A stretch of DNA of 64,000 nt, taken from contig NZ_FOLE01000001.1 of assembly GCF_900112255.1 (NCBI RefSeq), positions 1 through 64,000 on the forward strand. Reading direction: 5' to 3'. Every line of letters starts with the position of its first letter. The stretch's first letter is position 1. Below the pieces are notes generated by a model, which worked only from the letters and a program-made list of their open reading frames with translations, did no database searches and was not told where the DNA came from. Both the position numbers and the translations under genes were made by a program. Shown here piece by piece: positions 1 to 64,000 of this stretch. This DNA comes from Flexibacter flexilis DSM 6793 (GTDB lineage Bacteria; Bacteroidota; Bacteroidia; Cytophagales; Flexibacteraceae).

Positions 1-63
1 TTAAAGCATCTCTATTGAAACGCTTTGTAATAAGGTGCAATACACACTTTTAGGGGAAAATAT

Positions 64-138
64 TGTTTTGACCTAAGAAAATCATGCTATTTTTGATACA
101 CCATTTGCTACATGGTGTATCAAAATAGTGTCAAAACA
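64..138. repeat. large imperfect inverted repeat upstream of AraC gene
   Basis: An 18-base arm at 87-104 pairs with a 17-base arm at 112-128 around a 7-base loop, with a single bulged T. A separate 9-base arm at 64-72 pairs perfectly with 130-138 outside it. The structure sits 80-150 bases before the AraC-type regulator. It could be a terminator of a gene left of the window, an operator, or a small palindromic element. There is no clear T-run after the stem on the plus strand, so a simple terminator is not the obvious reading. Confidence 0.6.
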
Positions 139-220
139 TGATAATATATAAAAAGCAAAAACTTTTTATAGTTATGAAAATCAACACTTTACGATACCAC
201 CACAAAACAACGAAAACATA

Positions 221-1114
221 ATGAATATTTATTCTTTAGCAGAATTTTATAAAAACAAACTCGATTATGTGCCTGATAATGTGCGCAAAAACATCGGGCA
301 TTTCAATGTTTTTAACATAGAAGATTTTATACAAAATCCGAGCAAACCCATTCCGTACCGCCGCAAAGATTACTACAAAATATCTCTGAATTTGGGCAAT
401 TGCCAATATCATTACGCCGACAAAAGCATTGAGATTAAGAACGCGGGCATCGTGTTTGCCAATCCCATGATTCCGTATAAAATTGAACGTATCGGGCAAC
501 ATCATGCGGGTTATTTTTGCGTGTTTACGGAAGCGTTTATGAGCCAGATTCCCAATATCAAGGAATATCCAGTGTTCAAGTTGGGAGCGTTCCCGATTTA
601 TGAACTGACCGAAACGCAAGTAGCTGATTTTAAAGCTATTTTTGAGCAAATGACGCTACAAATCGGGTCGGAATACGCCTACAAATATGACTTGCTTCGC
701 ACGTTGGTTTTGCAAATGATTCACAAAACCATGATGCTCAACCCCAATAACGCTTTACCGCAGGCCAACCATTCGGCTAATCAGCGTATTACTTCGTTGT
801 TTGCCGAGCTACTCGAAAGGCAATTTCCGATAGAATACGCCCAACAACGTATGCGCTTGCGGATTCCTGCGGATTTTGCGGCACACCTGTCCGTACACAT
901 CAACCACCTGAACCGCGCCCTAAAAACGGTAACAGGCAAGACTACGTCTATGCTCATTGCCGAACGGATTTTGCAGGAAGCCTGTTCGCTGCTGCGACAT
1001 ACGGACTGGAATATTTCGGAAATTGGCTACTGTTTGGGTTTTGAAGAACCTTCGCATTTTATCGCCTTTTTCAAACGCAGCATGGACGTAACGCCCAAAG
1101 TATATCGCCATTAA
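221..1114 (+). CDS. AraC family transcriptional regulator
   Basis: A 297-residue DNA-binding regulator. The first 170 residues or so form a cupin-like sensing half, as in many Bacteroidota AraC proteins. The last 100 residues carry the two helix-turn-helix units: a segment around PADFAAHLSVHINHLNRALK and the characteristic second unit WNISEIGYCLGFEEPSHFIAFFKR. Length matches the family. The start is an ATG preceded by an AT-rich leader. The aldo/keto reductase follows 118 bases later and a VOC protein after that, so the regulator probably controls one or both; the inducer cannot be read from sequence. Confidence 0.93.
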   Translation: MNIYSLAEFYKNKLDYVPDNVRKNIGHFNVFNIEDFIQNPSKPIPYRRKDYYKISLNLGNCQYHYADKSIEIKNAGIVFANPMIPYKIERIGQHHAGYFCVFTEAFMSQIPNIKEYPVFKLGAFPIYELTETQVADFKAIFEQMTLQIGSEYAYKYDLLRTLVLQMIHKTMMLNPNNALPQANHSANQRITSLFAELLERQFPIEYAQQRMRLRIPADFAAHLSVHINHLNRALKTVTGKTTSMLIAERILQEACSLLRHTDWNISEIGYCLGFEEPSHFIAFFKRSMDVTPKVYRH

Positions 1115-1180
1115 ACACAATTGTTTGATTTTTGCTATTTTCTGTTTGCCGCAAGCTACCCGCCAGCCTTCGGAATCGTG

Positions 1181-1188
1181 CATCTTTG
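1181..1188 (+). promoter_or_regulatory. possible -7 box for the aldo/keto reductase
   Basis: CATCTTTG followed by CA matches the Bacteroidota TAnnTTTG element at 7 of 8 positions and lies 44 bases before the ATG at 1233. No good -33 element is visible. It argues that the reductase can be transcribed separately from the AraC gene and that translation begins at 1233 rather than further upstream. Confidence 0.35.
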
Positions 1189-1232
1189 CAGTGTCAATAT
1201 CAATTTGTTGTATCACTAAAAAATCAAAGAAA

Positions 1233-2255
1233 ATGAAATACAACTATGTGGGCGAAACTGGCCTGATGGTTTCGGAATTATGCTTAGGCACAATGACTTT
1301 TGGCGGCCAAGATGCGGGAATGTGGAGCAGTATCGGCAATTTGCAACAAAAGGAAGTAAACAATTTGGTTGGGGCGGCATGGCAAGCGGGTATCAATTTC
1401 ATAGACACAGCCAATGTTTATTCTTTCGGACAATCTGAAACGCTTTTGGGGCAGTCGCTCAAAGATCTACAAATTGCCAGAGATGAGGTCGTAATCGCCT
1501 CCAAAGTTTTGGGCAAAATGAACGACAAACCCAACAGTGCGGGACTTTCGCGTTATCATATTTTCAACTCCGTAGAAGCCAGCCTCAAGCGTTTGAAACT
1601 CGACTACCTCGACATTTTGTACGTGCATGGCACAGACCCAAAAACTTCCGTTGAGCAAATCGTACAGAGTCTAAACGACATCGTGCTGTCGGGTAAAGTG
1701 CGTTACATTGCCATTTGCAACTGGCCTGCGTGGTTGGTAGCCAAGGCGCAAGCATTCGCCAAATACAATGGTTTACAGCAATTTATCGGGCTGCAATACT
1801 ATTATTCGGCAGTAAGTCGCGACATCGAACACGAAGTAGTACCGATGGCACAAGACCACCGTTTGGCGATTTTCCCTTGGAGTCCGTTGTCGGGTGGTTT
1901 TTTGAGTGGAAAATTTACACGCCAACAAGCAGCCGCAAGCGGTTCAAGACGCGAAACCTTTGATTTTCCGCCCATTAACAAAGAAAAAGCCTACGATTTG
2001 GTGGACGTGATGCAAGAAATTGCCGCGCAACACAACGCCACCGTGGCGCAAGTGGCCTTGGCGTGGGTGCGCCAACAGCCAGCCGTAACCAGTACCATTA
2101 TTGGCGCAAAAACTGTCGCGCAACTAAACGACAACATTGCGTCGGTAAACGTGCAACTTTCGGCAGAGGATTTGAAAAAAATAGACGAAATCAGTCCGTT
2201 GCCATTGCAATACCCTGGTTGGATGGTAGCCCGCCAAAGCGAAGCCAGAAAATAA
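1233..2255 (+). CDS. aldo/keto reductase
   Basis: A 340-residue NAD(P)H-dependent oxidoreductase of the aldo/keto reductase fold, near the YghZ/YajO-like group by overall pattern. The catalytic Asp and Tyr are in FIDTANVYSFGQSE, the Lys in VIASKVLGK, and the His in LDILYVHGTD. The C-terminal cofactor-binding segment STIIGAKTVAQLNDNI is intact. The frame is open upstream to 1125, but ATG 1233 gives the usual N-terminus (MKYNYVGETGLMVSELCLGT) and lies after a possible promoter. The substrate is unknown; linkage to the AraC regulator suggests an inducible detoxification or carbonyl-reduction role. Confidence 0.93.
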   Translation: MKYNYVGETGLMVSELCLGTMTFGGQDAGMWSSIGNLQQKEVNNLVGAAWQAGINFIDTANVYSFGQSETLLGQSLKDLQIARDEVVIASKVLGKMNDKPNSAGLSRYHIFNSVEASLKRLKLDYLDILYVHGTDPKTSVEQIVQSLNDIVLSGKVRYIAICNWPAWLVAKAQAFAKYNGLQQFIGLQYYYSAVSRDIEHEVVPMAQDHRLAIFPWSPLSGGFLSGKFTRQQAAASGSRRETFDFPPINKEKAYDLVDVMQEIAAQHNATVAQVALAWVRQQPAVTSTIIGAKTVAQLNDNIASVNVQLSAEDLKKIDEISPLPLQYPGWMVARQSEARK

Positions 2256-2272
2256 TCTTTTGTTAAAACAAG

Positions 2273-2306
2273 AAAAAGCCCGTACAGTAAAAAGTATGGG
2301 CTTTTT
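2273..2306 (+). terminator. terminator of aldo/keto reductase
   Basis: A 13-base-pair stem (2273-2285 with 2294-2306, one G-U pair) with an 8-base loop ends in a T-run. It separates the reductase from the VOC gene. Confidence 0.85.
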
Positions 2307-2318
2307 ATATTTCATTGA

Positions 2319-2351
2319 TTTTGCAATCTATTGTACTTATCGCTACATTTA
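2319..2351 (+). promoter_or_regulatory. promoter of VOC gene
   Basis: TTTTG at 2319-2323, a 20-base spacer, then TACATTTA at 2344-2351 (7 of 8 to TAnnTTTG). It lies just after the preceding terminator and 52 bases before the ATG, which fits an independent transcript. Confidence 0.45.
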
Positions 2352-2403
2352 GCAAGGCTTATAAACACAACCATTTCAATATCAAAACAATACAACTTAT
2401 CAC

Positions 2404-2781
2404 ATGAAAAAAGTAACTGGTATCGGCGGCATTTTCTTTAAATGTAAAGACCCGCAAAAAGTAACAGAATGGTATCAAAAACATTTAGGATTAGACACGA
2501 ATCCATACGGAGCTACTTTTGAATGGTTTGAGAGTGCCGACAGCACCAAAAAAGCGCAAACACAATGGTCGCCATTCGCTGACGATACCAAATATTTTGA
2601 GCCGTCCACCAAAGATTTTATGATTAACTATAGAGTCGAAAATTTGGAAGCATTGGTCGAGGAATTGACCAAAGAAGGCGTTACAATTTTAGATAAAATT
2701 GAAGTATATGAATACGGAAAATTTGTGCATATACTTGACGCAGAGGGCAATAAAATACAACTTTGGCAACCAATAGATTAA
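2404..2781 (+). CDS. VOC (glyoxalase/bleomycin-resistance-like) protein
   Basis: A 125-residue single-domain protein of the vicinal oxygen chelate superfamily. It starts with the beta-strand/helix unit GGIFFKCKDPQKVTEWYQKHLGL and ends with the metal-site strand VHILDAEGNKIQLWQP. The size suits a dimer-forming VOC protein such as a small glyoxalase-like enzyme or antibiotic-binding protein; the substrate is not predictable. It has its own promoter and a strong terminator, so it is monocistronic, but it lies beside the AraC/aldo-keto reductase pair and may belong to the same response. Confidence 0.88.
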   Translation: MKKVTGIGGIFFKCKDPQKVTEWYQKHLGLDTNPYGATFEWFESADSTKKAQTQWSPFADDTKYFEPSTKDFMINYRVENLEALVEELTKEGVTILDKIEVYEYGKFVHILDAEGNKIQLWQPID

Positions 2782-2853
2782 ACAAGAGAGGTCTATCATA
2801 TCAATAAACATCGTTTTGCCACAAACGAAAATACACAGAAGTTAATTGATCAC

Positions 2854-2913
2854 TCAACATCAACGAAGAAGCCACACTGTTATAACACAATGTGGCTTCT
2901 TCGTTGATGTTGA
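2854..2913. terminator. bidirectional hairpin terminator
   Basis: Perfect 23-base arms at 2854-2876 and 2891-2913 around a 14-base loop. It sits between the convergent VOC and DUF4412 genes and probably ends both transcripts, although no long T-run follows on either side. Confidence 0.8.
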
Positions 2914-2935
2914 ATTGATTAATAAGAAAAACAAA

Positions 2936-3670
2936 TTAATCTCTTTTGCGAAAATCCGAAGGAATCACGAAATCGGCACTATTGAGTTTTTCGCGTACCA
3001 GCTCGGTTACTTCCATGCCTACGCCCAGTTCTGGGATAGCTACTTTCAGGGGTACACCTTTCATCCCTTCAAAGAAAATAGAGGCTTTTTCTTGGCCTGC
3101 ATTCATTTGTTTGATAATGTCTTTGTCAATGTCCTTAATGTCGGTTGTTGTCCAGATGTGTTGGGCGAATTTCGTACCTTCCACGCTGGTTTCTACCACG
3201 TATTTCGTGCATTTGTGGCCTGCAATCGTGGCGGTTTCGGAGGTTTTGGATACTTTGGCTTTCGCGCCTGCCGCATCGTCCTCGTCTTTAATTTCTTTGT
3301 ACATTTTTTGGGCGTAATCCACCACATACGACTGTTTTTTGTCTTTGCGGTACAGCACATCACCGCCGCCCATCATGGCCTGCATTCCGCCTTTTACTTT
3401 CAGCAGCGTATTGCCTTCCTTGATTTTCATGTCAAAACCCTGCGGCAACATGCCCTGAATCATTTGCACCATTTGCGGATTGTTCATATCCGCACCGCCA
3501 AACATCTGCGAGGCTTGTTGCATGGACTCTTTCATGGCTTCGGATTTGAGGAACGTGGCCATATCGTAATTTAATTTCCAACGAATCGTCCCTTCAAATT
3601 TTTGGGCAGCCGCCGACATCACCGACGCAACCACCAACAACGCAGCCAAAACAAAATGATTTTTCTTCAT
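2936..3670 (-). CDS. secreted DUF4412-type protein, methionine-rich
   Basis: A 244-residue exported protein. A signal peptide (MKKNHFVLAALLVVASVMSAAAQ) precedes a body resembling the DUF4412 family of Bacteroidota: FEGTIRWKLNY at the start, and later AGHKCTKYVVET. Residues from about 45 to 110 are unusually rich in Met (MFGGADMNNPQMVQMIQGM and MQAMMGGGD). The frame opens at 3712, but ATG 3670 begins the signal peptide and a -7-like box lies upstream at 3706-3713. No function is established. Met-rich stretches can bind copper, but that is speculation here. The gene stands alone. Confidence 0.8.
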   Translation of the reverse strand: MKKNHFVLAALLVVASVMSAAAQKFEGTIRWKLNYDMATFLKSEAMKESMQQASQMFGGADMNNPQMVQMIQGMLPQGFDMKIKEGNTLLKVKGGMQAMMGGGDVLYRKDKKQSYVVDYAQKMYKEIKDEDDAAGAKAKVSKTSETATIAGHKCTKYVVETSVEGTKFAQHIWTTTDIKDIDKDIIKQMNAGQEKASIFFEGMKGVPLKVAIPELGVGMEVTELVREKLNSADFVIPSDFRKRD

Positions 3671-3705
3671 AGTAATTTCTTTGAATGAATAGCTTATTAA
3701 TGTAA

Positions 3706-3713
3706 CAAACATA
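3706..3713 (-). promoter_or_regulatory. -7 box of DUF4412 gene
   Basis: Reading the minus strand, TATGTTTG fits TAnnTTTG exactly and lies 35 bases before the ATG at 3670. No convincing -33 element is visible. Confidence 0.45.
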
Positions 3714-3782
3714 CAAAAAAGTGTACTAAACGCTAAAACAAGATGCTCATTTTCTTAAAAAAAGACGCGCCTTTAATACAAG

Positions 3783-4220
3783 TTACGGCAAAACCTCATC
3801 TTTCTTCGGCGGTACGGGGTCTAACAACCGCCCCGAAAGGCTATCGCGCGCGTACAAGTCCGAAGACAAACCATTGCAGCGCATCAGCCTATCGGAGGCC
3901 ATCAACAAACCTTTTGAGCCGTAGGCGCGTACGGCCTGCATGGCAAATTCCGAGCAAGTGGGCTTAAAACTACAAGAGTTGCCGTCCTGCGACGAGATAT
4001 AATATTTGTAAAAAACGAACAAATACGCCGCCATTTTCTTGATGCCTTTGGTTTGCCGAAGCACTGCCGCATGATGCGCATGCGGCTTGGGCACTGGCGG
4101 CATGGCCTTGCGCAACTGCTGCCATTCCGTAGGCGGCGGCGTGTGTGTGGTCGTTTGGCCGTAGCCGCACAAGCTAACGAACAAGCCTAAAATTATACAA
4201 ATCCTGATGCGCATTTTCAT
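3783..4220 (-). CDS. yidD: YidD-like protein with signal peptide
   Basis: A 145-residue protein whose C-terminal 80 residues match YidD, the small factor that helps YidC insert inner-membrane proteins. The hallmark is CSFKPTCSEFAMQAVRAYGS followed by the MRCNG turn. Classical YidD is about 75-85 residues, cytoplasmic and amphipathic. This one has a cleavable-looking signal peptide (ILGLFVSLCGYGQ) and a Pro/His-rich linker before the domain, which would place it outside the inner membrane. The start overlaps the upstream gene by 47 bases, so the two are translationally linked. Domain identity is fairly sure; location and function are not. Confidence 0.85.
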   Translation of the reverse strand: MKMRIRICIILGLFVSLCGYGQTTTHTPPPTEWQQLRKAMPPVPKPHAHHAAVLRQTKGIKKMAAYLFVFYKYYISSQDGNSCSFKPTCSEFAMQAVRAYGSKGLLMASDRLMRCNGLSSDLYARDSLSGRLLDPVPPKKDEVLP

Positions 4221-4869
4221 TGATTACCAGATGCTTGAAAGTACTAATCTTATAAAATTCCTGCCCTTTGCCGTCAATCGTTACTTGCCTGATGTAGCAC
4301 GGGAAAAATGAAGTGTTCGGCGTGTTACCGTATTGCTCAAACTGCTGTTTCTGAAGCACTTGCCCTTTCGTATCGAACATGACCACACCCGTAAGCCTTT
4401 TGTTTTGTTGGCGCGTCAGGATTTTGCCCAACTTGTCCCGCAACGAAGTTCTGGGCTGCCACGTGGTAACGGCCATGCCTTGTGCGCTGAGTTCTGTTTT
4501 TTCGATGGCGTACACCGTCCCGTCGAGGCCGTAGTTCGGCAACTGCCCCGTAAGAGCCAAATGAAACACCGAAAACCGCGAAAGCGGCGGAATCGGGTAA
4601 CGCGATTTGAGTTGGCCTTGCTTGTCGAATTTGTACAGTAGCGTGTCGTAAGTTACCCAAATTTCGGGTTGCGGAAACGAAATGTCGTACACCACTTTCA
4701 GATACCTTTTATCATAATACACCCGCCCCAGAATCAGGACGTTCTGGCCGTCGGGTTGTTTTTCTTTGATAGAAAAATCTGCCGCCAAACGATAGGCTTG
4801 CGCCTGCCCCGAAACGCATCCAAGCCCACAAACCAACAGCACAAGCCAACCATAAAATATTTTGCTCAT
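4174..4869 (-). CDS. exported protein, possibly LolA-like
   Basis: A 231-residue protein with a signal peptide ending near GQAQA. The body is beta-rich (ADFSIKEKQPDGQNVLILGR, then LKVVYDISFPQPEIWVTYD), reminiscent of LolA-type lipoprotein carriers, but this rests on pattern only. Its 3' end overlaps the YidD-like gene by 47 bases, so the two form an operon. A carrier-type envelope protein beside a secreted YidD-like protein would suggest a joint role in envelope biogenesis. It could equally be an unrelated family; confidence in function is low, in the gene high. Confidence 0.72.
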   Translation of the reverse strand: MSKIFYGWLVLLVCGLGCVSGQAQAYRLAADFSIKEKQPDGQNVLILGRVYYDKRYLKVVYDISFPQPEIWVTYDTLLYKFDKQGQLKSRYPIPPLSRFSVFHLALTGQLPNYGLDGTVYAIEKTELSAQGMAVTTWQPRTSLRDKLGKILTRQQNKRLTGVVMFDTKGQVLQKQQFEQYGNTPNTSFFPCYIRQVTIDGKGQEFYKISTFKHLVINENAHQDLYNFRLVR

Positions 4870-4949
4870 AATTTCGTAACTTAGCTTTTAGCTGGTCAAT
4901 CCCACAAACGATTTTACAATTCTAAAAAAGTTTTTGTTGCTTTGCGGGC

Positions 4950-4957
4950 TATTTTTG
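4950..4957 (+). promoter_or_regulatory. -7 box of L-serine dehydratase gene
   Basis: TATTTTTG followed by C fits TAnnTTTG exactly and lies 84 bases before ATG 5042. It makes the upstream in-frame ATG at 4934 impossible as a start for this transcript. Confidence 0.45.
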
Positions 4958-5041
4958 CAAATCTACAACCGTTTTAAAGTTGTATCGGTTTTCAGAACAA
5001 AAGTAAAGCATATTCCCTTTCACCAAATATCCAATAAAAAA

Positions 5042-5962
5042 ATGTCCTTATTATTTGATAATTTTCAACAATGGTCTGCGCACTGTTTGGCCGAAAACAA
5101 AGCCTTATACGTGCCCGTGCTCGAATACGAAATGCAGCAAAAAGGCCGCGCCGAATCCGAGATTTGGGACGGAATGACACGCGCCTACACGGTCATGCGC
5201 GAAGCCGTCCAGACGGGCCTCACCGACGACATGACTTCTCGTTCGGGCATGATAAATAACGGTGCTAAACGTGTTCTCAACTCGCCCATCACCGTACTTT
5301 CACCCGAATTTAAAATGCTCATAGCAAGAGCTTTGGCCGCCAAAGAGGTAAACTCCTGCATGGGACGCATCGTGGCCGCCCCGACGGCTGGTGCGTCGGG
5401 CATTTTGCCCAGTACTTTGGTTACGCTGGAGCAGTTGCACGGCTTGCCCGAACGCAAAATATTAGAAGGCTTGCTCGTGGCCGCAGGCATTGCCCTGATT
5501 ATCGAACAAAACGCCTCGCTTGCGGGTGCGGTGGGCGGTTGCCAAGCCGAAACAGGCAGCGCGGCAGCCATGGCCGCTGGTGCGATGGTCTATTGCTTGG
5601 GCGGCAGCGTGGAAATGGTACTCAATGCCGTGGGCATCACGATACAATGTATGTTGGGGCTGGTATGCGACCCCGTAGCAGGACTCGTGGAAGTGCCGTG
5701 TGTGGTGCGCAACGCCAGTGCGGCAGCCATTGCCTATTCGTCGGCACAAATTGCGTTGGCGGGTGTGAGCGGTGTTATTCCTGTGGACGAATGCGTTGCG
5801 GCGATGGGCGAAATCGGGCAAAGCATGGAAACGCGCTACAAAGAAACTGCGTTGGGCGGGTTGGCGGCCACCCTTACGGGCAAGGCCATTGCCAAAAAAG
5901 TATTGATTCAGGATATAGAAATGCTCGACCAACAAGCCCCCGAAGACGGCGGAAATGTATAA
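5042..5962 (+). CDS. sdaAA: L-serine dehydratase (iron-sulfur), alpha subunit
   Basis: A 306-residue protein matching the alpha (catalytic, iron-sulfur) part of bacterial L-serine ammonia-lyase, which converts serine to pyruvate and ammonia. Diagnostic stretches are VVAAPTAGASGILPSTL (as IVAAPTAGASGILP here), AGAVGGCQAETGSAAAMAAG, and GLVCDPVAGLVEVPCVVRNA with the cluster-binding Cys residues. The frame opens at 4934, but ATG 5042 starts at the usual MSLLFDNFQQW and lies beyond the promoter. No beta-subunit gene is adjacent, so it must be elsewhere or this subunit acts alone. Confidence 0.95.
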   Translation: MSLLFDNFQQWSAHCLAENKALYVPVLEYEMQQKGRAESEIWDGMTRAYTVMREAVQTGLTDDMTSRSGMINNGAKRVLNSPITVLSPEFKMLIARALAAKEVNSCMGRIVAAPTAGASGILPSTLVTLEQLHGLPERKILEGLLVAAGIALIIEQNASLAGAVGGCQAETGSAAAMAAGAMVYCLGGSVEMVLNAVGITIQCMLGLVCDPVAGLVEVPCVVRNASAAAIAYSSAQIALAGVSGVIPVDECVAAMGEIGQSMETRYKETALGGLAATLTGKAIAKKVLIQDIEMLDQQAPEDGGNV

Positions 5963-5968
5963 AATTTC

Positions 5969-6008
5969 AACGTATAGATACGTGCCAAACAGTGCGTATC
6001 TATACGTT
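5969..6008 (+). terminator. hairpin after L-serine dehydratase
   Basis: Perfect 14-base arms (5969-5982 and 5995-6008) with a 12-base loop start just after the stop codon. The T-run that follows is weak, so it may act more as an mRNA 3' end stabiliser. Confidence 0.7.
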
Positions 6009-6112
6009 AAAATTTAAAGGTGTGAAGAATATTGTTTTGTTATGCTTGAATACAACAACTATAATTAAAACACAGCAATAAATCAACAACAGTTAGGCAT
6101 TACAAATTTTGT

Positions 6113-6955
6113 TTATTTTTGTATTACCTTAATTGGCACTGCTTTAGCAACCATTTGCACTAATTTATTCTTATTTACAGTCTCTCTATTTACAGGAGAA
6201 ATAAGAACACCAAAAAATATAAATCCATCATATTCAATTGCGCAAGCATATTCTACGGCTAAATAGTTTTCAGAGATTGTCTTTCTTAGCATTAAACTCT
6301 TATTACCATATTCAATTTTTTTAATTTCAGATTCCTTGATTTTTAACCTTTCTCGTATCTGATATTCTTGATTAAGTAACAGGTTCTCTGGTAAAATGGG
6401 GTCTTTTTTTGTATCCCAAATTTGAAAATAAATAAACTCTCTTTCTTTAAATGCTTCTTCAAAACCAAATCCTTTTCTATAACTTGAAGCTATCATTTCA
6501 AATCTTTGTGTTATGTCAATAATCCATCCAAATGCAGGAAATAGAAGTAATCCATTTTCTCCAGCGTATGGAATTGCACAATAGCATTGAAATTGTTTTA
6601 AATCTTCTAAAGTTAATATATCCAATAATACGGGTAAAGGGTCATTTTCGGCTCTATTATAAGCTAACTCTGAATATCCTTTGGGTGAAACAAGAATTCC
6701 ATAATTAGCATTAATATCATTTGCCATAGAAATAAATGTCTCTACATCTTTGACATCTATTTTATCTGAATAATACTTTGCATCAACTAAAGTTACATAT
6801 TCAATGTCACCAATTATTTGTCTTATTACAACATCACATTGTCTTAGACCATTAGAATATTTTCCAAATAATTTACTATTAAACTCTAACTTTGCGTCTG
6901 GATAAATTACAGACAAGTGTTCAAAGACTTGTTTTTCGTATTCTTGCCAATTCAT
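6113..6955 (-). CDS. Mrr-like restriction endonuclease-fold protein
   Basis: A 280-residue protein. Residues 35-100 look like a PD-(D/E)XK nuclease core of the Mrr_cat type: Asp41 in RQCDVVIR, then VDAKYY with Asp58 and Lys60, then a helix and YGILVSPKGYSELAYNRAEN. The second acidic residue is Asp where most Mrr proteins have Glu or Gln. The C-terminal half is unfamiliar. No methyltransferase or McrBC-like partner adjoins it. The gene is visibly more AT-rich than its flanks, which suggests recent acquisition. It may be a type IV (modified-DNA) defence nuclease or a housekeeping nuclease; substrate unknown. Confidence 0.78.
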   Translation of the reverse strand: MNWQEYEKQVFEHLSVIYPDAKLEFNSKLFGKYSNGLRQCDVVIRQIIGDIEYVTLVDAKYYSDKIDVKDVETFISMANDINANYGILVSPKGYSELAYNRAENDPLPVLLDILTLEDLKQFQCYCAIPYAGENGLLLFPAFGWIIDITQRFEMIASSYRKGFGFEEAFKEREFIYFQIWDTKKDPILPENLLLNQEYQIRERLKIKESEIKKIEYGNKSLMLRKTISENYLAVEYACAIEYDGFIFFGVLISPVNRETVNKNKLVQMVAKAVPIKVIQK

Positions 6956-7025
6956 ATTCCTTTTTGTATCAACAAAATATAATCAAGTAATTTTTATTTG
7001 CCAAAATTTGCAACTGTTTTGTATT

Positions 7026-9332
7026 TTACTTAGCCGCAGGCGTAGCAAAAAGCTGTTCCAAACGTTTCAAACTTTCCTGATTGACGGGCTGCTGAATCGT
7101 ATTATACAAACTTTTTTTCTCTAAGGCCGTCAAGTGCCAACTCAACGAAGCGCGTTCTTCCTGCAAATGCCGATGTCCCGACGTATCGGCTTTAGCTTGT
7201 GCCGTAGCCGAAGAATCGCTGTAATTGCGCGGCACATACTGAAAATTGAGCACCTGCATTTTTTGCGGGAAAAGCCCTTGCACAAACTCAATTTGTACAT
7301 CATTGTTATTGTCTTGCAGCGTCGCCCAATTGCTATACACAGTCCCAATTGGGTTGAAAAGCCTATCAAAACCCGACCGTTTCGCACTCATATCCATTTC
7401 CACTTCCTTGCCCGAATCGCGAATAATAAGCAGCACCACGCCGCCCGTGTGTTTTTTTATCCAACCCCGAAACGTATAAATAAACCGCAACGCATCGCTT
7501 ACGCCGTAGTTGTCGGTGAGTCCCGCGTCCATGATTTCGATGGCTGGCCGCGATGGCATCGTGATATTGGGTGTAATGTACGGGAACGTGGCACTCATGC
7601 GCAACGCACTCACAAACTGTAAGTTATCGGCATTTTGTTGTGCGAAAAGTCTGCGAAAATCTACGCCTTTTTGTCGCTGTGTTACCAGTTCGTTGGAATA
7701 GTGCATGCGGATTTTGCTCAAATACGACACGTATTGCGCCGAGATATAGAGTTTGCGTCCGTCGTTGATGATGGTCGGCGAAAGCACTATCATCGGAATT
7801 TTGGCCGTGCGTTCTGGCTCGATATAGTCCCGAAGGCGTTTGTTTAGCACATAATCCGTATTGCGGTGAAATTGTTGTTCAAAGGCATAACCTCTGTCTT
7901 TTTCATAAAAATACCTGCCATCGCGGAAGCGTTGCAACCGCAAAAACATATCGTTCACCACCAAACTAAAAATCACGGGATTGAGCATATCCTTCGTAAT
8001 ATTCTGAAAATAAGCAGGATTTTGTAGGTTAATGCTCGTATCGGTTTGGCTTCTCTGGAAAAGTTCGCGCATATACGCCGCCCCAATCATGCCGCCCGAC
8101 GCGCCCGTAATCAGCATGGCATTTTTGAACACTTGGCCATTGGTAACGCTGTCGGCGCATTGCAACACGCGCACCGTCCAAGCTGCCGCCCTTTGCCCGC
8201 CGCCACTGGTACAGATAAACACCATTTTGGGGCGGCTACTCGTATCAAATTTGGTGCGCCAACGGTTCATAATCATTTGCGTAGAATCCAAATCCGCGCG
8301 ATACAAACTATCCGTTGCAAGCTCGCGAATGCGTGCCAAGCTGTATTCGGTTTGGGTGCTATAATCCAACCCAAAAGCTTTATAATCAGGGCTTAACAAA
8401 CCATTACTAACCAACAAATTAAGCAAAACAATGAGCACCAGAAAAGCCGTTGCCGCCCATTGTCGCAACCAATAAGCCAACGCACCCGCAAACATCATCA
8501 TCAGCGAAAGCAACAAAAACGTACTGGCCGCCGCAGGAATTTGCACCAGCGTATTGTCGCGTAAAGCTCCCAACGCCAGCAGCAACGAAATCGCTATTAG
8601 CTCCAAAATAAAGGCTTTCAGGTGGTTTTGGCTAAAAACTTTCCCAATCAATAGGCGTTCGTGATGGCTAATATCTTGCGGGGCAACAATGCTAAAAGGC
8701 GTTTCAAAATACCAATCCACGCGATAATCCGAAGGCTGCGCATTTTCCAAACGCTTAATCACATTCACTCTGTAAATTTTGTTTTTGCGCAATTGCTTGT
8801 CCACGCGCTGCGCCACAAACTGAAAAATATCGGTATAGGTAAACGAAAAATAAAGCAGCGTAACCAAATGCACCAAGCCATAACCGAGCAGAAAACCGCC
8901 CACTTCCTTGAATATTTGGGCGGAAGGCTGCAAACCGTTATTTATCTGAAAATCAATGAATCTATAGAGATAATAAAACAAAAATCCAAAGGGAATTAGG
9001 CTATTGTTCAGGTAATATTTGACCAATGGCCGCCGCACCGAGGCCAAAAAAATGAAGTTTTGGCCGTGCAAAATATAGCCCGAAATATGGAACGCCATCG
9101 TAAACATCGCCACCGACAAACCCATCACAAACAAACTACTGTAAGAAATGTGATTGCAATATTCGGGGTCGAGCATCAAATACGACGCGCCTACCGTTCG
9201 GCCTACTTGTTCGGACACAAACCCAAACATTATCAGCCACATAAGCAAAAAAAACTGATTCTGTCGCAGCTGATGCAACAGCAGTTGGAGGGGAAAAGAA
9301 TATCGTATAGTTTGGTAGATTGTTCGTAACAT
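7026..9332 (-). CDS. membrane patatin-like phospholipase
   Basis: From ATG 9332 the product is 768 residues. The N-terminal half has about seven hydrophobic segments (for example FFLLMWLIMFGFVSE, VGGFLLGYGLVHLVTLLYF, AATAFLVLIVLLNLLV). The C-terminal half carries patatin features in order: an oxyanion-type glycine run CTSGGGQRAAAW, the Ser nucleophile in GASGGMIGA, and the catalytic Asp in MDAGLTDNYG. This predicts a membrane-anchored acyl hydrolase acting on lipids. The frame stays open to 9485, but that would start 4 bases from divergent dapB and overlap its promoter, so 9332 is preferred. The position of the catalytic domain relative to the membrane is unknown. Confidence 0.82.
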   Translation of the reverse strand: MLRTIYQTIRYSFPLQLLLHQLRQNQFFLLMWLIMFGFVSEQVGRTVGASYLMLDPEYCNHISYSSLFVMGLSVAMFTMAFHISGYILHGQNFIFLASVRRPLVKYYLNNSLIPFGFLFYYLYRFIDFQINNGLQPSAQIFKEVGGFLLGYGLVHLVTLLYFSFTYTDIFQFVAQRVDKQLRKNKIYRVNVIKRLENAQPSDYRVDWYFETPFSIVAPQDISHHERLLIGKVFSQNHLKAFILELIAISLLLALGALRDNTLVQIPAAASTFLLLSLMMMFAGALAYWLRQWAATAFLVLIVLLNLLVSNGLLSPDYKAFGLDYSTQTEYSLARIRELATDSLYRADLDSTQMIMNRWRTKFDTSSRPKMVFICTSGGGQRAAAWTVRVLQCADSVTNGQVFKNAMLITGASGGMIGAAYMRELFQRSQTDTSINLQNPAYFQNITKDMLNPVIFSLVVNDMFLRLQRFRDGRYFYEKDRGYAFEQQFHRNTDYVLNKRLRDYIEPERTAKIPMIVLSPTIINDGRKLYISAQYVSYLSKIRMHYSNELVTQRQKGVDFRRLFAQQNADNLQFVSALRMSATFPYITPNITMPSRPAIEIMDAGLTDNYGVSDALRFIYTFRGWIKKHTGGVVLLIIRDSGKEVEMDMSAKRSGFDRLFNPIGTVYSNWATLQDNNNDVQIEFVQGLFPQKMQVLNFQYVPRNYSDSSATAQAKADTSGHRHLQEERASLSWHLTALEKKSLYNTIQQPVNQESLKRLEQLFATPAAK

Positions 9333-9436
9333 TTGGTGTAAATCTTTTGGGACAATATCCATATTTGCCCAATCAAAAACAATCGTTTGGGGCAGCAATT
9401 CGCCAAAATTTCGGGCGTTCAACTGCTTTTTTTCGT

Positions 9437-9444
9437 TAATTTTG
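9437..9444 (+). promoter_or_regulatory. -7 box of dapB
   Basis: TAATTTTG followed by CC fits TAnnTTTG exactly and lies 45 bases before the dapB ATG. No clear -33 partner is visible. Confidence 0.45.
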
Positions 9445-9488
9445 CCGACCCAAGCAACAGAAGAACTTTTCATAACAAAATACAACCC

Positions 9489-10205
9489 ATGAAGATTTTA
9501 CTAATAGGCTACGGCAAAATGGGCAAATTCATTGAGCAAATAGCCTTGCAACGCGGCCACGAAATTGTAGGCCGTATCAGCAGCAGCAGCCCCGACAAAC
9601 TCAATCAGTTCAACGGCCAAAATACCGATGTGGCCATTGAGTTTACGCAGCCCGAAGCCGCTTTTGAGCACGTGAGCTATTGCGCCAAAAATAACATTGC
9701 GGTTGTCTGTGGTACTACGGGTTGGTACGCGCGTCGTCCAGAAGCAGAAGCAATTGTAAATCAACACAATGGCGCGTTTTTTCATGCGTCAAATTTTAGT
9801 ATCGGAGTCAATTTATTTTTTCACCTGAACAAATTGGCGGCACAGGTTTTTGAAAAATATCCCGTGTACGATGTGCGCATGGAAGAAATCCATCACACCG
9901 AGAAAAAAGACGCGCCAAGCGGCACAGCCATTACCTTAGCGGAAGGGATTTTGCAAAATTTTTCACGCAAAAACCAATGGACTTTGAACGAAGGTGCACA
10001 AGATACAGACCTCATTATCAAAGCATTGCGCGAACCTCACGTACCAGGTACGCACACGGTTAGTTACGAGTCGGCCATCGACACCATCACACTGACACAC
10101 ACGGCACACAGCCGCGAGGGTTTCGCGACGGGTGCGGTATTGGCTGCCGAATGGCTCAAAGGGCGTGAAGGCGTGTTCGGAATGGCGGAAATGTTAGGGT
10201 TCTAA
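9489..10205 (+). CDS. dapB: 4-hydroxy-tetrahydrodipicolinate reductase
   Basis: A 238-residue cytoplasmic enzyme of the diaminopimelate/lysine pathway that reduces the dihydrodipicolinate precursor using NAD(P)H. The dinucleotide-binding start MKILLIGYGKMGKFIEQ and the catalytic and substrate-binding stretch EEIHHTEKKDAPSGTA are both intact. CGTTGWY and the C-terminal FATGAVLAAEWL segments also match. The frame opens at 9387, but ATG 9489 gives the conserved N-terminus. A membrane protein gene follows 4 bases after the stop, so they are probably co-transcribed, though they share no obvious pathway. Confidence 0.97.
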   Translation: MKILLIGYGKMGKFIEQIALQRGHEIVGRISSSSPDKLNQFNGQNTDVAIEFTQPEAAFEHVSYCAKNNIAVVCGTTGWYARRPEAEAIVNQHNGAFFHASNFSIGVNLFFHLNKLAAQVFEKYPVYDVRMEEIHHTEKKDAPSGTAITLAEGILQNFSRKNQWTLNEGAQDTDLIIKALREPHVPGTHTVSYESAIDTITLTHTAHSREGFATGAVLAAEWLKGREGVFGMAEMLGF

Positions 10206-10209
10206 TCCA

Positions 10210-11691
10210 ATGAAAATCAACCACATAAGCCACAAACTAAACCTGATACTCATGGGTTTTGGTTTGTGGCTTATTTATGTGCAGCCGCTCCCCGACTTGG
10301 GTTTGCCGACGTTCGATGCTACTTACAACGCACACATTATCAAGCAAATAACCGATGGCAATTGGGCAAACCTTTACAATCATGCCTCCCCTACTTTTTT
10401 TGTGCTGTTTGCGCCGCTTTATTGGCTGTGGCCAAAATTTGTATTTTTACAAGCCTTCAACGCTGGCATTATGGTCGCTGCCGTCGTGGCGTGGGCAATA
10501 TTTTGGACGCATTGGAGCAAGTGGCAGGCGTGGCAAATAGGGGCTTTTGTGGGCGCGGTGGGCTTAAGTCCTGTACTGGTACATAATGCGCGTGGTTTTT
10601 CCATCGAAGCACTTAGTTTGGTGTGTGTGGCGGTAGTTTTGCATTATTTTTTAGTAAGTATTCGCCAAGCATCGGGCTACTGGAAAGCTGCATTTTGGGC
10701 AAGTGTCGGGCTGACAATTAACTACAAACTCCTGCTTGTTTGGGGTATTTTTCTTTTTATTTTTTTTATTCAAAAAGAAAAACAAATTACTGTAAAACAA
10801 ATACTTAGCATTCTGATTGCAGCAAGTTTTCCGATTTTGGCCGCGATGTGTTTGGGCTACGCTGTGGGGCTAAAATTTTGGTTGTATCCTGCCGTGCTGT
10901 ACCACGTACTTTTGCGTCCCGAAGCCAATGCGGCGGGCGTTTCGCTGGCCTTGGGGCACGACTGGATTTTCTATTTCAAATACTTTTGGCAGTTCGACAA
11001 CCTCATAACATTGCTTTTTATTTTGGCGGGAATCTTTACCTTTTTCTTTCACAAAAACCGCTGGGCAAAACTCCGTAACGCTGATGTTGAAAGCATTGTA
11101 CTACTAATCATTGTTTTGTATTTTACAGAGATTTGTCTTTTGCCCAAAGCTCCCCGCATTCTCTTGCCACTGTGCACCTTGTCGGTGGGATTTGGTCTTT
11201 CCAAAATACAAAATTTATTTTCTAAGAAACTCGTTTTAAAATATGCAACTGGGCTTTTGTGCGTGAGTTGGTCGGCAGTGGCTACGTGGCAAAACATTCG
11301 CCCTTACACGCATAGCAATTACGCCAAAGCAGCCGACATTTTACCAAAAAACACTAAAAATGAATTAGTTAGTACGGTTGGAATTAATGCGTTTCAATAT
11401 TTACCCGAAGCCAACATTCATTTTGCGTTCGAGGATTCGGCGGCACAACATTACGAATATCTGCTACTGGACGATTATCGTTTTTTAGCCAATATCCCGA
11501 CGGCACAACGTTTTAATACAAAACAATACACACTTTTGGGGCAATGGCCAGAACCCAGTTTAGGCTCTGCTATTTTGTGGCTGGAACATTGCGAGTTTTC
11601 GGGCTTAAATTTTCAACAAACATTGCACTTGCGCGACAGTATTTGCAGCAAGCCTTTTCAGGTGCAACTATGGAAAAAGAAAAAAATATGA
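10210..11691 (+). CDS. GT-C-like integral membrane protein
   Basis: A 493-residue protein with roughly ten hydrophobic segments. The first periplasmic loop carries an acidic stretch (LPTFDATYNAHI) and a His (NHASPTFFVLFAP), resembling the loop-1 layout of PMT/ArnT-like GT-C glycosyltransferases that use lipid-linked sugars. The C-terminal 120 residues are soluble and probably periplasmic (AADILPKNTKNELVSTVGIN). I do not recognise a specific family. The gene begins 4 bases after dapB and is followed 11 bases later by the next frame, suggesting one transcript. Confidence 0.75.
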   Translation: MKINHISHKLNLILMGFGLWLIYVQPLPDLGLPTFDATYNAHIIKQITDGNWANLYNHASPTFFVLFAPLYWLWPKFVFLQAFNAGIMVAAVVAWAIFWTHWSKWQAWQIGAFVGAVGLSPVLVHNARGFSIEALSLVCVAVVLHYFLVSIRQASGYWKAAFWASVGLTINYKLLLVWGIFLFIFFIQKEKQITVKQILSILIAASFPILAAMCLGYAVGLKFWLYPAVLYHVLLRPEANAAGVSLALGHDWIFYFKYFWQFDNLITLLFILAGIFTFFFHKNRWAKLRNADVESIVLLIIVLYFTEICLLPKAPRILLPLCTLSVGFGLSKIQNLFSKKLVLKYATGLLCVSWSAVATWQNIRPYTHSNYAKAADILPKNTKNELVSTVGINAFQYLPEANIHFAFEDSAAQHYEYLLLDDYRFLANIPTAQRFNTKQYTLLGQWPEPSLGSAILWLEHCEFSGLNFQQTLHLRDSICSKPFQVQLWKKKKI

Positions 11692-11795
11692 ACTGAAAAA
11701 TAATGTTACGAGCGTTTTTTGTGTGTTTTATTGGCAATAGCGTTTTTTTTTCGCGTTATTTGAGTTTTGGGCATCCAAACCACAAAAATATAATA

Positions 11796-12710
11796 ATGCA
11801 ATTGAGATTAGTATTTTGTTGTTGGCTAAGTATCGTAACCTTGTGGGCGGCTACAACGGACGTACTTGGGCAAAATCTAACACCACAAAGTAATTTACCA
11901 CATGGTCGCTTTCTGAAAGACACGGCACAAGTGGGGCAACCCGTGCAATATTCCTTGAGTTTTAAGCACGACAAAAATATACAAGTTGTTTTTCCTGATT
12001 CTTCGCACGATTTCGCGCCTTTTGAATTTGTGCGCAAAGCATTTTTTACTACTCGCTCAGATAGTTTGCAAAGTATGGACAGTGCAGTTTATACTGTTAC
12101 AACTTTTGAATTAGATAGTTTACAGAATTTGAGTTTGCCGATATACGTGCTGTTGCCGTCTGGCGATTCGTTAGCGGAGTGGACAGATGAGGACACACTT
12201 ATTATTCGTAACAGTGTTAAAATACAAGAGAACCTTATTGCTGACACGATTTTCTGGCAGATAAAAACAGAATTTAATTATATTTACTGGGGGATTGGTG
12301 CTACTTTTTTACTTATTTTGCTCCTACTGGCCAACAGTTTTTTGGGTAAACCATTGAACAGGGCATTCAAATTATTGATTATGTATCAAAGGCATAAAGC
12401 GTTTCATGGTTCATTTGATAAGCTAACGAATCAAATTTTGAAAAACCCGTCGGCACTTGGTTTGGAAAAAGCCCAAACTATTTGGAAAAAATACATAGAA
12501 AAAGTAGATAACATTCCGTATAGCACTTATACCACCCGCGAAATAAACCAGCATTTGCCCGATACAAAACTAAAAGAGACGCTACAAGCCATAGACCGTT
12601 ATGTTTATGGTGGCATTCAGCCCAACAATATAGATGAGCATTTGCAACGTTTATTGAAACAAGCCAACGCCATTTACGAGCTTAAGCGTTCGGAAATACG
12701 AAAATCTTAG
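11796..12710 (+). CDS. BatD-like membrane-anchored protein
   Basis: A 304-residue protein with a signal peptide (QLRLVFCCWLSIVTLWAATT), an immunoglobulin-like periplasmic part starting KDTAQVGQPVQYSLSF, one membrane segment at about residues 162-182 (YWGIGATFLLILLLLANSFL), and a helical cytoplasmic tail. The tail pattern (YSTYTTREINQHLPD, then LQAIDRYVYGG) resembles BatD or DUF4381 proteins that accompany MoxR-VWA (Bat) aerotolerance operons. No MoxR or VWA gene is nearby, so it would be an orphan. The frame is open to 11703, but ATG 11796 starts a good signal peptide. Family call is tentative. Confidence 0.7.
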   Translation: MQLRLVFCCWLSIVTLWAATTDVLGQNLTPQSNLPHGRFLKDTAQVGQPVQYSLSFKHDKNIQVVFPDSSHDFAPFEFVRKAFFTTRSDSLQSMDSAVYTVTTFELDSLQNLSLPIYVLLPSGDSLAEWTDEDTLIIRNSVKIQENLIADTIFWQIKTEFNYIYWGIGATFLLILLLLANSFLGKPLNRAFKLLIMYQRHKAFHGSFDKLTNQILKNPSALGLEKAQTIWKKYIEKVDNIPYSTYTTREINQHLPDTKLKETLQAIDRYVYGGIQPNNIDEHLQRLLKQANAIYELKRSEIRKS

Positions 12711-12801
12711 AATAATTACAATCGAGCCCCCCTCTCCTTTTGGCTGCAATCACCTTTAACATGAAATAGTAAGTGATCGTTTTATCTCTCAAGTAATACA
12801 A

Positions 12802-15717
12802 ATGAAGTATTGGTTTTACTTTCTGATTTTGCTCTTTAGTCTGACGATTCAGGCGAGGCAGACTCACGCGCAAAACCCTGCTATTGAGATATTTGGAATA
12901 AAAGAAGGATTGCCAACGAACACCGTCTATGACATTTTGCAAGACAAAAAAGGCTTCATTTGGCTGGCAACTGAAAAAGGGCTTTTTAGGTATGATGGGA
13001 AAACATTTAAAAGCTATCAGACCACCCAGCAGAAAAGTAAAGCAGGTAGTCAATTGGCCATGGATGGCTATGACCGTATTTGGTATCAGGCTTTTAACGG
13101 GCAGCTATTTTATGCAGACCAAGATTCCTTGCAACTATTCGAACCATATCAGGCGAGTGAATTTTATTTTTATAGCTTTGATAATACAGGGACAAAATTA
13201 TGGTGCCAGAACAACGAAAATTTGATGTGTTTTGACCTCAAAAGTGGTAACAAAATACATTCGTATCAAAAAGATTCTGAGCTATATTCTTGGGCACTTT
13301 TCCGCAATAATGAATACTTAATGTGGAGCACTGCAGGCAACATGCAAAACTTAAGTAAAAAGCAAAAAACAAATTACAAAGACGGATACTTAGTATTTTA
13401 TATATATAATTATTTTGATAAAATATTAGGGATTGGCAAAAGTGTTCCTCCACTTTATTTATCCAAATTAACAAAAGATAAAACAGAAATTATTTATCAG
13501 TTTAATGATAATTTAATTTTTCATACGGTAAAAACTTTGCCTGATTCATCGGTTTGGGTTTGTACCAACAAAGGGGCTTATATTTTTGATAAAACGCTCA
13601 ATCCCAAGACTGTAAAACTCTATTTTCAAGAATATAGCATCTGCTCTGTCATGCAAGACAATGAAAATAATTATTGGATTGCTACTAAAGAAAATGGCAT
13701 TTTATTAGTTAAAAATCTTAATGTAATAGAAGCACCCATTGAAGATAATATTATTTCGTTGTCTCATATTGACAATACGTTATATATGGGAACGTCTGAC
13801 AATAGTATTACTACCTACAAAAATGGTCGATTTAAGAAGCTAATTCAATACAATAAAAGACATAATATTCGCAAAATATATCCTGTTTATAACGAAAAAA
13901 ATTCTTTTTTGGTAGCTTCCGATGTTATGCGAATATACAACATAAAGGCTGCATTTGATATTGCTCTTAAAGACGTAGTCTATATAGAAAAAAATATGTA
14001 CGCAGTAGCCTCTACAGGCAACGAAAAAGTATATTTTCATGGCGGATACAATCCCAAAGAGTCGTATTTATTCAAAAAATATATGCACGATATTCAGGCG
14101 AATATGAACTTAATGAAAAATTTTAAGGATATTGATTTTATGGCAAAGCGCGTGTATTCGGTTGCCTATAGCCCCGCTGACACTAGCCTTTATTTTGCTA
14201 ATTCACTGGGTATCATGTATATAACTCCTAAAGAAAAACAATATCTTAAATATAAGGGACAAGATGTCATTGCCAGCCACATTTGTATAACACCTAGAAA
14301 TTTATTGATAATTTCTTCAACTATGAAAGGATTATTCATAGCCAAAGAGAAAAAAATATTTAAAAATATTACGACAAAAGATGGTCTTTACTCTAACGAA
14401 ACACGTAAATCTATTTACTATAAAAATCACCTATGGATACTGTTCGATAATGTAATTCAAAAGTTTAATTTGGTTAGCGATAAAATTGAAACTTATAATA
14501 TAAATGACGGTATTAATAGCGAAGAAATACGAGACATTGCCGTATATAATGATACCGTTTATTTAGCATCTAATAAACTTATTAAATTCCCCGTAAATTT
14601 AGTTTCTCATAATAATCAAAAACCATCTCTTATTGTAGAAAAAATAGAAGCAGACAGTCTAAAAAATATAGAACCAAACACTGAAATAGATTTACCTTAT
14701 TACACCAAAAATATCAAAATAAACTTCTCTTTAATCAATTATAGAGGTTACAATTCCTCTACTGTTCTGTATAAAATCAACAATGGAGAATGGTTGACAT
14801 TAGAAAAAAACTTAAACGTATTAAGTTTGCTATCATTAGCTCCCAATAGATACCAAATAGAACTCAAAGCACGCAACGAAGACGGAGTAGAAGGAAACTC
14901 GGTTTTTTATCGTTTTCGTATCAATCCTCCATTTTGGCAAACATGGTGGTTTGTATTGATTTCGATTCTTGGGTTGATTGGCGTTACCATACTCATTTAT
15001 CAGCAAAGACTAAAAGAAATACAAGAGAAAAACAAAATAATTGAAGACAATTTACAATTAGAATTAGATTTACAAAAGTCGATGCTTTCGTCCATTAAAT
15101 CGCAAATGAATCCTCATTTTTTATTTAATGCACTCAATACAATTCAGTCGTACATTTACCTGAACGACCGCCGAAATGCATCGGAATATCTGAATCGGTT
15201 TGCGCAGCTTACACGCATGATTTTGGATATGTCCAACAAAGAAAATATTAGCTTGCAGGAAGAGATTACGGCACTTAATTTATATTTAGAATTAGAATCG
15301 GCTCGTTTTGAAACAGATTTTGAATATGAAATCATCGCACCAGAAAAAATAAATCTAAATTCCACGTGCCTACCAACCATGCTGATCCAGCCATACGTAG
15401 AAAATGCCATTCGACATGGGCTTTTGCATAGGCAGGGAGTTAAAAAATTATCCATTAAAATGGAATTACTTTCCGATATTAGACTGCAAGTGGTTGTAGA
15501 GGACAATGGCATAGGCCGACAAAAAGCAGCGGAGTTGCGTAAACACCGCGCCAATACTCATCAGTCATTTTCGAGCGAGGCCAACCAACGGCGTTTACAA
15601 ATCTTGAACAGCCAAGGGACAGACAACGTCGGAGTAGAAATTGAAGATTTGTATGACACACAACAACAAGCAACAGGAACACGCGTAACTATTATTATTC
15701 CAATTATTCAACTATAA
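12802..15717 (+). CDS. propeller-type sensor histidine kinase (LytS-like)
   Basis: A 971-residue hybrid sensor. After a signal peptide, residues about 25-620 form a two-component-regulator propeller with repeats such as IWLATEKGLFRYDGK, VWVCTNKGAYIFD and YWIATKENGILLV. A Y_Y_Y-type Ig domain follows (about 640-705), then a membrane helix near 713-735 (WWFVLISILGLIGVTILIY). The cytoplasmic His_kinase domain has the phospho-His in QMNPHFLFNALNTIQSYIYL (His about 772) and an ATPase part with VENAIRHGL and VEDNGIGR. A LytTR regulator starts 10 bases later. The kinase is expected to sense a periplasmic ligand; which one is unknown. Confidence 0.94.
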   Translation: MKYWFYFLILLFSLTIQARQTHAQNPAIEIFGIKEGLPTNTVYDILQDKKGFIWLATEKGLFRYDGKTFKSYQTTQQKSKAGSQLAMDGYDRIWYQAFNGQLFYADQDSLQLFEPYQASEFYFYSFDNTGTKLWCQNNENLMCFDLKSGNKIHSYQKDSELYSWALFRNNEYLMWSTAGNMQNLSKKQKTNYKDGYLVFYIYNYFDKILGIGKSVPPLYLSKLTKDKTEIIYQFNDNLIFHTVKTLPDSSVWVCTNKGAYIFDKTLNPKTVKLYFQEYSICSVMQDNENNYWIATKENGILLVKNLNVIEAPIEDNIISLSHIDNTLYMGTSDNSITTYKNGRFKKLIQYNKRHNIRKIYPVYNEKNSFLVASDVMRIYNIKAAFDIALKDVVYIEKNMYAVASTGNEKVYFHGGYNPKESYLFKKYMHDIQANMNLMKNFKDIDFMAKRVYSVAYSPADTSLYFANSLGIMYITPKEKQYLKYKGQDVIASHICITPRNLLIISSTMKGLFIAKEKKIFKNITTKDGLYSNETRKSIYYKNHLWILFDNVIQKFNLVSDKIETYNINDGINSEEIRDIAVYNDTVYLASNKLIKFPVNLVSHNNQKPSLIVEKIEADSLKNIEPNTEIDLPYYTKNIKINFSLINYRGYNSSTVLYKINNGEWLTLEKNLNVLSLLSLAPNRYQIELKARNEDGVEGNSVFYRFRINPPFWQTWWFVLISILGLIGVTILIYQQRLKEIQEKNKIIEDNLQLELDLQKSMLSSIKSQMNPHFLFNALNTIQSYIYLNDRRNASEYLNRFAQLTRMILDMSNKENISLQEEITALNLYLELESARFETDFEYEIIAPEKINLNSTCLPTMLIQPYVENAIRHGLLHRQGVKKLSIKMELLSDIRLQVVVEDNGIGRQKAAELRKHRANTHQSFSSEANQRRLQILNSQGTDNVGVEIEDLYDTQQQATGTRVTIIIPIIQL

Positions 15718-15727
15718 AAAATACAGA

Positions 15728-16492
15728 ATGAGTAACAACCTAAACGCCATTATCATAGACGATGAGCCCAAAGCAAGGCTATTGTTACGCGCTATGCTTG
15801 AGGACTATTGTCCTGAAATAACCGTAGTGGCAGACGCGCCCGAATTGGTATCAGGCATTAAGGCCATCAACAAATATAAACCAGACCTTATTTTCTTAGA
15901 TATTGAAATGCCAGGTTATAGCGGTTTGGATTTGGGGCAATTTTTTGATGTAGAATCCGTCGAATTTGGTATTATTTTCACGACAGCCTATAACAATCAT
16001 GCCATTGATGCCTTCAAGCTCATGGCCATTGATTATTTGCTCAAACCCATCGCTCCAAACTTGTTGCAAGCGGCGGTAAATCGTTTTCAAATACAACGTA
16101 ACCGCTTTTCAAAAACGCAAGTACAGGCACTACAAACCCATTTTGGCCAACGCCCAGCCGTTAAATTAGGCTTACCAATCGGCCAATCAGTACGCTATAT
16201 AGACCACAGCGACATCTTGTTATTCAAAGGCTCAGGAGCTTATACAGAAGTGCTATTAGCCGACGGGGAAAAGGTATTGGTCAGTAAGAATTTAGGCTAT
16301 TTTGAAGATACACTCCAGAATGTACAAACATTCCTGAGAGTACATAAGTCTTTCATTATCAATGTAGAACACATTACAGAATACAAAAAAAGCGACGGAG
16401 GCGTAGTCTATCTCAAACACGGAACAGAAGTTCCCGTTTCGCCCGACAAACTGCCACAATTGTTGAATCTTCTGCAGCAAAATAGCTTATAA
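15728..16492 (+). CDS. LytTR family response regulator
   Basis: A 254-residue response regulator. The receiver domain has the acidic pair in IIIDDEP (Asp11, Asp12), the phospho-Asp58 in LIFLDIEMPGYSG, and the Lys in DYLLKPI. Residues about 150-250 are a LytTR DNA-binding domain (IGQSVRYIDHSDILLFKGSG, then FLRVHKSFIINVEHI). It starts 10 bases after the propeller kinase, so the two are a cognate pair. Targets are not visible; the YfiR/TonB-receptor block lies immediately downstream on the other strand. Confidence 0.96.
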   Translation: MSNNLNAIIIDDEPKARLLLRAMLEDYCPEITVVADAPELVSGIKAINKYKPDLIFLDIEMPGYSGLDLGQFFDVESVEFGIIFTTAYNNHAIDAFKLMAIDYLLKPIAPNLLQAAVNRFQIQRNRFSKTQVQALQTHFGQRPAVKLGLPIGQSVRYIDHSDILLFKGSGAYTEVLLADGEKVLVSKNLGYFEDTLQNVQTFLRVHKSFIINVEHITEYKKSDGGVVYLKHGTEVPVSPDKLPQLLNLLQQNSL

Positions 16493-16500
16493 CTACCATA

Positions 16501-16539
16501 AAAAAACGCACTTCAAATAAGTCTTGAAGTGCGTTTTTT
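16501..16539. terminator. bidirectional terminator
   Basis: Perfect 16-base arms (16501-16516 and 16524-16539) with a 7-base loop, A-rich on one side and T-rich on the other. It serves both the LytTR regulator (plus) and the yfiR-like gene (minus). Confidence 0.92.
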
Positions 16540-16562
16540 TATTATTAACTACCAAATAATGA

Positions 16563-17072
16563 CTATATCAAAATACCCATAGCCATCAAACTATTCGACA
16601 ACTTTACATTGGCTTTTTGGGCCGCTATGGGATTTACTTCAAATTTCATTTTCCCATTCACAATCACAAAATTAATGATGCTGCCTTTTTTCCCCCAACC
16701 TTCGTGTTCTGTAATCAACATTATATTGTTTTTTTCGATGATTGGTGCTAATTTTTCAATCGAAACTCTCGCCATCGCAGGCACAAAAAGAATATGGCAA
16801 CCTGCAATGTCGGAAGCGTCTTCAAACAAAGATACCTTTATATCCTGATTGCCGATTTTTTTATCTAACAATGCTCTAGACATTGTTTCGGCAATTTGCT
16901 TGTCGCCCCACACCCCTACTTTAAAATCACCTACTTCTCGTTCGGGTGTCCACTTTGATAACTTTCCAATATTATATAAAAACAATGATTGGAATTTATA
17001 ATCAGCCGCCTGTCCAAATGTTACAAACACCGACCAAAAATACAAAATACAGAGTACTAACGTTTTTTTCAT
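16563..17072 (-). CDS. YfiR family (DUF4154) periplasmic protein, copy 1
   Basis: A 169-residue exported protein with a signal peptide ending near FVTFGQ. The body follows the YfiR/DUF4154 pattern: YKFQSLFLYNIGKLSKW, a Rossmann-like strand FKVGVWGD, the Cys-containing AGCHILFVPA, then NNIMLITEHEGWGKKGSIIN and the closing IAAQKANVKLSNSLMAMG. YfiR proteins are known as periplasmic repressors of the diguanylate cyclase YfiN. No GGDEF gene is in the window. The TonB receptor upstream (stop at 17171) is probably in the same transcript. A close paralogue lies at 24604-25113. Confidence 0.9.
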   Translation of the reverse strand: MKKTLVLCILYFWSVFVTFGQAADYKFQSLFLYNIGKLSKWTPEREVGDFKVGVWGDKQIAETMSRALLDKKIGNQDIKVSLFEDASDIAGCHILFVPAMARVSIEKLAPIIEKNNIMLITEHEGWGKKGSIINFVIVNGKMKFEVNPIAAQKANVKLSNSLMAMGILI

Positions 17073-17170
17073 AATGTTACAGCTTGTTTGATAAGATTAT
17101 AAAATCATGAATTTAAGCGAGCAAACACTTATTTTCATGGTAATTAATAAAAGAATACGATGGATTAAGA

Positions 17171-19627
17171 TTATAATTCATATGCTAATTTTAGCCCCAC
17201 AAAACGAGGTTCTTGCGTGTATCGCAACTTGCTCGGATTGCTTGCATTAAAACCAGAATCGTAGAAATATCTACGCGCTTTATTGGTATAAAACAAATTA
17301 TTGCAATAGGCACTGATTTGGAGGTTGTTATATATTTTATATGCCACCGAAGCATTGCAACGCAAATCTGTTTTATAGATATTATTGGCTCGAGTGCTAC
17401 TTACAAAATCCCTCACTTGCTGCCCAAAACCACTAGGAACATCGCTCACAGCGTTTTGATAAGCAGACAAACCATCATCAGAACCTGCAAAATTCCACAG
17501 AATACGTGTATCTAGATGCAAAGTCAATTTCTGGTCTAACAACGTATAGGTTGCAAATAATTTCGTGATATTTTGGGCATAATTACTCAACTTTTTGCCT
17601 GTACCTTTGATATATACGGTATCTCTCACACCATTATTGGTAAATGCAATCGGCTGATTATAATCCGAATAACTAATACCACTACCCACTTGGTCTGCAT
17701 TTAATTTCCAGTCCACAAGCCCTACAATGGCATGGTTAAATCCCACCGAAAGGTTATTCGCTTTATAAGTAACAGCTATTTCTGCGCCAGCGGTTTGAGA
17801 CTTTCCTAATGCTACTACGCCCAAAGTGCTAGTTGACCAATCCAAAATTTCGGTTGAATTGTAATACACATTTGCTTCTGTAATCAGTTTTGGGCTATGC
17901 ACGTAGGTGTACAACACTTCCAATGCTCGCAATTTTTCGGTAGGCGAAACACGCCCCGCACGATGTTCAACTAACATCTGAGAGGCCGTATTCATACGAG
18001 TAGATTGTAGCCCAACCACACGGAACGTATGTTTATAAAAATCAAATAATACCGCCAAGCGAGGTGAAAATAACCACTTTGAATAAGTATCTTTATCTGT
18101 TCTGGCCGATGCCAACAAACTAATTTTATCAGTCAGTACATAGCTTCCTTCACCATAAAAAGAAATGGTATTCGTTTGCCAACCATTGCCTACATATACG
18201 CCTTGGTTCGCAGTAATTTGGTTCGCACTAGCTCCCACCCCTGTATTTGATACAGCTAATACCGTTGAATCGCTTACAATTTCGCGTTGGTCACCCAAAC
18301 GAATGGCCGAAGCCGATTTAAACCAAGGTGCAGCCCAATGATTATTCGTCAATTCCGTACCAAAAGCTCCTTGAAATTTATTATTAGCACTTTTGTAAGT
18401 AAGAACGGCTTTGCCTGTTATTTGTCTTTCCGAATACTGATAAATGGCGTGTCGTAAGCTCGACAAATTCATAATGCTAGTCAGCTCACGAAGTTTGAGG
18501 CTGTCCAGATTCGTATTAGTAAGCGTTGATAAGGTTTGATAACGAATACTATAATTATTTTCATTATCATATACAATATTAGTACTCAACTCAAGTCGAT
18601 CATTCAACGTAAATTTCTTTTCTGCTATCGCCAAAAATTGCTGATTTCTGCTGTACATACTAGGAATCGCATCCCCTTTGTAAACAGGCTTATTGCTTGT
18701 AACATTAAAAGAAGACAATGGTCTGTATCTTTCAAATGGATTACCAAAAGCCCCTGCTTGGTTATAGCGCGTAAAAAATTTATAGCCTTTTCCAAAATCA
18801 AAATCTGCCATTAATTTCAACTGAGGAATGTTTAAAGCATCTCTCATGTATGGATTAATAGGAACAGGTGTTTTCATTTGATCTGGCAAACCGTAATCAG
18901 TAAATGACTTAGCAGTAAATACTTCAGGGTGATTAATTCCGTCAGTAGATTGAATACTGCCATAAAACAAACTTTTCACTCCAGATGTCGATTTGCCTCC
19001 TGCATACAAATTCAAGCCGCGCGACTGATATTCAGACTTATAATTCACCGAAGCCCCAACAACACTTTCCTCCATTGCCCTCTTGGTCGTAATGCTAATA
19101 ACGCCAGCAATTGCCCCTGGTCCATACGTTACCGACCCAGGACCGCGTACTACTTCTATTTTTTCAATATCATCCAAATCCCAATTAGAAATCTCGGATA
19201 CCATCCCCTTGTGCGCTCTGTTATTTACTACTACACCGTTAACAAGCAACAGAAATTTCAGATTTCGGTTAGAGGAAATACCCCTCATAGCCGCAGCCAT
19301 TCCTTCCGATTGGTGATCAAGCCAGAAAAAACCAGGGACATACGTTTCCAGCAAATCAAGCATATTACGGCTTGCACTCACACGAATGTCATCTTTGGTA
19401 ATCACAGTAATAGCCACAGGTTTTGAGTACTGCTTCAAATTCACTAAAGAGCCAATTGGTACTTCCACTTCCAGAAGTTCTTCCAAGCTCATTTCCATCA
19501 AATCTTTCTCTTTTTTGGGTGCCTCAGATTCGTTTTGTGCAAAAACGCTTTGAGAAAAAAGTAACACAAAAGCCGCCATTTTATAGAAATTTTGGGGCTT
19601 TACCACTGTATGGTAATTTCTTGTCAT
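17171..19627 (-). CDS. TonB-dependent receptor 1
   Basis: An 818-residue outer-membrane receptor. After a signal peptide comes a short acidic stretch with MEMSLEELLEVEVPIG, a motif seen in receptors that accompany YfiR proteins. The plug follows (VVRGPGSVTYGPGAIAGVISI), then a 22-strand-type barrel ending in RFVGLKLAYEL with an aromatic-rich last strand. No carboxypeptidase-like or STN domain is present. It is the first gene of a probable two-gene transcript with the YfiR protein. The substrate is unknown; the 772-base AT-rich gap upstream is unusually long for this strand. Confidence 0.93.
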   Translation of the reverse strand: MTRNYHTVVKPQNFYKMAAFVLLFSQSVFAQNESEAPKKEKDLMEMSLEELLEVEVPIGSLVNLKQYSKPVAITVITKDDIRVSASRNMLDLLETYVPGFFWLDHQSEGMAAAMRGISSNRNLKFLLLVNGVVVNNRAHKGMVSEISNWDLDDIEKIEVVRGPGSVTYGPGAIAGVISITTKRAMEESVVGASVNYKSEYQSRGLNLYAGGKSTSGVKSLFYGSIQSTDGINHPEVFTAKSFTDYGLPDQMKTPVPINPYMRDALNIPQLKLMADFDFGKGYKFFTRYNQAGAFGNPFERYRPLSSFNVTSNKPVYKGDAIPSMYSRNQQFLAIAEKKFTLNDRLELSTNIVYDNENNYSIRYQTLSTLTNTNLDSLKLRELTSIMNLSSLRHAIYQYSERQITGKAVLTYKSANNKFQGAFGTELTNNHWAAPWFKSASAIRLGDQREIVSDSTVLAVSNTGVGASANQITANQGVYVGNGWQTNTISFYGEGSYVLTDKISLLASARTDKDTYSKWLFSPRLAVLFDFYKHTFRVVGLQSTRMNTASQMLVEHRAGRVSPTEKLRALEVLYTYVHSPKLITEANVYYNSTEILDWSTSTLGVVALGKSQTAGAEIAVTYKANNLSVGFNHAIVGLVDWKLNADQVGSGISYSDYNQPIAFTNNGVRDTVYIKGTGKKLSNYAQNITKLFATYTLLDQKLTLHLDTRILWNFAGSDDGLSAYQNAVSDVPSGFGQQVRDFVSSTRANNIYKTDLRCNASVAYKIYNNLQISAYCNNLFYTNKARRYFYDSGFNASNPSKLRYTQEPRFVGLKLAYEL

Positions 19628-20343
19628 AGGTAGATAAATTAAAATAAAACAAAATTATTCAGCAGGAAATATCCTTGTTGAATTATATGTAGAGAAATCT
19701 AATAACGTAGGAATATGATTAAATAATAACACCATTATTTAGACATATTCTGACTAGGTAAATTGGTGATGATTTTGAATAATAAATAACACAAAATCAA
19801 TGAGACAAAGGTAAACTTTAATACTATTTTCAAAAAATAATTCCAAAAATTATACCATATACCATGTAATAACACTGATGCATTTTCTTGCAATACATTA
19901 AAATTAAATAATAACAAAGCAGAATATTTAAAAACAGAGCATAAAACAAGAAATATAAAATCTCATAAACATCTCATAATCAATAATAAATAATGAAAAC
20001 ATTCGATTTTCTAATTATATGACATTCAGAAAGCTACATATACAGACAGTGTATTATTTTCATACAATATTCACAAAAACAATATTTCGCTTTTTAAGGC
20101 AAAAAAAGAATAATTACATCGGGCAAATACCGCATATTTTTTTCTTAAAAAAGACATACAATACAGTAAAAAAAATAACATTTTTCAGTATTTTAAAATC
20201 TAAAAACTACAATAATTAAAATAATTTATTTGGCTTTTTGTACGTCCAAAACATTTTTTTTATTTCAATTATTTAGAACTTTTCTAACAAAAAACACTTA
20301 TTACAGGCGCATTGTTATAACTTTTACAATAACCGTGGACAAT
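19628..20343. other. very AT-rich intergenic stretch
   Basis: About 720 bases without a credible gene. It is strongly AT-rich, with short hydrophobic frames on both strands that look like chance. On the minus strand TAATTTTG at 19650-19657 is a possible -7 box for receptor 1, 23 bases before its ATG. At 20269-20291 there is an imperfect palindrome (TTATTTAGAA, CTT, then a partly matching right arm) similar to the operator before the heme receptor. Confidence 0.5.
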
Positions 20344-20382
20344 AAAAAAGCAAGCACCTCATAATGTAAGATGCTTGCTTTT
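20344..20382 (-). terminator. terminator of receptor 2 operon
   Basis: Perfect 11-base arms (20346-20356 and 20372-20382) with a 15-base loop. On the minus strand the stem is followed by a T-run. It ends the yfiR2/receptor 3/receptor 2 transcript. Confidence 0.88.
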
Positions 20383-20399
20383 AGGTAGTACCAATTATG

Positions 20400-22475
20400 C
20401 TATTTTATAAACTCATAGGTGAATTGCAGCGTAATTTGGCGGTCGTTGGCTGGGCTTGGCGCATGGCCTGCATAATACGGCTGAATCAGTATGTATTTGG
20501 CATTAAACAAGTTACTTCCAGTCAGGCGCATATTTAGGTTTTTGGCAATCTCCTTTACGCCCACACTCAAATTAGCCATAAACAACTGCGGATAGCTCGT
20601 AGATTGATGATTATGATAATGGTGTGTAGCTAATGCCTCTCTTGCAAACTCCGCCGAAGGGCCATAACGTTTGCTAAAATACGTTCCCGTAAGACCAAAA
20701 GTTACTTTACCAACGCGATAATGCGCCCCAACATTCACTTTGAGCGGCGGCAAACCCAAGGTATATTCTTTATCTGCGGTCAAATATTCGTCTGTACTGC
20801 CTTTGGCGGGTCTGTTGTACGAGAAATTCATAAAACCACCCCATTTGGTATATGCTACATTAAGCGTGCCTTCTACGCCCATAGATTTTACTTCGCCAGC
20901 ATTCACATACGACTTTTCACCACCATTCCACAATATAGAATGCTTAATGTCTATGTAGTAAAGATTGGTTTTCAGGTTAATATTATCCGTAAAACGGTAG
21001 CCCATTTCTATTTCATAATTATCTGATTCTTCTGGCTTTAATTGGTCATTATAGGCAATCCAACTATTATAAGCTTGCCCAGGTGTCGGGATACGATACG
21101 CATGACTATACAACACTTTTACATTAAAAGGCTCTTGAAAGAAAATCAAACCCACACGCGGAGCAGTGGCATCGCCAAAAGTATTATGCTCGAAGCGGTC
21201 GGCGACAAAGACTTGCCAATTGGTATTAAATTGATATTTATATTGAGCAAAGCCAAAAACCGAACGCGTGAAACGAGAATATTCGCTGGTGTCCGTAATG
21301 CCTCCCGAACCGTACATGGCAGGAGCACCCGATGCGGTTCTGTTTTGGGCAATATCGTGTGTATAGCCACCACCCGCAATTAGTTCGCTGTGATGCGCGA
21401 GCTTGAACGTACCAATTACCTGACCTCTAAAATGGTGGTTAATGGCCGCTGGCCCCAACAAATTGCCGTTGAGTTGCGAAAAAGAATTTGTCGCGCCAAA
21501 CATCGGGTTGCCGCGCGAATACTCTGCTTGTGGCTCTATCTTTATTTTTTTACTAAAATCACTTTCGTATTTGATGCGCACAGCGTCCGAATAATTCTCG
21601 AAATATTCAGTGTTTTTGCCATAGCTGTTACGCGCCACCACCGTATCAAAACCATCTTGACCCGTAAACGCAAATTTGAAATGATGATATTTTATCTGAA
21701 GGCCTTTGTATTCCAATTGCAAGGTTTGGTAATAGCTTTGGCGCGGCGTGTTGGCGTTGCCGAACTGCACTTCATTGCCCCAAAAATCGGTGTATTTGCG
21801 TGTAGAAGTTGGGTGAAGACTATAACCCGCCGAACCATTGATTTGCAACTCCCCTACTTTGGTGTTGAAAGACAAATTATTAGTTGTGCCAAAGGCTTTG
21901 CCGTCGAGCGTGAGGCCGTTGGTAGTCAGGCGCAAACCTTCTGGCGTAGTGTTCGAACGTGTAATCACATTGACCACCGTAACCAACGAAAAGCCCCCAT
22001 ACAACACACTGCCCGGCCCACGGATGATCTCTACGCGCTCAATCATTGAGGCAGGAAACTGATTGATAATATTGGTATTACCGTAAAAATAGTCATTGAC
22101 AGGCAAGCCGTTAAGCAAAATCGTACCTTTGCCCTCGTACATCCATACGCCCCGAAAGCCTTGCCCCGCCGAAGCGATGCCATCTATGCCATACTCAAAA
22201 CCTGGTACAAATCGCAAGATTTCGGACAAGTCGCGGTAGCCATACAGCAAAATATCTTTGCGCGTAATCACCGACACAATCGACGGGATTTCTTCTTCTG
22301 CTTGGCTGCTGGTAGAAGCCACCGTCAGGTTTTCTTGTTTCACGTAAGCACGCACTTGGTCTTCGTTAAACTTCATGTCCATTAGGTTCTGCAAGTCTGT
22401 TTCTGAAGAGTCTGTTTGCGCCCAAACTGGCAAGCTAGTAAGCCACAACAAAGAGACGAGTAGTATTTTTTTCAT
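20400..22475 (-). CDS. TonB-dependent receptor 2
   Basis: A 691-residue outer-membrane receptor with a signal peptide ending LPVWAQ, a short linker (TDLQNLMDMKFNEDQVRAYV), a plug with IPSIVSVITRKDILLYGYRD and EIIRGPGSVLYGG, and a barrel ending in ITLQFTYEFIK. It lies 34 bases downstream of receptor 3 and was probably copied from a common ancestor: both begin their mature parts with the same TD-x-x-x-x-DLQ-L-M/L pattern. The ligand is unknown. A strong terminator follows. Confidence 0.93.
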   Translation of the reverse strand: MKKILLVSLLWLTSLPVWAQTDSSETDLQNLMDMKFNEDQVRAYVKQENLTVASTSSQAEEEIPSIVSVITRKDILLYGYRDLSEILRFVPGFEYGIDGIASAGQGFRGVWMYEGKGTILLNGLPVNDYFYGNTNIINQFPASMIERVEIIRGPGSVLYGGFSLVTVVNVITRSNTTPEGLRLTTNGLTLDGKAFGTTNNLSFNTKVGELQINGSAGYSLHPTSTRKYTDFWGNEVQFGNANTPRQSYYQTLQLEYKGLQIKYHHFKFAFTGQDGFDTVVARNSYGKNTEYFENYSDAVRIKYESDFSKKIKIEPQAEYSRGNPMFGATNSFSQLNGNLLGPAAINHHFRGQVIGTFKLAHHSELIAGGGYTHDIAQNRTASGAPAMYGSGGITDTSEYSRFTRSVFGFAQYKYQFNTNWQVFVADRFEHNTFGDATAPRVGLIFFQEPFNVKVLYSHAYRIPTPGQAYNSWIAYNDQLKPEESDNYEIEMGYRFTDNINLKTNLYYIDIKHSILWNGGEKSYVNAGEVKSMGVEGTLNVAYTKWGGFMNFSYNRPAKGSTDEYLTADKEYTLGLPPLKVNVGAHYRVGKVTFGLTGTYFSKRYGPSAEFAREALATHHYHNHQSTSYPQLFMANLSVGVKEIAKNLNMRLTGSNLFNAKYILIQPYYAGHAPSPANDRQITLQFTYEFIK

Positions 22476-22509
22476 CTAAAAAAATATGATTATAAAGTTA
22501 ATATTTCAT

Positions 22510-24528
22510 CTAAAATTTCACGGCAAAAGTAAAGTAAAAAGCCCTACCACCACGCAACGGCAACGAATTGATATTGCGGCGCGAAAACTCAGGCGTATAG
22601 ATTTTTTCGTTCAACAAATTGTCGGCATAACAGGCCAAATTAAGCGCAGGGATTTTCTTGGTATCAAAAAGTTGTTGAAAATCTACCGAAACGTTAGCCG
22701 AAAGCAAATGAAACGCTTGGGCAGTAGGATTAGGCGTAGTAACGTCCGCGCCTGTATCGGCGTTGCGCAACGTGGCGGGCTTTGAAAACCACGAATCAAA
22801 TACACTCACTGCCAGTCCGTTAGTGGTACGATACGAAACCCCACCTTTTACGGTTGCGTTCGGTGTCGTGTTCATGTTGTACCAACCTTTGTCGTTTTTA
22901 TTTTCTTGGTAGGACGAAGAAAGCGTAAGGGTTAGTTGCTGCGTTGGCATTATTTTGGCCTCCACTTCTACGCCTTGCGAGTTGAGCGTACCTTCATTAA
23001 AATAATAGGCAATGCCATTAATTGTCTTACGAACAAGCGTATTTTTTTGATGGCTGTTAAAATATCCTACGGCCAATTGATAATTCAAATCCTGATAAAA
23101 CCATTGTGCATCAAACGTTCCGACCGTTTCGGGGACAAGATTCGGATTGCCGACATTAGACGAAATATTGGAGTAACGTTCTGATTGTGAAGCAGATTTA
23201 AAAGCATTTCCGTACAGCACTTTTATACCTGTGGCTTCATTGAGGTTGGCGATTAGCCCCCAGCGTGGCGCAAAATCCGCCTGAAAACTCGGAACTTTGT
23301 TGGCCTGCGCTCCCGCAATCAGTTTCAAATGTGCACTTGGGCGATAGTCGGCTTGCACGTACGCCGCGCCGCGCCATTCGTCATAAGCTTTTACAAATTC
23401 GGTGGGTTGATTCGTATTTTTATCTACGGCATCTCCCCTACCCGTCAGGCGCGTGGCCAGCAGCCCCGCCACAATATTTACTTTTTCGGTGGGGCGAATA
23501 AAATGCGTTACCTCCAACAGCCCATCATTTGAGAAAAAATGTACGGGACGGTCAGAACGCACAGAACGTTGCGAAAAGCCATTAAGCGTAAAATTATGTG
23601 TAGCATACCATTTCGACGAAAAATCATGTCTGTACCCAATATCAGCAAAAGCCCTGTAAGTATTGAGTTTGTTAGTCGTTCCATCACTTGGCCATTCGGG
23701 TTTTTCGCCTATCACGTCGCGCAACGAATTTCCATAAAACCCTCTGAATGAGATTTTTTTGTAACTACCTAACATACTGACCGAAAGGTTTTGTTGGCCG
23801 TAATTAACGGTTTTGGTTACGCCTTTCGCGTCGGTGGCCGTCAAATCCCAACCCTGTTGGTTGAAATAACGCACCGCAGACGTAAGTTTAAAATCTTCTT
23901 TCTGTTGGCTTTGCAAAAGCGACGCGCCGACCGTCCCGAACGAACCCACTTGCGTGCTAACTTTCGTTACGTTTTTGTGCTCTTGCTTCATTATCAAATT
24001 AATAACGCCCGTAAAAGCATTCGTACCATATAGCACACTGCCCGGCCCGCGTATAATTTCGATGCGTTCCAAGGCCTCCAGCGGAAACGTATTGAAAATG
24101 GCCAAGTCCACGCCACCATAAAAACTTTCTCTGCAAGGGCGGCCATCTATCAAAATAAGTACGTGGCTTGCCGTATGCGTTTGCAAATCGCCGCGAATCG
24201 TGGCCATGTTATTGGGGAAATAATACGAACCCGCCATGTACATTCCCACCACGCGGTTAAGTACGTCGCTCAGGTCGTTGCCGCCAAACGCCGCCATTTC
24301 TTGACGGTCTATCACGGTGAGCAAACCCGCCGCATCGGCCAGATTTTCTTTGCTCTTGGAGGCTGACTCTACTTTGGTAGCGTCCAAACTTTTACGGACT
24401 TGCGTGTCCTCAAAATCAATATTTAGTAGTTTTTGCAAATCTGCTTGGGTCGTGTCTGTCTGAGCATACGCCGTCATTTGTCCTAAAAATGTGGCGTATG
24501 CTACCAATAAAAAGTATTTTTTTTTCAT
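22510..24528 (-). CDS. TonB-dependent receptor 3
   Basis: A 672-residue receptor with signal peptide, linker TDTTQADLQKLLNIDFEDTQ, plug (LLTVIDRQEMAAFGGNDLSD, EIIRGPGSVLYGTNAFTGV) and barrel ending GRAFYFTFAVKF. The second gene of a minus-strand unit: it starts 75 bases after the YfiR copy 2 stop codon and is followed 34 bases later by receptor 2. Like its neighbours it lacks a CarboxypepD_reg-like domain, unlike the heme receptor at 45671. Substrate unknown. Confidence 0.93.
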   Translation of the reverse strand: MKKKYFLLVAYATFLGQMTAYAQTDTTQADLQKLLNIDFEDTQVRKSLDATKVESASKSKENLADAAGLLTVIDRQEMAAFGGNDLSDVLNRVVGMYMAGSYYFPNNMATIRGDLQTHTASHVLILIDGRPCRESFYGGVDLAIFNTFPLEALERIEIIRGPGSVLYGTNAFTGVINLIMKQEHKNVTKVSTQVGSFGTVGASLLQSQQKEDFKLTSAVRYFNQQGWDLTATDAKGVTKTVNYGQQNLSVSMLGSYKKISFRGFYGNSLRDVIGEKPEWPSDGTTNKLNTYRAFADIGYRHDFSSKWYATHNFTLNGFSQRSVRSDRPVHFFSNDGLLEVTHFIRPTEKVNIVAGLLATRLTGRGDAVDKNTNQPTEFVKAYDEWRGAAYVQADYRPSAHLKLIAGAQANKVPSFQADFAPRWGLIANLNEATGIKVLYGNAFKSASQSERYSNISSNVGNPNLVPETVGTFDAQWFYQDLNYQLAVGYFNSHQKNTLVRKTINGIAYYFNEGTLNSQGVEVEAKIMPTQQLTLTLSSSYQENKNDKGWYNMNTTPNATVKGGVSYRTTNGLAVSVFDSWFSKPATLRNADTGADVTTPNPTAQAFHLLSANVSVDFQQLFDTKKIPALNLACYADNLLNEKIYTPEFSRRNINSLPLRGGRAFYFTFAVKF

Positions 24529-24603
24529 ATAAAATAAATAGAGAAAAGAGCTATTGAAATTTCAATGGCCTAATTTGTTTGGTTAGAAGAATAAAACAAC
24601 CGA

Positions 24604-25113
24604 TTATAAAACAATGCCCATTGCCGTAAGGCTATTGGATAGCTTTACGTTGGCTTTTTGGGCAGCTTCTTGGTTTACTTCAAATTTCATTTTACCGTCC
24701 ACCATAATAAAATTAATGGCACTGCCTTTTCTGCCCCAGCCGTCGCGCTCGGTTACCAGCATAATATTATTTTTTTCTACGACTTTGGTCAGTTTCTCAA
24801 TCGGCACTTTGGTTGTGGCAGGCACAAACAAAATATGACAAGACGAAACATCATTTATATCGTTAAACACTTCTACTTTAATATTTTGTGCGCCAACTTT
24901 TTTGTTGGTCAATGCTTGCGACATTGTTTCGGCCACTTGCTTATTGCCCAAAATGGCAATTTTAAAATCGCCTGCCTCATGATCAGGTGTCCATTTTGCT
25001 AATTTAGCAATATTATAGACAAATAAAGATTGAAATTTATAATCAGTCGTTTGCGCAAAAGTCGAAAACGACGTAAAAAGAGAAAGTACAAAAATCAAAC
25101 GTAACTTTTTCAT
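24604..25113 (-). CDS. YfiR family (DUF4154) periplasmic protein, copy 2
   Basis: A 169-residue exported protein closely similar to copy 1 at 16563-17072 over its full length: YKFQSLFVYNIAKLAKWTPD, SSCHILFVPATTK, NNIMLVTERDGWGRKGSAIN, AAQKANVKLSNSLTAMGIVL. The frame opens at 25146, but ATG 25113 starts the signal peptide MKKLRLIFVLSLFTSFSTFAQ. It is the first gene of a three-gene unit with receptors 3 and 2. Known YfiR homologues bind and restrain a membrane cyclase; here the likely partner is unknown. Confidence 0.9.
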   Translation of the reverse strand: MKKLRLIFVLSLFTSFSTFAQTTDYKFQSLFVYNIAKLAKWTPDHEAGDFKIAILGNKQVAETMSQALTNKKVGAQNIKVEVFNDINDVSSCHILFVPATTKVPIEKLTKVVEKNNIMLVTERDGWGRKGSAINFIMVDGKMKFEVNQEAAQKANVKLSNSLTAMGIVL

Positions 25114-25145
25114 AGAATTGAAATCAAAATATGTATTAGTAAGCA

Positions 25146-25153
25146 CAAATTTA
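25146..25153 (-). promoter_or_regulatory. -7 box of YfiR copy 2 unit
   Basis: On the minus strand TAAATTTG fits TAnnTTTG exactly, 32 bases before the ATG. No -33 element is apparent. Confidence 0.4.
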
Positions 25154-25521
25154 ATGTATTTAAATATTATTTATTAAGATTTATGATAAAAATCATAGAA
25201 AAGTATAGCTACATCAAAATAAAACAGTTGTCTCATTTTGATTTTTGTATTATACACAATCCCAAAATATCAACCACAAGACGTAATTTTTAGCAACAAA
25301 TCGTCGATAGTGCTTTGTTGAGTTTCTATACAAAGTAACATATTTCTTTCGCTATTTTTTTTTAAAACTCGGCCAAACTCCCCAATAACTCGGCCAAATA
25401 ACACAAACAACTCCTTTCGCAACATAGCTTTTCGGAAATACTACATAATTGTACGGAAAGCGAACTATTATAATAAGATTTTGTTGTAGGAGATTGTATC
25501 TATCTATCGAACAATTCAGCT
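25154..25521. other. divergent intergenic region
   Basis: About 370 AT-rich bases between the minus-strand YfiR unit and the plus-strand efflux adaptor. It must hold the adaptor promoter, but I could not fix one. I see no gene, RNA or strong repeat in it. Confidence 0.5.
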
Positions 25522-26583
25522 ATGAAAAAAACAATACTTCAGCCGCTAACAGCCTTAGGCACAGTGATTTTGTCAGGGGGATTGTGGGCTTGCCATTCGG
25601 ACACGAAAGCGGGCGCACCTGCGGCTGGTGCAATGCCAAACGTGCAGGCCAATTTGCAAGGCTACATCGTAAAACCGATGGCCATTAGCGAAAAAATCAC
25701 GGTCTCTGGCACGCTTATTCCCGCCGAAGAAACAACACTTTTCTCGGAAGTTTCGGGCAGAGTCGTAAAACTTCATTTGCCTGAAGGACAAACAGTTAAG
25801 AAAGGAACATTGCTTGTAAAAATATTTGATGGCGATTTGGTGGCGCAATTGCACAAGCTCCAAACCCAACTCAAAATCGCCGAAAACACGCTCAAACGCC
25901 AACAAGAACTTTTGGCTATCAATGGCGTAAGTCAACAGGATTTTGACACAGCCGAGTTGCAAGTAAACAACATCAAGGCCGACATGGAATTGATTCGTGT
26001 ACAAGTTTCTAAAACAGAAATGCGTGCACCATTTACGGGCGTAATTGGCTTGCGCAACATCAGCGATGGCGCGTACCTTACGCCTGCCACGGCGGTTGCG
26101 ACTATTCGCCAAACCTCGCCACTAAAACTGGATTTTAGCGTTCCCGAAAAATATAGTCATTTGCTCAAAACTGGCCAAAAACTGAATTTTAAAGTAGCCG
26201 CCATCGCCGATACTTTCTCGGCGAAAGTGTTGGCCAGCGAAGATAATATCAACGCCGACACACGCAACCTGAAACTTCGTGCCGTAGTGCAAGAAAACGA
26301 CAAACGTCTCGTTTCGGGTACTTTCGTGGAAATAGGCCTGACCGTTGATGCCAATAACAATGCATTAGTAGTGCCGACACAAGCCATTATTCCGCAGGCA
26401 AGAGACAAAAAAATAGTAGTGGTAAAAAATGGCAAAGCTGAAATGCGCGTGGTAAAAACAGGCGTGCGCCAACCACAAATGGTTGAGATTGTGGAAGGTA
26501 TCGCTGCTGGGGATACGGTCGCCACAACGGGGATTATGTTCATTAAGCCTGATATGCAACTGAAATTCAACAAAGTCCAATAA
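25522..26583 (+). CDS. periplasmic adaptor (RND/MFP family), orphan
   Basis: A 353-residue membrane fusion protein of the HlyD/AcrA type, which normally links an inner-membrane pump to an outer-membrane channel. Signals: an N-terminal LSGGLWAC lipobox-like end, a lipoyl-type first half (SGTLIPAEETTLFSEVSGRV), a short helical hairpin (LQTQLKIAENTLKRQQELL, then FDTAELQVNNIKADMELI), a lipoyl second half (KTEMRAPFTGVIGLRNIS), and a beta-barrel with LKLDFSVPEKYSHLL. No RND pump or TolC-like gene is adjacent; a terminator follows directly, so the gene is monocistronic and its partners must be elsewhere. Confidence 0.93.
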   Translation: MKKTILQPLTALGTVILSGGLWACHSDTKAGAPAAGAMPNVQANLQGYIVKPMAISEKITVSGTLIPAEETTLFSEVSGRVVKLHLPEGQTVKKGTLLVKIFDGDLVAQLHKLQTQLKIAENTLKRQQELLAINGVSQQDFDTAELQVNNIKADMELIRVQVSKTEMRAPFTGVIGLRNISDGAYLTPATAVATIRQTSPLKLDFSVPEKYSHLLKTGQKLNFKVAAIADTFSAKVLASEDNINADTRNLKLRAVVQENDKRLVSGTFVEIGLTVDANNNALVVPTQAIIPQARDKKIVVVKNGKAEMRVVKTGVRQPQMVEIVEGIAAGDTVATTGIMFIKPDMQLKFNKVQ

Positions 26584-26610
26584 AACTACTTTTTCAATAT
26601 TCTTCTTATA

Positions 26611-26650
26611 AAAAAACGCGATGCCCTACATAAGAGGTGTCGCGTTTTTT
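26611..26650 (+). terminator. terminator of efflux adaptor gene
   Basis: A 15-base-pair stem (26611-26625 with 26636-26650, two G-U pairs) and a T-run. It separates the adaptor from the leucine-rich-repeat gene. Confidence 0.87.
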
Positions 26651-26701
26651 ATGTTATAGTATTTTTTTTATTTATTTGCACCCTAAAACTAACAACTTTA
26701 T

Positions 26702-28819
26702 ATGAAAAAACATCTCCCCTTTTTTCTATTGCTTTTCGTTTCAGCGTTAGCCATCCAAAGTGCTAAAGCTCAATACATCACCATTCCTAACGCCTCGTTT
26801 AGGAATTTTCTAAAACAGCAATATCCAAGCTGCTTTAATAGTGCAAATCAATTAGACACGTTATGCGCCGCCGCCGCCCCGCTAGAAGGGTTAATAATGC
26901 AAACCCCTACCGATACCATGAGCAGCATAGAAGGCATCCGTTATTTCAAACGGCTTAAATCCTTGAATTGTGAACATATTGGCCTAATTTCATTGCCGCA
27001 ATTGCCAGATTCTCTAACGAGTTTAGATATTCTTTCTAATGATATTACTTCTATTCATTCATTCCCTCCAAATTTAGAATTGCTTTATGGGCCAGACAAT
27101 CTAAATTTAAGCACGCTCCCTCCGCTACCAAGTACACTTCAAGTATTGGATATGTCCACCTGTAACTTACAAAGTTTGCCGCCACTTCCGCCATCGCTAA
27201 CACTACTTGACCTTAGCAATAACCCAATTAGTGCATTCCCTGCCTTGCCATCGTCTTTAACTAGCCTTAGCTGTGAGTTTTGCAGTGCTCTTACCGCATT
27301 ACCAGAACTTCCCCCGAACATAGAATGGTTAGATATTCCAGAAACAGCGATTACATGTTTGCCGCATTTGCCAGAATCTTTGTATTTATTTATTATAGAT
27401 GACCTTGGGACTATAAAATGTCTGCCCAATAGACCACCTGGTGTATATTCAGAGCTTCCGCTTTGCAATGTAACAGTAGAGAATGGAAGTTATTGTTATG
27501 CGTTTCCGTCATTTAAAGGACAAGTATTTGTAGATGAGAACAATAACGGACAAAAAGACGAAACCGAGCGTGTTGTTTCTCTCGCCAAACTTACATTGGG
27601 CAACAATATTAGTTTTACGGATGAAAATGGATTTTATCAAATTTATGGCGATTCGATTGGAAGCAGTACTTTGTACTTAGACGTTCCCGCTTACTATACT
27701 TGTGCGCAACCTAGCTATGCCAGTACATTTGCAAAATATAGCGATGTCGTTACCAAAGATTTTCCACTAACTCCTATCAATCAAAATATTAGCGACCTTA
27801 ATGTCAGTTTGAATAATATTACAAATGCACAAATTGGTCAAGCAATGGCCTTCCAAATTAAAGTGGCCAATGCAGGCACAAAAAGCAAAATAACCCATCT
27901 ACAATTCACGAAATCGCCATTATTTAACGTAGATTCCGCGTCAGTGGCTGGTTATGTAATTGATGCCGATACTATCCGCTGGGATTTGGGAACACTCAAT
28001 ATTTTTGATACAAAAACCATCACACTATACGGAACGATTTCCGCGACAGCCTCCACAGCAGAACTCTTAGTATCTTCCGCAAACGTATATGCCAATGATT
28101 TGGAAGAAAATACACCCACCGACAACTACCAGCAACTTATTTTAGCGATTTCGGATACGCTTCTATACAACTATAACGCTGCCACCAAAACCATTGCAAA
28201 CAGTAATTTAGCCAATGAATACATTGATTATTCTGTTCATTTTCAGAATATTAGCGCAGAGACTGTTTCTTCCGTAGTCATTGCAGATACGCTGGACACT
28301 CGATTGTTGGCCAATACGCTGGTTGTAACAGGCTCTTCAGGAAATATGACTGTAACTGTACGCGATAACATTCTGTACTTTGAGTTATTAAATCATTCGT
28401 TCCCCAGCTATTTGACCAATCAATTGCAAAGTCAAGGACTTGTTTCGTTCAAAATAAAAGCCAACCCAACACTTAGCAGTGGCGATACTATCCGCAATAA
28501 AGCGTTTATTTATTTGGATTATGACACCATGTTGCTCACCAACCAAACGCAGACAATCATTACAAGCCCAACAAGTATTGCCACAAGCCCAAAGGCCAAT
28601 TGGACGGTTTATCCCAACCCCGCCAAGGGCAATGAAACATTGCACATTACTGCGCCACAAAATACAGATGTGCGTATTCTGTCAATGGAAGGTCGCGTGA
28701 TTCAAACAGGAAAAATCAATGATAATAAACTACTAATCAATAATTTGCCAAAAGGTTTATACCTCATAGAAAGCAGCAATGCGGGGCAAGTAATGCGCAC
28801 CAAACTCGTCGTACAATAA
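26702..28819 (+). CDS. T9SS-exported leucine-rich-repeat protein
   Basis: A 705-residue secreted protein. After a signal peptide, residues about 85-245 form leucine-rich repeats of the Pro-rich bacterial type (LPPLPSTLQVLDMSTCNLQS, LPPLPPSLTLLDLSNNPISA), with about 20-21 residues per repeat. Next comes an SdrD-B-like module (FKGQVFVDENNNGQKDETER), then DUF11-like domains (DYSVHFQNISAETVSSVVIA), and a T9SS type A sorting domain (WTVYPNPAKGNETLHI, ending MRTKLVVQ). It is expected on the cell surface. This repeat style is best known from YopM/IpaH effectors and some surface proteins; here it is a surface or secreted protein of unknown target. Monocistronic. Confidence 0.92.
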   Translation: MKKHLPFFLLLFVSALAIQSAKAQYITIPNASFRNFLKQQYPSCFNSANQLDTLCAAAAPLEGLIMQTPTDTMSSIEGIRYFKRLKSLNCEHIGLISLPQLPDSLTSLDILSNDITSIHSFPPNLELLYGPDNLNLSTLPPLPSTLQVLDMSTCNLQSLPPLPPSLTLLDLSNNPISAFPALPSSLTSLSCEFCSALTALPELPPNIEWLDIPETAITCLPHLPESLYLFIIDDLGTIKCLPNRPPGVYSELPLCNVTVENGSYCYAFPSFKGQVFVDENNNGQKDETERVVSLAKLTLGNNISFTDENGFYQIYGDSIGSSTLYLDVPAYYTCAQPSYASTFAKYSDVVTKDFPLTPINQNISDLNVSLNNITNAQIGQAMAFQIKVANAGTKSKITHLQFTKSPLFNVDSASVAGYVIDADTIRWDLGTLNIFDTKTITLYGTISATASTAELLVSSANVYANDLEENTPTDNYQQLILAISDTLLYNYNAATKTIANSNLANEYIDYSVHFQNISAETVSSVVIADTLDTRLLANTLVVTGSSGNMTVTVRDNILYFELLNHSFPSYLTNQLQSQGLVSFKIKANPTLSSGDTIRNKAFIYLDYDTMLLTNQTQTIITSPTSIATSPKANWTVYPNPAKGNETLHITAPQNTDVRILSMEGRVIQTGKINDNKLLINNLPKGLYLIESSNAGQVMRTKLVVQ

Positions 28820-28823
28820 TTAC

Positions 28824-28864
28824 ACGGCCTATTTATCACTAAAATACTGCGATAAATAGGCCGT
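28824..28864 (+). terminator. terminator of leucine-rich-repeat gene
   Basis: Perfect 14-base arms (28824-28837 and 28851-28864) with a 13-base loop, followed by TTTG. Confidence 0.88.
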
Positions 28865-28870
28865 TTTGTT

Positions 28871-28878
28871 TACTTTTG
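28871..28878 (+). promoter_or_regulatory. possible -7 box of beta-lactamase gene
   Basis: TACTTTTG fits TAnnTTTG exactly but ends only 5 bases before the ATG at 28884. If used, the mRNA would be nearly leaderless. No -33 element is visible at the usual distance, so this may be chance. Confidence 0.3.
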
Positions 28879-28883
28879 GCTTT

Positions 28884-29618
28884 ATGAAAACAAAACTTCT
28901 TTTTTTCTTCTGGACGACTTTGGCGGCCTGCGGATACGCCCAAAATGCCAAATTGGAGATTAAACCCCTCACCAAAGACTTTTATATTTTCACGACTTAC
29001 CAACGATTCGGGCAAACATTGTTCCCGTCCAATGGCATGTATGTAGTGAGCAATGAGGGCGTAATAATGATCGATGCTCCTTGGGACACTACGCAATTTC
29101 AACCGCTACTCGACAGCATTGCGGCGCGTCATCACCAAAAAGTAGTGTTGGCCATCGCCACGCATTCACACGAAGACCGCAGCGCAGGCCTTGAATTTCT
29201 GAAAGCACAAGGCGCGAAAACCTTTACCAGTTGCCGCACCGATTCGCTCAGCCGCGCACGACATGAAAAACGAGCAGAATTTGTATTTAGCCAAGATACG
29301 AGCTTTCGGGTTGGCAATCATGTTTTTGAAACGTATTTTGCAGGCGAAGGGCACACTTCCGACAACATCGTGGTTTGGTTTGGGAAAGAAAAAATCTTGT
29401 ATGGCGGCTGCCTCATCAAAAGCACAGAAGCCACCAATTTAGGCAATTTGGCAGATGCGAACGTAAAGGCTTGGCCACAGACTATCAGCAACTTACAAAA
29501 GCGTTATCGCAAACCAAAATACATTGTTACGGGGCATCAGGATTGGCGCAGCACCAAATCGTTGGAGCATACGCGCCGACTACTCGAACAAAAAAGCAAA
29601 AGCCATGCGCATCAATAG
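28884..29618 (+). CDS. subclass B1 metallo-beta-lactamase
   Basis: A 244-residue zinc hydrolase. Metal ligands fit subclass B1: His94, His96 and Asp98 in THSHEDRSAG, His157 in GEGHTSDN, Cys176 in YGGCLIKS, and His218 in VTGHQ. The residue after the zinc-2 Asp is Arg, as in BcII. The last motif is GHQ rather than the usual GHG. The N-terminus MKTKLLFFFWTTLAAC contains a lipobox (LAAC, Cys16), so it may be an outer-membrane lipoprotein as NDM-1 is; cleavage after GYAQ is the alternative. The final residues are encoded inside the terminator stem. Predicted to hydrolyse beta-lactams including carbapenems. Confidence 0.92.
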   Translation: MKTKLLFFFWTTLAACGYAQNAKLEIKPLTKDFYIFTTYQRFGQTLFPSNGMYVVSNEGVIMIDAPWDTTQFQPLLDSIAARHHQKVVLAIATHSHEDRSAGLEFLKAQGAKTFTSCRTDSLSRARHEKRAEFVFSQDTSFRVGNHVFETYFAGEGHTSDNIVVWFGKEKILYGGCLIKSTEATNLGNLADANVKAWPQTISNLQKRYRKPKYIVTGHQDWRSTKSLEHTRRLLEQKSKSHAHQ

Positions 29619-29641
29619 CCGCGCATGGCTTTTGCTTTTTT
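29590..29641. terminator. bidirectional terminator overlapping the beta-lactamase 3' end
   Basis: Perfect 21-base arms (29590-29610 and 29621-29641) with a 10-base loop. The left arm codes for the last residues of the beta-lactamase. The methyltransferase on the other strand ends 14 bases away, so the hairpin serves both genes. Confidence 0.93.
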
Positions 29642-29655
29642 GTTAATGAAGACGT

Positions 29656-30267
29656 TTATTTTTTGCCTATTTCCACAAATAATTCGCGGCCTTGTCGGGC
29701 TGTATGGCTGTTGGCACAAAGTTCCATTTTATAAATATTCATATATTCCCCCAAAAGAGATCGATACTCATCAGCAAAGCCACCAAACGGTGGTTCTGTA
29801 GTGTTTAGGCTATCATTAAACATCACACCCACCAAGCGAGAATCCTCATTGGCCAACAATTGCGGCATTTTTTGGGCGTATTTTTCGCGCAAAACGGGCG
29901 GCAGCGCACAAAAAAACGTCTGTTCTACGATTAAATCAAAAGTCTGGTTCAGTTCAAAAAAATCGCCTTCGATGAGTTGTAATTCTTTTCCCACATACGG
30001 CGCGAGCGTTTGGGTAAGTCGGGCGATGGGTTCGGGCGCAATATCTAGCATCGTAACATTAGTAAACCCTTGCGAAAGCAAATAATCTGCCTCATAGCCG
30101 TTGCCGCAACCTGGTATCAAAATCCGAATATCTTTTTGCGTAATTGAGTCAAAATAAGCCTTGAGTGGTGGCGAAACCTCGCCCATATCCCAGCCTGTTT
30201 GGGCACATTGGTAGCGTTGTTGCCAATATTGGCGGGGATTTTCAAGTAACTGAGCAATAGTATCCAT
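29656..30267 (-). CDS. TPMT-family SAM-dependent methyltransferase
   Basis: A 203-residue class I methyltransferase resembling the thiopurine S-methyltransferase family. It has the family start YWQQRYQCAQTGWDMGEVSPPL, the SAM-binding glycine motif ILIPGCGNGYEADYL, an acidic strand VTMLDIAPEP, and the closing ARQGRELFVEIGK. Bacterial members are usually annotated from these motifs without a known substrate; thiols, selenium or tellurite compounds have been proposed for some. It stands alone, convergent with the beta-lactamase. Confidence 0.9.
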   Translation of the reverse strand: MDTIAQLLENPRQYWQQRYQCAQTGWDMGEVSPPLKAYFDSITQKDIRILIPGCGNGYEADYLLSQGFTNVTMLDIAPEPIARLTQTLAPYVGKELQLIEGDFFELNQTFDLIVEQTFFCALPPVLREKYAQKMPQLLANEDSRLVGVMFNDSLNTTEPPFGGFADEYRSLLGEYMNIYKMELCANSHTARQGRELFVEIGKK

Positions 30268-30586
30268 GGTGTACAGTAAAAAGTGAAATGTTATTTTTGT
30301 GTAAATTTTTTTTAGAATGTAGGAATTTAATCTTAATTTACGGCAAAATGCAGAAGATTATATGGTGTTAAAAATACTTTTAGCAAGCGAGGGAAAAGTC
30401 AATTTACTAAAAGTCAATCGTTTAAAACATATAGTATTCGGCATCATAACAAAAAAACTATCTGCATTGGTTCGGCTAATAATGTGCGTTTGTGGCACAA
30501 CTTTTAGTGTTTGAAATATAATTAAATAGATTGGTTTCAATATAATACATTTACTGTCAGACAAAAAACAACAGAAAATAGGCGTT
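30268..30586. other. divergent intergenic region
   Basis: About 320 AT-rich bases between the divergent methyltransferase and the OmpA-family gene. It must hold both promoters, but no full match to the Bacteroidota consensus is clear. No gene or RNA is seen. Confidence 0.5.
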
Positions 30587-32773
30587 ATGAGTAAAAAATA
30601 TCTGTTTCTAACTTTTTTTCTTAGTCTAAGTCTTTTCGGAGCAGTGTATGCCCAAAATGACAAAATCAAAGAAGCGGAAGATCTAATCCTTGATGGGGAA
30701 GAAATTTTCAAATTCGGTGCGAAACGTCAGGCCTTAGATATGTATAAGTCCGCGGCCACTTTAAACCCCAACAGTCTGAAAGCCAACTATATGACAGGGA
30801 TTTGTTATCTACAAACCCTCAACAAAAACTTAGCACTAACCTATTTGCTGAAAGCCTATGAGCTCAATCCAAAATACGTTAGCGAATTAAGTTTGGGTAG
30901 TGAACTATATCCTGACCAGATTTTTTTGATTGCCAGAGCCTACCACTACGGCGAAAATTTCGATAAAGCCATCGAATATTATGAGCTTTTTAGACAAAAT
31001 CTCGAAACCAACCAGATCAGTGCCGTAGCGCGTGCAGAGAAAAAAGAAGCCATGCGCAGCATCGAACGCAAAATAGAAGAGTGTAAAGTCGGCAAAGAAA
31101 TGATCAAACACGTAGCCAACGTGAGCATTACGAGCATTGCCGAACTAAATAGTGAGTTTCCTGACTATTCTCCTACCATCAACGCGGCAGAAGACATGAT
31201 GGTTTTCACCTCAAAACGCCAATTCGGTATGAGCCCCTTGGTGGACAATGACTTGTATTTCTACGAAGATATTTATGTTTCGTACAAAAAAGACGGCGTG
31301 TGGGGCACTCCCGAGCTTATTCCAGGCATTAACACGGTTTTCAATGAGTCAAATGTGGGTCTTTCGCCAGACGGCAAAACCATGTTCCTTTACAAAGACG
31401 ACAACAACGGCGATATTTTTATTACCAAACGCCAAAATGATGGCTCATGGTCGCGCCCTCAATCTATTAGCGAAAACATCAATACTTCCGACTACAAAGA
31501 AAGTTCTGCTTCTATTTCGCCTGATGGTAAGTTTTTGTACTTTGTCAGTAACCGCGAAGGCGGCTTTGGAGGCAGCGACATTTATGTATCACGTGCACTT
31601 TCCAATGGCAAATGGGGTTCGCCTCAAAACTTAGGCAACATCATTAACTCGCCATTCGATGAAGAGTCACCTGTAGTTAGTTTTGACAGTAAACACTTGT
31701 ATTTCAGTTCTCGCGGGCATCATGGTATGGGTGGTAGCGATATTTATAAAGCTGATTTTGACCCAGAAAAAGCTGAGTGGATTAACCCTACCAACTTAGG
31801 TTATCCGATTAACACAGCCGACGACGACGGTTATTATATCCAAAGTAGCGATTCGGTTCGTGCTTATTATGCGTCAGTTCGTGAGCGTGGCGGGCAAGGT
31901 GATTTGGATATTTTTGTGATTGCACCAGCCGTAGAAGATACGCTTTTGGCGAAAAAAACGGAGATAGTACCCGAAACAGCTAAAGCTGTAGAGCCTACCC
32001 CAATTCAAACCATCGCCGAAGATACTGCGATGGCAGCCAACGACCCAGATCCTACCAAAGCCACTAAGCGCAAAACCACCGAAGAACCTACGGATTCGGT
32101 GCCTAAAAATGGAGAAAGTCCTGTTATTACACTTAATGTGATCGTCCGAAATAAAAATACAGGCGAACTAATGGATGCAGAAGTGGCCATTACGGAAGGT
32201 GCTAACGCCGAAGGGGGCGAAACAAAACGCACAGCCAAAGGCAAATATGCCCGTGATGTAACCGAAGAAGAAGGCCGCCATTTCAAAATTACAATCCAAA
32301 AACCTGATTTTAATTTTGAAGATATAGACGTAGAATTACCTGAATTTGTAAGCGGTAAAAAACTAACCTTTACCAAAGAAATTGAGCTTACACCAGCCGC
32401 CGTGAACGTAGCCGTTCGTTTGCGTAACGTGTATTTTGATTTTGCCAAAAACCAATTGAACGTCAAAAAATCTGAACGCGAATTGGGCTTATTGGTAAAT
32501 TTCATGAAAGATAACCCTTCGGTTATTTTGGAAATTGCGGGTCACACCGATAGTAAAGGTAAAGCCGACTATAATTTGATTCTTTCACAACGCCGTGCCG
32601 AAAGTATCGTGGGTTATTTGCGTAAACAAGGCATAGACCCAAGCCGTTTGCGTCCGAAAGGTTACGGAGAGCGTCGCCCATTGGCTAGCAATGACGACGA
32701 AGCCGAAGGCCGCGAACTCAACCGCCGTACAGAATTTATCATTATCAGTAAAAAAGTAAACCGTACACGATAA
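30587..32773 (+). CDS. OmpA-family protein with TPR, propeller and CRD-like domains (PorE-like)
   Basis: A 728-residue envelope protein. Order of parts: signal peptide (to VYAQN), TPR-like repeats at about 30-165 (FGAKRQALDMYKSAATLNPN), a PD40/WD40-like propeller at about 185-430 (repeats such as SPDGKTMFLYKDDNNGDIFI and GGFGGSDIYVSR), a Pro/Thr-rich linker, a carboxypeptidase-regulatory-like domain at about 508-590, and an OmpA peptidoglycan-binding domain (LEIAGHTDSKGKADYNLILS, RRAESIVGYL). This order equals that of PorE, which ties the T9SS to the cell wall. Unlike a lipoprotein it has no lipobox Cys. Other OmpA paralogues share this layout, so the PorE call is inference. Confidence 0.92.
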   Translation: MSKKYLFLTFFLSLSLFGAVYAQNDKIKEAEDLILDGEEIFKFGAKRQALDMYKSAATLNPNSLKANYMTGICYLQTLNKNLALTYLLKAYELNPKYVSELSLGSELYPDQIFLIARAYHYGENFDKAIEYYELFRQNLETNQISAVARAEKKEAMRSIERKIEECKVGKEMIKHVANVSITSIAELNSEFPDYSPTINAAEDMMVFTSKRQFGMSPLVDNDLYFYEDIYVSYKKDGVWGTPELIPGINTVFNESNVGLSPDGKTMFLYKDDNNGDIFITKRQNDGSWSRPQSISENINTSDYKESSASISPDGKFLYFVSNREGGFGGSDIYVSRALSNGKWGSPQNLGNIINSPFDEESPVVSFDSKHLYFSSRGHHGMGGSDIYKADFDPEKAEWINPTNLGYPINTADDDGYYIQSSDSVRAYYASVRERGGQGDLDIFVIAPAVEDTLLAKKTEIVPETAKAVEPTPIQTIAEDTAMAANDPDPTKATKRKTTEEPTDSVPKNGESPVITLNVIVRNKNTGELMDAEVAITEGANAEGGETKRTAKGKYARDVTEEEGRHFKITIQKPDFNFEDIDVELPEFVSGKKLTFTKEIELTPAAVNVAVRLRNVYFDFAKNQLNVKKSERELGLLVNFMKDNPSVILEIAGHTDSKGKADYNLILSQRRAESIVGYLRKQGIDPSRLRPKGYGERRPLASNDDEAEGRELNRRTEFIIISKKVNRTR

Positions 32774-32792
32774 GCAAAACGGTTTTTCTTAT

Positions 32793-32843
32793 ACAACCAA
32801 AAACGCCCGACTAAAAGTTATTTAGTCGGGCGTTTTTGGTTGT
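32793..32843. terminator. bidirectional terminator
   Basis: Perfect 21-base arms (32793-32813 and 32823-32843) with a 9-base loop, between the convergent OmpA-family and L,D-transpeptidase genes. Confidence 0.93.
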
Positions 32844-32859
32844 TAAATTACTTTATCTT

Positions 32860-33516
32860 TCATTCAATAAACTGCTCAATATCAGCTTCTTGCGAAGAAT
32901 TATACAGCAGCAAACAAGATTTATTTTTGAGTTGGTCAAGCATCGGTTTTACTAATTCTTGCGGAATGGCTGGGCAACCATAACTCCGACCCAACCGACC
33001 ATATTTTTGTATAAAATCCTCCGACACATAATCCGCGCCGTGCATCACGATAGCCCGTGACAGCGCATTGTCGTTCAAGCCTTTTTGCAAACCATACAGG
33101 TACAACGACAAGCCATGCACGCCTTCATACAAACCGCCTGTAATGTAAAAACCCAAGCTACTTTGGTGCGATTTATTTTCATTGGAAAAATGAGTAGCAA
33201 ACTCCTGCCCCGAACCGCGTCCATGTGCTACCAACGAATGAAACAATACCTTTTGCTGAGCCATGTCAATCACCCAAAGCCGTTTGCTATTGGCCGAAAG
33301 CGTAAAATCTGCAATAGAAAGCACCTGATTTTTAATTTTCCCTGTCGCTTTCAATTTTTTATACCCCTTAAAAGCCAACTCAAAAACCTGATAACGTGGC
33401 ATTTCGTGCTTTTGTTTGAGTGCCAGATAAAGCGCGTCGGCCTCCTGCGCCTGCGCCATTATACACCAAAATATCATCAGGGCTAAAGCACCCGCCATTT
33501 TCCCCATACGATTCAT
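32860..33516 (-). CDS. murein L,D-transpeptidase catalytic-domain protein
   Basis: A 218-residue exported protein (signal peptide ending MAQAQ) of the YkuD_2-like group. The catalytic segment has the His in RAIVMHGADYVSE and the nucleophilic Cys in GRLGRSYGCPAIPQ. It is predicted to make or edit 3-3 crosslinks in peptidoglycan in the periplasm. It starts 6 bases after the di-heme peroxidase stop codon on the same strand, so it appears to be the last gene of an MbnP/MbnH-type operon, an unexpected partner for that pair. Confidence 0.91.
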   Translation of the reverse strand: MNRMGKMAGALALMIFWCIMAQAQEADALYLALKQKHEMPRYQVFELAFKGYKKLKATGKIKNQVLSIADFTLSANSKRLWVIDMAQQKVLFHSLVAHGRGSGQEFATHFSNENKSHQSSLGFYITGGLYEGVHGLSLYLYGLQKGLNDNALSRAIVMHGADYVSEDFIQKYGRLGRSYGCPAIPQELVKPMLDQLKNKSCLLLYNSSQEADIEQFIE

Positions 33517-33522
33517 GATAAA

Positions 33523-34584
33523 TTAGGGTTGCGTATAACGTTTGTTTTTCACCAAATCCGAATCGTCAAGGGTTTTAAGAAATGCCGTAATCTTCGTTTT
33601 TTCGTCGTCGGTGAGCGGTATGCCCAGCACGCCTTTTTGTTGCAAAAGCGGGTCTAAAGTAGCGGATGCCAGCACACCAGCGGCGTAATGATCAAGCACT
33701 TCCGAAATTTTATTAAAACGCCCGTCGTGCATATACGGCTTAGTATAACTCAAATTGCGCAAGGACGGCACTCTGAATTTACCCAAATCATTGTTATCCA
33801 ACGAAATACGTTGGCGGCCAACATCCGTGAAAGTGGCATCTAATCCATTGTTACGATAGCTTTGATCGGTAAAAAGTTCTGTGTTATGGCAGCCGCCACA
33901 TTTGTTTTTTACCAAAGTTAAACCCGCCAATTCTGTATCGGTAAGTTGCTCACCTTCTTTGCGTACATATTTGTCGTAGCGCGAATTGCCCGACACGATC
34001 GCTCCCATAAATTGCGCGAAAGCGTACAAAATCTGCTGGCTGTCCACCGTGTCTTTTTTGAAAACAGCCTGAAATTTTGGTTTATAAAAACTACTTTGGT
34101 TCAAACGGCGCACCACTTCAGCCAACTGAATATCCATTTCTACGGGATTGGTCAGCGGCGCAACGGGCAAGGTTTCCAAATGAGCTACGCCACCATCCCA
34201 AAACAATGTTTTTTGCCAAATCGCATTAAAAATAGGCGGGGCATTACGTGTGCCCGACAAATGGTCTATGCCGTGCGCCACAGGGTGCGTAGGGTCAGTA
34301 AATGCCGCATAAGACTTATGACATGTGGCGCATGAAATGGTACTATCACGGGAAAGTATCGGTTCGTAAAAAAGCATTCGCCCCAACTGAAAACCTTCTT
34401 CCGAATACCGATTATTCGTAAAGCGATAAACGGGTTCTGGAAAGTTAGACGGCACTGCAAACGGCAGTGTATCAGGAACTACTACATCCGTTGAATTTGA
34501 GTTATCGTCTGGATTACAAGCCGAAATAACCAACGCCACCGCACTACAAAACAACAAAATTTGAGACCAATTCCTTTTTTTCAT
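33523..34584 (-). CDS. di-heme cytochrome c peroxidase, MauG/MbnH type
   Basis: A 353-residue lipoprotein-like di-heme protein. The lipobox is LVISAC (Cys23). Heme sites are CATCH (Cys85, Cys88, His89) and CGGCH (Cys229, Cys232, His233). The typical MauG/CcpA segments GTRNAPPIFNAIW, FWDGGVAHLE and PYMHDGRF are present. It lies 12 bases downstream of an MbnP-family gene. Known MbnH enzymes form a high-valent di-heme state and oxidise a Trp of MbnP to kynurenine, so this protein is best read as the MbnH partner rather than a simple peroxidase. Confidence 0.93.
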   Translation of the reverse strand: MKKRNWSQILLFCSAVALVISACNPDDNSNSTDVVVPDTLPFAVPSNFPEPVYRFTNNRYSEEGFQLGRMLFYEPILSRDSTISCATCHKSYAAFTDPTHPVAHGIDHLSGTRNAPPIFNAIWQKTLFWDGGVAHLETLPVAPLTNPVEMDIQLAEVVRRLNQSSFYKPKFQAVFKKDTVDSQQILYAFAQFMGAIVSGNSRYDKYVRKEGEQLTDTELAGLTLVKNKCGGCHNTELFTDQSYRNNGLDATFTDVGRQRISLDNNDLGKFRVPSLRNLSYTKPYMHDGRFNKISEVLDHYAAGVLASATLDPLLQQKGVLGIPLTDDEKTKITAFLKTLDDSDLVKNKRYTQP

Positions 34585-34596
34585 TCTCCAAAAAAA

Positions 34597-35367
34597 TTAT
34601 GGGTTTTTGACTGTTATGAGGCTAAACATCGTGGCGTAATTGTCTGCGCATTTCATGGCCACCGCACCAGGCATCATGCCAGGGTTTGCCCAAATAGAAA
34701 TTTGATGCGGACCGCCGTTGAGCACTTTTTGCACATTCGTACGAATATCAATTTCGGACACTGCACCATTTTTGATGGTGAGCGGCTGCGCCGAAAGGTC
34801 AAGATTTACGCGGCGAATCGTGTTGTATTGACCTCTAAAACCGCCTACGTGTAGCGTGTATCTGGCCGTTGTATCGGGTGTATTTCCTTCCAATTTGAAG
34901 AACACATAACCCGTATTCCAATCCCAAAACATTTCGTTCAGGGGGTCTAATGCACCTAATTGCGCACCCGAAACATTATAAACACTGTCCACGCCCACCA
35001 AAAAACTTAAATTCTTATACGTTCCGTCGGGCAGCCCTTGCACTGGCCAAGTCAGGGACGTTTGTTCCGAAGCATCTATCAGCGCATAACTTCCAGCAGC
35101 TTGTTTCCAAACCGTGCCGTCGGTGCGTGTAAATTGAGCCTCGCCCACATAATATTTGAGCGTGCTCACCGAAAAAGTTTCGCCCAATGTATCGTTATAA
35201 TTGGCAGTTTTGAGCGTAAGAGCTTGCGTGCCAACCGTATTACTAAAAACAATTTTTGCTTTTACGGTTGTCGCCTCGTTGCAATCGTCGCAAGAAGAGT
35301 CGTTGCAGGAAGCAATAAAAGTGCTCATTAGCAACAAAATAGCTACAGAAAGAAAGTTTTTTTTCAT
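34597..35367 (-). CDS. MbnP-family copper-binding lipoprotein
   Basis: A 256-residue lipoprotein (lipobox Cys21 after FIAS, then a Cys-rich DSSCDDCNE patch). The body matches MbnP: FSVSTLKYYVGEAQF, LTWPVQGLPDGTYKNLSFLV, and the signature MFWDWNTGYVFFKLEG with Trp148 and Trp150. Methanotroph MbnP binds copper after one Trp is converted to kynurenine by MbnH. The di-heme gene follows 12 bases later, so the pair is conserved here. ATG 35367 is preferred over a TTG two codons upstream. First gene of a three-gene operon that ends with an L,D-transpeptidase. Confidence 0.92.
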   Translation of the reverse strand: MKKNFLSVAILLLMSTFIASCNDSSCDDCNEATTVKAKIVFSNTVGTQALTLKTANYNDTLGETFSVSTLKYYVGEAQFTRTDGTVWKQAAGSYALIDASEQTSLTWPVQGLPDGTYKNLSFLVGVDSVYNVSGAQLGALDPLNEMFWDWNTGYVFFKLEGNTPDTTARYTLHVGGFRGQYNTIRRVNLDLSAQPLTIKNGAVSEIDIRTNVQKVLNGGPHQISIWANPGMMPGAVAMKCADNYATMFSLITVKNP

Positions 35368-35418
35368 GTTCAATTATCACATAAGTTAGGTAAGAAATCA
35401 AGGATTTGTATTATAACG

Positions 35419-35457
35419 AAAAAGGAGACAGAATCGCATAATTTCTATCTCCTTTTT
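35419..35457 (-). terminator. terminator of fur/nuclease unit
   Basis: 10-base arms (35419-35428 and 35448-35457), extended by four more pairs after one mismatch. On the minus strand a T-run follows. It isolates the Fur/nuclease unit from the MbnP operon. Confidence 0.85.
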
Positions 35458-35484
35458 ATTATTCAACTGCTCGATGTCAATATT

Positions 35485-36450
35485 TTAACGGCGCGGCTCA
35501 GACCATTGCCAAGCATTTACATCAAATTTTGACTCTAATTTTTTCTCTACGTCGTCGGGCAAAAGTGGGTAAAAATCCAGTCCAGTTTTTTCTTCCACCT
35601 CGTCTATACTTACGGCAAAAGTTTGCAAATTTTCATCAGAACCCGCATTTTTCATCAAAAAAGCAATGGCTTTTGGTTCGTCGCCCAATTTGAGAATCAC
35701 TTTATAGTAATATTCTGGTACGCTGATTTTGGTACTGCGGCCAATGGTTTTCAGGCCATCGCGCAACACTGGGCCTGTGGTGATAAACAAAAATTGTTCG
35801 TCTTTAGCCCAATCGCGTACTTGCTCTTCGAGTATGCGCCAAATTCCTCTGTTGCATTGCGGCTTTTGAGGACTCATATTGCTCATAAAAAAGGATTCTT
35901 CCATGGCCGTTTCGCTGCGCTTCATGTCGGCGGCTGGGGCAAGGTGGCCTCTGTCGTAGCCCGTTCCCAAATAATCTTGGGGCGTAGCCGAACCGCCTTC
36001 TACTTGGTCGTCTGCCTTAAAAGATTCTTTTTCGCGTTCTGCTTTTCCGCGTAAATCTTTGGCTGACAGCGTATAAGCAACCCATTCGGCTTGCTCATGC
36101 TTTTCATAATAACTCAACGTGTAGGCAGTGTGATGAATAATTTGGCGGCCTTTCGTCGCGTTCGGGTATGGCTTCGGATACGGGAAAGCCTCGTCTTCTG
36201 CATAGTTTGGCAAATCAGCGTTGCTGGAGTTGCGCGGCGTGCTGGTATTCGTGTTGCTTTTGGGCTTGACAGGCGTGCTGTTGTTCTCGCGCGTTTCCGC
36301 TACTTCTTGCTTGGGTTTGCGCGGCTTATCGTCTTTTTTGGAAGAAGAGGTTTTATCGCTTTTGTTATAAAACCACATACCAGCCACTACCGCCACAATC
36401 GTCGCGATGAGCTTTACGTAAGAAGTCGAAGAACCTGTTTGTTTGGCCAT
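35485..36450 (-). CDS. membrane-anchored DNA/RNA non-specific endonuclease
   Basis: A 321-residue protein of the Serratia/NucA nuclease family. An N-terminal anchor or signal helix (LIATIVAVVAGMWFY) is followed by about 70 residues of low-complexity Ser/Lys/Asn/Thr linker and then the nuclease domain, with the catalytic motif in YDRGHLAPAADMKRSETAM and the metal-site Asn region NMSPQKPQCNRGIW. It probably acts outside the inner membrane on nucleic acids. The frame opens at 36495, but ATG 36450 avoids overlap with fur and gives a sensible N-terminus. It starts 13 bases after fur, so the two share a transcript. Confidence 0.93.
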   Translation of the reverse strand: MAKQTGSSTSYVKLIATIVAVVAGMWFYNKSDKTSSSKKDDKPRKPKQEVAETRENNSTPVKPKSNTNTSTPRNSSNADLPNYAEDEAFPYPKPYPNATKGRQIIHHTAYTLSYYEKHEQAEWVAYTLSAKDLRGKAEREKESFKADDQVEGGSATPQDYLGTGYDRGHLAPAADMKRSETAMEESFFMSNMSPQKPQCNRGIWRILEEQVRDWAKDEQFLFITTGPVLRDGLKTIGRSTKISVPEYYYKVILKLGDEPKAIAFLMKNAGSDENLQTFAVSIDEVEEKTGLDFYPLLPDDVEKKLESKFDVNAWQWSEPRR

Positions 36451-36463
36451 AAAATCCTGATTT

Positions 36464-36940
36464 TTAGTTAGTATGATGAGCTGGACGATTTTCACAATTT
36501 TGTTTTTGGCACTGTCCGTACAAAATAAGCGAATGATGCAATACTTGGAATTGTAATAATTCCCCTACCGTCTTCTGAATGTTATGAATGCGCGGATCGC
36601 AAAACTCAATCACTTTGTGGCATTCCGTACAAATCAGGTGGTCGTGTTGGCGATAGCCATACGATTTTTCATATTGCGCCAAATTTTGCCCAAACTGGTG
36701 TTTGCTCACCAAATCGCATTCTACCAAAATATCCAACGTGTTGTAAACCGTGGCGCGGCTGACACGATAGTTTTTGTTTTTCATGCTGATATACAGCGAT
36801 TCTACATCAAAGTGGCCTTCACGCGTATAAATTTCTTCCAAGATAGCAAAGCGTTCTGGCGTTTTGCGTAAAGCTTTATTTTCTAAATAAGCAGTAAAAA
36901 TTTTCTTTACTTCTTCAAATATATTTGGATTTAATGCCAT
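36464..36940 (-). CDS. fur: Fur family transcriptional regulator
   Basis: A 158-residue metal-responsive repressor. The winged-helix part includes [20 protein letters not shown] and [19 protein letters not shown]. The dimerisation part has the metal-site [18 protein letters not shown] and a second Cys pair (CQKQNCENR) for structural zinc. The sequence fits Fur better than Zur or PerR, though sensing specificity cannot be proven here. First gene of a unit with a nuclease. It is a natural candidate to act on the palindromic operator before the heme receptor at 48016-48038. Confidence 0.92.
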
Positions 36941-37057
36941 AGAAAATTCTTATAAAAATACAAAAAGCCTTCTACAAGGCTTCATAATAACACCTAAACA
37001 AATATAGCTAATTTTTTAACTTAGCTATCGACTTTATAACTTTTTAAACTTCGAGAA

Positions 37058-37093
37058 CGTTCCCCGCGCCACGACTTTGCAGCGCAGGGAACG
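37058..37093 (-). terminator. hairpin after aminotransferase gene
   Basis: 12-base arms (37058-37069 and 37082-37093, one G-U pair) just beyond the aminotransferase stop. The T-run is poor, so termination is likely but not certain. Confidence 0.6.
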
Positions 37094-37099
37094 ATTATT

Positions 37100-38158
37100 T
37101 TATGAAAGTTTGGGCAACAAATCCAATAACGCGGCCACTTCCGCAGGTTGCAAAGCTGGAAAATTGGCAATACGGAACGACGTTTCTTTCCAAGAACCAT
37201 AGCCCGCGCCCAACAAAATCCCCGCTTGTTTGGCTTGCGTTTTCCATGCGGCTACCTGCTCTTTTGTGCCTTTTACGGCCACGACAGTATCCGAGCGAAC
37301 CGCCTCATTTTCAACCAATAAACTAAGATTTTGGGCAGCTTGTACGGCCTCATAATAAGCACACGCACGCGCTTTGGTTTGGGCATCAATTTCCGAAATA
37401 TGCGGCATGGTTTCCAGCACGCGCATGAGCAAATAAATCCCCAACACGTTTGGCGTACAAGAGGTTTGCCATTTTTTGATATTGTCCAGCATTACCAAAA
37501 AGCTATTGTAATGACCACGTTCGCCGATGCTTTGGGCGCGTTCGATGGCGCGAGGCGAGCAAATAAGCAAGCCCAAACCCGCAGGCAAACCGAAGCATTT
37601 TTGCACGGAGCCGTACCAAATATCTGCCGCCGCAAAAGGCAAGGCAATTCCTGCCAGCGAAGAAGTTACATCTACGGCAATGAGTTTTTCGGGGTGCAAT
37701 TCGCGTAGCTTTTCGATGCTTGCGGCTGGGATTTGCGTACCGTTGGAGGTTTCGTTTTGGGTAATACAAATCACCTCCGATTCGGGCGCGACTTGCCAAG
37801 AGGCCACATCCGCATGATCGTTGGTATCAAAACGGAAACCTTCGGCCTGTGAATGAATTTTGCGGGCGTACTCGTGCCATTTTTCCCCAAAAGCCCCCGA
37901 ATAAAAATGCGTACTTTGCTGTGTAGTAAGCGATTGGGCGATGATTTCCCAGTTTTCCGTAGCCGAAGACGTATAAAATACCGTGTAGTCGGCGGGTACA
38001 TTGAGTTTGGATTTTACCAAACCAATCGTCTTTTCCGACATTTGGTTAAACGTTTCGCTGCGGTGACTAATGCTCAAAAGGCCTTGTTCAAAGGCTTCTT
38101 GCATAAAAGTAGCCACTTGCGGATACACCCGCGAAGGGCCGGGAAAAAAGGTTATCAT
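37100..38158 (-). CDS. class V aminotransferase (SerC-like)
   Basis: A 352-residue PLP enzyme. The start ITFFPGPSRVYPQV, the phosphate-binding YTSSATENWE, Asp163 in AVDVTSSLAG and the PLP-binding Lys187 in WYGSVQKCFGLPAGLG mark the class V (phosphoserine/alanine-glyoxylate) group. It is nearest to phosphoserine aminotransferase in length and layout, but no serA is adjacent, and the true substrate is open. It has its own promoter, with a -7 box in the spacer after the upstream glycosyltransferase. Confidence 0.88.
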   Translation of the reverse strand: MITFFPGPSRVYPQVATFMQEAFEQGLLSISHRSETFNQMSEKTIGLVKSKLNVPADYTVFYTSSATENWEIIAQSLTTQQSTHFYSGAFGEKWHEYARKIHSQAEGFRFDTNDHADVASWQVAPESEVICITQNETSNGTQIPAASIEKLRELHPEKLIAVDVTSSLAGIALPFAAADIWYGSVQKCFGLPAGLGLLICSPRAIERAQSIGERGHYNSFLVMLDNIKKWQTSCTPNVLGIYLLMRVLETMPHISEIDAQTKARACAYYEAVQAAQNLSLLVENEAVRSDTVVAVKGTKEQVAAWKTQAKQAGILLGAGYGSWKETSFRIANFPALQPAEVAALLDLLPKLS

Positions 38159-38200
38159 GGCTTTGATTTTCTATTTTTTAATTCAAAAAGAATAACGCGG

Positions 38201-38208
38201 CAAACATA
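38201..38208 (-). promoter_or_regulatory. -7 box of aminotransferase gene
   Basis: On the minus strand TATGTTTG followed by CCGC fits TAnnTTTG exactly, 42 bases before the ATG. No clear -33 element. Confidence 0.45.
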
Positions 38209-38223
38209 CAAATTTGCGTGTGT

Positions 38224-39300
38224 TTATGCGGTTTTTTCTTTGTTTGGGTGCAACATTTCTTCCGTCAAATCCAGCAAGCCTTTGACACGTTTGCTAATCG
38301 GGAAATTTTGCTCAATACGATTGCGTACGGCCTTACTCAAAAACACTTTGTCTTGGCGCACAGCATCTTCCAACAACACTTTGAGCATACTCACATTGCG
38401 TTGCGTAAGCACAAAGCCCGCATCGCCCACAATGAACGACATAGAAGCCACTTCCGACACAATCGGGATACAACCACACAACATCGCCTCACTGAGTGCA
38501 TTGGGAAAACCCTCAGAAATAGAGAGTTGCAAGTAAAATTCGTGTTCGCCAAACAACCGCGCCAACTCGTCGGCGGGCGTAAATGGCAATACCGTAACAT
38601 TGGCAGGCCAGTCGGGTTTGCGATTTCCCATAAACCCAATCACCGTAAAAGAATAGTCGGGCAACAATCTGGCCACATCAAACACCATATCCGCGCCTTT
38701 GAGTATCATGCGCACGGGATTGTCCAGCGTGGCGGCCACCGTAATAAAGCTGTTAGGCTTACGATTTTGGTGCGGTTTTGGCCATGCGGCAGCGTCGTAA
38801 CCGTTGTAAATAGTCTTGATTTGGGCGCGAATATTGGGGCAATAATGCAAGATGCCTTGTTTAAAATTGTCGTCGCCGTAATACGTGTCGTTGCGCTTGA
38901 GCAAGCTCTCGTGTACGGGCGAAATGTGCGTACACAAATAAAAAGACATTCGGGTAAATGCACCCAACAGTTGTTTGTGAAAATTGCCGTAACGCAAGGA
39001 CGGAAACGAAACACAATCCATGCCACCCGCCACAATCAAAGACGGAATATTAAAAAGTCGGGCTACCAGCGTAGGCATAAACGAATGATAACCAGCAAAT
39101 TGACAAACAACAATTTTTGTTCCCCAAATATTGACCAGCAAAAACCAGAATTGCTTTAAGAAAAGAATCGGCGTGTATTTTTTATTTGTATGATAAAAGT
39201 CGCAAACTTTTACATCGTACTTTTGTGCAAAAATAGCCACATCTTTTTTCACAAATGAGGCCTGATTTACGCAAAAATACAGCATTTTAGGTTTCTTCAT
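38224..39300 (-). CDS. glycosyltransferase, GT4-like
   Basis: A 358-residue GT-B enzyme. The N-terminal half has weak conservation (MLYFCVNQASFVKKDVAIFA). The C-terminal nucleotide-sugar domain is clear: ITVAATLDNPVRMILKGADM, then ELARLFGEHEFYLQLSISEGFPNALSEAML with the E-x7-E motif. It likely adds a sugar to a cell-surface glycan. It lies 71 bases downstream of another glycosyltransferase on the same strand, so the two probably act on the same product; no other glycan genes are adjacent. Confidence 0.9.
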   Translation of the reverse strand: MKKPKMLYFCVNQASFVKKDVAIFAQKYDVKVCDFYHTNKKYTPILFLKQFWFLLVNIWGTKIVVCQFAGYHSFMPTLVARLFNIPSLIVAGGMDCVSFPSLRYGNFHKQLLGAFTRMSFYLCTHISPVHESLLKRNDTYYGDDNFKQGILHYCPNIRAQIKTIYNGYDAAAWPKPHQNRKPNSFITVAATLDNPVRMILKGADMVFDVARLLPDYSFTVIGFMGNRKPDWPANVTVLPFTPADELARLFGEHEFYLQLSISEGFPNALSEAMLCGCIPIVSEVASMSFIVGDAGFVLTQRNVSMLKVLLEDAVRQDKVFLSKAVRNRIEQNFPISKRVKGLLDLTEEMLHPNKEKTA

Positions 39301-39371
39301 TATCTAATATTTGAAAAAGCAAACAAACAATTTTGGGTAAGATTAAACCACAATAATACACCTTTTTCGGA

Positions 39372-40520
39372 TTAGTTGATAGTTTTTTGTAGCGTTTCCC
39401 ACAAGGAAGCCGCCGCTTTCTCTACCAAAAACTCTTCGGCTATGATTTTGCGTGCATTTTCGCCCAATCGCTGTAACTCAACTTTGTCTTTTGATAATTT
39501 TTCTACTGCTTCAGCCATCGCCGCAACGTCCAGATACGGCACTACTACGCCACAATCGCGGCTCACCAGTTCGGGCATTCCTCCCGCCTTTTCAAAGCAA
39601 ATAATCGGTTTGCCCAACGCTGCATTTTCCAAACAAACCAACGGAAACGGATCTTCGCGCGACGACAACAGAAACACATCAAACAAGGCGTAATAGTCCG
39701 CTGGGTTTGGCTGATTGCCTGTCCAAAAAACGCGTTGCGCAATGCCTTTTTCTTGGCAAAGCTGCTGCACTTCGGCCAACTCTGCAGCCGAACCGCCACC
39801 GACCCACACAAAATACATTTCGGGATGTTGGGCTAAGAGTTGCGCGGCCATTTGCACAAACAAATCTGAGCCTTTACGCCAACCAATTGCCCCAGAAGCA
39901 CCCACCACAAACGCACCTTGCGGCAAACCCAAACGTTGTCTTATTTTTTCTTTTTCTTGCTGATTAACAATAGGTTGAGGAATAAATCCATAACGTAGCG
40001 TCATTTGCGATGCCGACAAATCCAAGCGTTTTTGCAGAAATTCTTGGGTGGCCTCCGACACACAAACGTAATGGCTTACATATTGCTTAAAGCCTTGATA
40101 ATCTTTCTTTTGCAGAAAAGTTTCGAGCACGCCCGCAAGTTCGTGTATGTGCAAAAGCACAGGGCTTGTTGGCGACAAAGCGGCCACAATATCGGCGGAA
40201 GCAATCGTGTTGGCATAAATGGCATCGGCGCGGCGACTCTTGCGGCGCAACGATTGTTGCATCCAGAAATTACGCACCTGAAACCACGCCAATTGCGCCA
40301 ACTTGAGCGGCGATTTGGGCATTTGGTCGAAAGCTCGTTTCCAAACATACGTCGGATAAATGACCTCAAATTCGGGTTCTAACACACCGCCTCTCCGCAA
40401 AATAATCAGTCCGTCGGTGTCGGTGTGCTGCTTTATCCATCGCAAAAAATGAAGCATCAGAATCGGCGCACCTGTGCGTTTGGCCTCGTTGCCAATAAAA
40501 ACTATTTTCTTTGCCGCCAT
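39372..40520 (-). CDS. glycosyltransferase, GT4-like
   Basis: A 382-residue GT-B enzyme. The acceptor half begins KKIVFIGNEAKRTGAPILML. The donor half has VVGASGAIGWRKGSDLFVQM, FVWVGGG, and the E-x7-E motif in LLSSREDPFPLVCLENAALG, all typical of GT4 retaining transferases. It is the upstream member of a glycosyltransferase pair. Substrate unknown; lipopolysaccharide or capsular glycan is the usual role in this phylum. Confidence 0.93.
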   Translation of the reverse strand: MAAKKIVFIGNEAKRTGAPILMLHFLRWIKQHTDTDGLIILRRGGVLEPEFEVIYPTYVWKRAFDQMPKSPLKLAQLAWFQVRNFWMQQSLRRKSRRADAIYANTIASADIVAALSPTSPVLLHIHELAGVLETFLQKKDYQGFKQYVSHYVCVSEATQEFLQKRLDLSASQMTLRYGFIPQPIVNQQEKEKIRQRLGLPQGAFVVGASGAIGWRKGSDLFVQMAAQLLAQHPEMYFVWVGGGSAAELAEVQQLCQEKGIAQRVFWTGNQPNPADYYALFDVFLLSSREDPFPLVCLENAALGKPIICFEKAGGMPELVSRDCGVVVPYLDVAAMAEAVEKLSKDKVELQRLGENARKIIAEEFLVEKAAASLWETLQKTIN

Positions 40521-40624
40521 AAAAGTTGCCTAATGAGCGTTTTAAATTATTGAATGCTGAAGTTGTTTGGTGTTTCAATCAAGATTTCACACCTAACGGC
40601 GTTAGAAATCTATCAAATCGCTTT

Positions 40625-40694
40625 CTACAAAAATATCAATCCTAACGGATTTAAAAGTCTGATTCAAAAGCCTTGCGGCTCGAAATTTTTGTAG
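40625..40694. repeat. 70-base palindromic interspersed repeat, copy 1
   Basis: A 70-base element bounded by perfect 10-base inverted ends (CTACAAAAAT and ATTTTTGTAG) with two small internal hairpins, one around ATCCTAACGGAT and one around AGCCTTGCGGCT. By hand count it matches copy 2 at 61671-61740 in 54 of 70 positions. A further CCTAACGG core lies just before it near 40590. It is intergenic, between rpsT and a glycosyltransferase. It resembles a REP-like or miniature element; no transposase is in the window. Confidence 0.8.
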
Positions 40695-40755
40695 TAATTT
40701 ATTGTGGAAATAGAATATCAAGTCAGCCAACGCGCCAGCATTCGCTTTATTCCAA

Positions 40756-40792
40756 ACAAAAAAACCTGCTTCCTTGTGAAAAGAAACAGGTT
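40756..40792 (-). terminator. terminator of rpsT
   Basis: A 10-base-pair stem (40763-40772 with 40783-40792, one G-U pair) followed on the minus strand by a T-run. Confidence 0.85.
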
Positions 40793-40834
40793 CAACAGAG
40801 AATTTCAGGCCAAAGCCCACAATCAACAACTAAA

Positions 40835-41089
40835 TTAAGCTAATTTAGCCACGTATTTAGCCAACTTCGATTTGTGGTTAGCGGCTTTGTTTTTATGAAT
40901 TACATTCTTCTTAGCCAAACGATCTAGCATAGAAGAAACTTTTTTCAATAATTCTTGAGCCTCAGCTTTAGATTCGGCTGTACGAACTCTTTTCTCGAAT
41001 GTACGAGCTGTTTTTGCTTGGTATTTGTTGCGCAAACGTTTGGCGTTGTTCGCACGGATTCTTTTTAATGCGGATTTGTGATTTGCCAT
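40835..41089 (-). CDS. rpsT: 30S ribosomal protein S20
   Basis: An 84-residue basic, helical protein that binds 16S rRNA near the body of the small subunit. The family start MANHKSALKRIRANNAKRLR and the closing NKAANHKSKLAKYVAKL are clear, and the length is normal. It is monocistronic, with the best-formed promoter of its area upstream and a hairpin terminator downstream. Confidence 0.98.
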   Translation of the reverse strand: MANHKSALKRIRANNAKRLRNKYQAKTARTFEKRVRTAESKAEAQELLKKVSSMLDRLAKKNVIHKNKAANHKSKLAKYVAKLA

Positions 41090-41134
41090 CTTAGTATTAA
41101 ATCAGAAATAATTTTAGTTTCATTCAAAGGACTG

Positions 41135-41165
41135 CAAAGGTAGGAAAAGCAAAACTAAAACACAA
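41135..41165 (-). promoter_or_regulatory. promoter of rpsT
   Basis: On the minus strand TTG (41165-41163), a 20-base spacer, then TACCTTTG (41142-41135) followed by CAG. This is a full match to the Bacteroidota promoter form, giving a leader of about 40 bases. Confidence 0.75.
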
Positions 41166-41226
41166 GTATTTTTTTTAAATAAAACTTATAAATGTGTTTA
41201 AAGTTCGTTTCGTTGGGTTAATTATT

Positions 41227-43116
41227 TTAATCTAACAAGTGCTTTATTTCTTCGTAACTCCCTTGTGCTGTGATAGTTCCATTCTTAAAAAAGACTACTT
41301 TATCTGCCGAAGCCAACCAAAGCGGATTGTCCGTTACGACGATAAGCGTCCAGCCATTATACGGCTCTTGCAGGCGCGACAGAATACGAATGCGCTCTTC
41401 TTTGGCTATCAAATGTACAAAATCTTCCATTAGAAGCAACTGAGGTTTAGAGGCAATACAACGTGCTAACAAGATTTTGTGCAAAACACTACCCGAAATG
41501 CGACGACCTTCGGCCATGAGTTGTGTGTTTAGGCCGTCGGGCAAATTATTTATCGTATCAGAAAGGCCAACCATTTCAATGGTTTCCATTACGTCGGGCA
41601 AAGAAATATCCAAACGCCCCATCGTAATATTATCCAAAATAGTTCCGTCAAAAATCTCATCTCTGGACACGTGTTTGGCTACATAATGGCGCAACGACGG
41701 CAATTTAATATCCCGAACCGAAAGGCCATTGACCGTTACAACCCCTTCAAAATCGCTCAACGTACCCGAAAGTACCTGCAACATGGAGTTTTTGCCCGAA
41801 CCGTTTTCGCCAACCAAACACACCGTTTGGCCCGCCTCTACTTTCAAATTAATATCATGCAGGGCGTATTTTTTGGCATCAGGATATTTGTAACTCATGG
41901 TTTTTACTTCCACGCTTGCACCTTTCGGGCTTACTTTCATGAATTTAAGACCGTTTTCGCGCTCCAACGGCAAATCCGTTACCTGTCCAATTTTCTCCAC
42001 TGCCGTCAGCACATCGTACACCGTTTCCATACTGGCAATGATTTTTTCTACGGCATTGACAATGGTAATAATCACGATTTCGGAAGCCACGAACTGACCC
42101 AACGTAATTTGGCGGTCAATCACTAACAACGCGCCCATCACCAACAAGCCGCCAGTTATAATCGTCTTAAAACCAATGATATAACCAAACTGCGAGGCCA
42201 ACACATTAAAGTGGCTTTTGCGATAATACAAATAATTGCTCACGTATTCGTCCGTGCGCTGCATGGGCATATTGGTATGTCCTGCCATTTTGAACGACGA
42301 AATAGTACGCGCCATTTCCTCCAACCAATGCACCGTTTTGTATTTGTATTTGGATTCTAACAAACTTGTTTCCAAGCCTTTAGAGCTTGTGAAACGAAAC
42401 ATAAAATACATCAGAAACAGCAACGTAATGCCAAAAAACACGAAAAACGGGTGATAAAACGACAATAGCAAAATACCAAAAATGATTTGCAGAGCTGCCG
42501 CCGTCATGTCTATGAGCATTTTGGGCAAACCTTTTTGTACGGTCAGAATATCAAAAAAGCGATTGATAAGCTCTGGCGGATAATATTTGGAGATAACCTC
42601 CGACTTGAGTCGCGGAATCCTGTAGGCAAATTCAAACGCGGCTTTGGCAAACACGCGCTGTTGCAGCACTTCCACCAACGTAATTTGCATGATTTGCAGC
42701 GCACCGCTAATAAGAATCCCCAGCACCACCATACAAATCAACAAAATTACGGCATTGAACATCAGGCCGCCCGAAATACGGCTAATAATCGCCTGAATAC
42801 CCAAGGGCAAAGACAAGTTAATCAGGCCAATAATAATGGCATACACATAGATATAGCCAATGTCCTGTTTTTCGTTTCTCAACAACCTAAAAAGCCGCTG
42901 CATAGGCGAAAGCGTTTCCGCCTTGCCGTCGGCACGCCCCAAGGTGCTAAACAGCGACTCAGACGGAAAAGCCGTCATCACGAGCATTTTGTCGCGCTTT
43001 TTGGGGTCGGGCGAATCGTGATGCGAATAAATATTATCAAAATTGTTGGCCGACCAAGCCGCGTGCACCAATCCTTTATCAGTGATGCGTATAGGCCTCA
43101 AAACCACGTTCGCCAA
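41227..43116 (-). CDS. ABC exporter-like protein with degenerate ATPase domain
   Basis: A 629-residue type I exporter half: about 90 N-terminal residues, six membrane helices (from YIYVYAIIIGLINLSLPLGI), and a nucleotide-binding domain from about residue 385. The fold is kept (A-loop Tyr in SYKYPDAKKYALHDINLKVE), but most ATPase motifs are altered. Walker A reads GENGSGKN, with Asn for Ser/Thr. The signature reads ISGSV for LSGGQ. Walker B ends LLLMED, with no canonical Asp-Glu pair. The switch His is Asp (VVTDNP), and the Q-loop Gln is missing. It overlaps the upstream small frame by 38 bases. It is probably a pseudo-ATPase that needs a partner, or a non-transporting protein. Confidence 0.88.
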   Translation of the reverse strand: MANVVLRPIRITDKGLVHAAWSANNFDNIYSHHDSPDPKKRDKMLVMTAFPSESLFSTLGRADGKAETLSPMQRLFRLLRNEKQDIGYIYVYAIIIGLINLSLPLGIQAIISRISGGLMFNAVILLICMVVLGILISGALQIMQITLVEVLQQRVFAKAAFEFAYRIPRLKSEVISKYYPPELINRFFDILTVQKGLPKMLIDMTAAALQIIFGILLLSFYHPFFVFFGITLLFLMYFMFRFTSSKGLETSLLESKYKYKTVHWLEEMARTISSFKMAGHTNMPMQRTDEYVSNYLYYRKSHFNVLASQFGYIIGFKTIITGGLLVMGALLVIDRQITLGQFVASEIVIITIVNAVEKIIASMETVYDVLTAVEKIGQVTDLPLERENGLKFMKVSPKGASVEVKTMSYKYPDAKKYALHDINLKVEAGQTVCLVGENGSGKNSMLQVLSGTLSDFEGVVTVNGLSVRDIKLPSLRHYVAKHVSRDEIFDGTILDNITMGRLDISLPDVMETIEMVGLSDTINNLPDGLNTQLMAEGRRISGSVLHKILLARCIASKPQLLLMEDFVHLIAKEERIRILSRLQEPYNGWTLIVVTDNPLWLASADKVVFFKNGTITAQGSYEEIKHLLD

Positions 43117-43402
43117 ATGGCTGAATCAGAAGCGGATAATACTCATATTCGGAATGATACTCAAATATCATGAGCGGATACTCCAATTTTTTGAGCATAT
43201 CCTGAAACGTTTCCTTGTCGATGGCGTTAGAAATAAGCACCATTTTGTTGTGATGACTTTGCTCAATGAATGTGTCCACGAAATCGAGAAAACTCAAGTT
43301 GGCGGGCGGAATCGTAAAATAGGTCTGAATCTTCTCGGCCTGAATCGGGTAGCTGGCTTTGGCTATCTGCGTCAGGGCGTTTTCGACTAATTGATAAGTC
43401 AT
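43079..43402 (-). CDS. small protein coupled to ABC exporter; possible split N-terminal domain
   Basis: A 107-residue protein without a signal peptide (MTYQLVENALTQIAKASYPI, then a hydrophobic strand NKMVLISNAI and PLMIFEYHSEYEYYPLLIQP). Its last 38 bases overlap the ABC gene in another frame. The end of this frame and the beginning of the next read equally naturally, and together they would span about 725 residues, close to the length of exporters with an N-terminal peptidase-like domain. So it is either a translationally coupled partner or the first part of one frameshifted gene. I do not recognise the family on its own; no catalytic Cys-His of a C39 peptidase is evident. Confidence 0.65.
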   Translation of the reverse strand: MTYQLVENALTQIAKASYPIQAEKIQTYFTIPPANLSFLDFVDTFIEQSHHNKMVLISNAIDKETFQDMLKKLEYPLMIFEYHSEYEYYPLLIQPFGERGFEAYTHH

Positions 43403-43530
43403 AAATTGTAGGTATGAAAGTAAGTTTGTATATAGCTGGAATTAAAATCCTTTTACGAATAACGCAAAAAATCCGTTTCTGTTTCGTTTTTTGCTATAAA
43501 AAACCTTACGCAAGGCACCATTTTCACAAA

Positions 43531-43562
43531 AAAAGCGTGTTAGCTTTCTCCCCTAACACGCT
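43531..43562 (-). terminator. terminator of pth
   Basis: Perfect 10-base arms (43534-43543 and 43553-43562) with a 9-base loop, followed on the minus strand by a T-run. Confidence 0.87.
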
Positions 43563-43568
43563 CTTTAA

Positions 43569-44135
43569 TTATTTGGTATTAAACTGATTCATGGTTCTTT
43601 CGATGCCTGCCATGCAAAACGAAACAATCGCTTCGGAGCAGCGGTCGAGATGTATCGGAAGCTCAGCCATTTCGTTTTGGTCAAAGTTACTGAGCACATA
43701 ATCCACTTGTTTTCCTTTGGAAAAATTGCTGCCCACGCCAAAGCGCAAACGCGGATAATCTTGCGAACCAAGCACTTCTTGTATGTTGCCCAGTCCGTTG
43801 TGGCCGCCATTCGAGCCTTTGGATTTGATGCGCAATTTGCCGTAAGGCAAGGCCAAATCGTCGGTAATGACCATCATGTTTTCTTTCGGAATTTTCAGCG
43901 TGTTGAGCCAATGACTTACCGCCTTACCGCTCAGGTTCATAAACGTAGTGGGTTTTATCAAATGCAAAACAGCATTTTTATAGCGAAATTCGGTCGTAAA
44001 GGCCAAACGGTCGGAGCTAAATGCGGGTGCTTTGTGCAACTCGGCCAAACGGTCAAGCACCAAAAAGCCAATGTTATGGCGTGTGAGTTCGTATTGAGGC
44101 CCAATGTTGCCAAGCCCCACAATCAAATATTTCAC
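43569..44135 (-). CDS. pth: peptidyl-tRNA hydrolase
   Basis: A 188-residue enzyme that frees tRNA from stalled peptidyl-tRNA. Conserved parts are MKYLIVGLGNIGPQYELTRHNIGF (with the catalytic His20 and Asn10), PTTFMNLSGKAV, MVITDDLALPYGK with the catalytic Asp, and GSNGGHNGLGNI. Normal length, cytoplasmic, monocistronic. Confidence 0.98.
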   Translation of the reverse strand: MKYLIVGLGNIGPQYELTRHNIGFLVLDRLAELHKAPAFSSDRLAFTTEFRYKNAVLHLIKPTTFMNLSGKAVSHWLNTLKIPKENMMVITDDLALPYGKLRIKSKGSNGGHNGLGNIQEVLGSQDYPRLRFGVGSNFSKGKQVDYVLSNFDQNEMAELPIHLDRCSEAIVSFCMAGIERTMNQFNTK

Positions 44136-44187
44136 GGTATTTTTGGATTAATAAAAAATTATTCCGCAAAAAAACAAAAAACAAACA

Positions 44188-44227
44188 ACAAGACCTACAA
44201 GGCATTTGAAATCCTCGTAGGTCTTGT
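44188..44227 (-). terminator. terminator of heme operon
   Basis: Perfect 11-base arms (44188-44198 and 44217-44227). On the minus strand a T-rich run follows. It closes the receptor/HmuY transcript. Confidence 0.87.
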
Positions 44228-44248
44228 GCATGAACATTCAAAAAATAA

Positions 44249-45628
44249 TTAATTTTTCTTTACCAAAGTGTATTCGATTACAGGTTTGCCACGTTCGCCG
44301 CCATCGCTGGCCAAGCCCATGCTTACAAATTTTAGTTTATAAACATTGCCCGCAGGGTCTTTTACCACATAAAAACGGTCGTGTTTAATACCTGTCGTTG
44401 CGCCGCTTGTCGCACGCCATTTGCTACCGATAGCATCTCTTGCACCAGAGAAAGTAGTAGTAGCAATGTTAGATTCTGTGTAATTCGCATACGTTACGGT
44501 GCTTTCTAACACTTCGGCTGCTTGTGCGCCTGCCGCATAATTCAACAAAATAAAATCTTGGAACCAGTAAGGCGTTGGCGGCGTAGTACCTGCGTTAGAA
44601 GTGCTATACGACCACTGAATATCCCAACTCGCTTTGCGTGGCTCGGCACTCACTACCGCCGCCGTTTCCAACGATGCAAACGTGAAGTTATAGTCTGATT
44701 GGCTTGGAATCTCTAACGTTTGGATAGTAGTCGAGCCAATACGCGCAAATTGCACTTTGTAGCCTGCACCACTGCGCGAAACTTTTACTTTAAACCATTG
44801 ATCTTTGTTTTTGCTACCTTCAAAAGCAACCAAATATACTTTGTTTTCTGCATCGTTAGCCGAAACTTCCGCGAAAGCAGTTTTGGTCAAATCGCCATCC
44901 CAATAATCCACCAAAGCCAATGAACCTTCTGCACCTGGTGAGAAATTAAGATTAGCAACAGCACTTGTGTCAGCCAACGTAACCGCCGAAATGTCGGTTT
45001 TGCTAGTAGCCGCCGCTGTAGATTGGTAAGCTGGGTTCAAAATTACGCGATACTGGCCGCCGTTGTAAAAACCTAAGTTCCATGACTTACGCGCTACGGC
45101 TGTGGATTGATTCGCACTCAAATCCACGTACACGCCGTTGGTATAGTTCGACTCTGCCGTTTTGCCTTGCAACGTTTGGGTGCTGCCTGTCGAAGTAATC
45201 GCGGCAAAGCTCAATTTTAATTGATTGTCAGTTCCCACCAACACAGGCGAAGTAGCCGACTTAATTTTGAAAGTAACATACTCGTCGCCATTCAAAAACA
45301 AGCCATCTTTTTTCTTTACTTTGAACGAAGCCGTACTTTGTCCAGCGGCCACACTTACCGCCAAAACGCCATTTGCAGCGGCGGGATCGGTGGTGTATTC
45401 GTTTCCGTAAGTAAGTACATTTGAGTTAAGTTCGATGTTTAGCGTAGTGGCTGCGTCTGCGGCACGCGACAAAGTGAGTTGAACGGTCGCTTCATTACTC
45501 TCAATGCCTTGTGTGGTGGTGGTAAAACTGGCCAAATTGTCTGGCAATTCAGTATCATCATCTTTACAAGCAGCCACCGAAACGGCCAAAGCACATACAA
45601 TAAACAGTCGGTTAAAGAATTTTTTCAT
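44249..45628 (-). CDS. hmuY: HmuY-family heme-binding lipoprotein with Calx-beta-like domain
   Basis: A 459-residue surface lipoprotein (lipobox SVAAC, Cys21). Residues about 30-145 look like a Calx-beta module (ATVQLTLSRAADAATTLNIE, then LFLNGDEYVTFKIKSA). Residues about 155-459 match HmuY (SWNLGFYNGGQYRVILNPAY, ASWDIQWSYSTSN, DRFYVVKDPAGNVYKLKFVS, GERGKPVIEYTLV). HmuY of Porphyromonas takes heme from host hemoproteins and passes it to the TonB receptor HmuR. Here the receptor gene lies 42 bases upstream. The classic HmuY heme-ligand residues are not verified, and the extra Calx-beta module makes the protein about twice normal length. Confidence 0.9.
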   Translation of the reverse strand: MKKFFNRLFIVCALAVSVAACKDDDTELPDNLASFTTTTQGIESNEATVQLTLSRAADAATTLNIELNSNVLTYGNEYTTDPAAANGVLAVSVAAGQSTASFKVKKKDGLFLNGDEYVTFKIKSATSPVLVGTDNQLKLSFAAITSTGSTQTLQGKTAESNYTNGVYVDLSANQSTAVARKSWNLGFYNGGQYRVILNPAYQSTAAATSKTDISAVTLADTSAVANLNFSPGAEGSLALVDYWDGDLTKTAFAEVSANDAENKVYLVAFEGSKNKDQWFKVKVSRSGAGYKVQFARIGSTTIQTLEIPSQSDYNFTFASLETAAVVSAEPRKASWDIQWSYSTSNAGTTPPTPYWFQDFILLNYAAGAQAAEVLESTVTYANYTESNIATTTFSGARDAIGSKWRATSGATTGIKHDRFYVVKDPAGNVYKLKFVSMGLASDGGERGKPVIEYTLVKKN

Positions 45629-45670
45629 GAGATTTTTAATATTAATTTAGAATAAGTAGAATTGATTTTT

Positions 45671-47947
45671 CTAATGAATCTGGAACAAAATGCCCAGTGT
45701 GTACGACCTGCCATAAGCCACAGGTACAGCCCCGGCCGAGCTATGCGCCGCCCCCGTGTCGGTGGTCGTGTTATTGATGCTCGTTACATCAAAGATGTTT
45801 TTTACCCCAGCCGTAAGCGTATAATATTTATAAAATAACTTATTGACAGTCAGGTCTGCGGTATGAAAATCCAGCGTTTTGGTAAGATGTACCGCCTCGC
45901 CGCCGTTGCTGTCCGTACCCAACTGATAGCGCGGCAATTGCCCCGTATATTTGTAATAAAAACTAATGCTGGCATTGGCTTTGGGGAAGTTGTAATGAAG
46001 CGTTGCGTTTAGCTCATCTGCCCACACAAATTCGGGCAAATCTTCGCTACTGGCCAGCTGATTGTACCGACCGATACGCGAGTAGCCCACTTCGGCCTGA
46101 AGGTTTTGCCACTGAAGCGTATTGTTCCACACCAAACCCAACGTTTTGTTTTTATCAACATTTAAGTACGTGTAAATCTGTGCGTTGGTGGGGTCTGAGC
46201 CAATCGAAATCAAGTTTTTGAAAGTATTGTAAAACCCTCCTACCGACACGTTCAGGCTCAAACGCGATTTAGAAACCGCCTGCCAAGCAAAGTACGTATT
46301 GAAGCTATTGGAATATTCGGCCTTCAGATTCGTGTTGCCTTTGATGGAATGGTTGCTATCAAAAAAAGTAAAGTAAAGTTCGCTCAGCGAAGGTGAACGA
46401 AAACCACGTGCATACGCCATGCGCAAATCCAGCGTTGGCCAAAGTTTGAACTTGGTGTTTAGCGACGGAATAGCAGGCGGCGCATCGTACACCGAGTTTT
46501 TAACAAAACGCAAACCTGGTCGCAAATTCATCCAATCCGTTGGTTTTAGCTCTGCCGAAATGAAATAAGCCAAATCCGTAATTTTGGGCGTTCCTGCGAT
46601 GCGTTGGCCTGTGGCTGCGTTGTGGTTAAGTTCCAAGCCATGCTGCACCGAAAACAACTCAGAACAAGCATGTTGCGCCGTTACGCGCCCAAACACCGTC
46701 TGAAAAGTGGCTTTGTCTTGTGCGCCTTGCTCCAAAGAAAGCGTGCGTTTGTTGGTTTGTAAATCTATGTCGGTAGTCTGCGTTTCGCGCGAATAATCCG
46801 TGTAAGCCAAAGCCGCCGTAAGGCTGTGTTTTTCGTTCCAAGTATAATCGCCTTGTGCCTGATGAAACCAACGATTTGTTACATAGTGCTTGTCTGTGGC
46901 GGCCAAATGTTTGGTGGCCGTATTGATATAAGTATTTCCCAAACTTTTCAGGGTTTCGTTGGTTTGATTCAGCCTGTACCACACGTTCCAGCGGCTTTTG
47001 CCATAGCCCAACATGGCCGTAGTCAAATACTGTTCTTTGGGCATCCATTCTTTGGCTCTGCCCGTATAAGAGCCTTGCCAACCGCCAAAAGTATTGCGCG
47101 TCAAATTGCCCGAAACCTGCAAGCCTTTGTGTTGCCAACCCAATCCAATCATTTGGTTATGAGCACCTTCACCATCAAGAGGTTCATATTCTTTGCTGGC
47201 AGTTTCTTCTTGTAGGCGGGCGGAAACCGTCCAAGCCGAAGGTGTATTTTTTTTCTTGGTAATAATATTGATTACTCCTGCCAGCGCGTCTGTTCCGTAG
47301 CTCACCGACATGGGGCCTTCTACGATTTCAATTCTTTCGATGGTGTTAATATCAATTTGTCCCAAACTCTCGCGGGTTGTACCTCTGTCCACGAGTGGCA
47401 CGCCGTCCAAAAGCACTTTTACGTTTTGCCCCGACATTCCCATGAGTTGCACGTCGGTTGTGCCCAGCGTGAGGTCATTGGAAAAACGCATTCCAAGTTC
47501 CGTACTCAACACCGCCGTTACCGATGTGGCCGCACGTCTTTTTATTTGTTCTTGGGAAATAGTACGAACTTTATAGACCGAATTTTTGACCGACTGCGGC
47601 GTAAACTGCCCCGTTACGACTACATCATTGAGTAAACTTTGCTTTTCGGACAAAATTACCGCGCCCAAATCTTGCGCTGCGGCGGCTTCTATTTCTTTTT
47701 CAAAAACCTCATAACCAACGCATTGAACCGTAATCGTATGTTTCCCCGCAGGCAATTGAAGCAAAAATGTACCGTCTGGCTCTGTGCTTTGCCCGATGCG
47801 CAGATTTTTGACCCACACGGAAGCAAGCACGATTTCACCCTTATGGTTTTGTACCTTTCCCCGAATGCTTACTTGTTGGGCGTTTTGCGCCACTGCATTG
47901 AGCCAAGCAAACAATCCCAAAAAGAAACAGATAGATTTTGTCTTCAT
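45671..47947 (-). CDS. TonB-dependent heme receptor (HmuR-like)
   Basis: A 758-residue outer-membrane receptor. After the signal peptide a CarboxypepD_reg-like domain covers about residues 25-110 (QQVSIRGKVQNHKGEIVLAS). The plug (ISQEQIKRRAATSVTAVLST, EIVEGPMSVSYGTDALAGVI) and barrel follow. A heme-receptor-like box reads FRSPSLSELYFTFFDSN with NTNLKAEYS after it, close to the FRAP and NPNL motifs of hemin/hemoglobin receptors, but with Ser for Ala. It is followed by the HmuY gene, which supports heme uptake. A good promoter and palindromic operator sit upstream. Confidence 0.93.
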   Translation of the reverse strand: MKTKSICFFLGLFAWLNAVAQNAQQVSIRGKVQNHKGEIVLASVWVKNLRIGQSTEPDGTFLLQLPAGKHTITVQCVGYEVFEKEIEAAAAQDLGAVILSEKQSLLNDVVVTGQFTPQSVKNSVYKVRTISQEQIKRRAATSVTAVLSTELGMRFSNDLTLGTTDVQLMGMSGQNVKVLLDGVPLVDRGTTRESLGQIDINTIERIEIVEGPMSVSYGTDALAGVINIITKKKNTPSAWTVSARLQEETASKEYEPLDGEGAHNQMIGLGWQHKGLQVSGNLTRNTFGGWQGSYTGRAKEWMPKEQYLTTAMLGYGKSRWNVWYRLNQTNETLKSLGNTYINTATKHLAATDKHYVTNRWFHQAQGDYTWNEKHSLTAALAYTDYSRETQTTDIDLQTNKRTLSLEQGAQDKATFQTVFGRVTAQHACSELFSVQHGLELNHNAATGQRIAGTPKITDLAYFISAELKPTDWMNLRPGLRFVKNSVYDAPPAIPSLNTKFKLWPTLDLRMAYARGFRSPSLSELYFTFFDSNHSIKGNTNLKAEYSNSFNTYFAWQAVSKSRLSLNVSVGGFYNTFKNLISIGSDPTNAQIYTYLNVDKNKTLGLVWNNTLQWQNLQAEVGYSRIGRYNQLASSEDLPEFVWADELNATLHYNFPKANASISFYYKYTGQLPRYQLGTDSNGGEAVHLTKTLDFHTADLTVNKLFYKYYTLTAGVKNIFDVTSINNTTTDTGAAHSSAGAVPVAYGRSYTLGILFQIH

Positions 47948-47965
47948 TATTTTTAATTAGATTTA

Positions 47966-47975
47966 TTCTAAATAA
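47966..47975 (-). promoter_or_regulatory. operator half-site near the start of heme operon transcription
   Basis: TTCTAAATAA on the plus strand, identical to the right arm of the palindrome at 48016-48038. It lies 6 bases downstream of the -7 box, where a repressor would block the transcription start. Confidence 0.5.
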
Positions 47976-47980
47976 TAAGA

Positions 47981-48011
47981 CAAAAGTAGGTTTATAGATT
48001 TTAACTTGCAA
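47981..48011 (-). promoter_or_regulatory. promoter of heme receptor operon
   Basis: On the minus strand TTG (48011-48009), a 20-base spacer, then TACTTTTG (47988-47981), a full match to the Bacteroidota form. The start codon is 34 bases past the -7 box. Confidence 0.7.
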
Positions 48012-48015
48012 GAAA

Positions 48016-48038
48016 TTATTTAGAATTTTTCTAAATAA
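48016..48038. promoter_or_regulatory. perfect 23-base palindromic operator
   Basis: TTATTTAGAA, three Ts, then TTCTAAATAA: a perfect 10-3-10 inverted repeat directly upstream of the -33 element of the heme operon. The shape is that of a Fur-type or other dimeric regulator site. Iron control by the Fur protein at 36464 is the simplest inference. Confidence 0.6.
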
Positions 48039-48165
48039 CAAAATTACTATATTCATAAGTAACTGAAAAATAAGATATAACAGAATGGTTCTTGTTGGAA
48101 ATTAGCCGCCCATCAATAATAATGTTGGTTATTTCTTGGGGAAGAAATCTATTGACTCTGGCACA

Positions 48166-48215
48166 AAAAAGTGGGTAGTATTATTCTTTTTAGAAAATAA
48201 CACTACCCACTTTTT
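48166..48215 (-). terminator. terminator of giant T9SS protein 1
   Basis: Perfect 14-base arms (48166-48179 and 48202-48215), extended further inward by several more pairs, with a T-run on the minus strand. Confidence 0.88.
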
Positions 48216-48281
48216 CAATATAAATAAACTCTTACAGCAGCTTTTTTCTGCATCTAGCCGTATCTGGCTAAGTTTATTTTA

Positions 48282-51200
48282 TTATTTAACGATTATCAAT
48301 TTAGTAGTCTCGTATATGTTATCGCCCAACAGTGTTACGTGATATGTGCCCGTTTTCAAGTGTTTTGTTGGCAATTCTAAGATATGGAAACCTCCCGCCA
48401 ACTCATATCCATGGCGATAAATTGGGCGACCCAAAACATCCGTAACAGTTACTTCTACTTTATCAGATTGTGGCAATAACAACTCTAACTTACAGTTTTG
48501 AGCAGAAGACATTGGATTCGGATACAATGTCAATCCTCCTTCTTCCAACATACCCAACGACGCATGAACTTTATGACTTAGACTAAAACCGCCGTCTCTG
48601 TCCACCTGACGCAACGAGTAGTAATAAACAACCCCAGATTCTACGTTCTTGTCTTCATAATAATAGTTGTGAACTTCGCGACTATCTCCAAAGCTCGACA
48701 CTTTGCTTATTACAACAGTCTCTCCTGAGTTGCTTGTGCTACGCAATACCTCAAAGTATGCATTGTTTTGTTCTTGCGCTGTTGCCCAATAAACGCCGAT
48801 GCTATGCCCTTTGCTCGATGCTCGCAAAGACAACAAGGTTACAGGCAAGGTTCCATCCGCTGCTTGCACTATATCAAATTCAGAGAAACCACTCAAGCCA
48901 CTGCGAGACACCGTTACACTACCCGAACTTGGATCTGAACAGCCTACGCGAGTACCAGACAAGGCTCCATTCTTGGCTATCGTCGCATATTTGCCGCCAT
49001 TTGTAAACCCATTGGCAGTAATACTAATCGTATAAGTACCGTCGCCAGTAATTTGGGTCAATGCCGAGTTGAAAGCACTTACCTCCCATGTGCCCGTATT
49101 GATGCGACCGCCATCTTGGTTATAAGTTGGCTGATTACAACCCGCAACGGTACTTGCTTCCGCAATTACTGCTGCAAATGGAACGGTATAGCTTGGTGTT
49201 ATACCAAAACGACCACGCAAATTATCGATCGTTGTCGATCCTGTGAAATTTACTGTTACAGGGTTTGCTTGCGCTACACCCAACGGAAACGTATAACTTC
49301 CTGTACTATTCACAAAACGGCGCAAATAGCCCCACACATAACTACCTGCAGCACTACTTACTGCACCTACTGCTCTATTTTTCACGCGCACCTCATAACT
49401 AGTGGTCGTCTTAATACTGCCCAATGTAAACATAAGTGTTGCTGTGTTAGAAAGTATCATATTACTTCCAAGATTCACATAAACCCCTACGCCGCCGCCA
49501 TTATTGATAACTACATTCTCCAAATCGATTATTCCAGCATTCGTATAAGTCTGATCAGCAGTACCATCAAACTCTAATATACCTCCAGTGCCAGGGCTAA
49601 ATGTAGCATTATTAGTAAAGTTACCCCCGACGGTCAAACGTTTACTATTAGCATTATAAACACCATTGGCAATAGTAAAAGTACTATTCAACTCCATATC
49701 TTGTTGTTGCGTTACGCTACCTGCTGTTTTATTGATGGTTACATTTGGCAAGGCACTTTCATTGATTAGATTACCTATCAAAGTTTGAGCGGCAGTACCC
49801 AAAAATCGCATTGTAGTCGTAGGCAATGCCGTCAGAATACCTGCATTATTATAATCACCATAAATATCTACACGTCCACCTAAGCCTATTGTTACTTTAG
49901 CGTCTAGATTGATTATCAAACTTTTACACGTAGCATTACCCGTTATAATGGGCTGATTGGCGGCGGAGGGCGAAATCTGTGCATCTATATTCGCGTTTGG
50001 TATTTCGCAACCACCCCAGTTCTCCTTCTTAAACCAATCTGTATCAATAGAACCAGTCCAAGTAACAGACGACACGGACGCTGCCGTTGGATAGGCAACT
50101 GGAGATACATCGTCAAACGTAATCGTAAAACCAGAGGTACTGTTCGTATAATTACTGATAACCAACAAGTACTCTTCTCCTGACACTACATTAATCGGCA
50201 GCTCATAAGCAGCGTCATAGCCTGGATATGCACTTGGTGCATTACCCGACACATCAACCCCTGTTACACCCAAATAACTATAATTACAACGCAAGGGTGT
50301 TGGAGGATCTAAGGGATCAGAAATAGACGAACACGCCACAGCTGTATCATTATTCAGCGGACTAAGCACCGAACTTTTCACTTTCCATATGGCAAAGTCA
50401 TAATCCGTTTCATCTCCTACCACCCCATCATAATCATTCGGAATGATGCTAAATATCAATTGACCTGCTGCATTCACAGGGATTTTGTACCAAACAGAAC
50501 CACGTTCGCCAGAAGACAAACAGCCAGCCGAAGCAAAATCACATTCGTAACCAATCCCCTGATAACCAGGATTGCCAATCGTCATACTGGAGTTACAAAC
50601 AGGCACACTGGCCGAACAAGCCTGCCCCGCTGAAGTAGGAAAGCTGCCGCTACCATCCACGGCCATTATATTAAACGTACCAACCTGATTGCTATAACCG
50701 TCCACACGGATATAATACGTCGCGCCAGCGGTAAGGCCTGTAGCTGTGATTTCAGAATTGGTATAAGAAGAAGAACCACACGTTGGCGCATCATCATTAG
50801 CCGCAATAGAAGTAAACGTCCCACTACAACTTGTAGCAGAAAACAATTGAATTTGTGTATTAGCCAATGTACCTAATGTTGTACGAATTTTCAAACGGCC
50901 TGAGGCTGGGGCTGTAACCTTGTACCATACCGTATTCAAATTGCCTGCCGTCCAAGCACCTGGAGCAGCAGGCTCACCAGTGCCATTGGCGCAACTATTA
51001 TCGCCTCCCAAATTCACACCCAATGGCAGATTAATAGCCGTACAAGCCACATCATTATCAGCAGTACCCGCGCCTACACTAAACGACCAAACAGGGCAAG
51101 AAGCAATGGGATACGCTCCTGCGCTGTTGCGTGGTACTATTTTCCAGTAATAAGTGCCTATCGGTAATGCTGAAGCTGAAATATAATTAGTGGCAGTTTG

Positions 51201-52670
51201 ATTCGTTGATACAGGTGTCGTAAATGTAGTGCTGTTCGTTTGCAAATAAACATCATAGCCAGTAGTTGCATTACAACCCGTGTTAGACGGAGCCGTCCAA
51301 GCAAGCGTTGGCACACTACAAAGATTGGCCGCACCATTGGCAGGGGAAGAAATAGTCGCCGCCGCCACTGGTACAGACGGCAAAGATGCCGTAATAGCAA
51401 TGTCGTCTATCGAAATAGGGGGCTGCGTTCCTAATGATGCATCATTCCTCCAACTAAATACCAATCGTTGGGTAGTTCCAGCTATAGCCGCATTATCCAA
51501 ATTCAAAGACACTTGAGAATAAGCATCTTGCACATTATAGGTTGTACCAATTTGACCCGAAGCCAATTGCGTTCCCGCCGTAATAGTAGTCGTTACAGGC
51601 ACTAAATAAACTCTTAAATAGTCATAAGAACCTTCACCCTGCCCTTTGTAATAAAAGCTCAAATTATAACATTGATTAACAGGAAAAGTTATATCTCTAT
51701 AAAAATGTACTACTGAAGTTGCATTTACATCATAAGCATTAGAACTTCCGTCATTAGAAATATAAATAGATTTTGCTCCTGCATTTTTTGTGGCCGTACC
51801 CACCACCCATTTATTAGTCTGCGAGCCGTTTACAATCGTCCAAGGAAAGCAAGTGCTTTCAAAATTTTCTGTAATATTAGGAGTATTCGATACTACTGTA
51901 GCACTTGTCGTAAAACTCCATACGGGGCAAGAGGCTTTGGCATACGCACCATAAGAGTTACGAGGCACTATTTGCCAATAATAAGTAGTGCTGGAGCTCA
52001 AGCCAGAAGGTGAATAACTCGTTAGACCTTGATTAGAAGAAACTAATGTAGTGGGCGTAGCTGCCGTACCAAAGTACACATCATAACCCGTAGCAGCCTT
52101 ACATCCTGTAAGTGCTGGAGCCGTCCAAGAAAGTGTTGGTGCAGCACATCCCGTCAGGGTAGAGCCTGATGCTGGCGACGGAGCAGATGCCGATGCAGTC
52201 GGAGCTGTACAAGCCGATGCCACAACCGTCAAAGAACTTACACTCATATTATTATCTTTGCCCACATTAACAACCCGCACATGATAAGTTCCTGCTGCTA
52301 ATGATAGCGTAAGCGTTTCTGTTACACCAGACCCTCCATTGTTAGCGCAAGACACTTCTGTAAGGCTAGCACAAGTACCACTCAGCAACTGAATGGCTGG
52401 ATTACGATTGGCAGCTAATGTTATAGTTACGTCAGAAAACGAGGCAAGGGTAAAAGAATACCAGCCTTCCCTCGTTACGGTTCTTCCACACACTGTTGCA
52501 GTTCCATTAATTGTTGCGTCATTTATCGTGGCCGTTACACCAGCTCCATTTACCGTCAGAGACGTGGATCCTCCGCAAGTAGTTCCTTGCCCAAAACTCA
52601 CTAGTGGAGCCAGCAGAAGAAGTATTAATAACCAATAATTTTTGTTCTTGTAAGCGTTTCTCATAAGCAT
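48282..52670 (-). CDS. giant T9SS-exported surface protein 1
   Basis: A 1462-residue secreted protein. After the signal peptide come a pre-peptidase-like beta domain (GREGWY-type EGWYSFTLASFSDVTITLAA), Fn3-like domains (APTLSWTAPALTGCKAATGY), a jelly-roll-like domain (ENFESTCFPWTIVNGSQ), another Fn3 and a second pre-peptidase-like domain (NTVWYKVTAPASGRLKIRTT). A large region with KSLIINLDAKVTIGLGGRVD follows. The end is a T9SS sorting domain (LTLYPNPMSSAQNCKLEL, closing ETTKLIIVK). Many Cys pairs suggest disulfides. No enzymatic motif is visible; an adhesin or surface-layer role is likely. It is a tandem paralogue of the next gene. Confidence 0.93.
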   Translation of the reverse strand: MLMRNAYKNKNYWLLILLLLAPLVSFGQGTTCGGSTSLTVNGAGVTATINDATINGTATVCGRTVTREGWYSFTLASFSDVTITLAANRNPAIQLLSGTCASLTEVSCANNGGSGVTETLTLSLAAGTYHVRVVNVGKDNNMSVSSLTVVASACTAPTASASAPSPASGSTLTGCAAPTLSWTAPALTGCKAATGYDVYFGTAATPTTLVSSNQGLTSYSPSGLSSSTTYYWQIVPRNSYGAYAKASCPVWSFTTSATVVSNTPNITENFESTCFPWTIVNGSQTNKWVVGTATKNAGAKSIYISNDGSSNAYDVNATSVVHFYRDITFPVNQCYNLSFYYKGQGEGSYDYLRVYLVPVTTTITAGTQLASGQIGTTYNVQDAYSQVSLNLDNAAIAGTTQRLVFSWRNDASLGTQPPISIDDIAITASLPSVPVAAATISSPANGAANLCSVPTLAWTAPSNTGCNATTGYDVYLQTNSTTFTTPVSTNQTATNYISASALPIGTYYWKIVPRNSAGAYPIASCPVWSFSVGAGTADNDVACTAINLPLGVNLGGDNSCANGTGEPAAPGAWTAGNLNTVWYKVTAPASGRLKIRTTLGTLANTQIQLFSATSCSGTFTSIAANDDAPTCGSSSYTNSEITATGLTAGATYYIRVDGYSNQVGTFNIMAVDGSGSFPTSAGQACSASVPVCNSSMTIGNPGYQGIGYECDFASAGCLSSGERGSVWYKIPVNAAGQLIFSIIPNDYDGVVGDETDYDFAIWKVKSSVLSPLNNDTAVACSSISDPLDPPTPLRCNYSYLGVTGVDVSGNAPSAYPGYDAAYELPINVVSGEEYLLVISNYTNSTSGFTITFDDVSPVAYPTAASVSSVTWTGSIDTDWFKKENWGGCEIPNANIDAQISPSAANQPIITGNATCKSLIINLDAKVTIGLGGRVDIYGDYNNAGILTALPTTTMRFLGTAAQTLIGNLINESALPNVTINKTAGSVTQQQDMELNSTFTIANGVYNANSKRLTVGGNFTNNATFSPGTGGILEFDGTADQTYTNAGIIDLENVVINNGGGVGVYVNLGSNMILSNTATLMFTLGSIKTTTSYEVRVKNRAVGAVSSAAGSYVWGYLRRFVNSTGSYTFPLGVAQANPVTVNFTGSTTIDNLRGRFGITPSYTVPFAAVIAEASTVAGCNQPTYNQDGGRINTGTWEVSAFNSALTQITGDGTYTISITANGFTNGGKYATIAKNGALSGTRVGCSDPSSGSVTVSRSGLSGFSEFDIVQAADGTLPVTLLSLRASSKGHSIGVYWATAQEQNNAYFEVLRSTSNSGETVVISKVSSFGDSREVHNYYYEDKNVESGVVYYYSLRQVDRDGGFSLSHKVHASLGMLEEGGLTLYPNPMSSAQNCKLELLLPQSDKVEVTVTDVLGRPIYRHGYELAGGFHILELPTKHLKTGTYHVTLLGDNIYETTKLIIVK

Positions 52671-52990
52671 CTTGATTAAGTAATAGTAATTTTATTTTAA
52701 TAACAATTCGACTTAAAATTTAAGCAAAACACACTAATCATGGCCTTTTTTTAGACTTTTTTCAAATCTACCAAACAAAGCAAATCTAAATTATATTTTA
52801 TACAAAAACAAAAAAAGCAAATCAAATAAGCTGAAATAAAAACAAAAACAAAATATAATTTTAAAAATAAAGCAAAAATCAAAATTAAATAGCAAACACC
52901 TGTTGTATATACCAATATAAACAAAATAATATTTCTATTTTTTTTAATAAAAAATATTGGCATCCACTTTACCAGAATTATTTATATACA
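52671..52990. other. AT-rich spacer between the two giant genes
   Basis: About 320 very AT-rich bases. A short hydrophobic minus-strand frame (52751-52963) looks like chance. The region must hold the promoter of protein 1; no full consensus match is clear. Confidence 0.5.
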
Positions 52991-53023
52991 AAAAAAGCAA
53001 CTATAAATTATAGTTGCTTTTTT
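52991..53023 (-). terminator. terminator of giant T9SS protein 2
   Basis: A near-perfect hairpin with 15-base arms (52991-53005 and 53009-53023) and T-run on the minus strand. Confidence 0.88.
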
Positions 53024-53052
53024 TGTAATGGTAGTATGTAATAATAATTTAG

Positions 53053-56000
53053 CTATTGCACGACTATAAGTTTGACATTTTCAGACAAATTATCTCCTGC
53101 GATATTGATATGGTAAGTCCCACTCAGAAGCGTGCTGGTTGGCAACTCCACCAAATGATAGCCAGCATCTAAGTAACTGTTTTTATGCCACAAGACTCTA
53201 CCCAAAATATCGAGTATTTGTACGTCCACATTCCCTGATATTGGGGCTAAAAATTCTACCGTGCTGTTTTGGTGTTTTGAAACAGGATTAGGATACAATC
53301 GCACACTAGTGGAGACTAGTGAGCCCAACGAAGCATACACCTTATGTGTGAAACTAAAGCCCCCATCTCTATCCACCTGACGTAACGAATAATAGTAAAC
53401 TACCCCAGATTCTACGTCTCTGTCTTCATAGTAATACTGATGAAGCACTTTGCTATCACCCCAACTATTGACAATGCCAATAACTTTAGGTTCGTGCATC
53501 TTATCCGAGCTACGCAACACCTCAAAATACGCGTTGTTGTGCTCTTGTGCAGTGCTCCAATATACACCAATGTTATTTTTCTGAGCAACAGCACGCAACG
53601 AAACCAATGTAATTGGCAAACTACCTTCGGCAGCTTGCACCACATCAAATTCTGAAAAGCCCGTCAGGCCAGCACGAGACACCGTAACAGTACCCGAACT
53701 TGGATCTGAACAGCCTACACGAGTACCAGACAAGGCTCCATTTTTCGCAATAGTGGCATATTTCCCTCCATTGGTAAAACCATTCGCCGAAAGGCTAACC
53801 GTATATACACCATCTCCTGTGATTTGGTTCAATGCAGAATTAAAGGCACTTATTTCCCAACTTCCTGTATTGACACGTCCGCCGTCTTGGTTATAAGTAG
53901 GTTGGTTACAACCTGCTACCGTACTAGCTTCAGCAATCACCGCCGCAAAAGGCACAGTATAGCTTGGCGTGATGCCAAATCTGCCGCGCAAGTTATCTAT
54001 GGTAGTAGCCGACGTAAAATTGACAGTAGCAGGGTTGGCTTGCGCAATACCCAGCGGGAAAGTATAACTACCTGTGCTATTCACATAACGGCGCAAATAA
54101 CCCCACACATAGCTACTGGCGGCGGCACTAATGGCACTGACACTACGATTTTTAACTCTCACTTCATAACTAGGTGTTGTCTTGATGTTACCTAAAGTAA
54201 ACGTCAGTGTACCCGTACTCGAAAGTACCATATTACTATTCAGGTTCACATACACACTTGCACCTCCACCATTATTAACGACAACGCTTTCCACTTCTCC
54301 TGCGTTAGTATAATTTTGGTCTGTAATACCATCAAATACTAACACACCTCCGCTTCCTGCAGTAAACGTACCATTATTAACAAAATCACCTGCCAACGTT
54401 AAACGCTTGCCACTGGCATTATAAACACCCGTTGCATTGGTCGTAAACGTACCAGTGAGTTGCATATCTTGCTGCTGCACAACACTTCCCAACGTTTTGT
54501 TCACTGTTACATTCGGCAATGCACTCTCATTCACCAAATTGCCTATCAGATTTTGCGTAGCTACTCCCAAAAAACGCATTGTTGAGGAAGATAGTGCTGA
54601 CAACGCTCCCGCATTATTATAATCCCCATAAATATCAATTCGGCCACCCAAACTAATGGTCAGCTTCGCATCTAGGTTAATAATAAGGTTTTTGCAAGAA
54701 GCATTACCCGTCAGAATCGGTTGATTGGCTGCCGCAGGCGAGATTTGAGCGTCAATATTTTGGTCAGGAATTGTACATCCACCCCAGTTTTCAGCCTTAA
54801 ACCAATCGGTATCAATAGCTCCCGTCCATGTAACCGACGACACAGAGGCGGAGGTAGGATATGCCACAGGACTATCGTCATCAAAAGTAATCGTAAAGCC
54901 AGATGTACTATTCGCATAATTACTAATAACCAATACATACTCCTCGCCAGCTAGCACATTGATCGGATCTTCATAAGCATCGTCATAATTAGGGTATTCT
55001 ACAGGTGAAGCCCCAGACGGAGCCAAACCCGTAACCCCTAAAGCACTATAATTACAACGTAACGGAGTTGGAGCTTCCCCACCTGTACTAATAGCACTAC
55101 AAGCTATCGCTGCCCCATTATTATTTGGGGTCAATAGCGAGCTAGTTACTTTCCATACAGCAAAGTCATAATCTGTTTCATCATCAACAACTCCATTATA
55201 ATCGTTTGGAATAATATTAAATATCAATTGACCAGACGCATTTACAGGGATTTTATACCAAACAACTCCACGTTCACCTGCTCCCAAACAACCAGCAACA
55301 GAGAAATCACATTCAAAGCCAATCCCTTGATAACCAGGATTACCAACATTCATAGTCGCATTACATACAGGCACTGTAGCCGAACAAGCTTGCCCTGCTG
55401 AAGTAGGGAAATTGCCATTGCCGTCAACGGCCATAATATTAAAGGTACCTACCAAATCATCACCGCCATCTACACGAATATAGTAGGTAGCTCCCGCCGT
55501 CAGGCCTGTAACCGACAATTGAGAGTTTTTGTACGACGACAAACCACACGATGGCGCATCATCATTTACTGCAATAGACATGAACGTTCCGCTACAGCTC
55601 GTTGCCGAAAGCAATTGTATTTGAGTATCTGTGAGTGTTCCTAATGTAGTGCGTATTTTCAATCGCCCAGAAGCTGGAGCTGTTACTTTATACCAAACGG
55701 TATTGAGCGTTCCTGTAGTCCAGCCTGTAGGAGCGGCAGGCTCACCCGTGCCCGTTGCGCACTTATTATCTCCCCCCAAATTTACGCCCAAAGGCAGATT
55801 ATAAGCCGTACAAGCCATTTCATTTGCGGCGACACCAGCCCCTATGTTAAACGACCACACAGGACAAGAGGCTACGGGATATGCTCCCGAAATATTGCGA
55901 GGCACTATTTTCCAATAATATGTCCCCATAGACAGGCCAGAAGGCGTATAAGTAGTGGTCGTAATATTGGTAGCTACTGGAGTAGTAAAAGTTGTGTTAT

Positions 56001-57753
56001 TGGTTTGCACATAAACATCATATCCAGTGGCCGCATTACAATCTGTATTGGTTGGTGCAAGCCACGAAAGCGTTGGAGCACTACACAAGTTCATCACACC
56101 ACTGGTGGGCGAGACAAGCGAAGCCGCCCCCGAAGGAACAGTAGGATCTTCTACCACAACTTCGATGTCATCAATGGAAGCCGGCGGCTGGTTTCTATTG
56201 TTATTATTATTTCTCCAACTAAAAACCAAACGTTGTGTCGTACCTGCAATCGTAGCACTATTCAACTTAATAGATGCTTGTGTATAAGCATTTTGCCCAG
56301 AATAAGTATTACCAATCTGGCCAGCGGTAAGCTGCGTGCCTGCCGTAACAGTAGTAGAGGTGGGCACTAAAAATACGCGCAAGTAATCATTGGCCTCTCC
56401 GTTGCTTTTATAATAAAACTTTAAGGTATAGCACTTGTTGGCAGGGAAAACAATGTCTCTGTAAAAGTGTGTTACAGAAGAATTATTAGTATAGTCATTA
56501 TTTGTACCTCCATTACTAGAAATATAGATCGATTTAGTGCCCGCTCGTTTAGTAGCTGTACCAATATACCACTTATTGGTTTGCGAGCCATTCACTAAAG
56601 TCCAGAAAGAACAAGCCGTTTCAAAACCATCTACAACGTTTACAGAGTTCGACGCAGGACAACTTGTCGTGAAAGATGCCACAGACGAAACTGCACTATT
56701 ACAAGAAGTTCCCAATGCAGTTACCCTAAAATCATACGATACCGCATAATCCAAACCTGTCAGGCTGTAAGTTGTTGCAGTAATGCCTGTTACGGCTGTA
56801 TAAGTAGCCGAAGAAGATAGTTTCCATTCCAACGTATAAGAAGCTGCTCCCGCAACAGTTCCCCAGCCCACAGTCGCAGAGTTGTACGTAATACTACTGC
56901 TCGTCAGGGCTGTAGGAGCCGACAGGCAAGTAATGGCATCATCAGACAAGGGAGAAGCTGTGCGATATTTTGGGCCATTGATACACGATGTGTTATTGTA
57001 AGCGAATACAAAAAAATAATACCTTGTATTGGCCACAAGCCCTGTAGTGCTAAAAGTAGTTCCTGACGTAACAGCTACCACAGTTCCACCGCCAAGCGTA
57101 CCACCTACTGTATAAGTAGTGCCGTCAGTCGGTGATACAGAAAGCGTACTACTTGTACTACGCACCACCAAATAACCCGAAGGCGAACCAGTAGCAGCCG
57201 TAAACGAGCCATTAATGGCCGAAGCTGAAGCAGGCGTAAGCGAAAGTGCGGTTGGTTGAGCGGTTGGCGCAACGCAAGGATAAGCAGCATCTACAGACAA
57301 CTCCGTTACAGACATATTGTTGGTTGTAAGGTTCACGACACGAACCAGATACGTTCCTGCCGCCAATGAAGTGCGCGTCAGGGTTTCGGTACTTGAGCCT
57401 CCAGCCCCAGCACTTCCATTCGCATTTTGGCAAGCAACCTGCGTTCCATTACAGGCTCCACTAAGCAGCTGAATGGCGGGATTGTAATTGCCCGTAAGCG
57501 TAATAGTTACATCGGCCACATCCGTCGTCGTAAACACATACCAACCTTCACGACGTACGTTAGTTCCGCAAACTGCTGCCGTCCCACTACTTGTTGCGTC
57601 ATTTATCGTGGCTGTTATGCCAGGCCCATTTACCACCAGATTATTTGCTCCCCCACAAGTTGTTCCTTGAGCCCAACTCCAAGTAGGGAAAAACAGTAAA
57701 GCACAAAAAAATAAATGCCACTTCCATGAATAGCAGTTGTCAAATTTTTCCAT
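53053..57753 (-). CDS. giant T9SS-exported surface protein 2
   Basis: A 1566-residue paralogue of protein 1. Most of the C-terminal 950 residues align almost residue for residue (for example QPTYNQDGGRVNTGSWEISA and KYATIAKNGALSGTRVGCSD). The extra length is near the N-terminus, where Fn3-like modules differ (PTAQPTALSLTPASASAING and SYTLEWKLSSSATYTAVTGI). The T9SS sorting domain is VRLYPNPVSKHQNSTVEF, closing SENVKLIVVQ. It lacks catalytic motifs. The two genes are the product of tandem duplication followed by change of the N-terminal modules. Confidence 0.93.
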   Translation of the reverse strand: MEKFDNCYSWKWHLFFCALLFFPTWSWAQGTTCGGANNLVVNGPGITATINDATSSGTAAVCGTNVRREGWYVFTTTDVADVTITLTGNYNPAIQLLSGACNGTQVACQNANGSAGAGGSSTETLTRTSLAAGTYLVRVVNLTTNNMSVTELSVDAAYPCVAPTAQPTALSLTPASASAINGSFTAATGSPSGYLVVRSTSSTLSVSPTDGTTYTVGGTLGGGTVVAVTSGTTFSTTGLVANTRYYFFVFAYNNTSCINGPKYRTASPLSDDAITCLSAPTALTSSSITYNSATVGWGTVAGAASYTLEWKLSSSATYTAVTGITATTYSLTGLDYAVSYDFRVTALGTSCNSAVSSVASFTTSCPASNSVNVVDGFETACSFWTLVNGSQTNKWYIGTATKRAGTKSIYISSNGGTNNDYTNNSSVTHFYRDIVFPANKCYTLKFYYKSNGEANDYLRVFLVPTSTTVTAGTQLTAGQIGNTYSGQNAYTQASIKLNSATIAGTTQRLVFSWRNNNNNRNQPPASIDDIEVVVEDPTVPSGAASLVSPTSGVMNLCSAPTLSWLAPTNTDCNAATGYDVYVQTNNTTFTTPVATNITTTTYTPSGLSMGTYYWKIVPRNISGAYPVASCPVWSFNIGAGVAANEMACTAYNLPLGVNLGGDNKCATGTGEPAAPTGWTTGTLNTVWYKVTAPASGRLKIRTTLGTLTDTQIQLLSATSCSGTFMSIAVNDDAPSCGLSSYKNSQLSVTGLTAGATYYIRVDGGDDLVGTFNIMAVDGNGNFPTSAGQACSATVPVCNATMNVGNPGYQGIGFECDFSVAGCLGAGERGVVWYKIPVNASGQLIFNIIPNDYNGVVDDETDYDFAVWKVTSSLLTPNNNGAAIACSAISTGGEAPTPLRCNYSALGVTGLAPSGASPVEYPNYDDAYEDPINVLAGEEYVLVISNYANSTSGFTITFDDDSPVAYPTSASVSSVTWTGAIDTDWFKAENWGGCTIPDQNIDAQISPAAANQPILTGNASCKNLIINLDAKLTISLGGRIDIYGDYNNAGALSALSSSTMRFLGVATQNLIGNLVNESALPNVTVNKTLGSVVQQQDMQLTGTFTTNATGVYNASGKRLTLAGDFVNNGTFTAGSGGVLVFDGITDQNYTNAGEVESVVVNNGGGASVYVNLNSNMVLSSTGTLTFTLGNIKTTPSYEVRVKNRSVSAISAAASSYVWGYLRRYVNSTGSYTFPLGIAQANPATVNFTSATTIDNLRGRFGITPSYTVPFAAVIAEASTVAGCNQPTYNQDGGRVNTGSWEISAFNSALNQITGDGVYTVSLSANGFTNGGKYATIAKNGALSGTRVGCSDPSSGTVTVSRAGLTGFSEFDVVQAAEGSLPITLVSLRAVAQKNNIGVYWSTAQEHNNAYFEVLRSSDKMHEPKVIGIVNSWGDSKVLHQYYYEDRDVESGVVYYYSLRQVDRDGGFSFTHKVYASLGSLVSTSVRLYPNPVSKHQNSTVEFLAPISGNVDVQILDILGRVLWHKNSYLDAGYHLVELPTSTLLSGTYHINIAGDNLSENVKLIVVQ

Positions 57754-58106
57754 AAGTGTAGGTAATTGAAGTAAATTAGCTAAAATAAATTACATTTTTT
57801 TAAAATATTATTCAAAAATAAAATTAGAGTATATTATGAAGTCTAAATGATCATACAATGATACACAATCACTACAAATAATACAATTTACCAATTCGTT
57901 AAAAATGTATTATACGCAACAGAAGCACCAATGTTTCTTGAATAAAAGAGTAGTATAACACAGACCTTACACAAGCTCCTTTAAGCCAGAAAAACTACTA
58001 TCTCGGCAGCCGAAAAGCCCGGCACACTGCCATTATTTCGCAAAAAACATTTTTATCAGGACAATATGACAGCTTTTGTATTTACGGAAAGGCTTTTGTA
58101 GTGCAT
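57754..58106. other. divergent region upstream of secA
   Basis: About 350 bases between giant protein 2 and the secA promoter. No gene or RNA is seen. The promoter of giant protein 2 should lie in the left part but was not identified. Confidence 0.5.
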
Positions 58107-58139
58107 TTTGAGCTTATAGAAAAAAAAGTTATACATTTG
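58107..58139 (+). promoter_or_regulatory. promoter of secA
   Basis: TTTG at 58107-58110, a 21-base spacer, then TACATTTG at 58132-58139 followed by CACC. This is an excellent match to the Bacteroidota promoter. The leader would be about 50 bases to ATG 58198. Confidence 0.78.
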
Positions 58140-58197
58140 CACCGCCGCAAACGCCCTATTGCGCGGCACGCATACCTTCTCAACAATACTTGTCATT

Positions 58198-61100
58198 ATG
58201 TTAAATCTCATTACAAAAGGAATTACCAAGCTGTTTGGCACAAAATCAGAGCAAGACATCAAAAAATTGCTCCCGTATGTGCACGAGGTGAACAGTCAAT
58301 GGCTTCTGCTCAAAAACCTGACTGACGACCAATTACGCGCCAAAACGCAAGAAGTAAGAAACACCATTGATACTTTTTTGGCCGATATTGACAGCCAAAT
58401 CGCTGCGCTACACACCCAAATCGCCGAAAATCCGCAATTGGATATTCGCAGCAAAGACGGTATTTTCAAACAAATAGATAAACTTGAACTCGAACGCAAC
58501 AAGCAATTGGAAGTAGTGCTCATGGAAGTACTACCTGTGGCTTTTGCTATCGTAAAAGATACAGCACGCCGCTACAAAGAAAATGGTAGTTTGCGCGTAA
58601 CAGCCACCGACTTCGACCGCGAAATCGCTGGCCTCAAATCCAATGTTGTGATTGAAGGCGACTCCGCCGTTTGGCACAAAACATGGTATGCGGCAGGTGC
58701 CGAAATGACATGGGAAATGCAGCACTACGACGTACAAATTATTGGTGGTATCGTATTGCATCAGGGCAAAATCTCGGAAATGGCCACAGGTGAAGGTAAA
58801 ACACTCGTTGCTACCCTCCCAGCCTTCCTTAACGCATTAGCAAAACGCGGTGTACACATCGTAACCGTGAACGACTACCTCGCCAAACGTGACTCGGAAT
58901 GGATGGCTCCATTGTTTGAGTTTCATGGCTTGCGCGTGGATTGCATCGACAAACACGAACCAAACTCCCCTGCCCGTCGCAAGGCTTACGCCGCAGATAT
59001 TACTTACGGTACCAACAACGAATTTGGCTTTGATTATCTGCGCGATAACATGGCCAACAGCCCCGAAGAACTCGTTCAACGCAAATTGCATTACGCAATG
59101 GTGGACGAAGTGGATTCCGTGTTGATTGACGATGCTCGTACGCCTTTGATTATTTCTGGCCCAATGGCACGCGGCGACCAACACGAATTTGATGCCCTCA
59201 AACCACGCGTAGCACGCCTCGTAGAAGCGCAAAAACAATTGGTAAATCAATATTTGATTGATGCCAAAAAGAAAATAGCGGCTGGCGACGAGAAAGAAGG
59301 CGGCATCGCATTGTTCAGAGCGTACAGAGGTTTACCTAAAAACAAACCTTTGATTAAATATTTGAGTGAAACTGGTAACAAAGCGATTTTGAACAAAACA
59401 GAATCGTTTTACCTACAAGATAACTCTAAAATGATGCCTGAGGCTGACCGTCCATTGTATTTTGTGATTGACGAAAAGCACAACAGCATTGACCTGACCG
59501 AAAAAGGCATTGACTTTATTACGGCAGGCGGCGAAGACCCACATTTCTTTATCCTACCGGATTTGGGGGTAGAATTGGGGGCTATCGAAAAAGACAAAGG
59601 ATTGCCTGAAGAAGACCGTTTGGCACTGAAAGACAGAGTAATCAACGAATATTCAGAGAAAACACAGCGTATCCATACCATCCAACAGTTGCTCAAAGCT
59701 TACACGCTTTTTGAAAAAGATACCGAATATGTGATCATGGACGGTAAAATCAAAATCGTAGATGAGCAAACAGGTCGTATCATGGAAGGCCGCCGTTATT
59801 CGGATGGTTTGCACCAAGCACTCGAAGCGAAAGAAAACGTTAAAATCGAAGACGCAACGCAAACTTACGCAACGGTTACGCTTCAAAATTATTTCCGTAT
59901 GTACCACAAACTTGCTGGTATGACGGGTACTGCCGAAACGGAAGCAGGCGAATTTTACCAAATCTACAAGTTGGATGTGGTTGTAATCCCGACCAACAAG
60001 CAAATTTCCCGCAAAGACGAACAAGACAAGGTGTACAAAACCATGCGTGAGAAATTCAATGCGGTAGTAGAAGAAATCGTAACTTTGACCAAGCAAGGCC
60101 GCCCAGTGTTGGTGGGTACTACTTCGGTCGAAATTTCGGAGATTTTGAGTCGTTTGCTCAAAATGCGTGGCATTCAGCACCAAGTTTTGAACGCAAAATA
60201 CCACCAAAAAGAAGCCGAAATCGTTGCGGAAGCAGGTAAATCAAGTACCGTAACCATTGCTACCAACATGGCGGGTCGTGGTACGGATATTAAACTAACA
60301 CCAGAATCTAAAGCGGCAGGCGGTTTGGCCATTATCGGTACGGAACGCCACGAGTCGCGCCGTGTGGACAGACAGTTACGCGGACGTTCTGGCCGTCAGG
60401 GTGACCCAGGTTCTTCGCAATTCTTCGTGAGTTTGGAAGATAACTTGATGCGTTTGTTCGGTTCGGAAAGAATCGCGAATTGGATGGACAAAATGGGCTT
60501 GGAAGAAGGCGAAGTAATTCAACATTCGATGATTACCAGCTCTATCGAACGCGCTCAGAAGAAAGTAGAAGAAAATAACTTCGGCATTCGTAAGCGTTTG
60601 TTGGAATATGATGACGTGATGAACTCGCAACGCGAAGTAATTTACAAACGTCGTCGTAATGCCTTGTTCGGAGAGCGTTTGCAACTTGATGTAATGAGCA
60701 TTATTTATTCGTCTTGTGATAATATTTTGGAAAACAACAAGCCAAGCGGCGACTACGACAACTTCAAGTTGCAGTGTATGCACCTGTACGGCTTCAATCC
60801 AGCCATTAGCAAAGATGAATTTGGCCGTTTGAAACAACCTGAATTGCTACAAAAACTCTACAAAGAGGTTCAGAGCTATTACAACGAACGTTGCCGCCAA
60901 ATCGCGGAAATGACTTTGCCTGTGTTCCAGCAGTTGCACCAAGAGCGCGGCGAACTAATCGAAAACATTGTAGTTCCGTTCACGGATGGCAAATTCCACA
61001 TGCAAATTTATGTTCCATTGAAAAAAGCTATCGAAAATAGCGGTATGGAAGTGAATAAAGCATTGGAAAAATATGTTTCGTTGGGCTTCATCGACAACGC

Positions 61101-61578
61101 TTGGAAAGAGCATTTGCGCGAAATGGACGATTTGAAACAATCGGTACAAAACGCAGTATTTGAACAAAAAGACCCATTGTTAGTCTATAAATTTGAGTCT
61201 TTCAACTTATTCAAAGCCTTTATCAACCACGTAAACGAAGAGATAATCGGGTTCTTGTTCAAATCGGGCATTCCGCAAGAAGAATCTGCACCAGTGCAAC
61301 AAATCATTCAAGAGCCTGTACCAGTGCGCCAAGAGCCACCGCAACGCCTCCAATTGCAAAAAGAAGAGGCTGACAGTCTTGTACGCACACGCGTGGCATT
61401 GGAAGACGAACCAGAGGCACCAGCTCCGAAGCAAGCCCCTGTTCGCTCGGACAAAACTGACCGCAACGAACGCGTAACCGTGCGCTACGCCAACGGCGAA
61501 ATTCGCAGAGACGTAAAGTACAAAACCGTAGAAGATGACATTCTCAACAACCGTTGTGTAGTCATTAACTTGGCTTAA
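58198..61578 (+). CDS. secA: preprotein translocase ATPase SecA
   Basis: An 1126-residue motor that drives proteins through SecYEG. The Walker A (ATGEGKTLVATLPAF), the Walker B-like VDEVDSVLIDDARTPL, the preprotein crosslinking and helicase parts (TNMAGRGTDIKLTPES, RQLRGRSGRQGDPGSSQFFV) are intact. The frame opens with a TTG at 58159, but ATG 58198 gives the normal start MLNLITKGITKLFG. The C-terminal tail has no Cys-rich zinc motif and instead ends DVKYKTVEDDILNNRCVVIN. The long size is typical of Bacteroidota SecA. Confidence 0.98.
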   Translation: MLNLITKGITKLFGTKSEQDIKKLLPYVHEVNSQWLLLKNLTDDQLRAKTQEVRNTIDTFLADIDSQIAALHTQIAENPQLDIRSKDGIFKQIDKLELERNKQLEVVLMEVLPVAFAIVKDTARRYKENGSLRVTATDFDREIAGLKSNVVIEGDSAVWHKTWYAAGAEMTWEMQHYDVQIIGGIVLHQGKISEMATGEGKTLVATLPAFLNALAKRGVHIVTVNDYLAKRDSEWMAPLFEFHGLRVDCIDKHEPNSPARRKAYAADITYGTNNEFGFDYLRDNMANSPEELVQRKLHYAMVDEVDSVLIDDARTPLIISGPMARGDQHEFDALKPRVARLVEAQKQLVNQYLIDAKKKIAAGDEKEGGIALFRAYRGLPKNKPLIKYLSETGNKAILNKTESFYLQDNSKMMPEADRPLYFVIDEKHNSIDLTEKGIDFITAGGEDPHFFILPDLGVELGAIEKDKGLPEEDRLALKDRVINEYSEKTQRIHTIQQLLKAYTLFEKDTEYVIMDGKIKIVDEQTGRIMEGRRYSDGLHQALEAKENVKIEDATQTYATVTLQNYFRMYHKLAGMTGTAETEAGEFYQIYKLDVVVIPTNKQISRKDEQDKVYKTMREKFNAVVEEIVTLTKQGRPVLVGTTSVEISEILSRLLKMRGIQHQVLNAKYHQKEAEIVAEAGKSSTVTIATNMAGRGTDIKLTPESKAAGGLAIIGTERHESRRVDRQLRGRSGRQGDPGSSQFFVSLEDNLMRLFGSERIANWMDKMGLEEGEVIQHSMITSSIERAQKKVEENNFGIRKRLLEYDDVMNSQREVIYKRRRNALFGERLQLDVMSIIYSSCDNILENNKPSGDYDNFKLQCMHLYGFNPAISKDEFGRLKQPELLQKLYKEVQSYYNERCRQIAEMTLPVFQQLHQERGELIENIVVPFTDGKFHMQIYVPLKKAIENSGMEVNKALEKYVSLGFIDNAWKEHLREMDDLKQSVQNAVFEQKDPLLVYKFESFNLFKAFINHVNEEIIGFLFKSGIPQEESAPVQQIIQEPVPVRQEPPQRLQLQKEEADSLVRTRVALEDEPEAPAPKQAPVRSDKTDRNERVTVRYANGEIRRDVKYKTVEDDILNNRCVVINLA

Positions 61579-61594
61579 TAGTTTATATTTCATC

Positions 61595-61639
61595 AATAAA
61601 AAAGGCTTCTGCGCATCATGCACGGAAGCCTTTTTTATT
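61595..61639 (+). terminator. terminator of secA
   Basis: Perfect 15-base arms (61595-61609 and 61625-61639) with a 15-base loop and T-run, 17 bases after the stop codon. Confidence 0.93.
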
Positions 61640-61670
61640 GGTTAGCGGTTAATATTTATTTGATTAATTG

Positions 61671-61740
61671 CTACAAAGATTTCAATCCTAACGGATTTGT
61701 AAGAAACAGTCAAAAGCCTTTAGGCTTGGTATCTTGGTAG
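61671..61740. repeat. 70-base palindromic interspersed repeat, copy 2
   Basis: Same orientation and exactly the same length as copy 1 at 40625-40694. Ends are CTACAAAGAT and ATCTTGGTAG (9 of 10 paired). Internal hairpins are around ATCCTAACGGAT and AAGCCTTTAGGCTT. It lies just after the secA terminator, again at the 3' ends of genes. Confidence 0.8.
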
Positions 61741-61769
61741 AAAATATTAGCACAATACACCCCAACAAA

Positions 61770-61823
61770 CCCAAAACGGCCAAGAACTATCGTAATGCAC
61801 GAATCATTCTTGGCCGTTTTGGG
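61770..61823 (-). terminator. hairpin after TPM-domain gene
   Basis: Perfect 17-base arms (61770-61786 and 61807-61823) with a 20-base loop. On the minus strand it follows the TPM gene by about 20 bases. The T-run is short, but the position suits a terminator. Confidence 0.72.
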
Positions 61824-61844
61824 CACTTTTTCAATTATCTAAAA

Positions 61845-63059
61845 TTATGAAGGCTGATTGTTAGATTCAGAATCTGGGCGCATACTGCGTTTGATGGCCT
61901 TTTTGATAGTTGTTTTTTGGCCGCCGTGTCGTGCTTTGCTCGGAATCGTGTAAGTAACCACGTGTTCGTATTTGCATTGCATACACACTTGTTTGCGTTC
62001 GGCCTTGCCTGTTCCCGCATACGTGGCCGACTCTACGACATTGTCATAAACTTCGTAATACGTGCGGAATCCGCAATTCGGACATTTTGTATATCTCGAA
62101 AAACGCGTTTTGTACGAGAGAATCATTATATCGTTTGGCTCACCCGAAACCCATACGTCATAATCAACGGCTTTCACGCTTTCTTCGGCTATTTGACCCG
62201 CTTGCAAATACACATCTTCTTCCTCTTCCGTGAGTTTGTGCATTGGCTTGCCTGTGGTTGGGCTGTTGCGCGGAGCATCGCGCCATTTTTTCATCAGGTA
62301 TTTGGTAAAGAAAAACAGCCCCACAAATGGCACTGGGAACAGCACCCACCAAACGTACATGGAAAAGAACTTGAGGGTTTGGTATTTTTTATAAAAATCA
62401 TGCGTAATCATAGCCCTAAACAACACGACAATATAAGCAAGCAACGTCAAGACGGTCAGGCCAATATAAATCTCTAAAGCCTTACTGCGCAATCGTATAA
62501 AGCCGTGTCGTTTCACATACGCAAAACTCAACTCTTGGTCGGTATCCAAGAGCAAATCTTTATTTTCGTTTACAATATCCGACATTTTTTCTACGCCTTT
62601 GATAAGCCCTTGTCCGTACTCTTTTTTGCGAATAGCAGGCATCATTTTTTCCTGCTGAATCTGCACGCAAAGGTCTTCGGGCAATACATAGCGTAGCCGC
62701 GCCCCTACTTCAAATTCCATGCGTTGCAAATCGCGCACAAACAGAATAAGCATGGTATTATCCTCGCGCCCCATTCCCCAATAATCAAACAATTGGTTGG
62801 CAAAAACTTTGGGCACTTCGTCGTTAATGGACATCACCACTGCCACCGTAATTTTAGACGATGTATTTTGTTCAATATCAGATAGAAGTGTGTTGAGTTT
62901 GGCTACTTCCTCCGCTGACAAAAGACTGTCGGGGTTAGACACTGCCCACAAATTCCCATCTGGCGGCTTGGGCAACGTATTCACGCGCCAATCCCGCGCC
63001 CAAAGACTTGAATGACAGAGCAGCAGTAGCGCAATAATGTATTTTAGAATTATTTTCAT
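61845..63059 (-). CDS. TPM-domain membrane protein with zinc ribbon
   Basis: A 404-residue protein. A signal peptide (ALLLLCHSSLWA) is followed by a TPM (TLP18.3/Psb32/MOLO-1) domain at about residues 40-165 (DSLLSAEEVAKLNTLLSDIE, NTMLILFVRDLQRMEFEVG, VLPEDLCVQIQQEKMMPAIR). Then come two membrane segments (YIGLTVLTLLAYIVVLFRAM and WWVLFPVPFVGLFFF) and a C-terminal domain with two CxxC pairs (CPNCGFRTYYE and CMQCKYEHVV), a probable zinc ribbon. Bacterial members (YgcG-like) lack a firm function. The sequence ends in a basic tail. Confidence 0.9.
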   Translation of the reverse strand: MKIILKYIIALLLLCHSSLWARDWRVNTLPKPPDGNLWAVSNPDSLLSAEEVAKLNTLLSDIEQNTSSKITVAVVMSINDEVPKVFANQLFDYWGMGREDNTMLILFVRDLQRMEFEVGARLRYVLPEDLCVQIQQEKMMPAIRKKEYGQGLIKGVEKMSDIVNENKDLLLDTDQELSFAYVKRHGFIRLRSKALEIYIGLTVLTLLAYIVVLFRAMITHDFYKKYQTLKFFSMYVWWVLFPVPFVGLFFFTKYLMKKWRDAPRNSPTTGKPMHKLTEEEEDVYLQAGQIAEESVKAVDYDVWVSGEPNDIMILSYKTRFSRYTKCPNCGFRTYYEVYDNVVESATYAGTGKAERKQVCMQCKYEHVVTYTIPSKARHGGQKTTIKKAIKRSMRPDSESNNQPS

Positions 63060-63369
63060 AATACTTTTACGGTAAGAATAGTTGTTGAATAAATATCATG
63101 TATCAATTAACAATCTGGTCAATATTAGTGCATAAAATCAAATCTAACATTAAAAGGGGATTAACCTTGTTATTTTATCAAAAAAATAAGCATAATTCGT
63201 CGCACATCGTACAAAATACATTGTCTGGCGGCAAACAAAAATAATACTTATTCAAGATCTAGCATACTCCAAAAGTGCATTGGGCAAAATTGTTTTTAGC
63301 GCAAGTATTTGTAATTTATATACCCGAAAAACAAAGCACAAAAACATATTTATTCTTTGATAAACCCCA
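63060..63369. other. AT-rich intergenic region
   Basis: About 310 AT-rich bases between the flippase 3' end and the TPM gene. It should hold the TPM promoter. No gene, RNA or strong hairpin was noticed. Confidence 0.5.
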
Positions 63370-64000
63370 CTACATTAGCTCTCCATTATTTCTGAAATGA
63401 TAACGATACAACGCATATAACGTACTGGTATAGAAGCAATAACGTATCAAATGCGAAAGCGCAATTCCTTCGATACCCCACGAAGGTGCAAGCGTAAAAA
63501 TACAAGATAAATACACGCTGACCGACAACAATTCCATGACCAACATCAAGCGCACACGCGCCTGCGCCACCACGATACTGGCAAAAAAATAACTGATGAC
63601 TTTCATAAAATCGCCTGCCATTTGGTATTTCATCAGGAAGGCGGCTTGCTCAAAACCCGCCGCATTGACCCACACCAACGCGTATTCTTTCACCAAAAAC
63701 ATTGCCCCAAAACCCAAAGCCGCCGCAGGCACAACCCAGCGCATCACCTCGCGCACATAGCTGCGTACCAAGGCTTTATCAGGTAAACTATTGGTTATTT
63801 TGGGATAAAAAATGCTGTTAATAATGGCCGTCGTGGGCAAAATATACAAGTCGCCGAGCCTGACCACCGCTTGCCACCAACCCGTTTGTTCCATGCCAAA
63901 CCGATGTATCACGTACTCTCGCACATGGAAATCCACCATGCGCCCAAACGTAACCACCGCCAAAGCCGTCAGTACGTAGCCCCCAATCGCCCGAAAAGGA
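63370..64000 (-). CDS. polysaccharide/O-antigen flippase (Wzx-like), 5' end cut off
   Basis: The C-terminal 210 residues of an integral membrane protein; the frame runs through the right edge (residues PFRAIGGYVLTALAVVTFGR before the first internal candidate start). It has about six hydrophobic segments, with the pair YILPTTAIINSIFYPKITNS and WGIEGIALSHLIRYCFYTST typical of Wzx/WzxE-like lipid-linked oligosaccharide flippases of the MOP superfamily. It should move a lipid-linked glycan across the inner membrane. The rest of the gene, and probably a glycan locus, lies right of the window. Confidence 0.85.
   Translation of the reverse strand, partial: PFRAIGGYVLTALAVVTFGRMVDFHVREYVIHRFGMEQTGWWQAVVRLGDLYILPTTAIINSIFYPKITNSLPDKALVRSYVREVMRWVVPAAALGFGAMFLVKEYALVWVNAAGFEQAAFLMKYQMAGDFMKVISYFFASIVVAQARVRLMLVMELLSVSVYLSCIFTLAPSWGIEGIALSHLIRYCFYTSTLYALYRYHFRNNGELM

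Follow-up and report, generated by a model that had tools for sequence, protein, structure and literature searches.

A HlyD- and TolC-linked exporter family of the ABC type with altered or deleted nucleotide-binding domains, which may have become independent of ATP

Introduction

What drives an ABC-type exporter whose nucleotide-binding domain (NBD) has lost nearly every residue expected of an ATPase? The question is raised by one gene in the first 64,000 nucleotides of contig NZ_FOLE01000001.1 of Flexibacter flexilis DSM 6793 (assembly GCF_900112255.1; Bacteroidota, Cytophagales), the whole of which is referred to here as the window. The initial annotation, made from the sequence alone, had described an otherwise well-kept exporter with altered nucleotide-binding motifs, and proposed either that it is the pseudo-ATPase member of a heterodimer, its active partner being encoded elsewhere, or that it is a receptor-like protein built on an exporter fold. 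The gene, its orthologues and their neighbourhoods were compared over the family, the order and the phylum.

Methods

The survey of the family and order comprised 59 genomes, including the window's own, with a threshold of E ≤ 1e-60. Forty-eight rows (window included) were aligned, four of which held the membrane domain only and one of which was cut by a contig end. For the phylum-wide sample an NBD-less protein served as query; 97 of 395 genomes matched at E ≤ 1e-25, and for 40 of them the loci were read. Motif states were read from the columns of the alignment, so that any misalignment may carry over into them; two rows (L065, truncated at a contig end, and L177, with a split frame) had been dropped beforehand. 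Three odd, distant rows (L142, L143 and L153) belong to the 60 degenerate rows for which motifs were tallied, and lie outside the 59-row dead group used for loop-2 and residue counts; L200 and L202 are extra members of that group. The ATP-competent group consisted of 13 rows from farther families and was defined by the joint presence of the Walker A Lys, the following Ser/Thr, the Asp-Glu pair and the switch His. For column comparison, 33 NBD-less sequences were read. Both trees were of the quick kind, with SH-aLRT as their only support values; six near-duplicates were removed before the 83-row membrane-domain tree was made, and its outgroup of three C39 exporters had very long branches, giving only a rough rooting.

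Results

The window gene

The gene product, P0001, is an ABC-exporter-like protein of 629 aa encoded on the minus strand (Table 1). Both ABC_tran (58.6 bits, cut-off 25) and ABC_membrane (PF00664; 29.2 bits, cut-off 28) were matched in Pfam, which indicates that the ABC exporter fold has been kept. PF00664 was also matched by all 31 alignment members (E ≤ 0.1), in line with the membrane domain of a type IV ABC exporter, whereas the NBD of P0001 departs from the working form, with GKN in Walker A, ISGSV as signature, ED at the end of Walker B (LLLMED), no Gln in the Q-loop and Asp for the switch His. These were the changes listed in the initial annotation, and all were confirmed. All five scored motifs (Walker A Ser/Thr, Q-loop Gln, SGGQ, Asp-Glu and switch His) are thus altered; K442 and the glycines of Walker A are retained, and the Ser/Thr is replaced by N443. 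Of the six membrane helices that had been claimed, five were clear in a hydropathy scan and the sixth is suggested by the ABC_membrane match. Single-sequence structure models of two window proteins, including one for the N-terminal domain discussed below, had pLDDT values of 38.5 and 47.9 and were unusable.

Table 1. Positions of the exporter gene, its domains and its motifs in the window
Feature	Position	Strand	Remark
P0001, with catalytically altered NBD	41227..43116	-	Residues up to ~60 form the C-terminal part of the split N-terminal domain
Membrane domain	41962..42906	-	Residues 71-385
Catalytically altered NBD	41239..41919	-	About residues 400-626
Walker A, GENGSGKN	41788..41811	-	Residues 436-443; Ser/Thr to Asn
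Q-loop region, HVSRDEIF	41650..41673	-	Residues 482-489; Gln to Ser
Signature, RISGSV	41485..41502	-	Residues 539-544; replaces LSGGQ
Walker B end, LLLMED	41422..41439	-	Residues 560-565; Asp-Glu to Glu-Asp
Switch region, VVTD	41329..41340	-	His to D596
Intracellular loop 1 motif, PPELINRFFD	42550..42579	-	Retained in relatives of all three kinds (ATP-competent, dead, NBD-less)
Intracellular loop 2 tip	42256..42303	-	Coupling helix 2, by alignment with the canonical exporters of the same genome
TM6 start, LGQFVASE	42079..42102	-	Contains E346
First part of N-terminal domain	43082..43402	-	107-aa open frame, in another frame than P0001

The neighbours of P0001 are a peptidyl-tRNA hydrolase (43569-44135) and ribosomal protein S20 (40835-41089), with no transport genes among them. 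Elsewhere, the window encodes HmuY and MbnP proteins and one with a T9SS sorting tail.

In 32 of the 48 listed places the orthologous open frame was 723-779 aa in length, and in the loci read these longer orthologues carried an extra N-terminal domain. A profile of this domain built from 33 relatives matched two adjoining frames of the window, one at 43441-43082 (profile positions 2-111, E 2.3e-11) and the other at 43125-41230 (profile positions 124-159, E 2.7e-5), and the N-terminal domain is therefore split here by a frame change. The TTG at which the listed frame begins is probably not the true start of the gene; the frame change itself may reflect a mutation, a sequencing error or the production of two polypeptides. 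Fusion of the domain to the exporter was seen in most orthologues of the order, and its absence from other lineages (e.g. L047, L051 and L063) shows that it is dispensable. The domain gave no convincing family match in Pfam or the PDB, and a comparison with C39 domains by hhalign, for which the template held only seven exporters, gave a probability of 0.6 % and hence no support.

Motif states across orthologues

The exporter was matched in 47 of the 59 genomes. Among the 60 degenerate rows, the window copy included, the Walker A Lys was retained in 58 (the two exceptions being L054 and L160) and the following Ser/Thr in 40, while the Q-loop Gln was found in one row, SGGQ in none, Asp-Glu in five and the switch His in one. 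Three of the five motifs were altered in seven rows, four in 33 and all five in 20, the window copy being one of these 20. Alignment thus revealed the same kind of changes fixed in the orthologues, and canonical motifs were not found in near relatives. Such losses of catalytic residues are a fixed trait of many families and exceed chance. These tallies bear out the pseudo-ATPase part of the initial annotation, and the residues at the active site indicate that ATP hydrolysis has very probably stopped in the NBD of this lineage.

None of the 13 ATP-competent rows possessed the Q-loop Gln or SGGQ, so that two of the five motifs were altered in each, although the Gly at the fourth position of the signature was kept in all 13. 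Retention of Walker A, Asp-Glu and the switch His in this distant group points to an ancestor that was probably an ATPase.

Loss of the NBD

The order-wide search matched 245 of 390 genomes at E ≤ 1e-90. At least 65 genomes of the order had a matching frame of only 334-409 aa, a length that is by itself no proof that the NBD has been lost. In the 83-row tree of the membrane domain, seven NBD-less rows formed one clade (SH-aLRT 100) among rows with a dead NBD, and the ATP-competent rows fell outside the main group. The 98-row tree likewise placed 28 NBD-less rows in a single clade (SH-aLRT 100), nested within a 34-row clade (SH-aLRT 100) whose six other rows bear an NBD with at least four of the five motifs altered. 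The NBD-bearing neighbours of the NBD-less clade include L200 (732 aa, with the N-terminal domain and an altered NBD) and L202 (581 aa, with an altered NBD only).

The dead NBD might have been relocated within the genome rather than lost. Among the matches listed for 12 NBD-less genomes, no such domain was found at more than 30 % identity, the tails of the family's own proteins excepted; these were short hits of 46-70 % identity at membrane-domain ends, in a region also covered by the query. The other hits listed were at most 30 % identical and lay mostly in full-length exporters. Identities of 49 and 58 % were obtained in the two control genomes. One nested clade has dispensed with the ATPase domain and has kept the membrane domain and the partner genes described below.

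Two independent losses of the NBD were considered on account of NBD-less copies in a family outside the order (f23). This was rejected, as the f23 copies nest inside the single clade, a position that makes horizontal transfer likely.

Partner genes

HlyD-like and TolC-like genes, as identified by Pfam, adjoined the exporter in 28 of 36 loci, where the record for L056 was completed from the genome searches for the two partners. Of the remaining eight, two were cut by contig ends and six, including that of the window, were unlinked; all six unlinked genomes carry both partners elsewhere. In the phylum sample both partners were located within five frames of the exporter in 35 of 40 loci. HlyD (E ≤ 1e-40) accompanied the exporter in 46 of 47 genomes and was detected in none of the 12 that lack it (Fisher p 1.2e-11, kinship ignored), and the same counts were obtained for TolC; in G004 and G058, which make up the exceptions, the genes lie at contig ends. 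Both partners of the window's genome are located on another contig (C9), where they show 61 and 47 % identity to their G013 counterparts. A separate search for related loci in a collection of genome contigs returned one distant ABC protein, which was set aside.

The earlier suggestion of a receptor-like protein is not supported, because the gene co-occurs in nearly every genome with an HlyD adaptor and a TolC channel. TetR-type genes were present nearby in 14 of the 36 loci, and the occurrence of such regulators beside many copies hints at a small-molecule substrate.

Selection on the altered NBD

For pairs of NBD-less proteins, dN/dS of the membrane domain was 0.004-0.096 in seven of eight pairs (one saturated; dS above 2 in four of the seven), and this domain is under purifying selection. 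The altered NBD gave values of 0.027-0.106 in seven of 14 pairs (seven saturated; dS above 2 in two of the seven); being under purifying selection, it must still have some role, which is probably structural. In the membrane domain 34 columns were invariant among 28 NBD-bearing relatives, compared with three in the NBD. The NBD was the more alike of the two domains in 31 of 78 ATP-competent pairs and in none of 1770 dead pairs (the pairs are not independent).

Such constraint could also be expected if the altered NBD still bound ATP, and perhaps hydrolysed it slowly, with the nucleotide gating the exporter. The near-universal Walker A Lys fits this explanation, as does the lack of Q-loop Gln and SGGQ in the ATP-competent relatives, which implies that the family tolerates odd motifs. 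On the other hand, at least three of the five motifs are altered in every one of the 60 rows and four or five in 53, the Walker A Lys itself is gone from L054 and L160, and the NBD-less clade retains the system. Gating by nucleotide is accordingly considered unlikely.

Relaxation of intracellular loop 2

Twenty-three columns of the membrane domain were conserved in at least 60 % of the 59 dead rows and kept by at most 25 % of the 33 NBD-less rows. Eight of these fall in residues 267-287, at the tip of intracellular loop 2, where K276 aligns with the loop-2 motif Lys of three canonical exporters encoded by the window's genome; the fourth such exporter has Gln there. For pairs with 55-65 % identity over the remainder of the membrane domain, identity over this tip was 25 % in NBD-less proteins (158 pairs), compared with 52 % in dead (388 pairs) and 54 % in ATP-competent proteins (seven pairs); over a stretch of loop 1 (residues 176-196) the same groups gave 72, 66 and 76 %, respectively. 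K276 itself is replaced by Arg, a mild change, in 30 of the 33 NBD-less rows, and a stretch near residues 239-246 is also looser in these rows. In the Sav1866 structure, coupling helix 2 touches the NBD of the opposite subunit. Engagement of the NBDs by coupling helices across the dimer is described for this fold (PMC8277102). Relaxation of the loop-2 tip after loss of the NBD suggests that the NBD-less protein docks neither an NBD of its own nor that of an active partner, although the conservation of loop 1 means that some cytoplasmic contact may remain.

These data bear on the other proposal of the initial annotation, in which P0001 would pair with a canonical ABC exporter from another locus and form the pseudo-ATPase side of the heterodimer. 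Exporters that are not homodimers often have degenerate sites (PMC7756269), and four more two-domain exporter matches exist in the window's genome, each on another contig and at 19-25 % identity; LSGGQ is present in three of them and LSVGQ in the fourth. No other ABC-like frame was found near the exporter, however, in 75 of the 76 loci read; the sole exception is a 286-aa frame about 4 kb downstream of the NBD-less L057, which is shared with no other locus. C39-type proteins were present in only 19 of the 59 genomes and therefore cannot be an obligate partner, being absent from 40 that include the window's own. An entire clade without the NBD, in which the site for the other subunit's NBD has relaxed, is also difficult to reconcile with a heterodimer. 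As judged from neighbouring genes, C39-type proteins and the loop-2 tip, this proposal is not supported, and we regard it as improbable.

Candidate coupling residues in the membrane domain

Position 149 is Glu in all 92 dead and NBD-less rows and Asp or Glu in all 13 ATP-competent rows. E346, in TM6, is conserved as Glu in all 33 NBD-less rows, in 58 of the 59 dead rows and in 12 of the 13 ATP-competent ones. Column comparison found no proton site gained at the death of the ATPase. As both positions were already acidic in almost all of the ATP-competent relatives, proton coupling, if real, predates the loss of ATPase activity, which would parallel the case of MsbA (PMC4979069).

That no ion-coupling site was gained, together with the near-strict co-occurrence with HlyD and TolC, would suit a membrane domain that no longer transports and acts as a platform, anchoring or gating an HlyD-TolC duct supplied with substrate from the periplasm or by another pump. 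Against this, the conserved columns, as placed by the alignment, span the whole membrane domain, loops and helices alike. Neither did the 36 loci contain any neighbour as common as HlyD, TolC and TetR; the next cluster was shared by four of them. A mere platform thus seems a rather remote explanation. Local decay, a pseudogene or a sequencing error, to which the splitting of the N-terminal domain over two frames might point, is very improbable, as had been argued from the sequence at the outset, given that like changes are fixed in relatives across families, that 629 codons are open and that the partners are kept in the genome.

Discussion

The reading that we favour, and consider probable to a fair degree, is that a tripartite exporter has become independent of ATP, with its NBD dead or absent and its partners kept, and is perhaps driven by ions. 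In such a system the gene product would be the inner-membrane part, completed by the HlyD-like periplasmic adaptor and the TolC-like outer-membrane channel to form an exporter spanning the envelope. A homodimer of the membrane domain would still alternate between inward- and outward-facing states without ATP and would pass its substrate into the HlyD-TolC duct. The driving force would most likely be a proton gradient or that of another ion, and E149 and E346, which are acidic and situated in or near the membrane, are candidate coupling sites. Where a dead NBD remains, it may serve as a clamp on the cytoplasmic side that docks at the tip of loop 2. Counterpoints to this reading are the retention of the Walker A Lys in 58 of 60 rows, so that the NBD may still bind nucleotide, the purifying selection on the altered NBD, the lack of a proton site gained with the loss of the ATPase, the mildness of the Lys-to-Arg change at K276, the conservation of loop 1 in NBD-less proteins and, for the window copy, the split N-terminal domain and unlinked partners.

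Laboratory work on membrane domains of ABC exporters provides both precedent and caution for an ATP-independent exporter. The membrane domains of LmrA and MsbA alone move ethidium with ions or protons (PMC6155054, PMC4979069), and the essential Glu of LmrA is also in TM6 (PMC6155054), a likeness to E346 by helix only. Intact MsbA uses ATP and the pH gradient, and MsbA lacking the NBD exports ethidium by the pH gradient, less efficiently than the intact protein (PMC4979069). According to the same report, MsbA from which the Walker A Lys had been deleted did not export ethidium, unlike MsbA without its NBD; a retained dead NBD might thus be expected to hinder transport, which speaks against the proposal. 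MsbA without the NBD also failed to replace the intact protein in a lipid-transport strain (PMC8660845). Those proteins are laboratory truncations, whereas the truncation reported here is natural and has been kept.

By analogy, the closest expected way of working is that of SbmA/BacA (SLiPT; PMC13316013, PMC12003926). SbmA/BacA, a peptide transporter, has a membrane domain of the ABC-exporter type without an NBD, and an origin from full ABC transporters by loss of the NBD has been proposed; it is an importer with an extra TM0, is energized by the proton gradient and has lost the coupling helices (PMC13316013). The family described here differs in having HlyD and TolC partners, in presumably exporting, and in the existence of intermediates with an altered NBD; its NBD-less clade relaxes the loop-2 tip and keeps loop 1, and the window copy retains its NBD. 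Membership of SLiPT did not emerge from the sequence comparisons, as the NBD-less L057 matched only PF00664 in Pfam (E up to 0.5) and SbmA/BacA was absent among the best 25 of the 29 families matched by the 31 alignment members.

The gene order exporter-HlyD-TolC, and the co-occurrence of both partners, resemble type I secretion systems such as HlyB and LssB, from which the family differs in the loss of the catalytic motifs and perhaps in its N-terminal domain, for which no C39 match was obtained. The best NCBIfam match of P0001 was TIGR03375, at 184.4 bits against a cut-off of 693.1, which places it outside that family. Degenerate catalytic residues in an exporter NBD are shared with TM287/288, TmrAB and BmrCD (PMC7756269, PMC8277102). 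These exporters keep one consensus site through the partner subunit, and no such partner is encoded near the gene here.

More tentatively, and with slightly less than an even chance of being right, the family could represent a natural, stepwise conversion of an ATP-driven into an ion-driven tripartite exporter, of which the ATP-competent, dead-NBD and deleted-NBD stages are all still alive and work with the same HlyD-TolC pair. If so, a secondary transporter would have arisen from an ABC exporter for a second time, independently of SbmA/BacA, and, to judge from the literature search, for the first time as one that exports across two membranes. Among the matches listed from the full-text literature searched, which covered few subscription papers and preprints and in which other wording is possible, no HlyD/TolC-linked exporter family with a dead ATPase or without an NBD was found.

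For annotation, the family carries a warning, since naming by profile would give 'ABC transporter ATP-binding protein' to proteins that, judged by their motifs, probably hydrolyse no ATP. Laboratory truncations of LmrA and MsbA have been the basis for debating whether the membrane half of an ABC exporter can pump without its ATPase; an entire natural family now appears to do so, with adaptor and channel retained. The series of relatives with a working, a dead and an absent NBD offers ready-made proteins for testing what the ATPase contributes.

Loss of the ATPase domain and possible horizontal spread among exporter relatives

Copies of the exporter that retain the membrane domain and lack the nucleotide-binding domain (NBD) were compared among relatives. 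Three of these (L161, L162 and L163) belong to f23, a family outside the order of F. flexilis, and were placed inside the clade formed by families f10 and f12 in membrane-domain trees. This nesting suggests that the operon, comprising the genes for the exporter, a HlyD-like periplasmic adaptor and a TolC-like outer-membrane channel, has moved by horizontal transfer. Judged by frame length among the matches listed, two genomes carried two NBD-less copies each: G519 (L217 and L218, both of which were read at the sequence level) and G693 (L188 and a second place).

The Walker A motif was also missing from the NBD of L160 (genome G103) and L054 (genome G001), which fell on different branches of the membrane-domain tree; these NBDs possibly represent the next stages on the way to NBD loss.

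A 286-aa ABC-like frame (L057:12007-12864) was located approximately 4 kb downstream of one NBD-less exporter, and no such frame was found near the other 75 loci checked. The four HlyD-like adaptors compared (including L039:5558-6919 and L057:7831-9186) shared a conserved C-terminal stretch resembling (V/I)WYE(I/L)WRQLNGFPP.

Features of the F. flexilis window

In longer relatives of the exporter the N-terminal domain is joined to it in a single frame, in contrast to the arrangement in F. flexilis.

Positions of features in the window
Feature	Position	Strand	Basis
CCP_MauG di-haem cytochrome c peroxidase, adjoining MbnP protein	33523-35373	minus	
Exporter N-terminal domain, in two frames	43070-43441	minus	comparison with longer relatives
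HmuY-like protein, adjoining TonB-dependent receptor	44249-47947	minus	
1462-aa protein with sorting tail of type IX secretion	48282-52670	minus	

Pairs of a CCP_MauG peroxidase and MbnP are known from metal handling. The HmuY-like protein and its neighbouring receptor are likely to form a haem or metallophore uptake pair.
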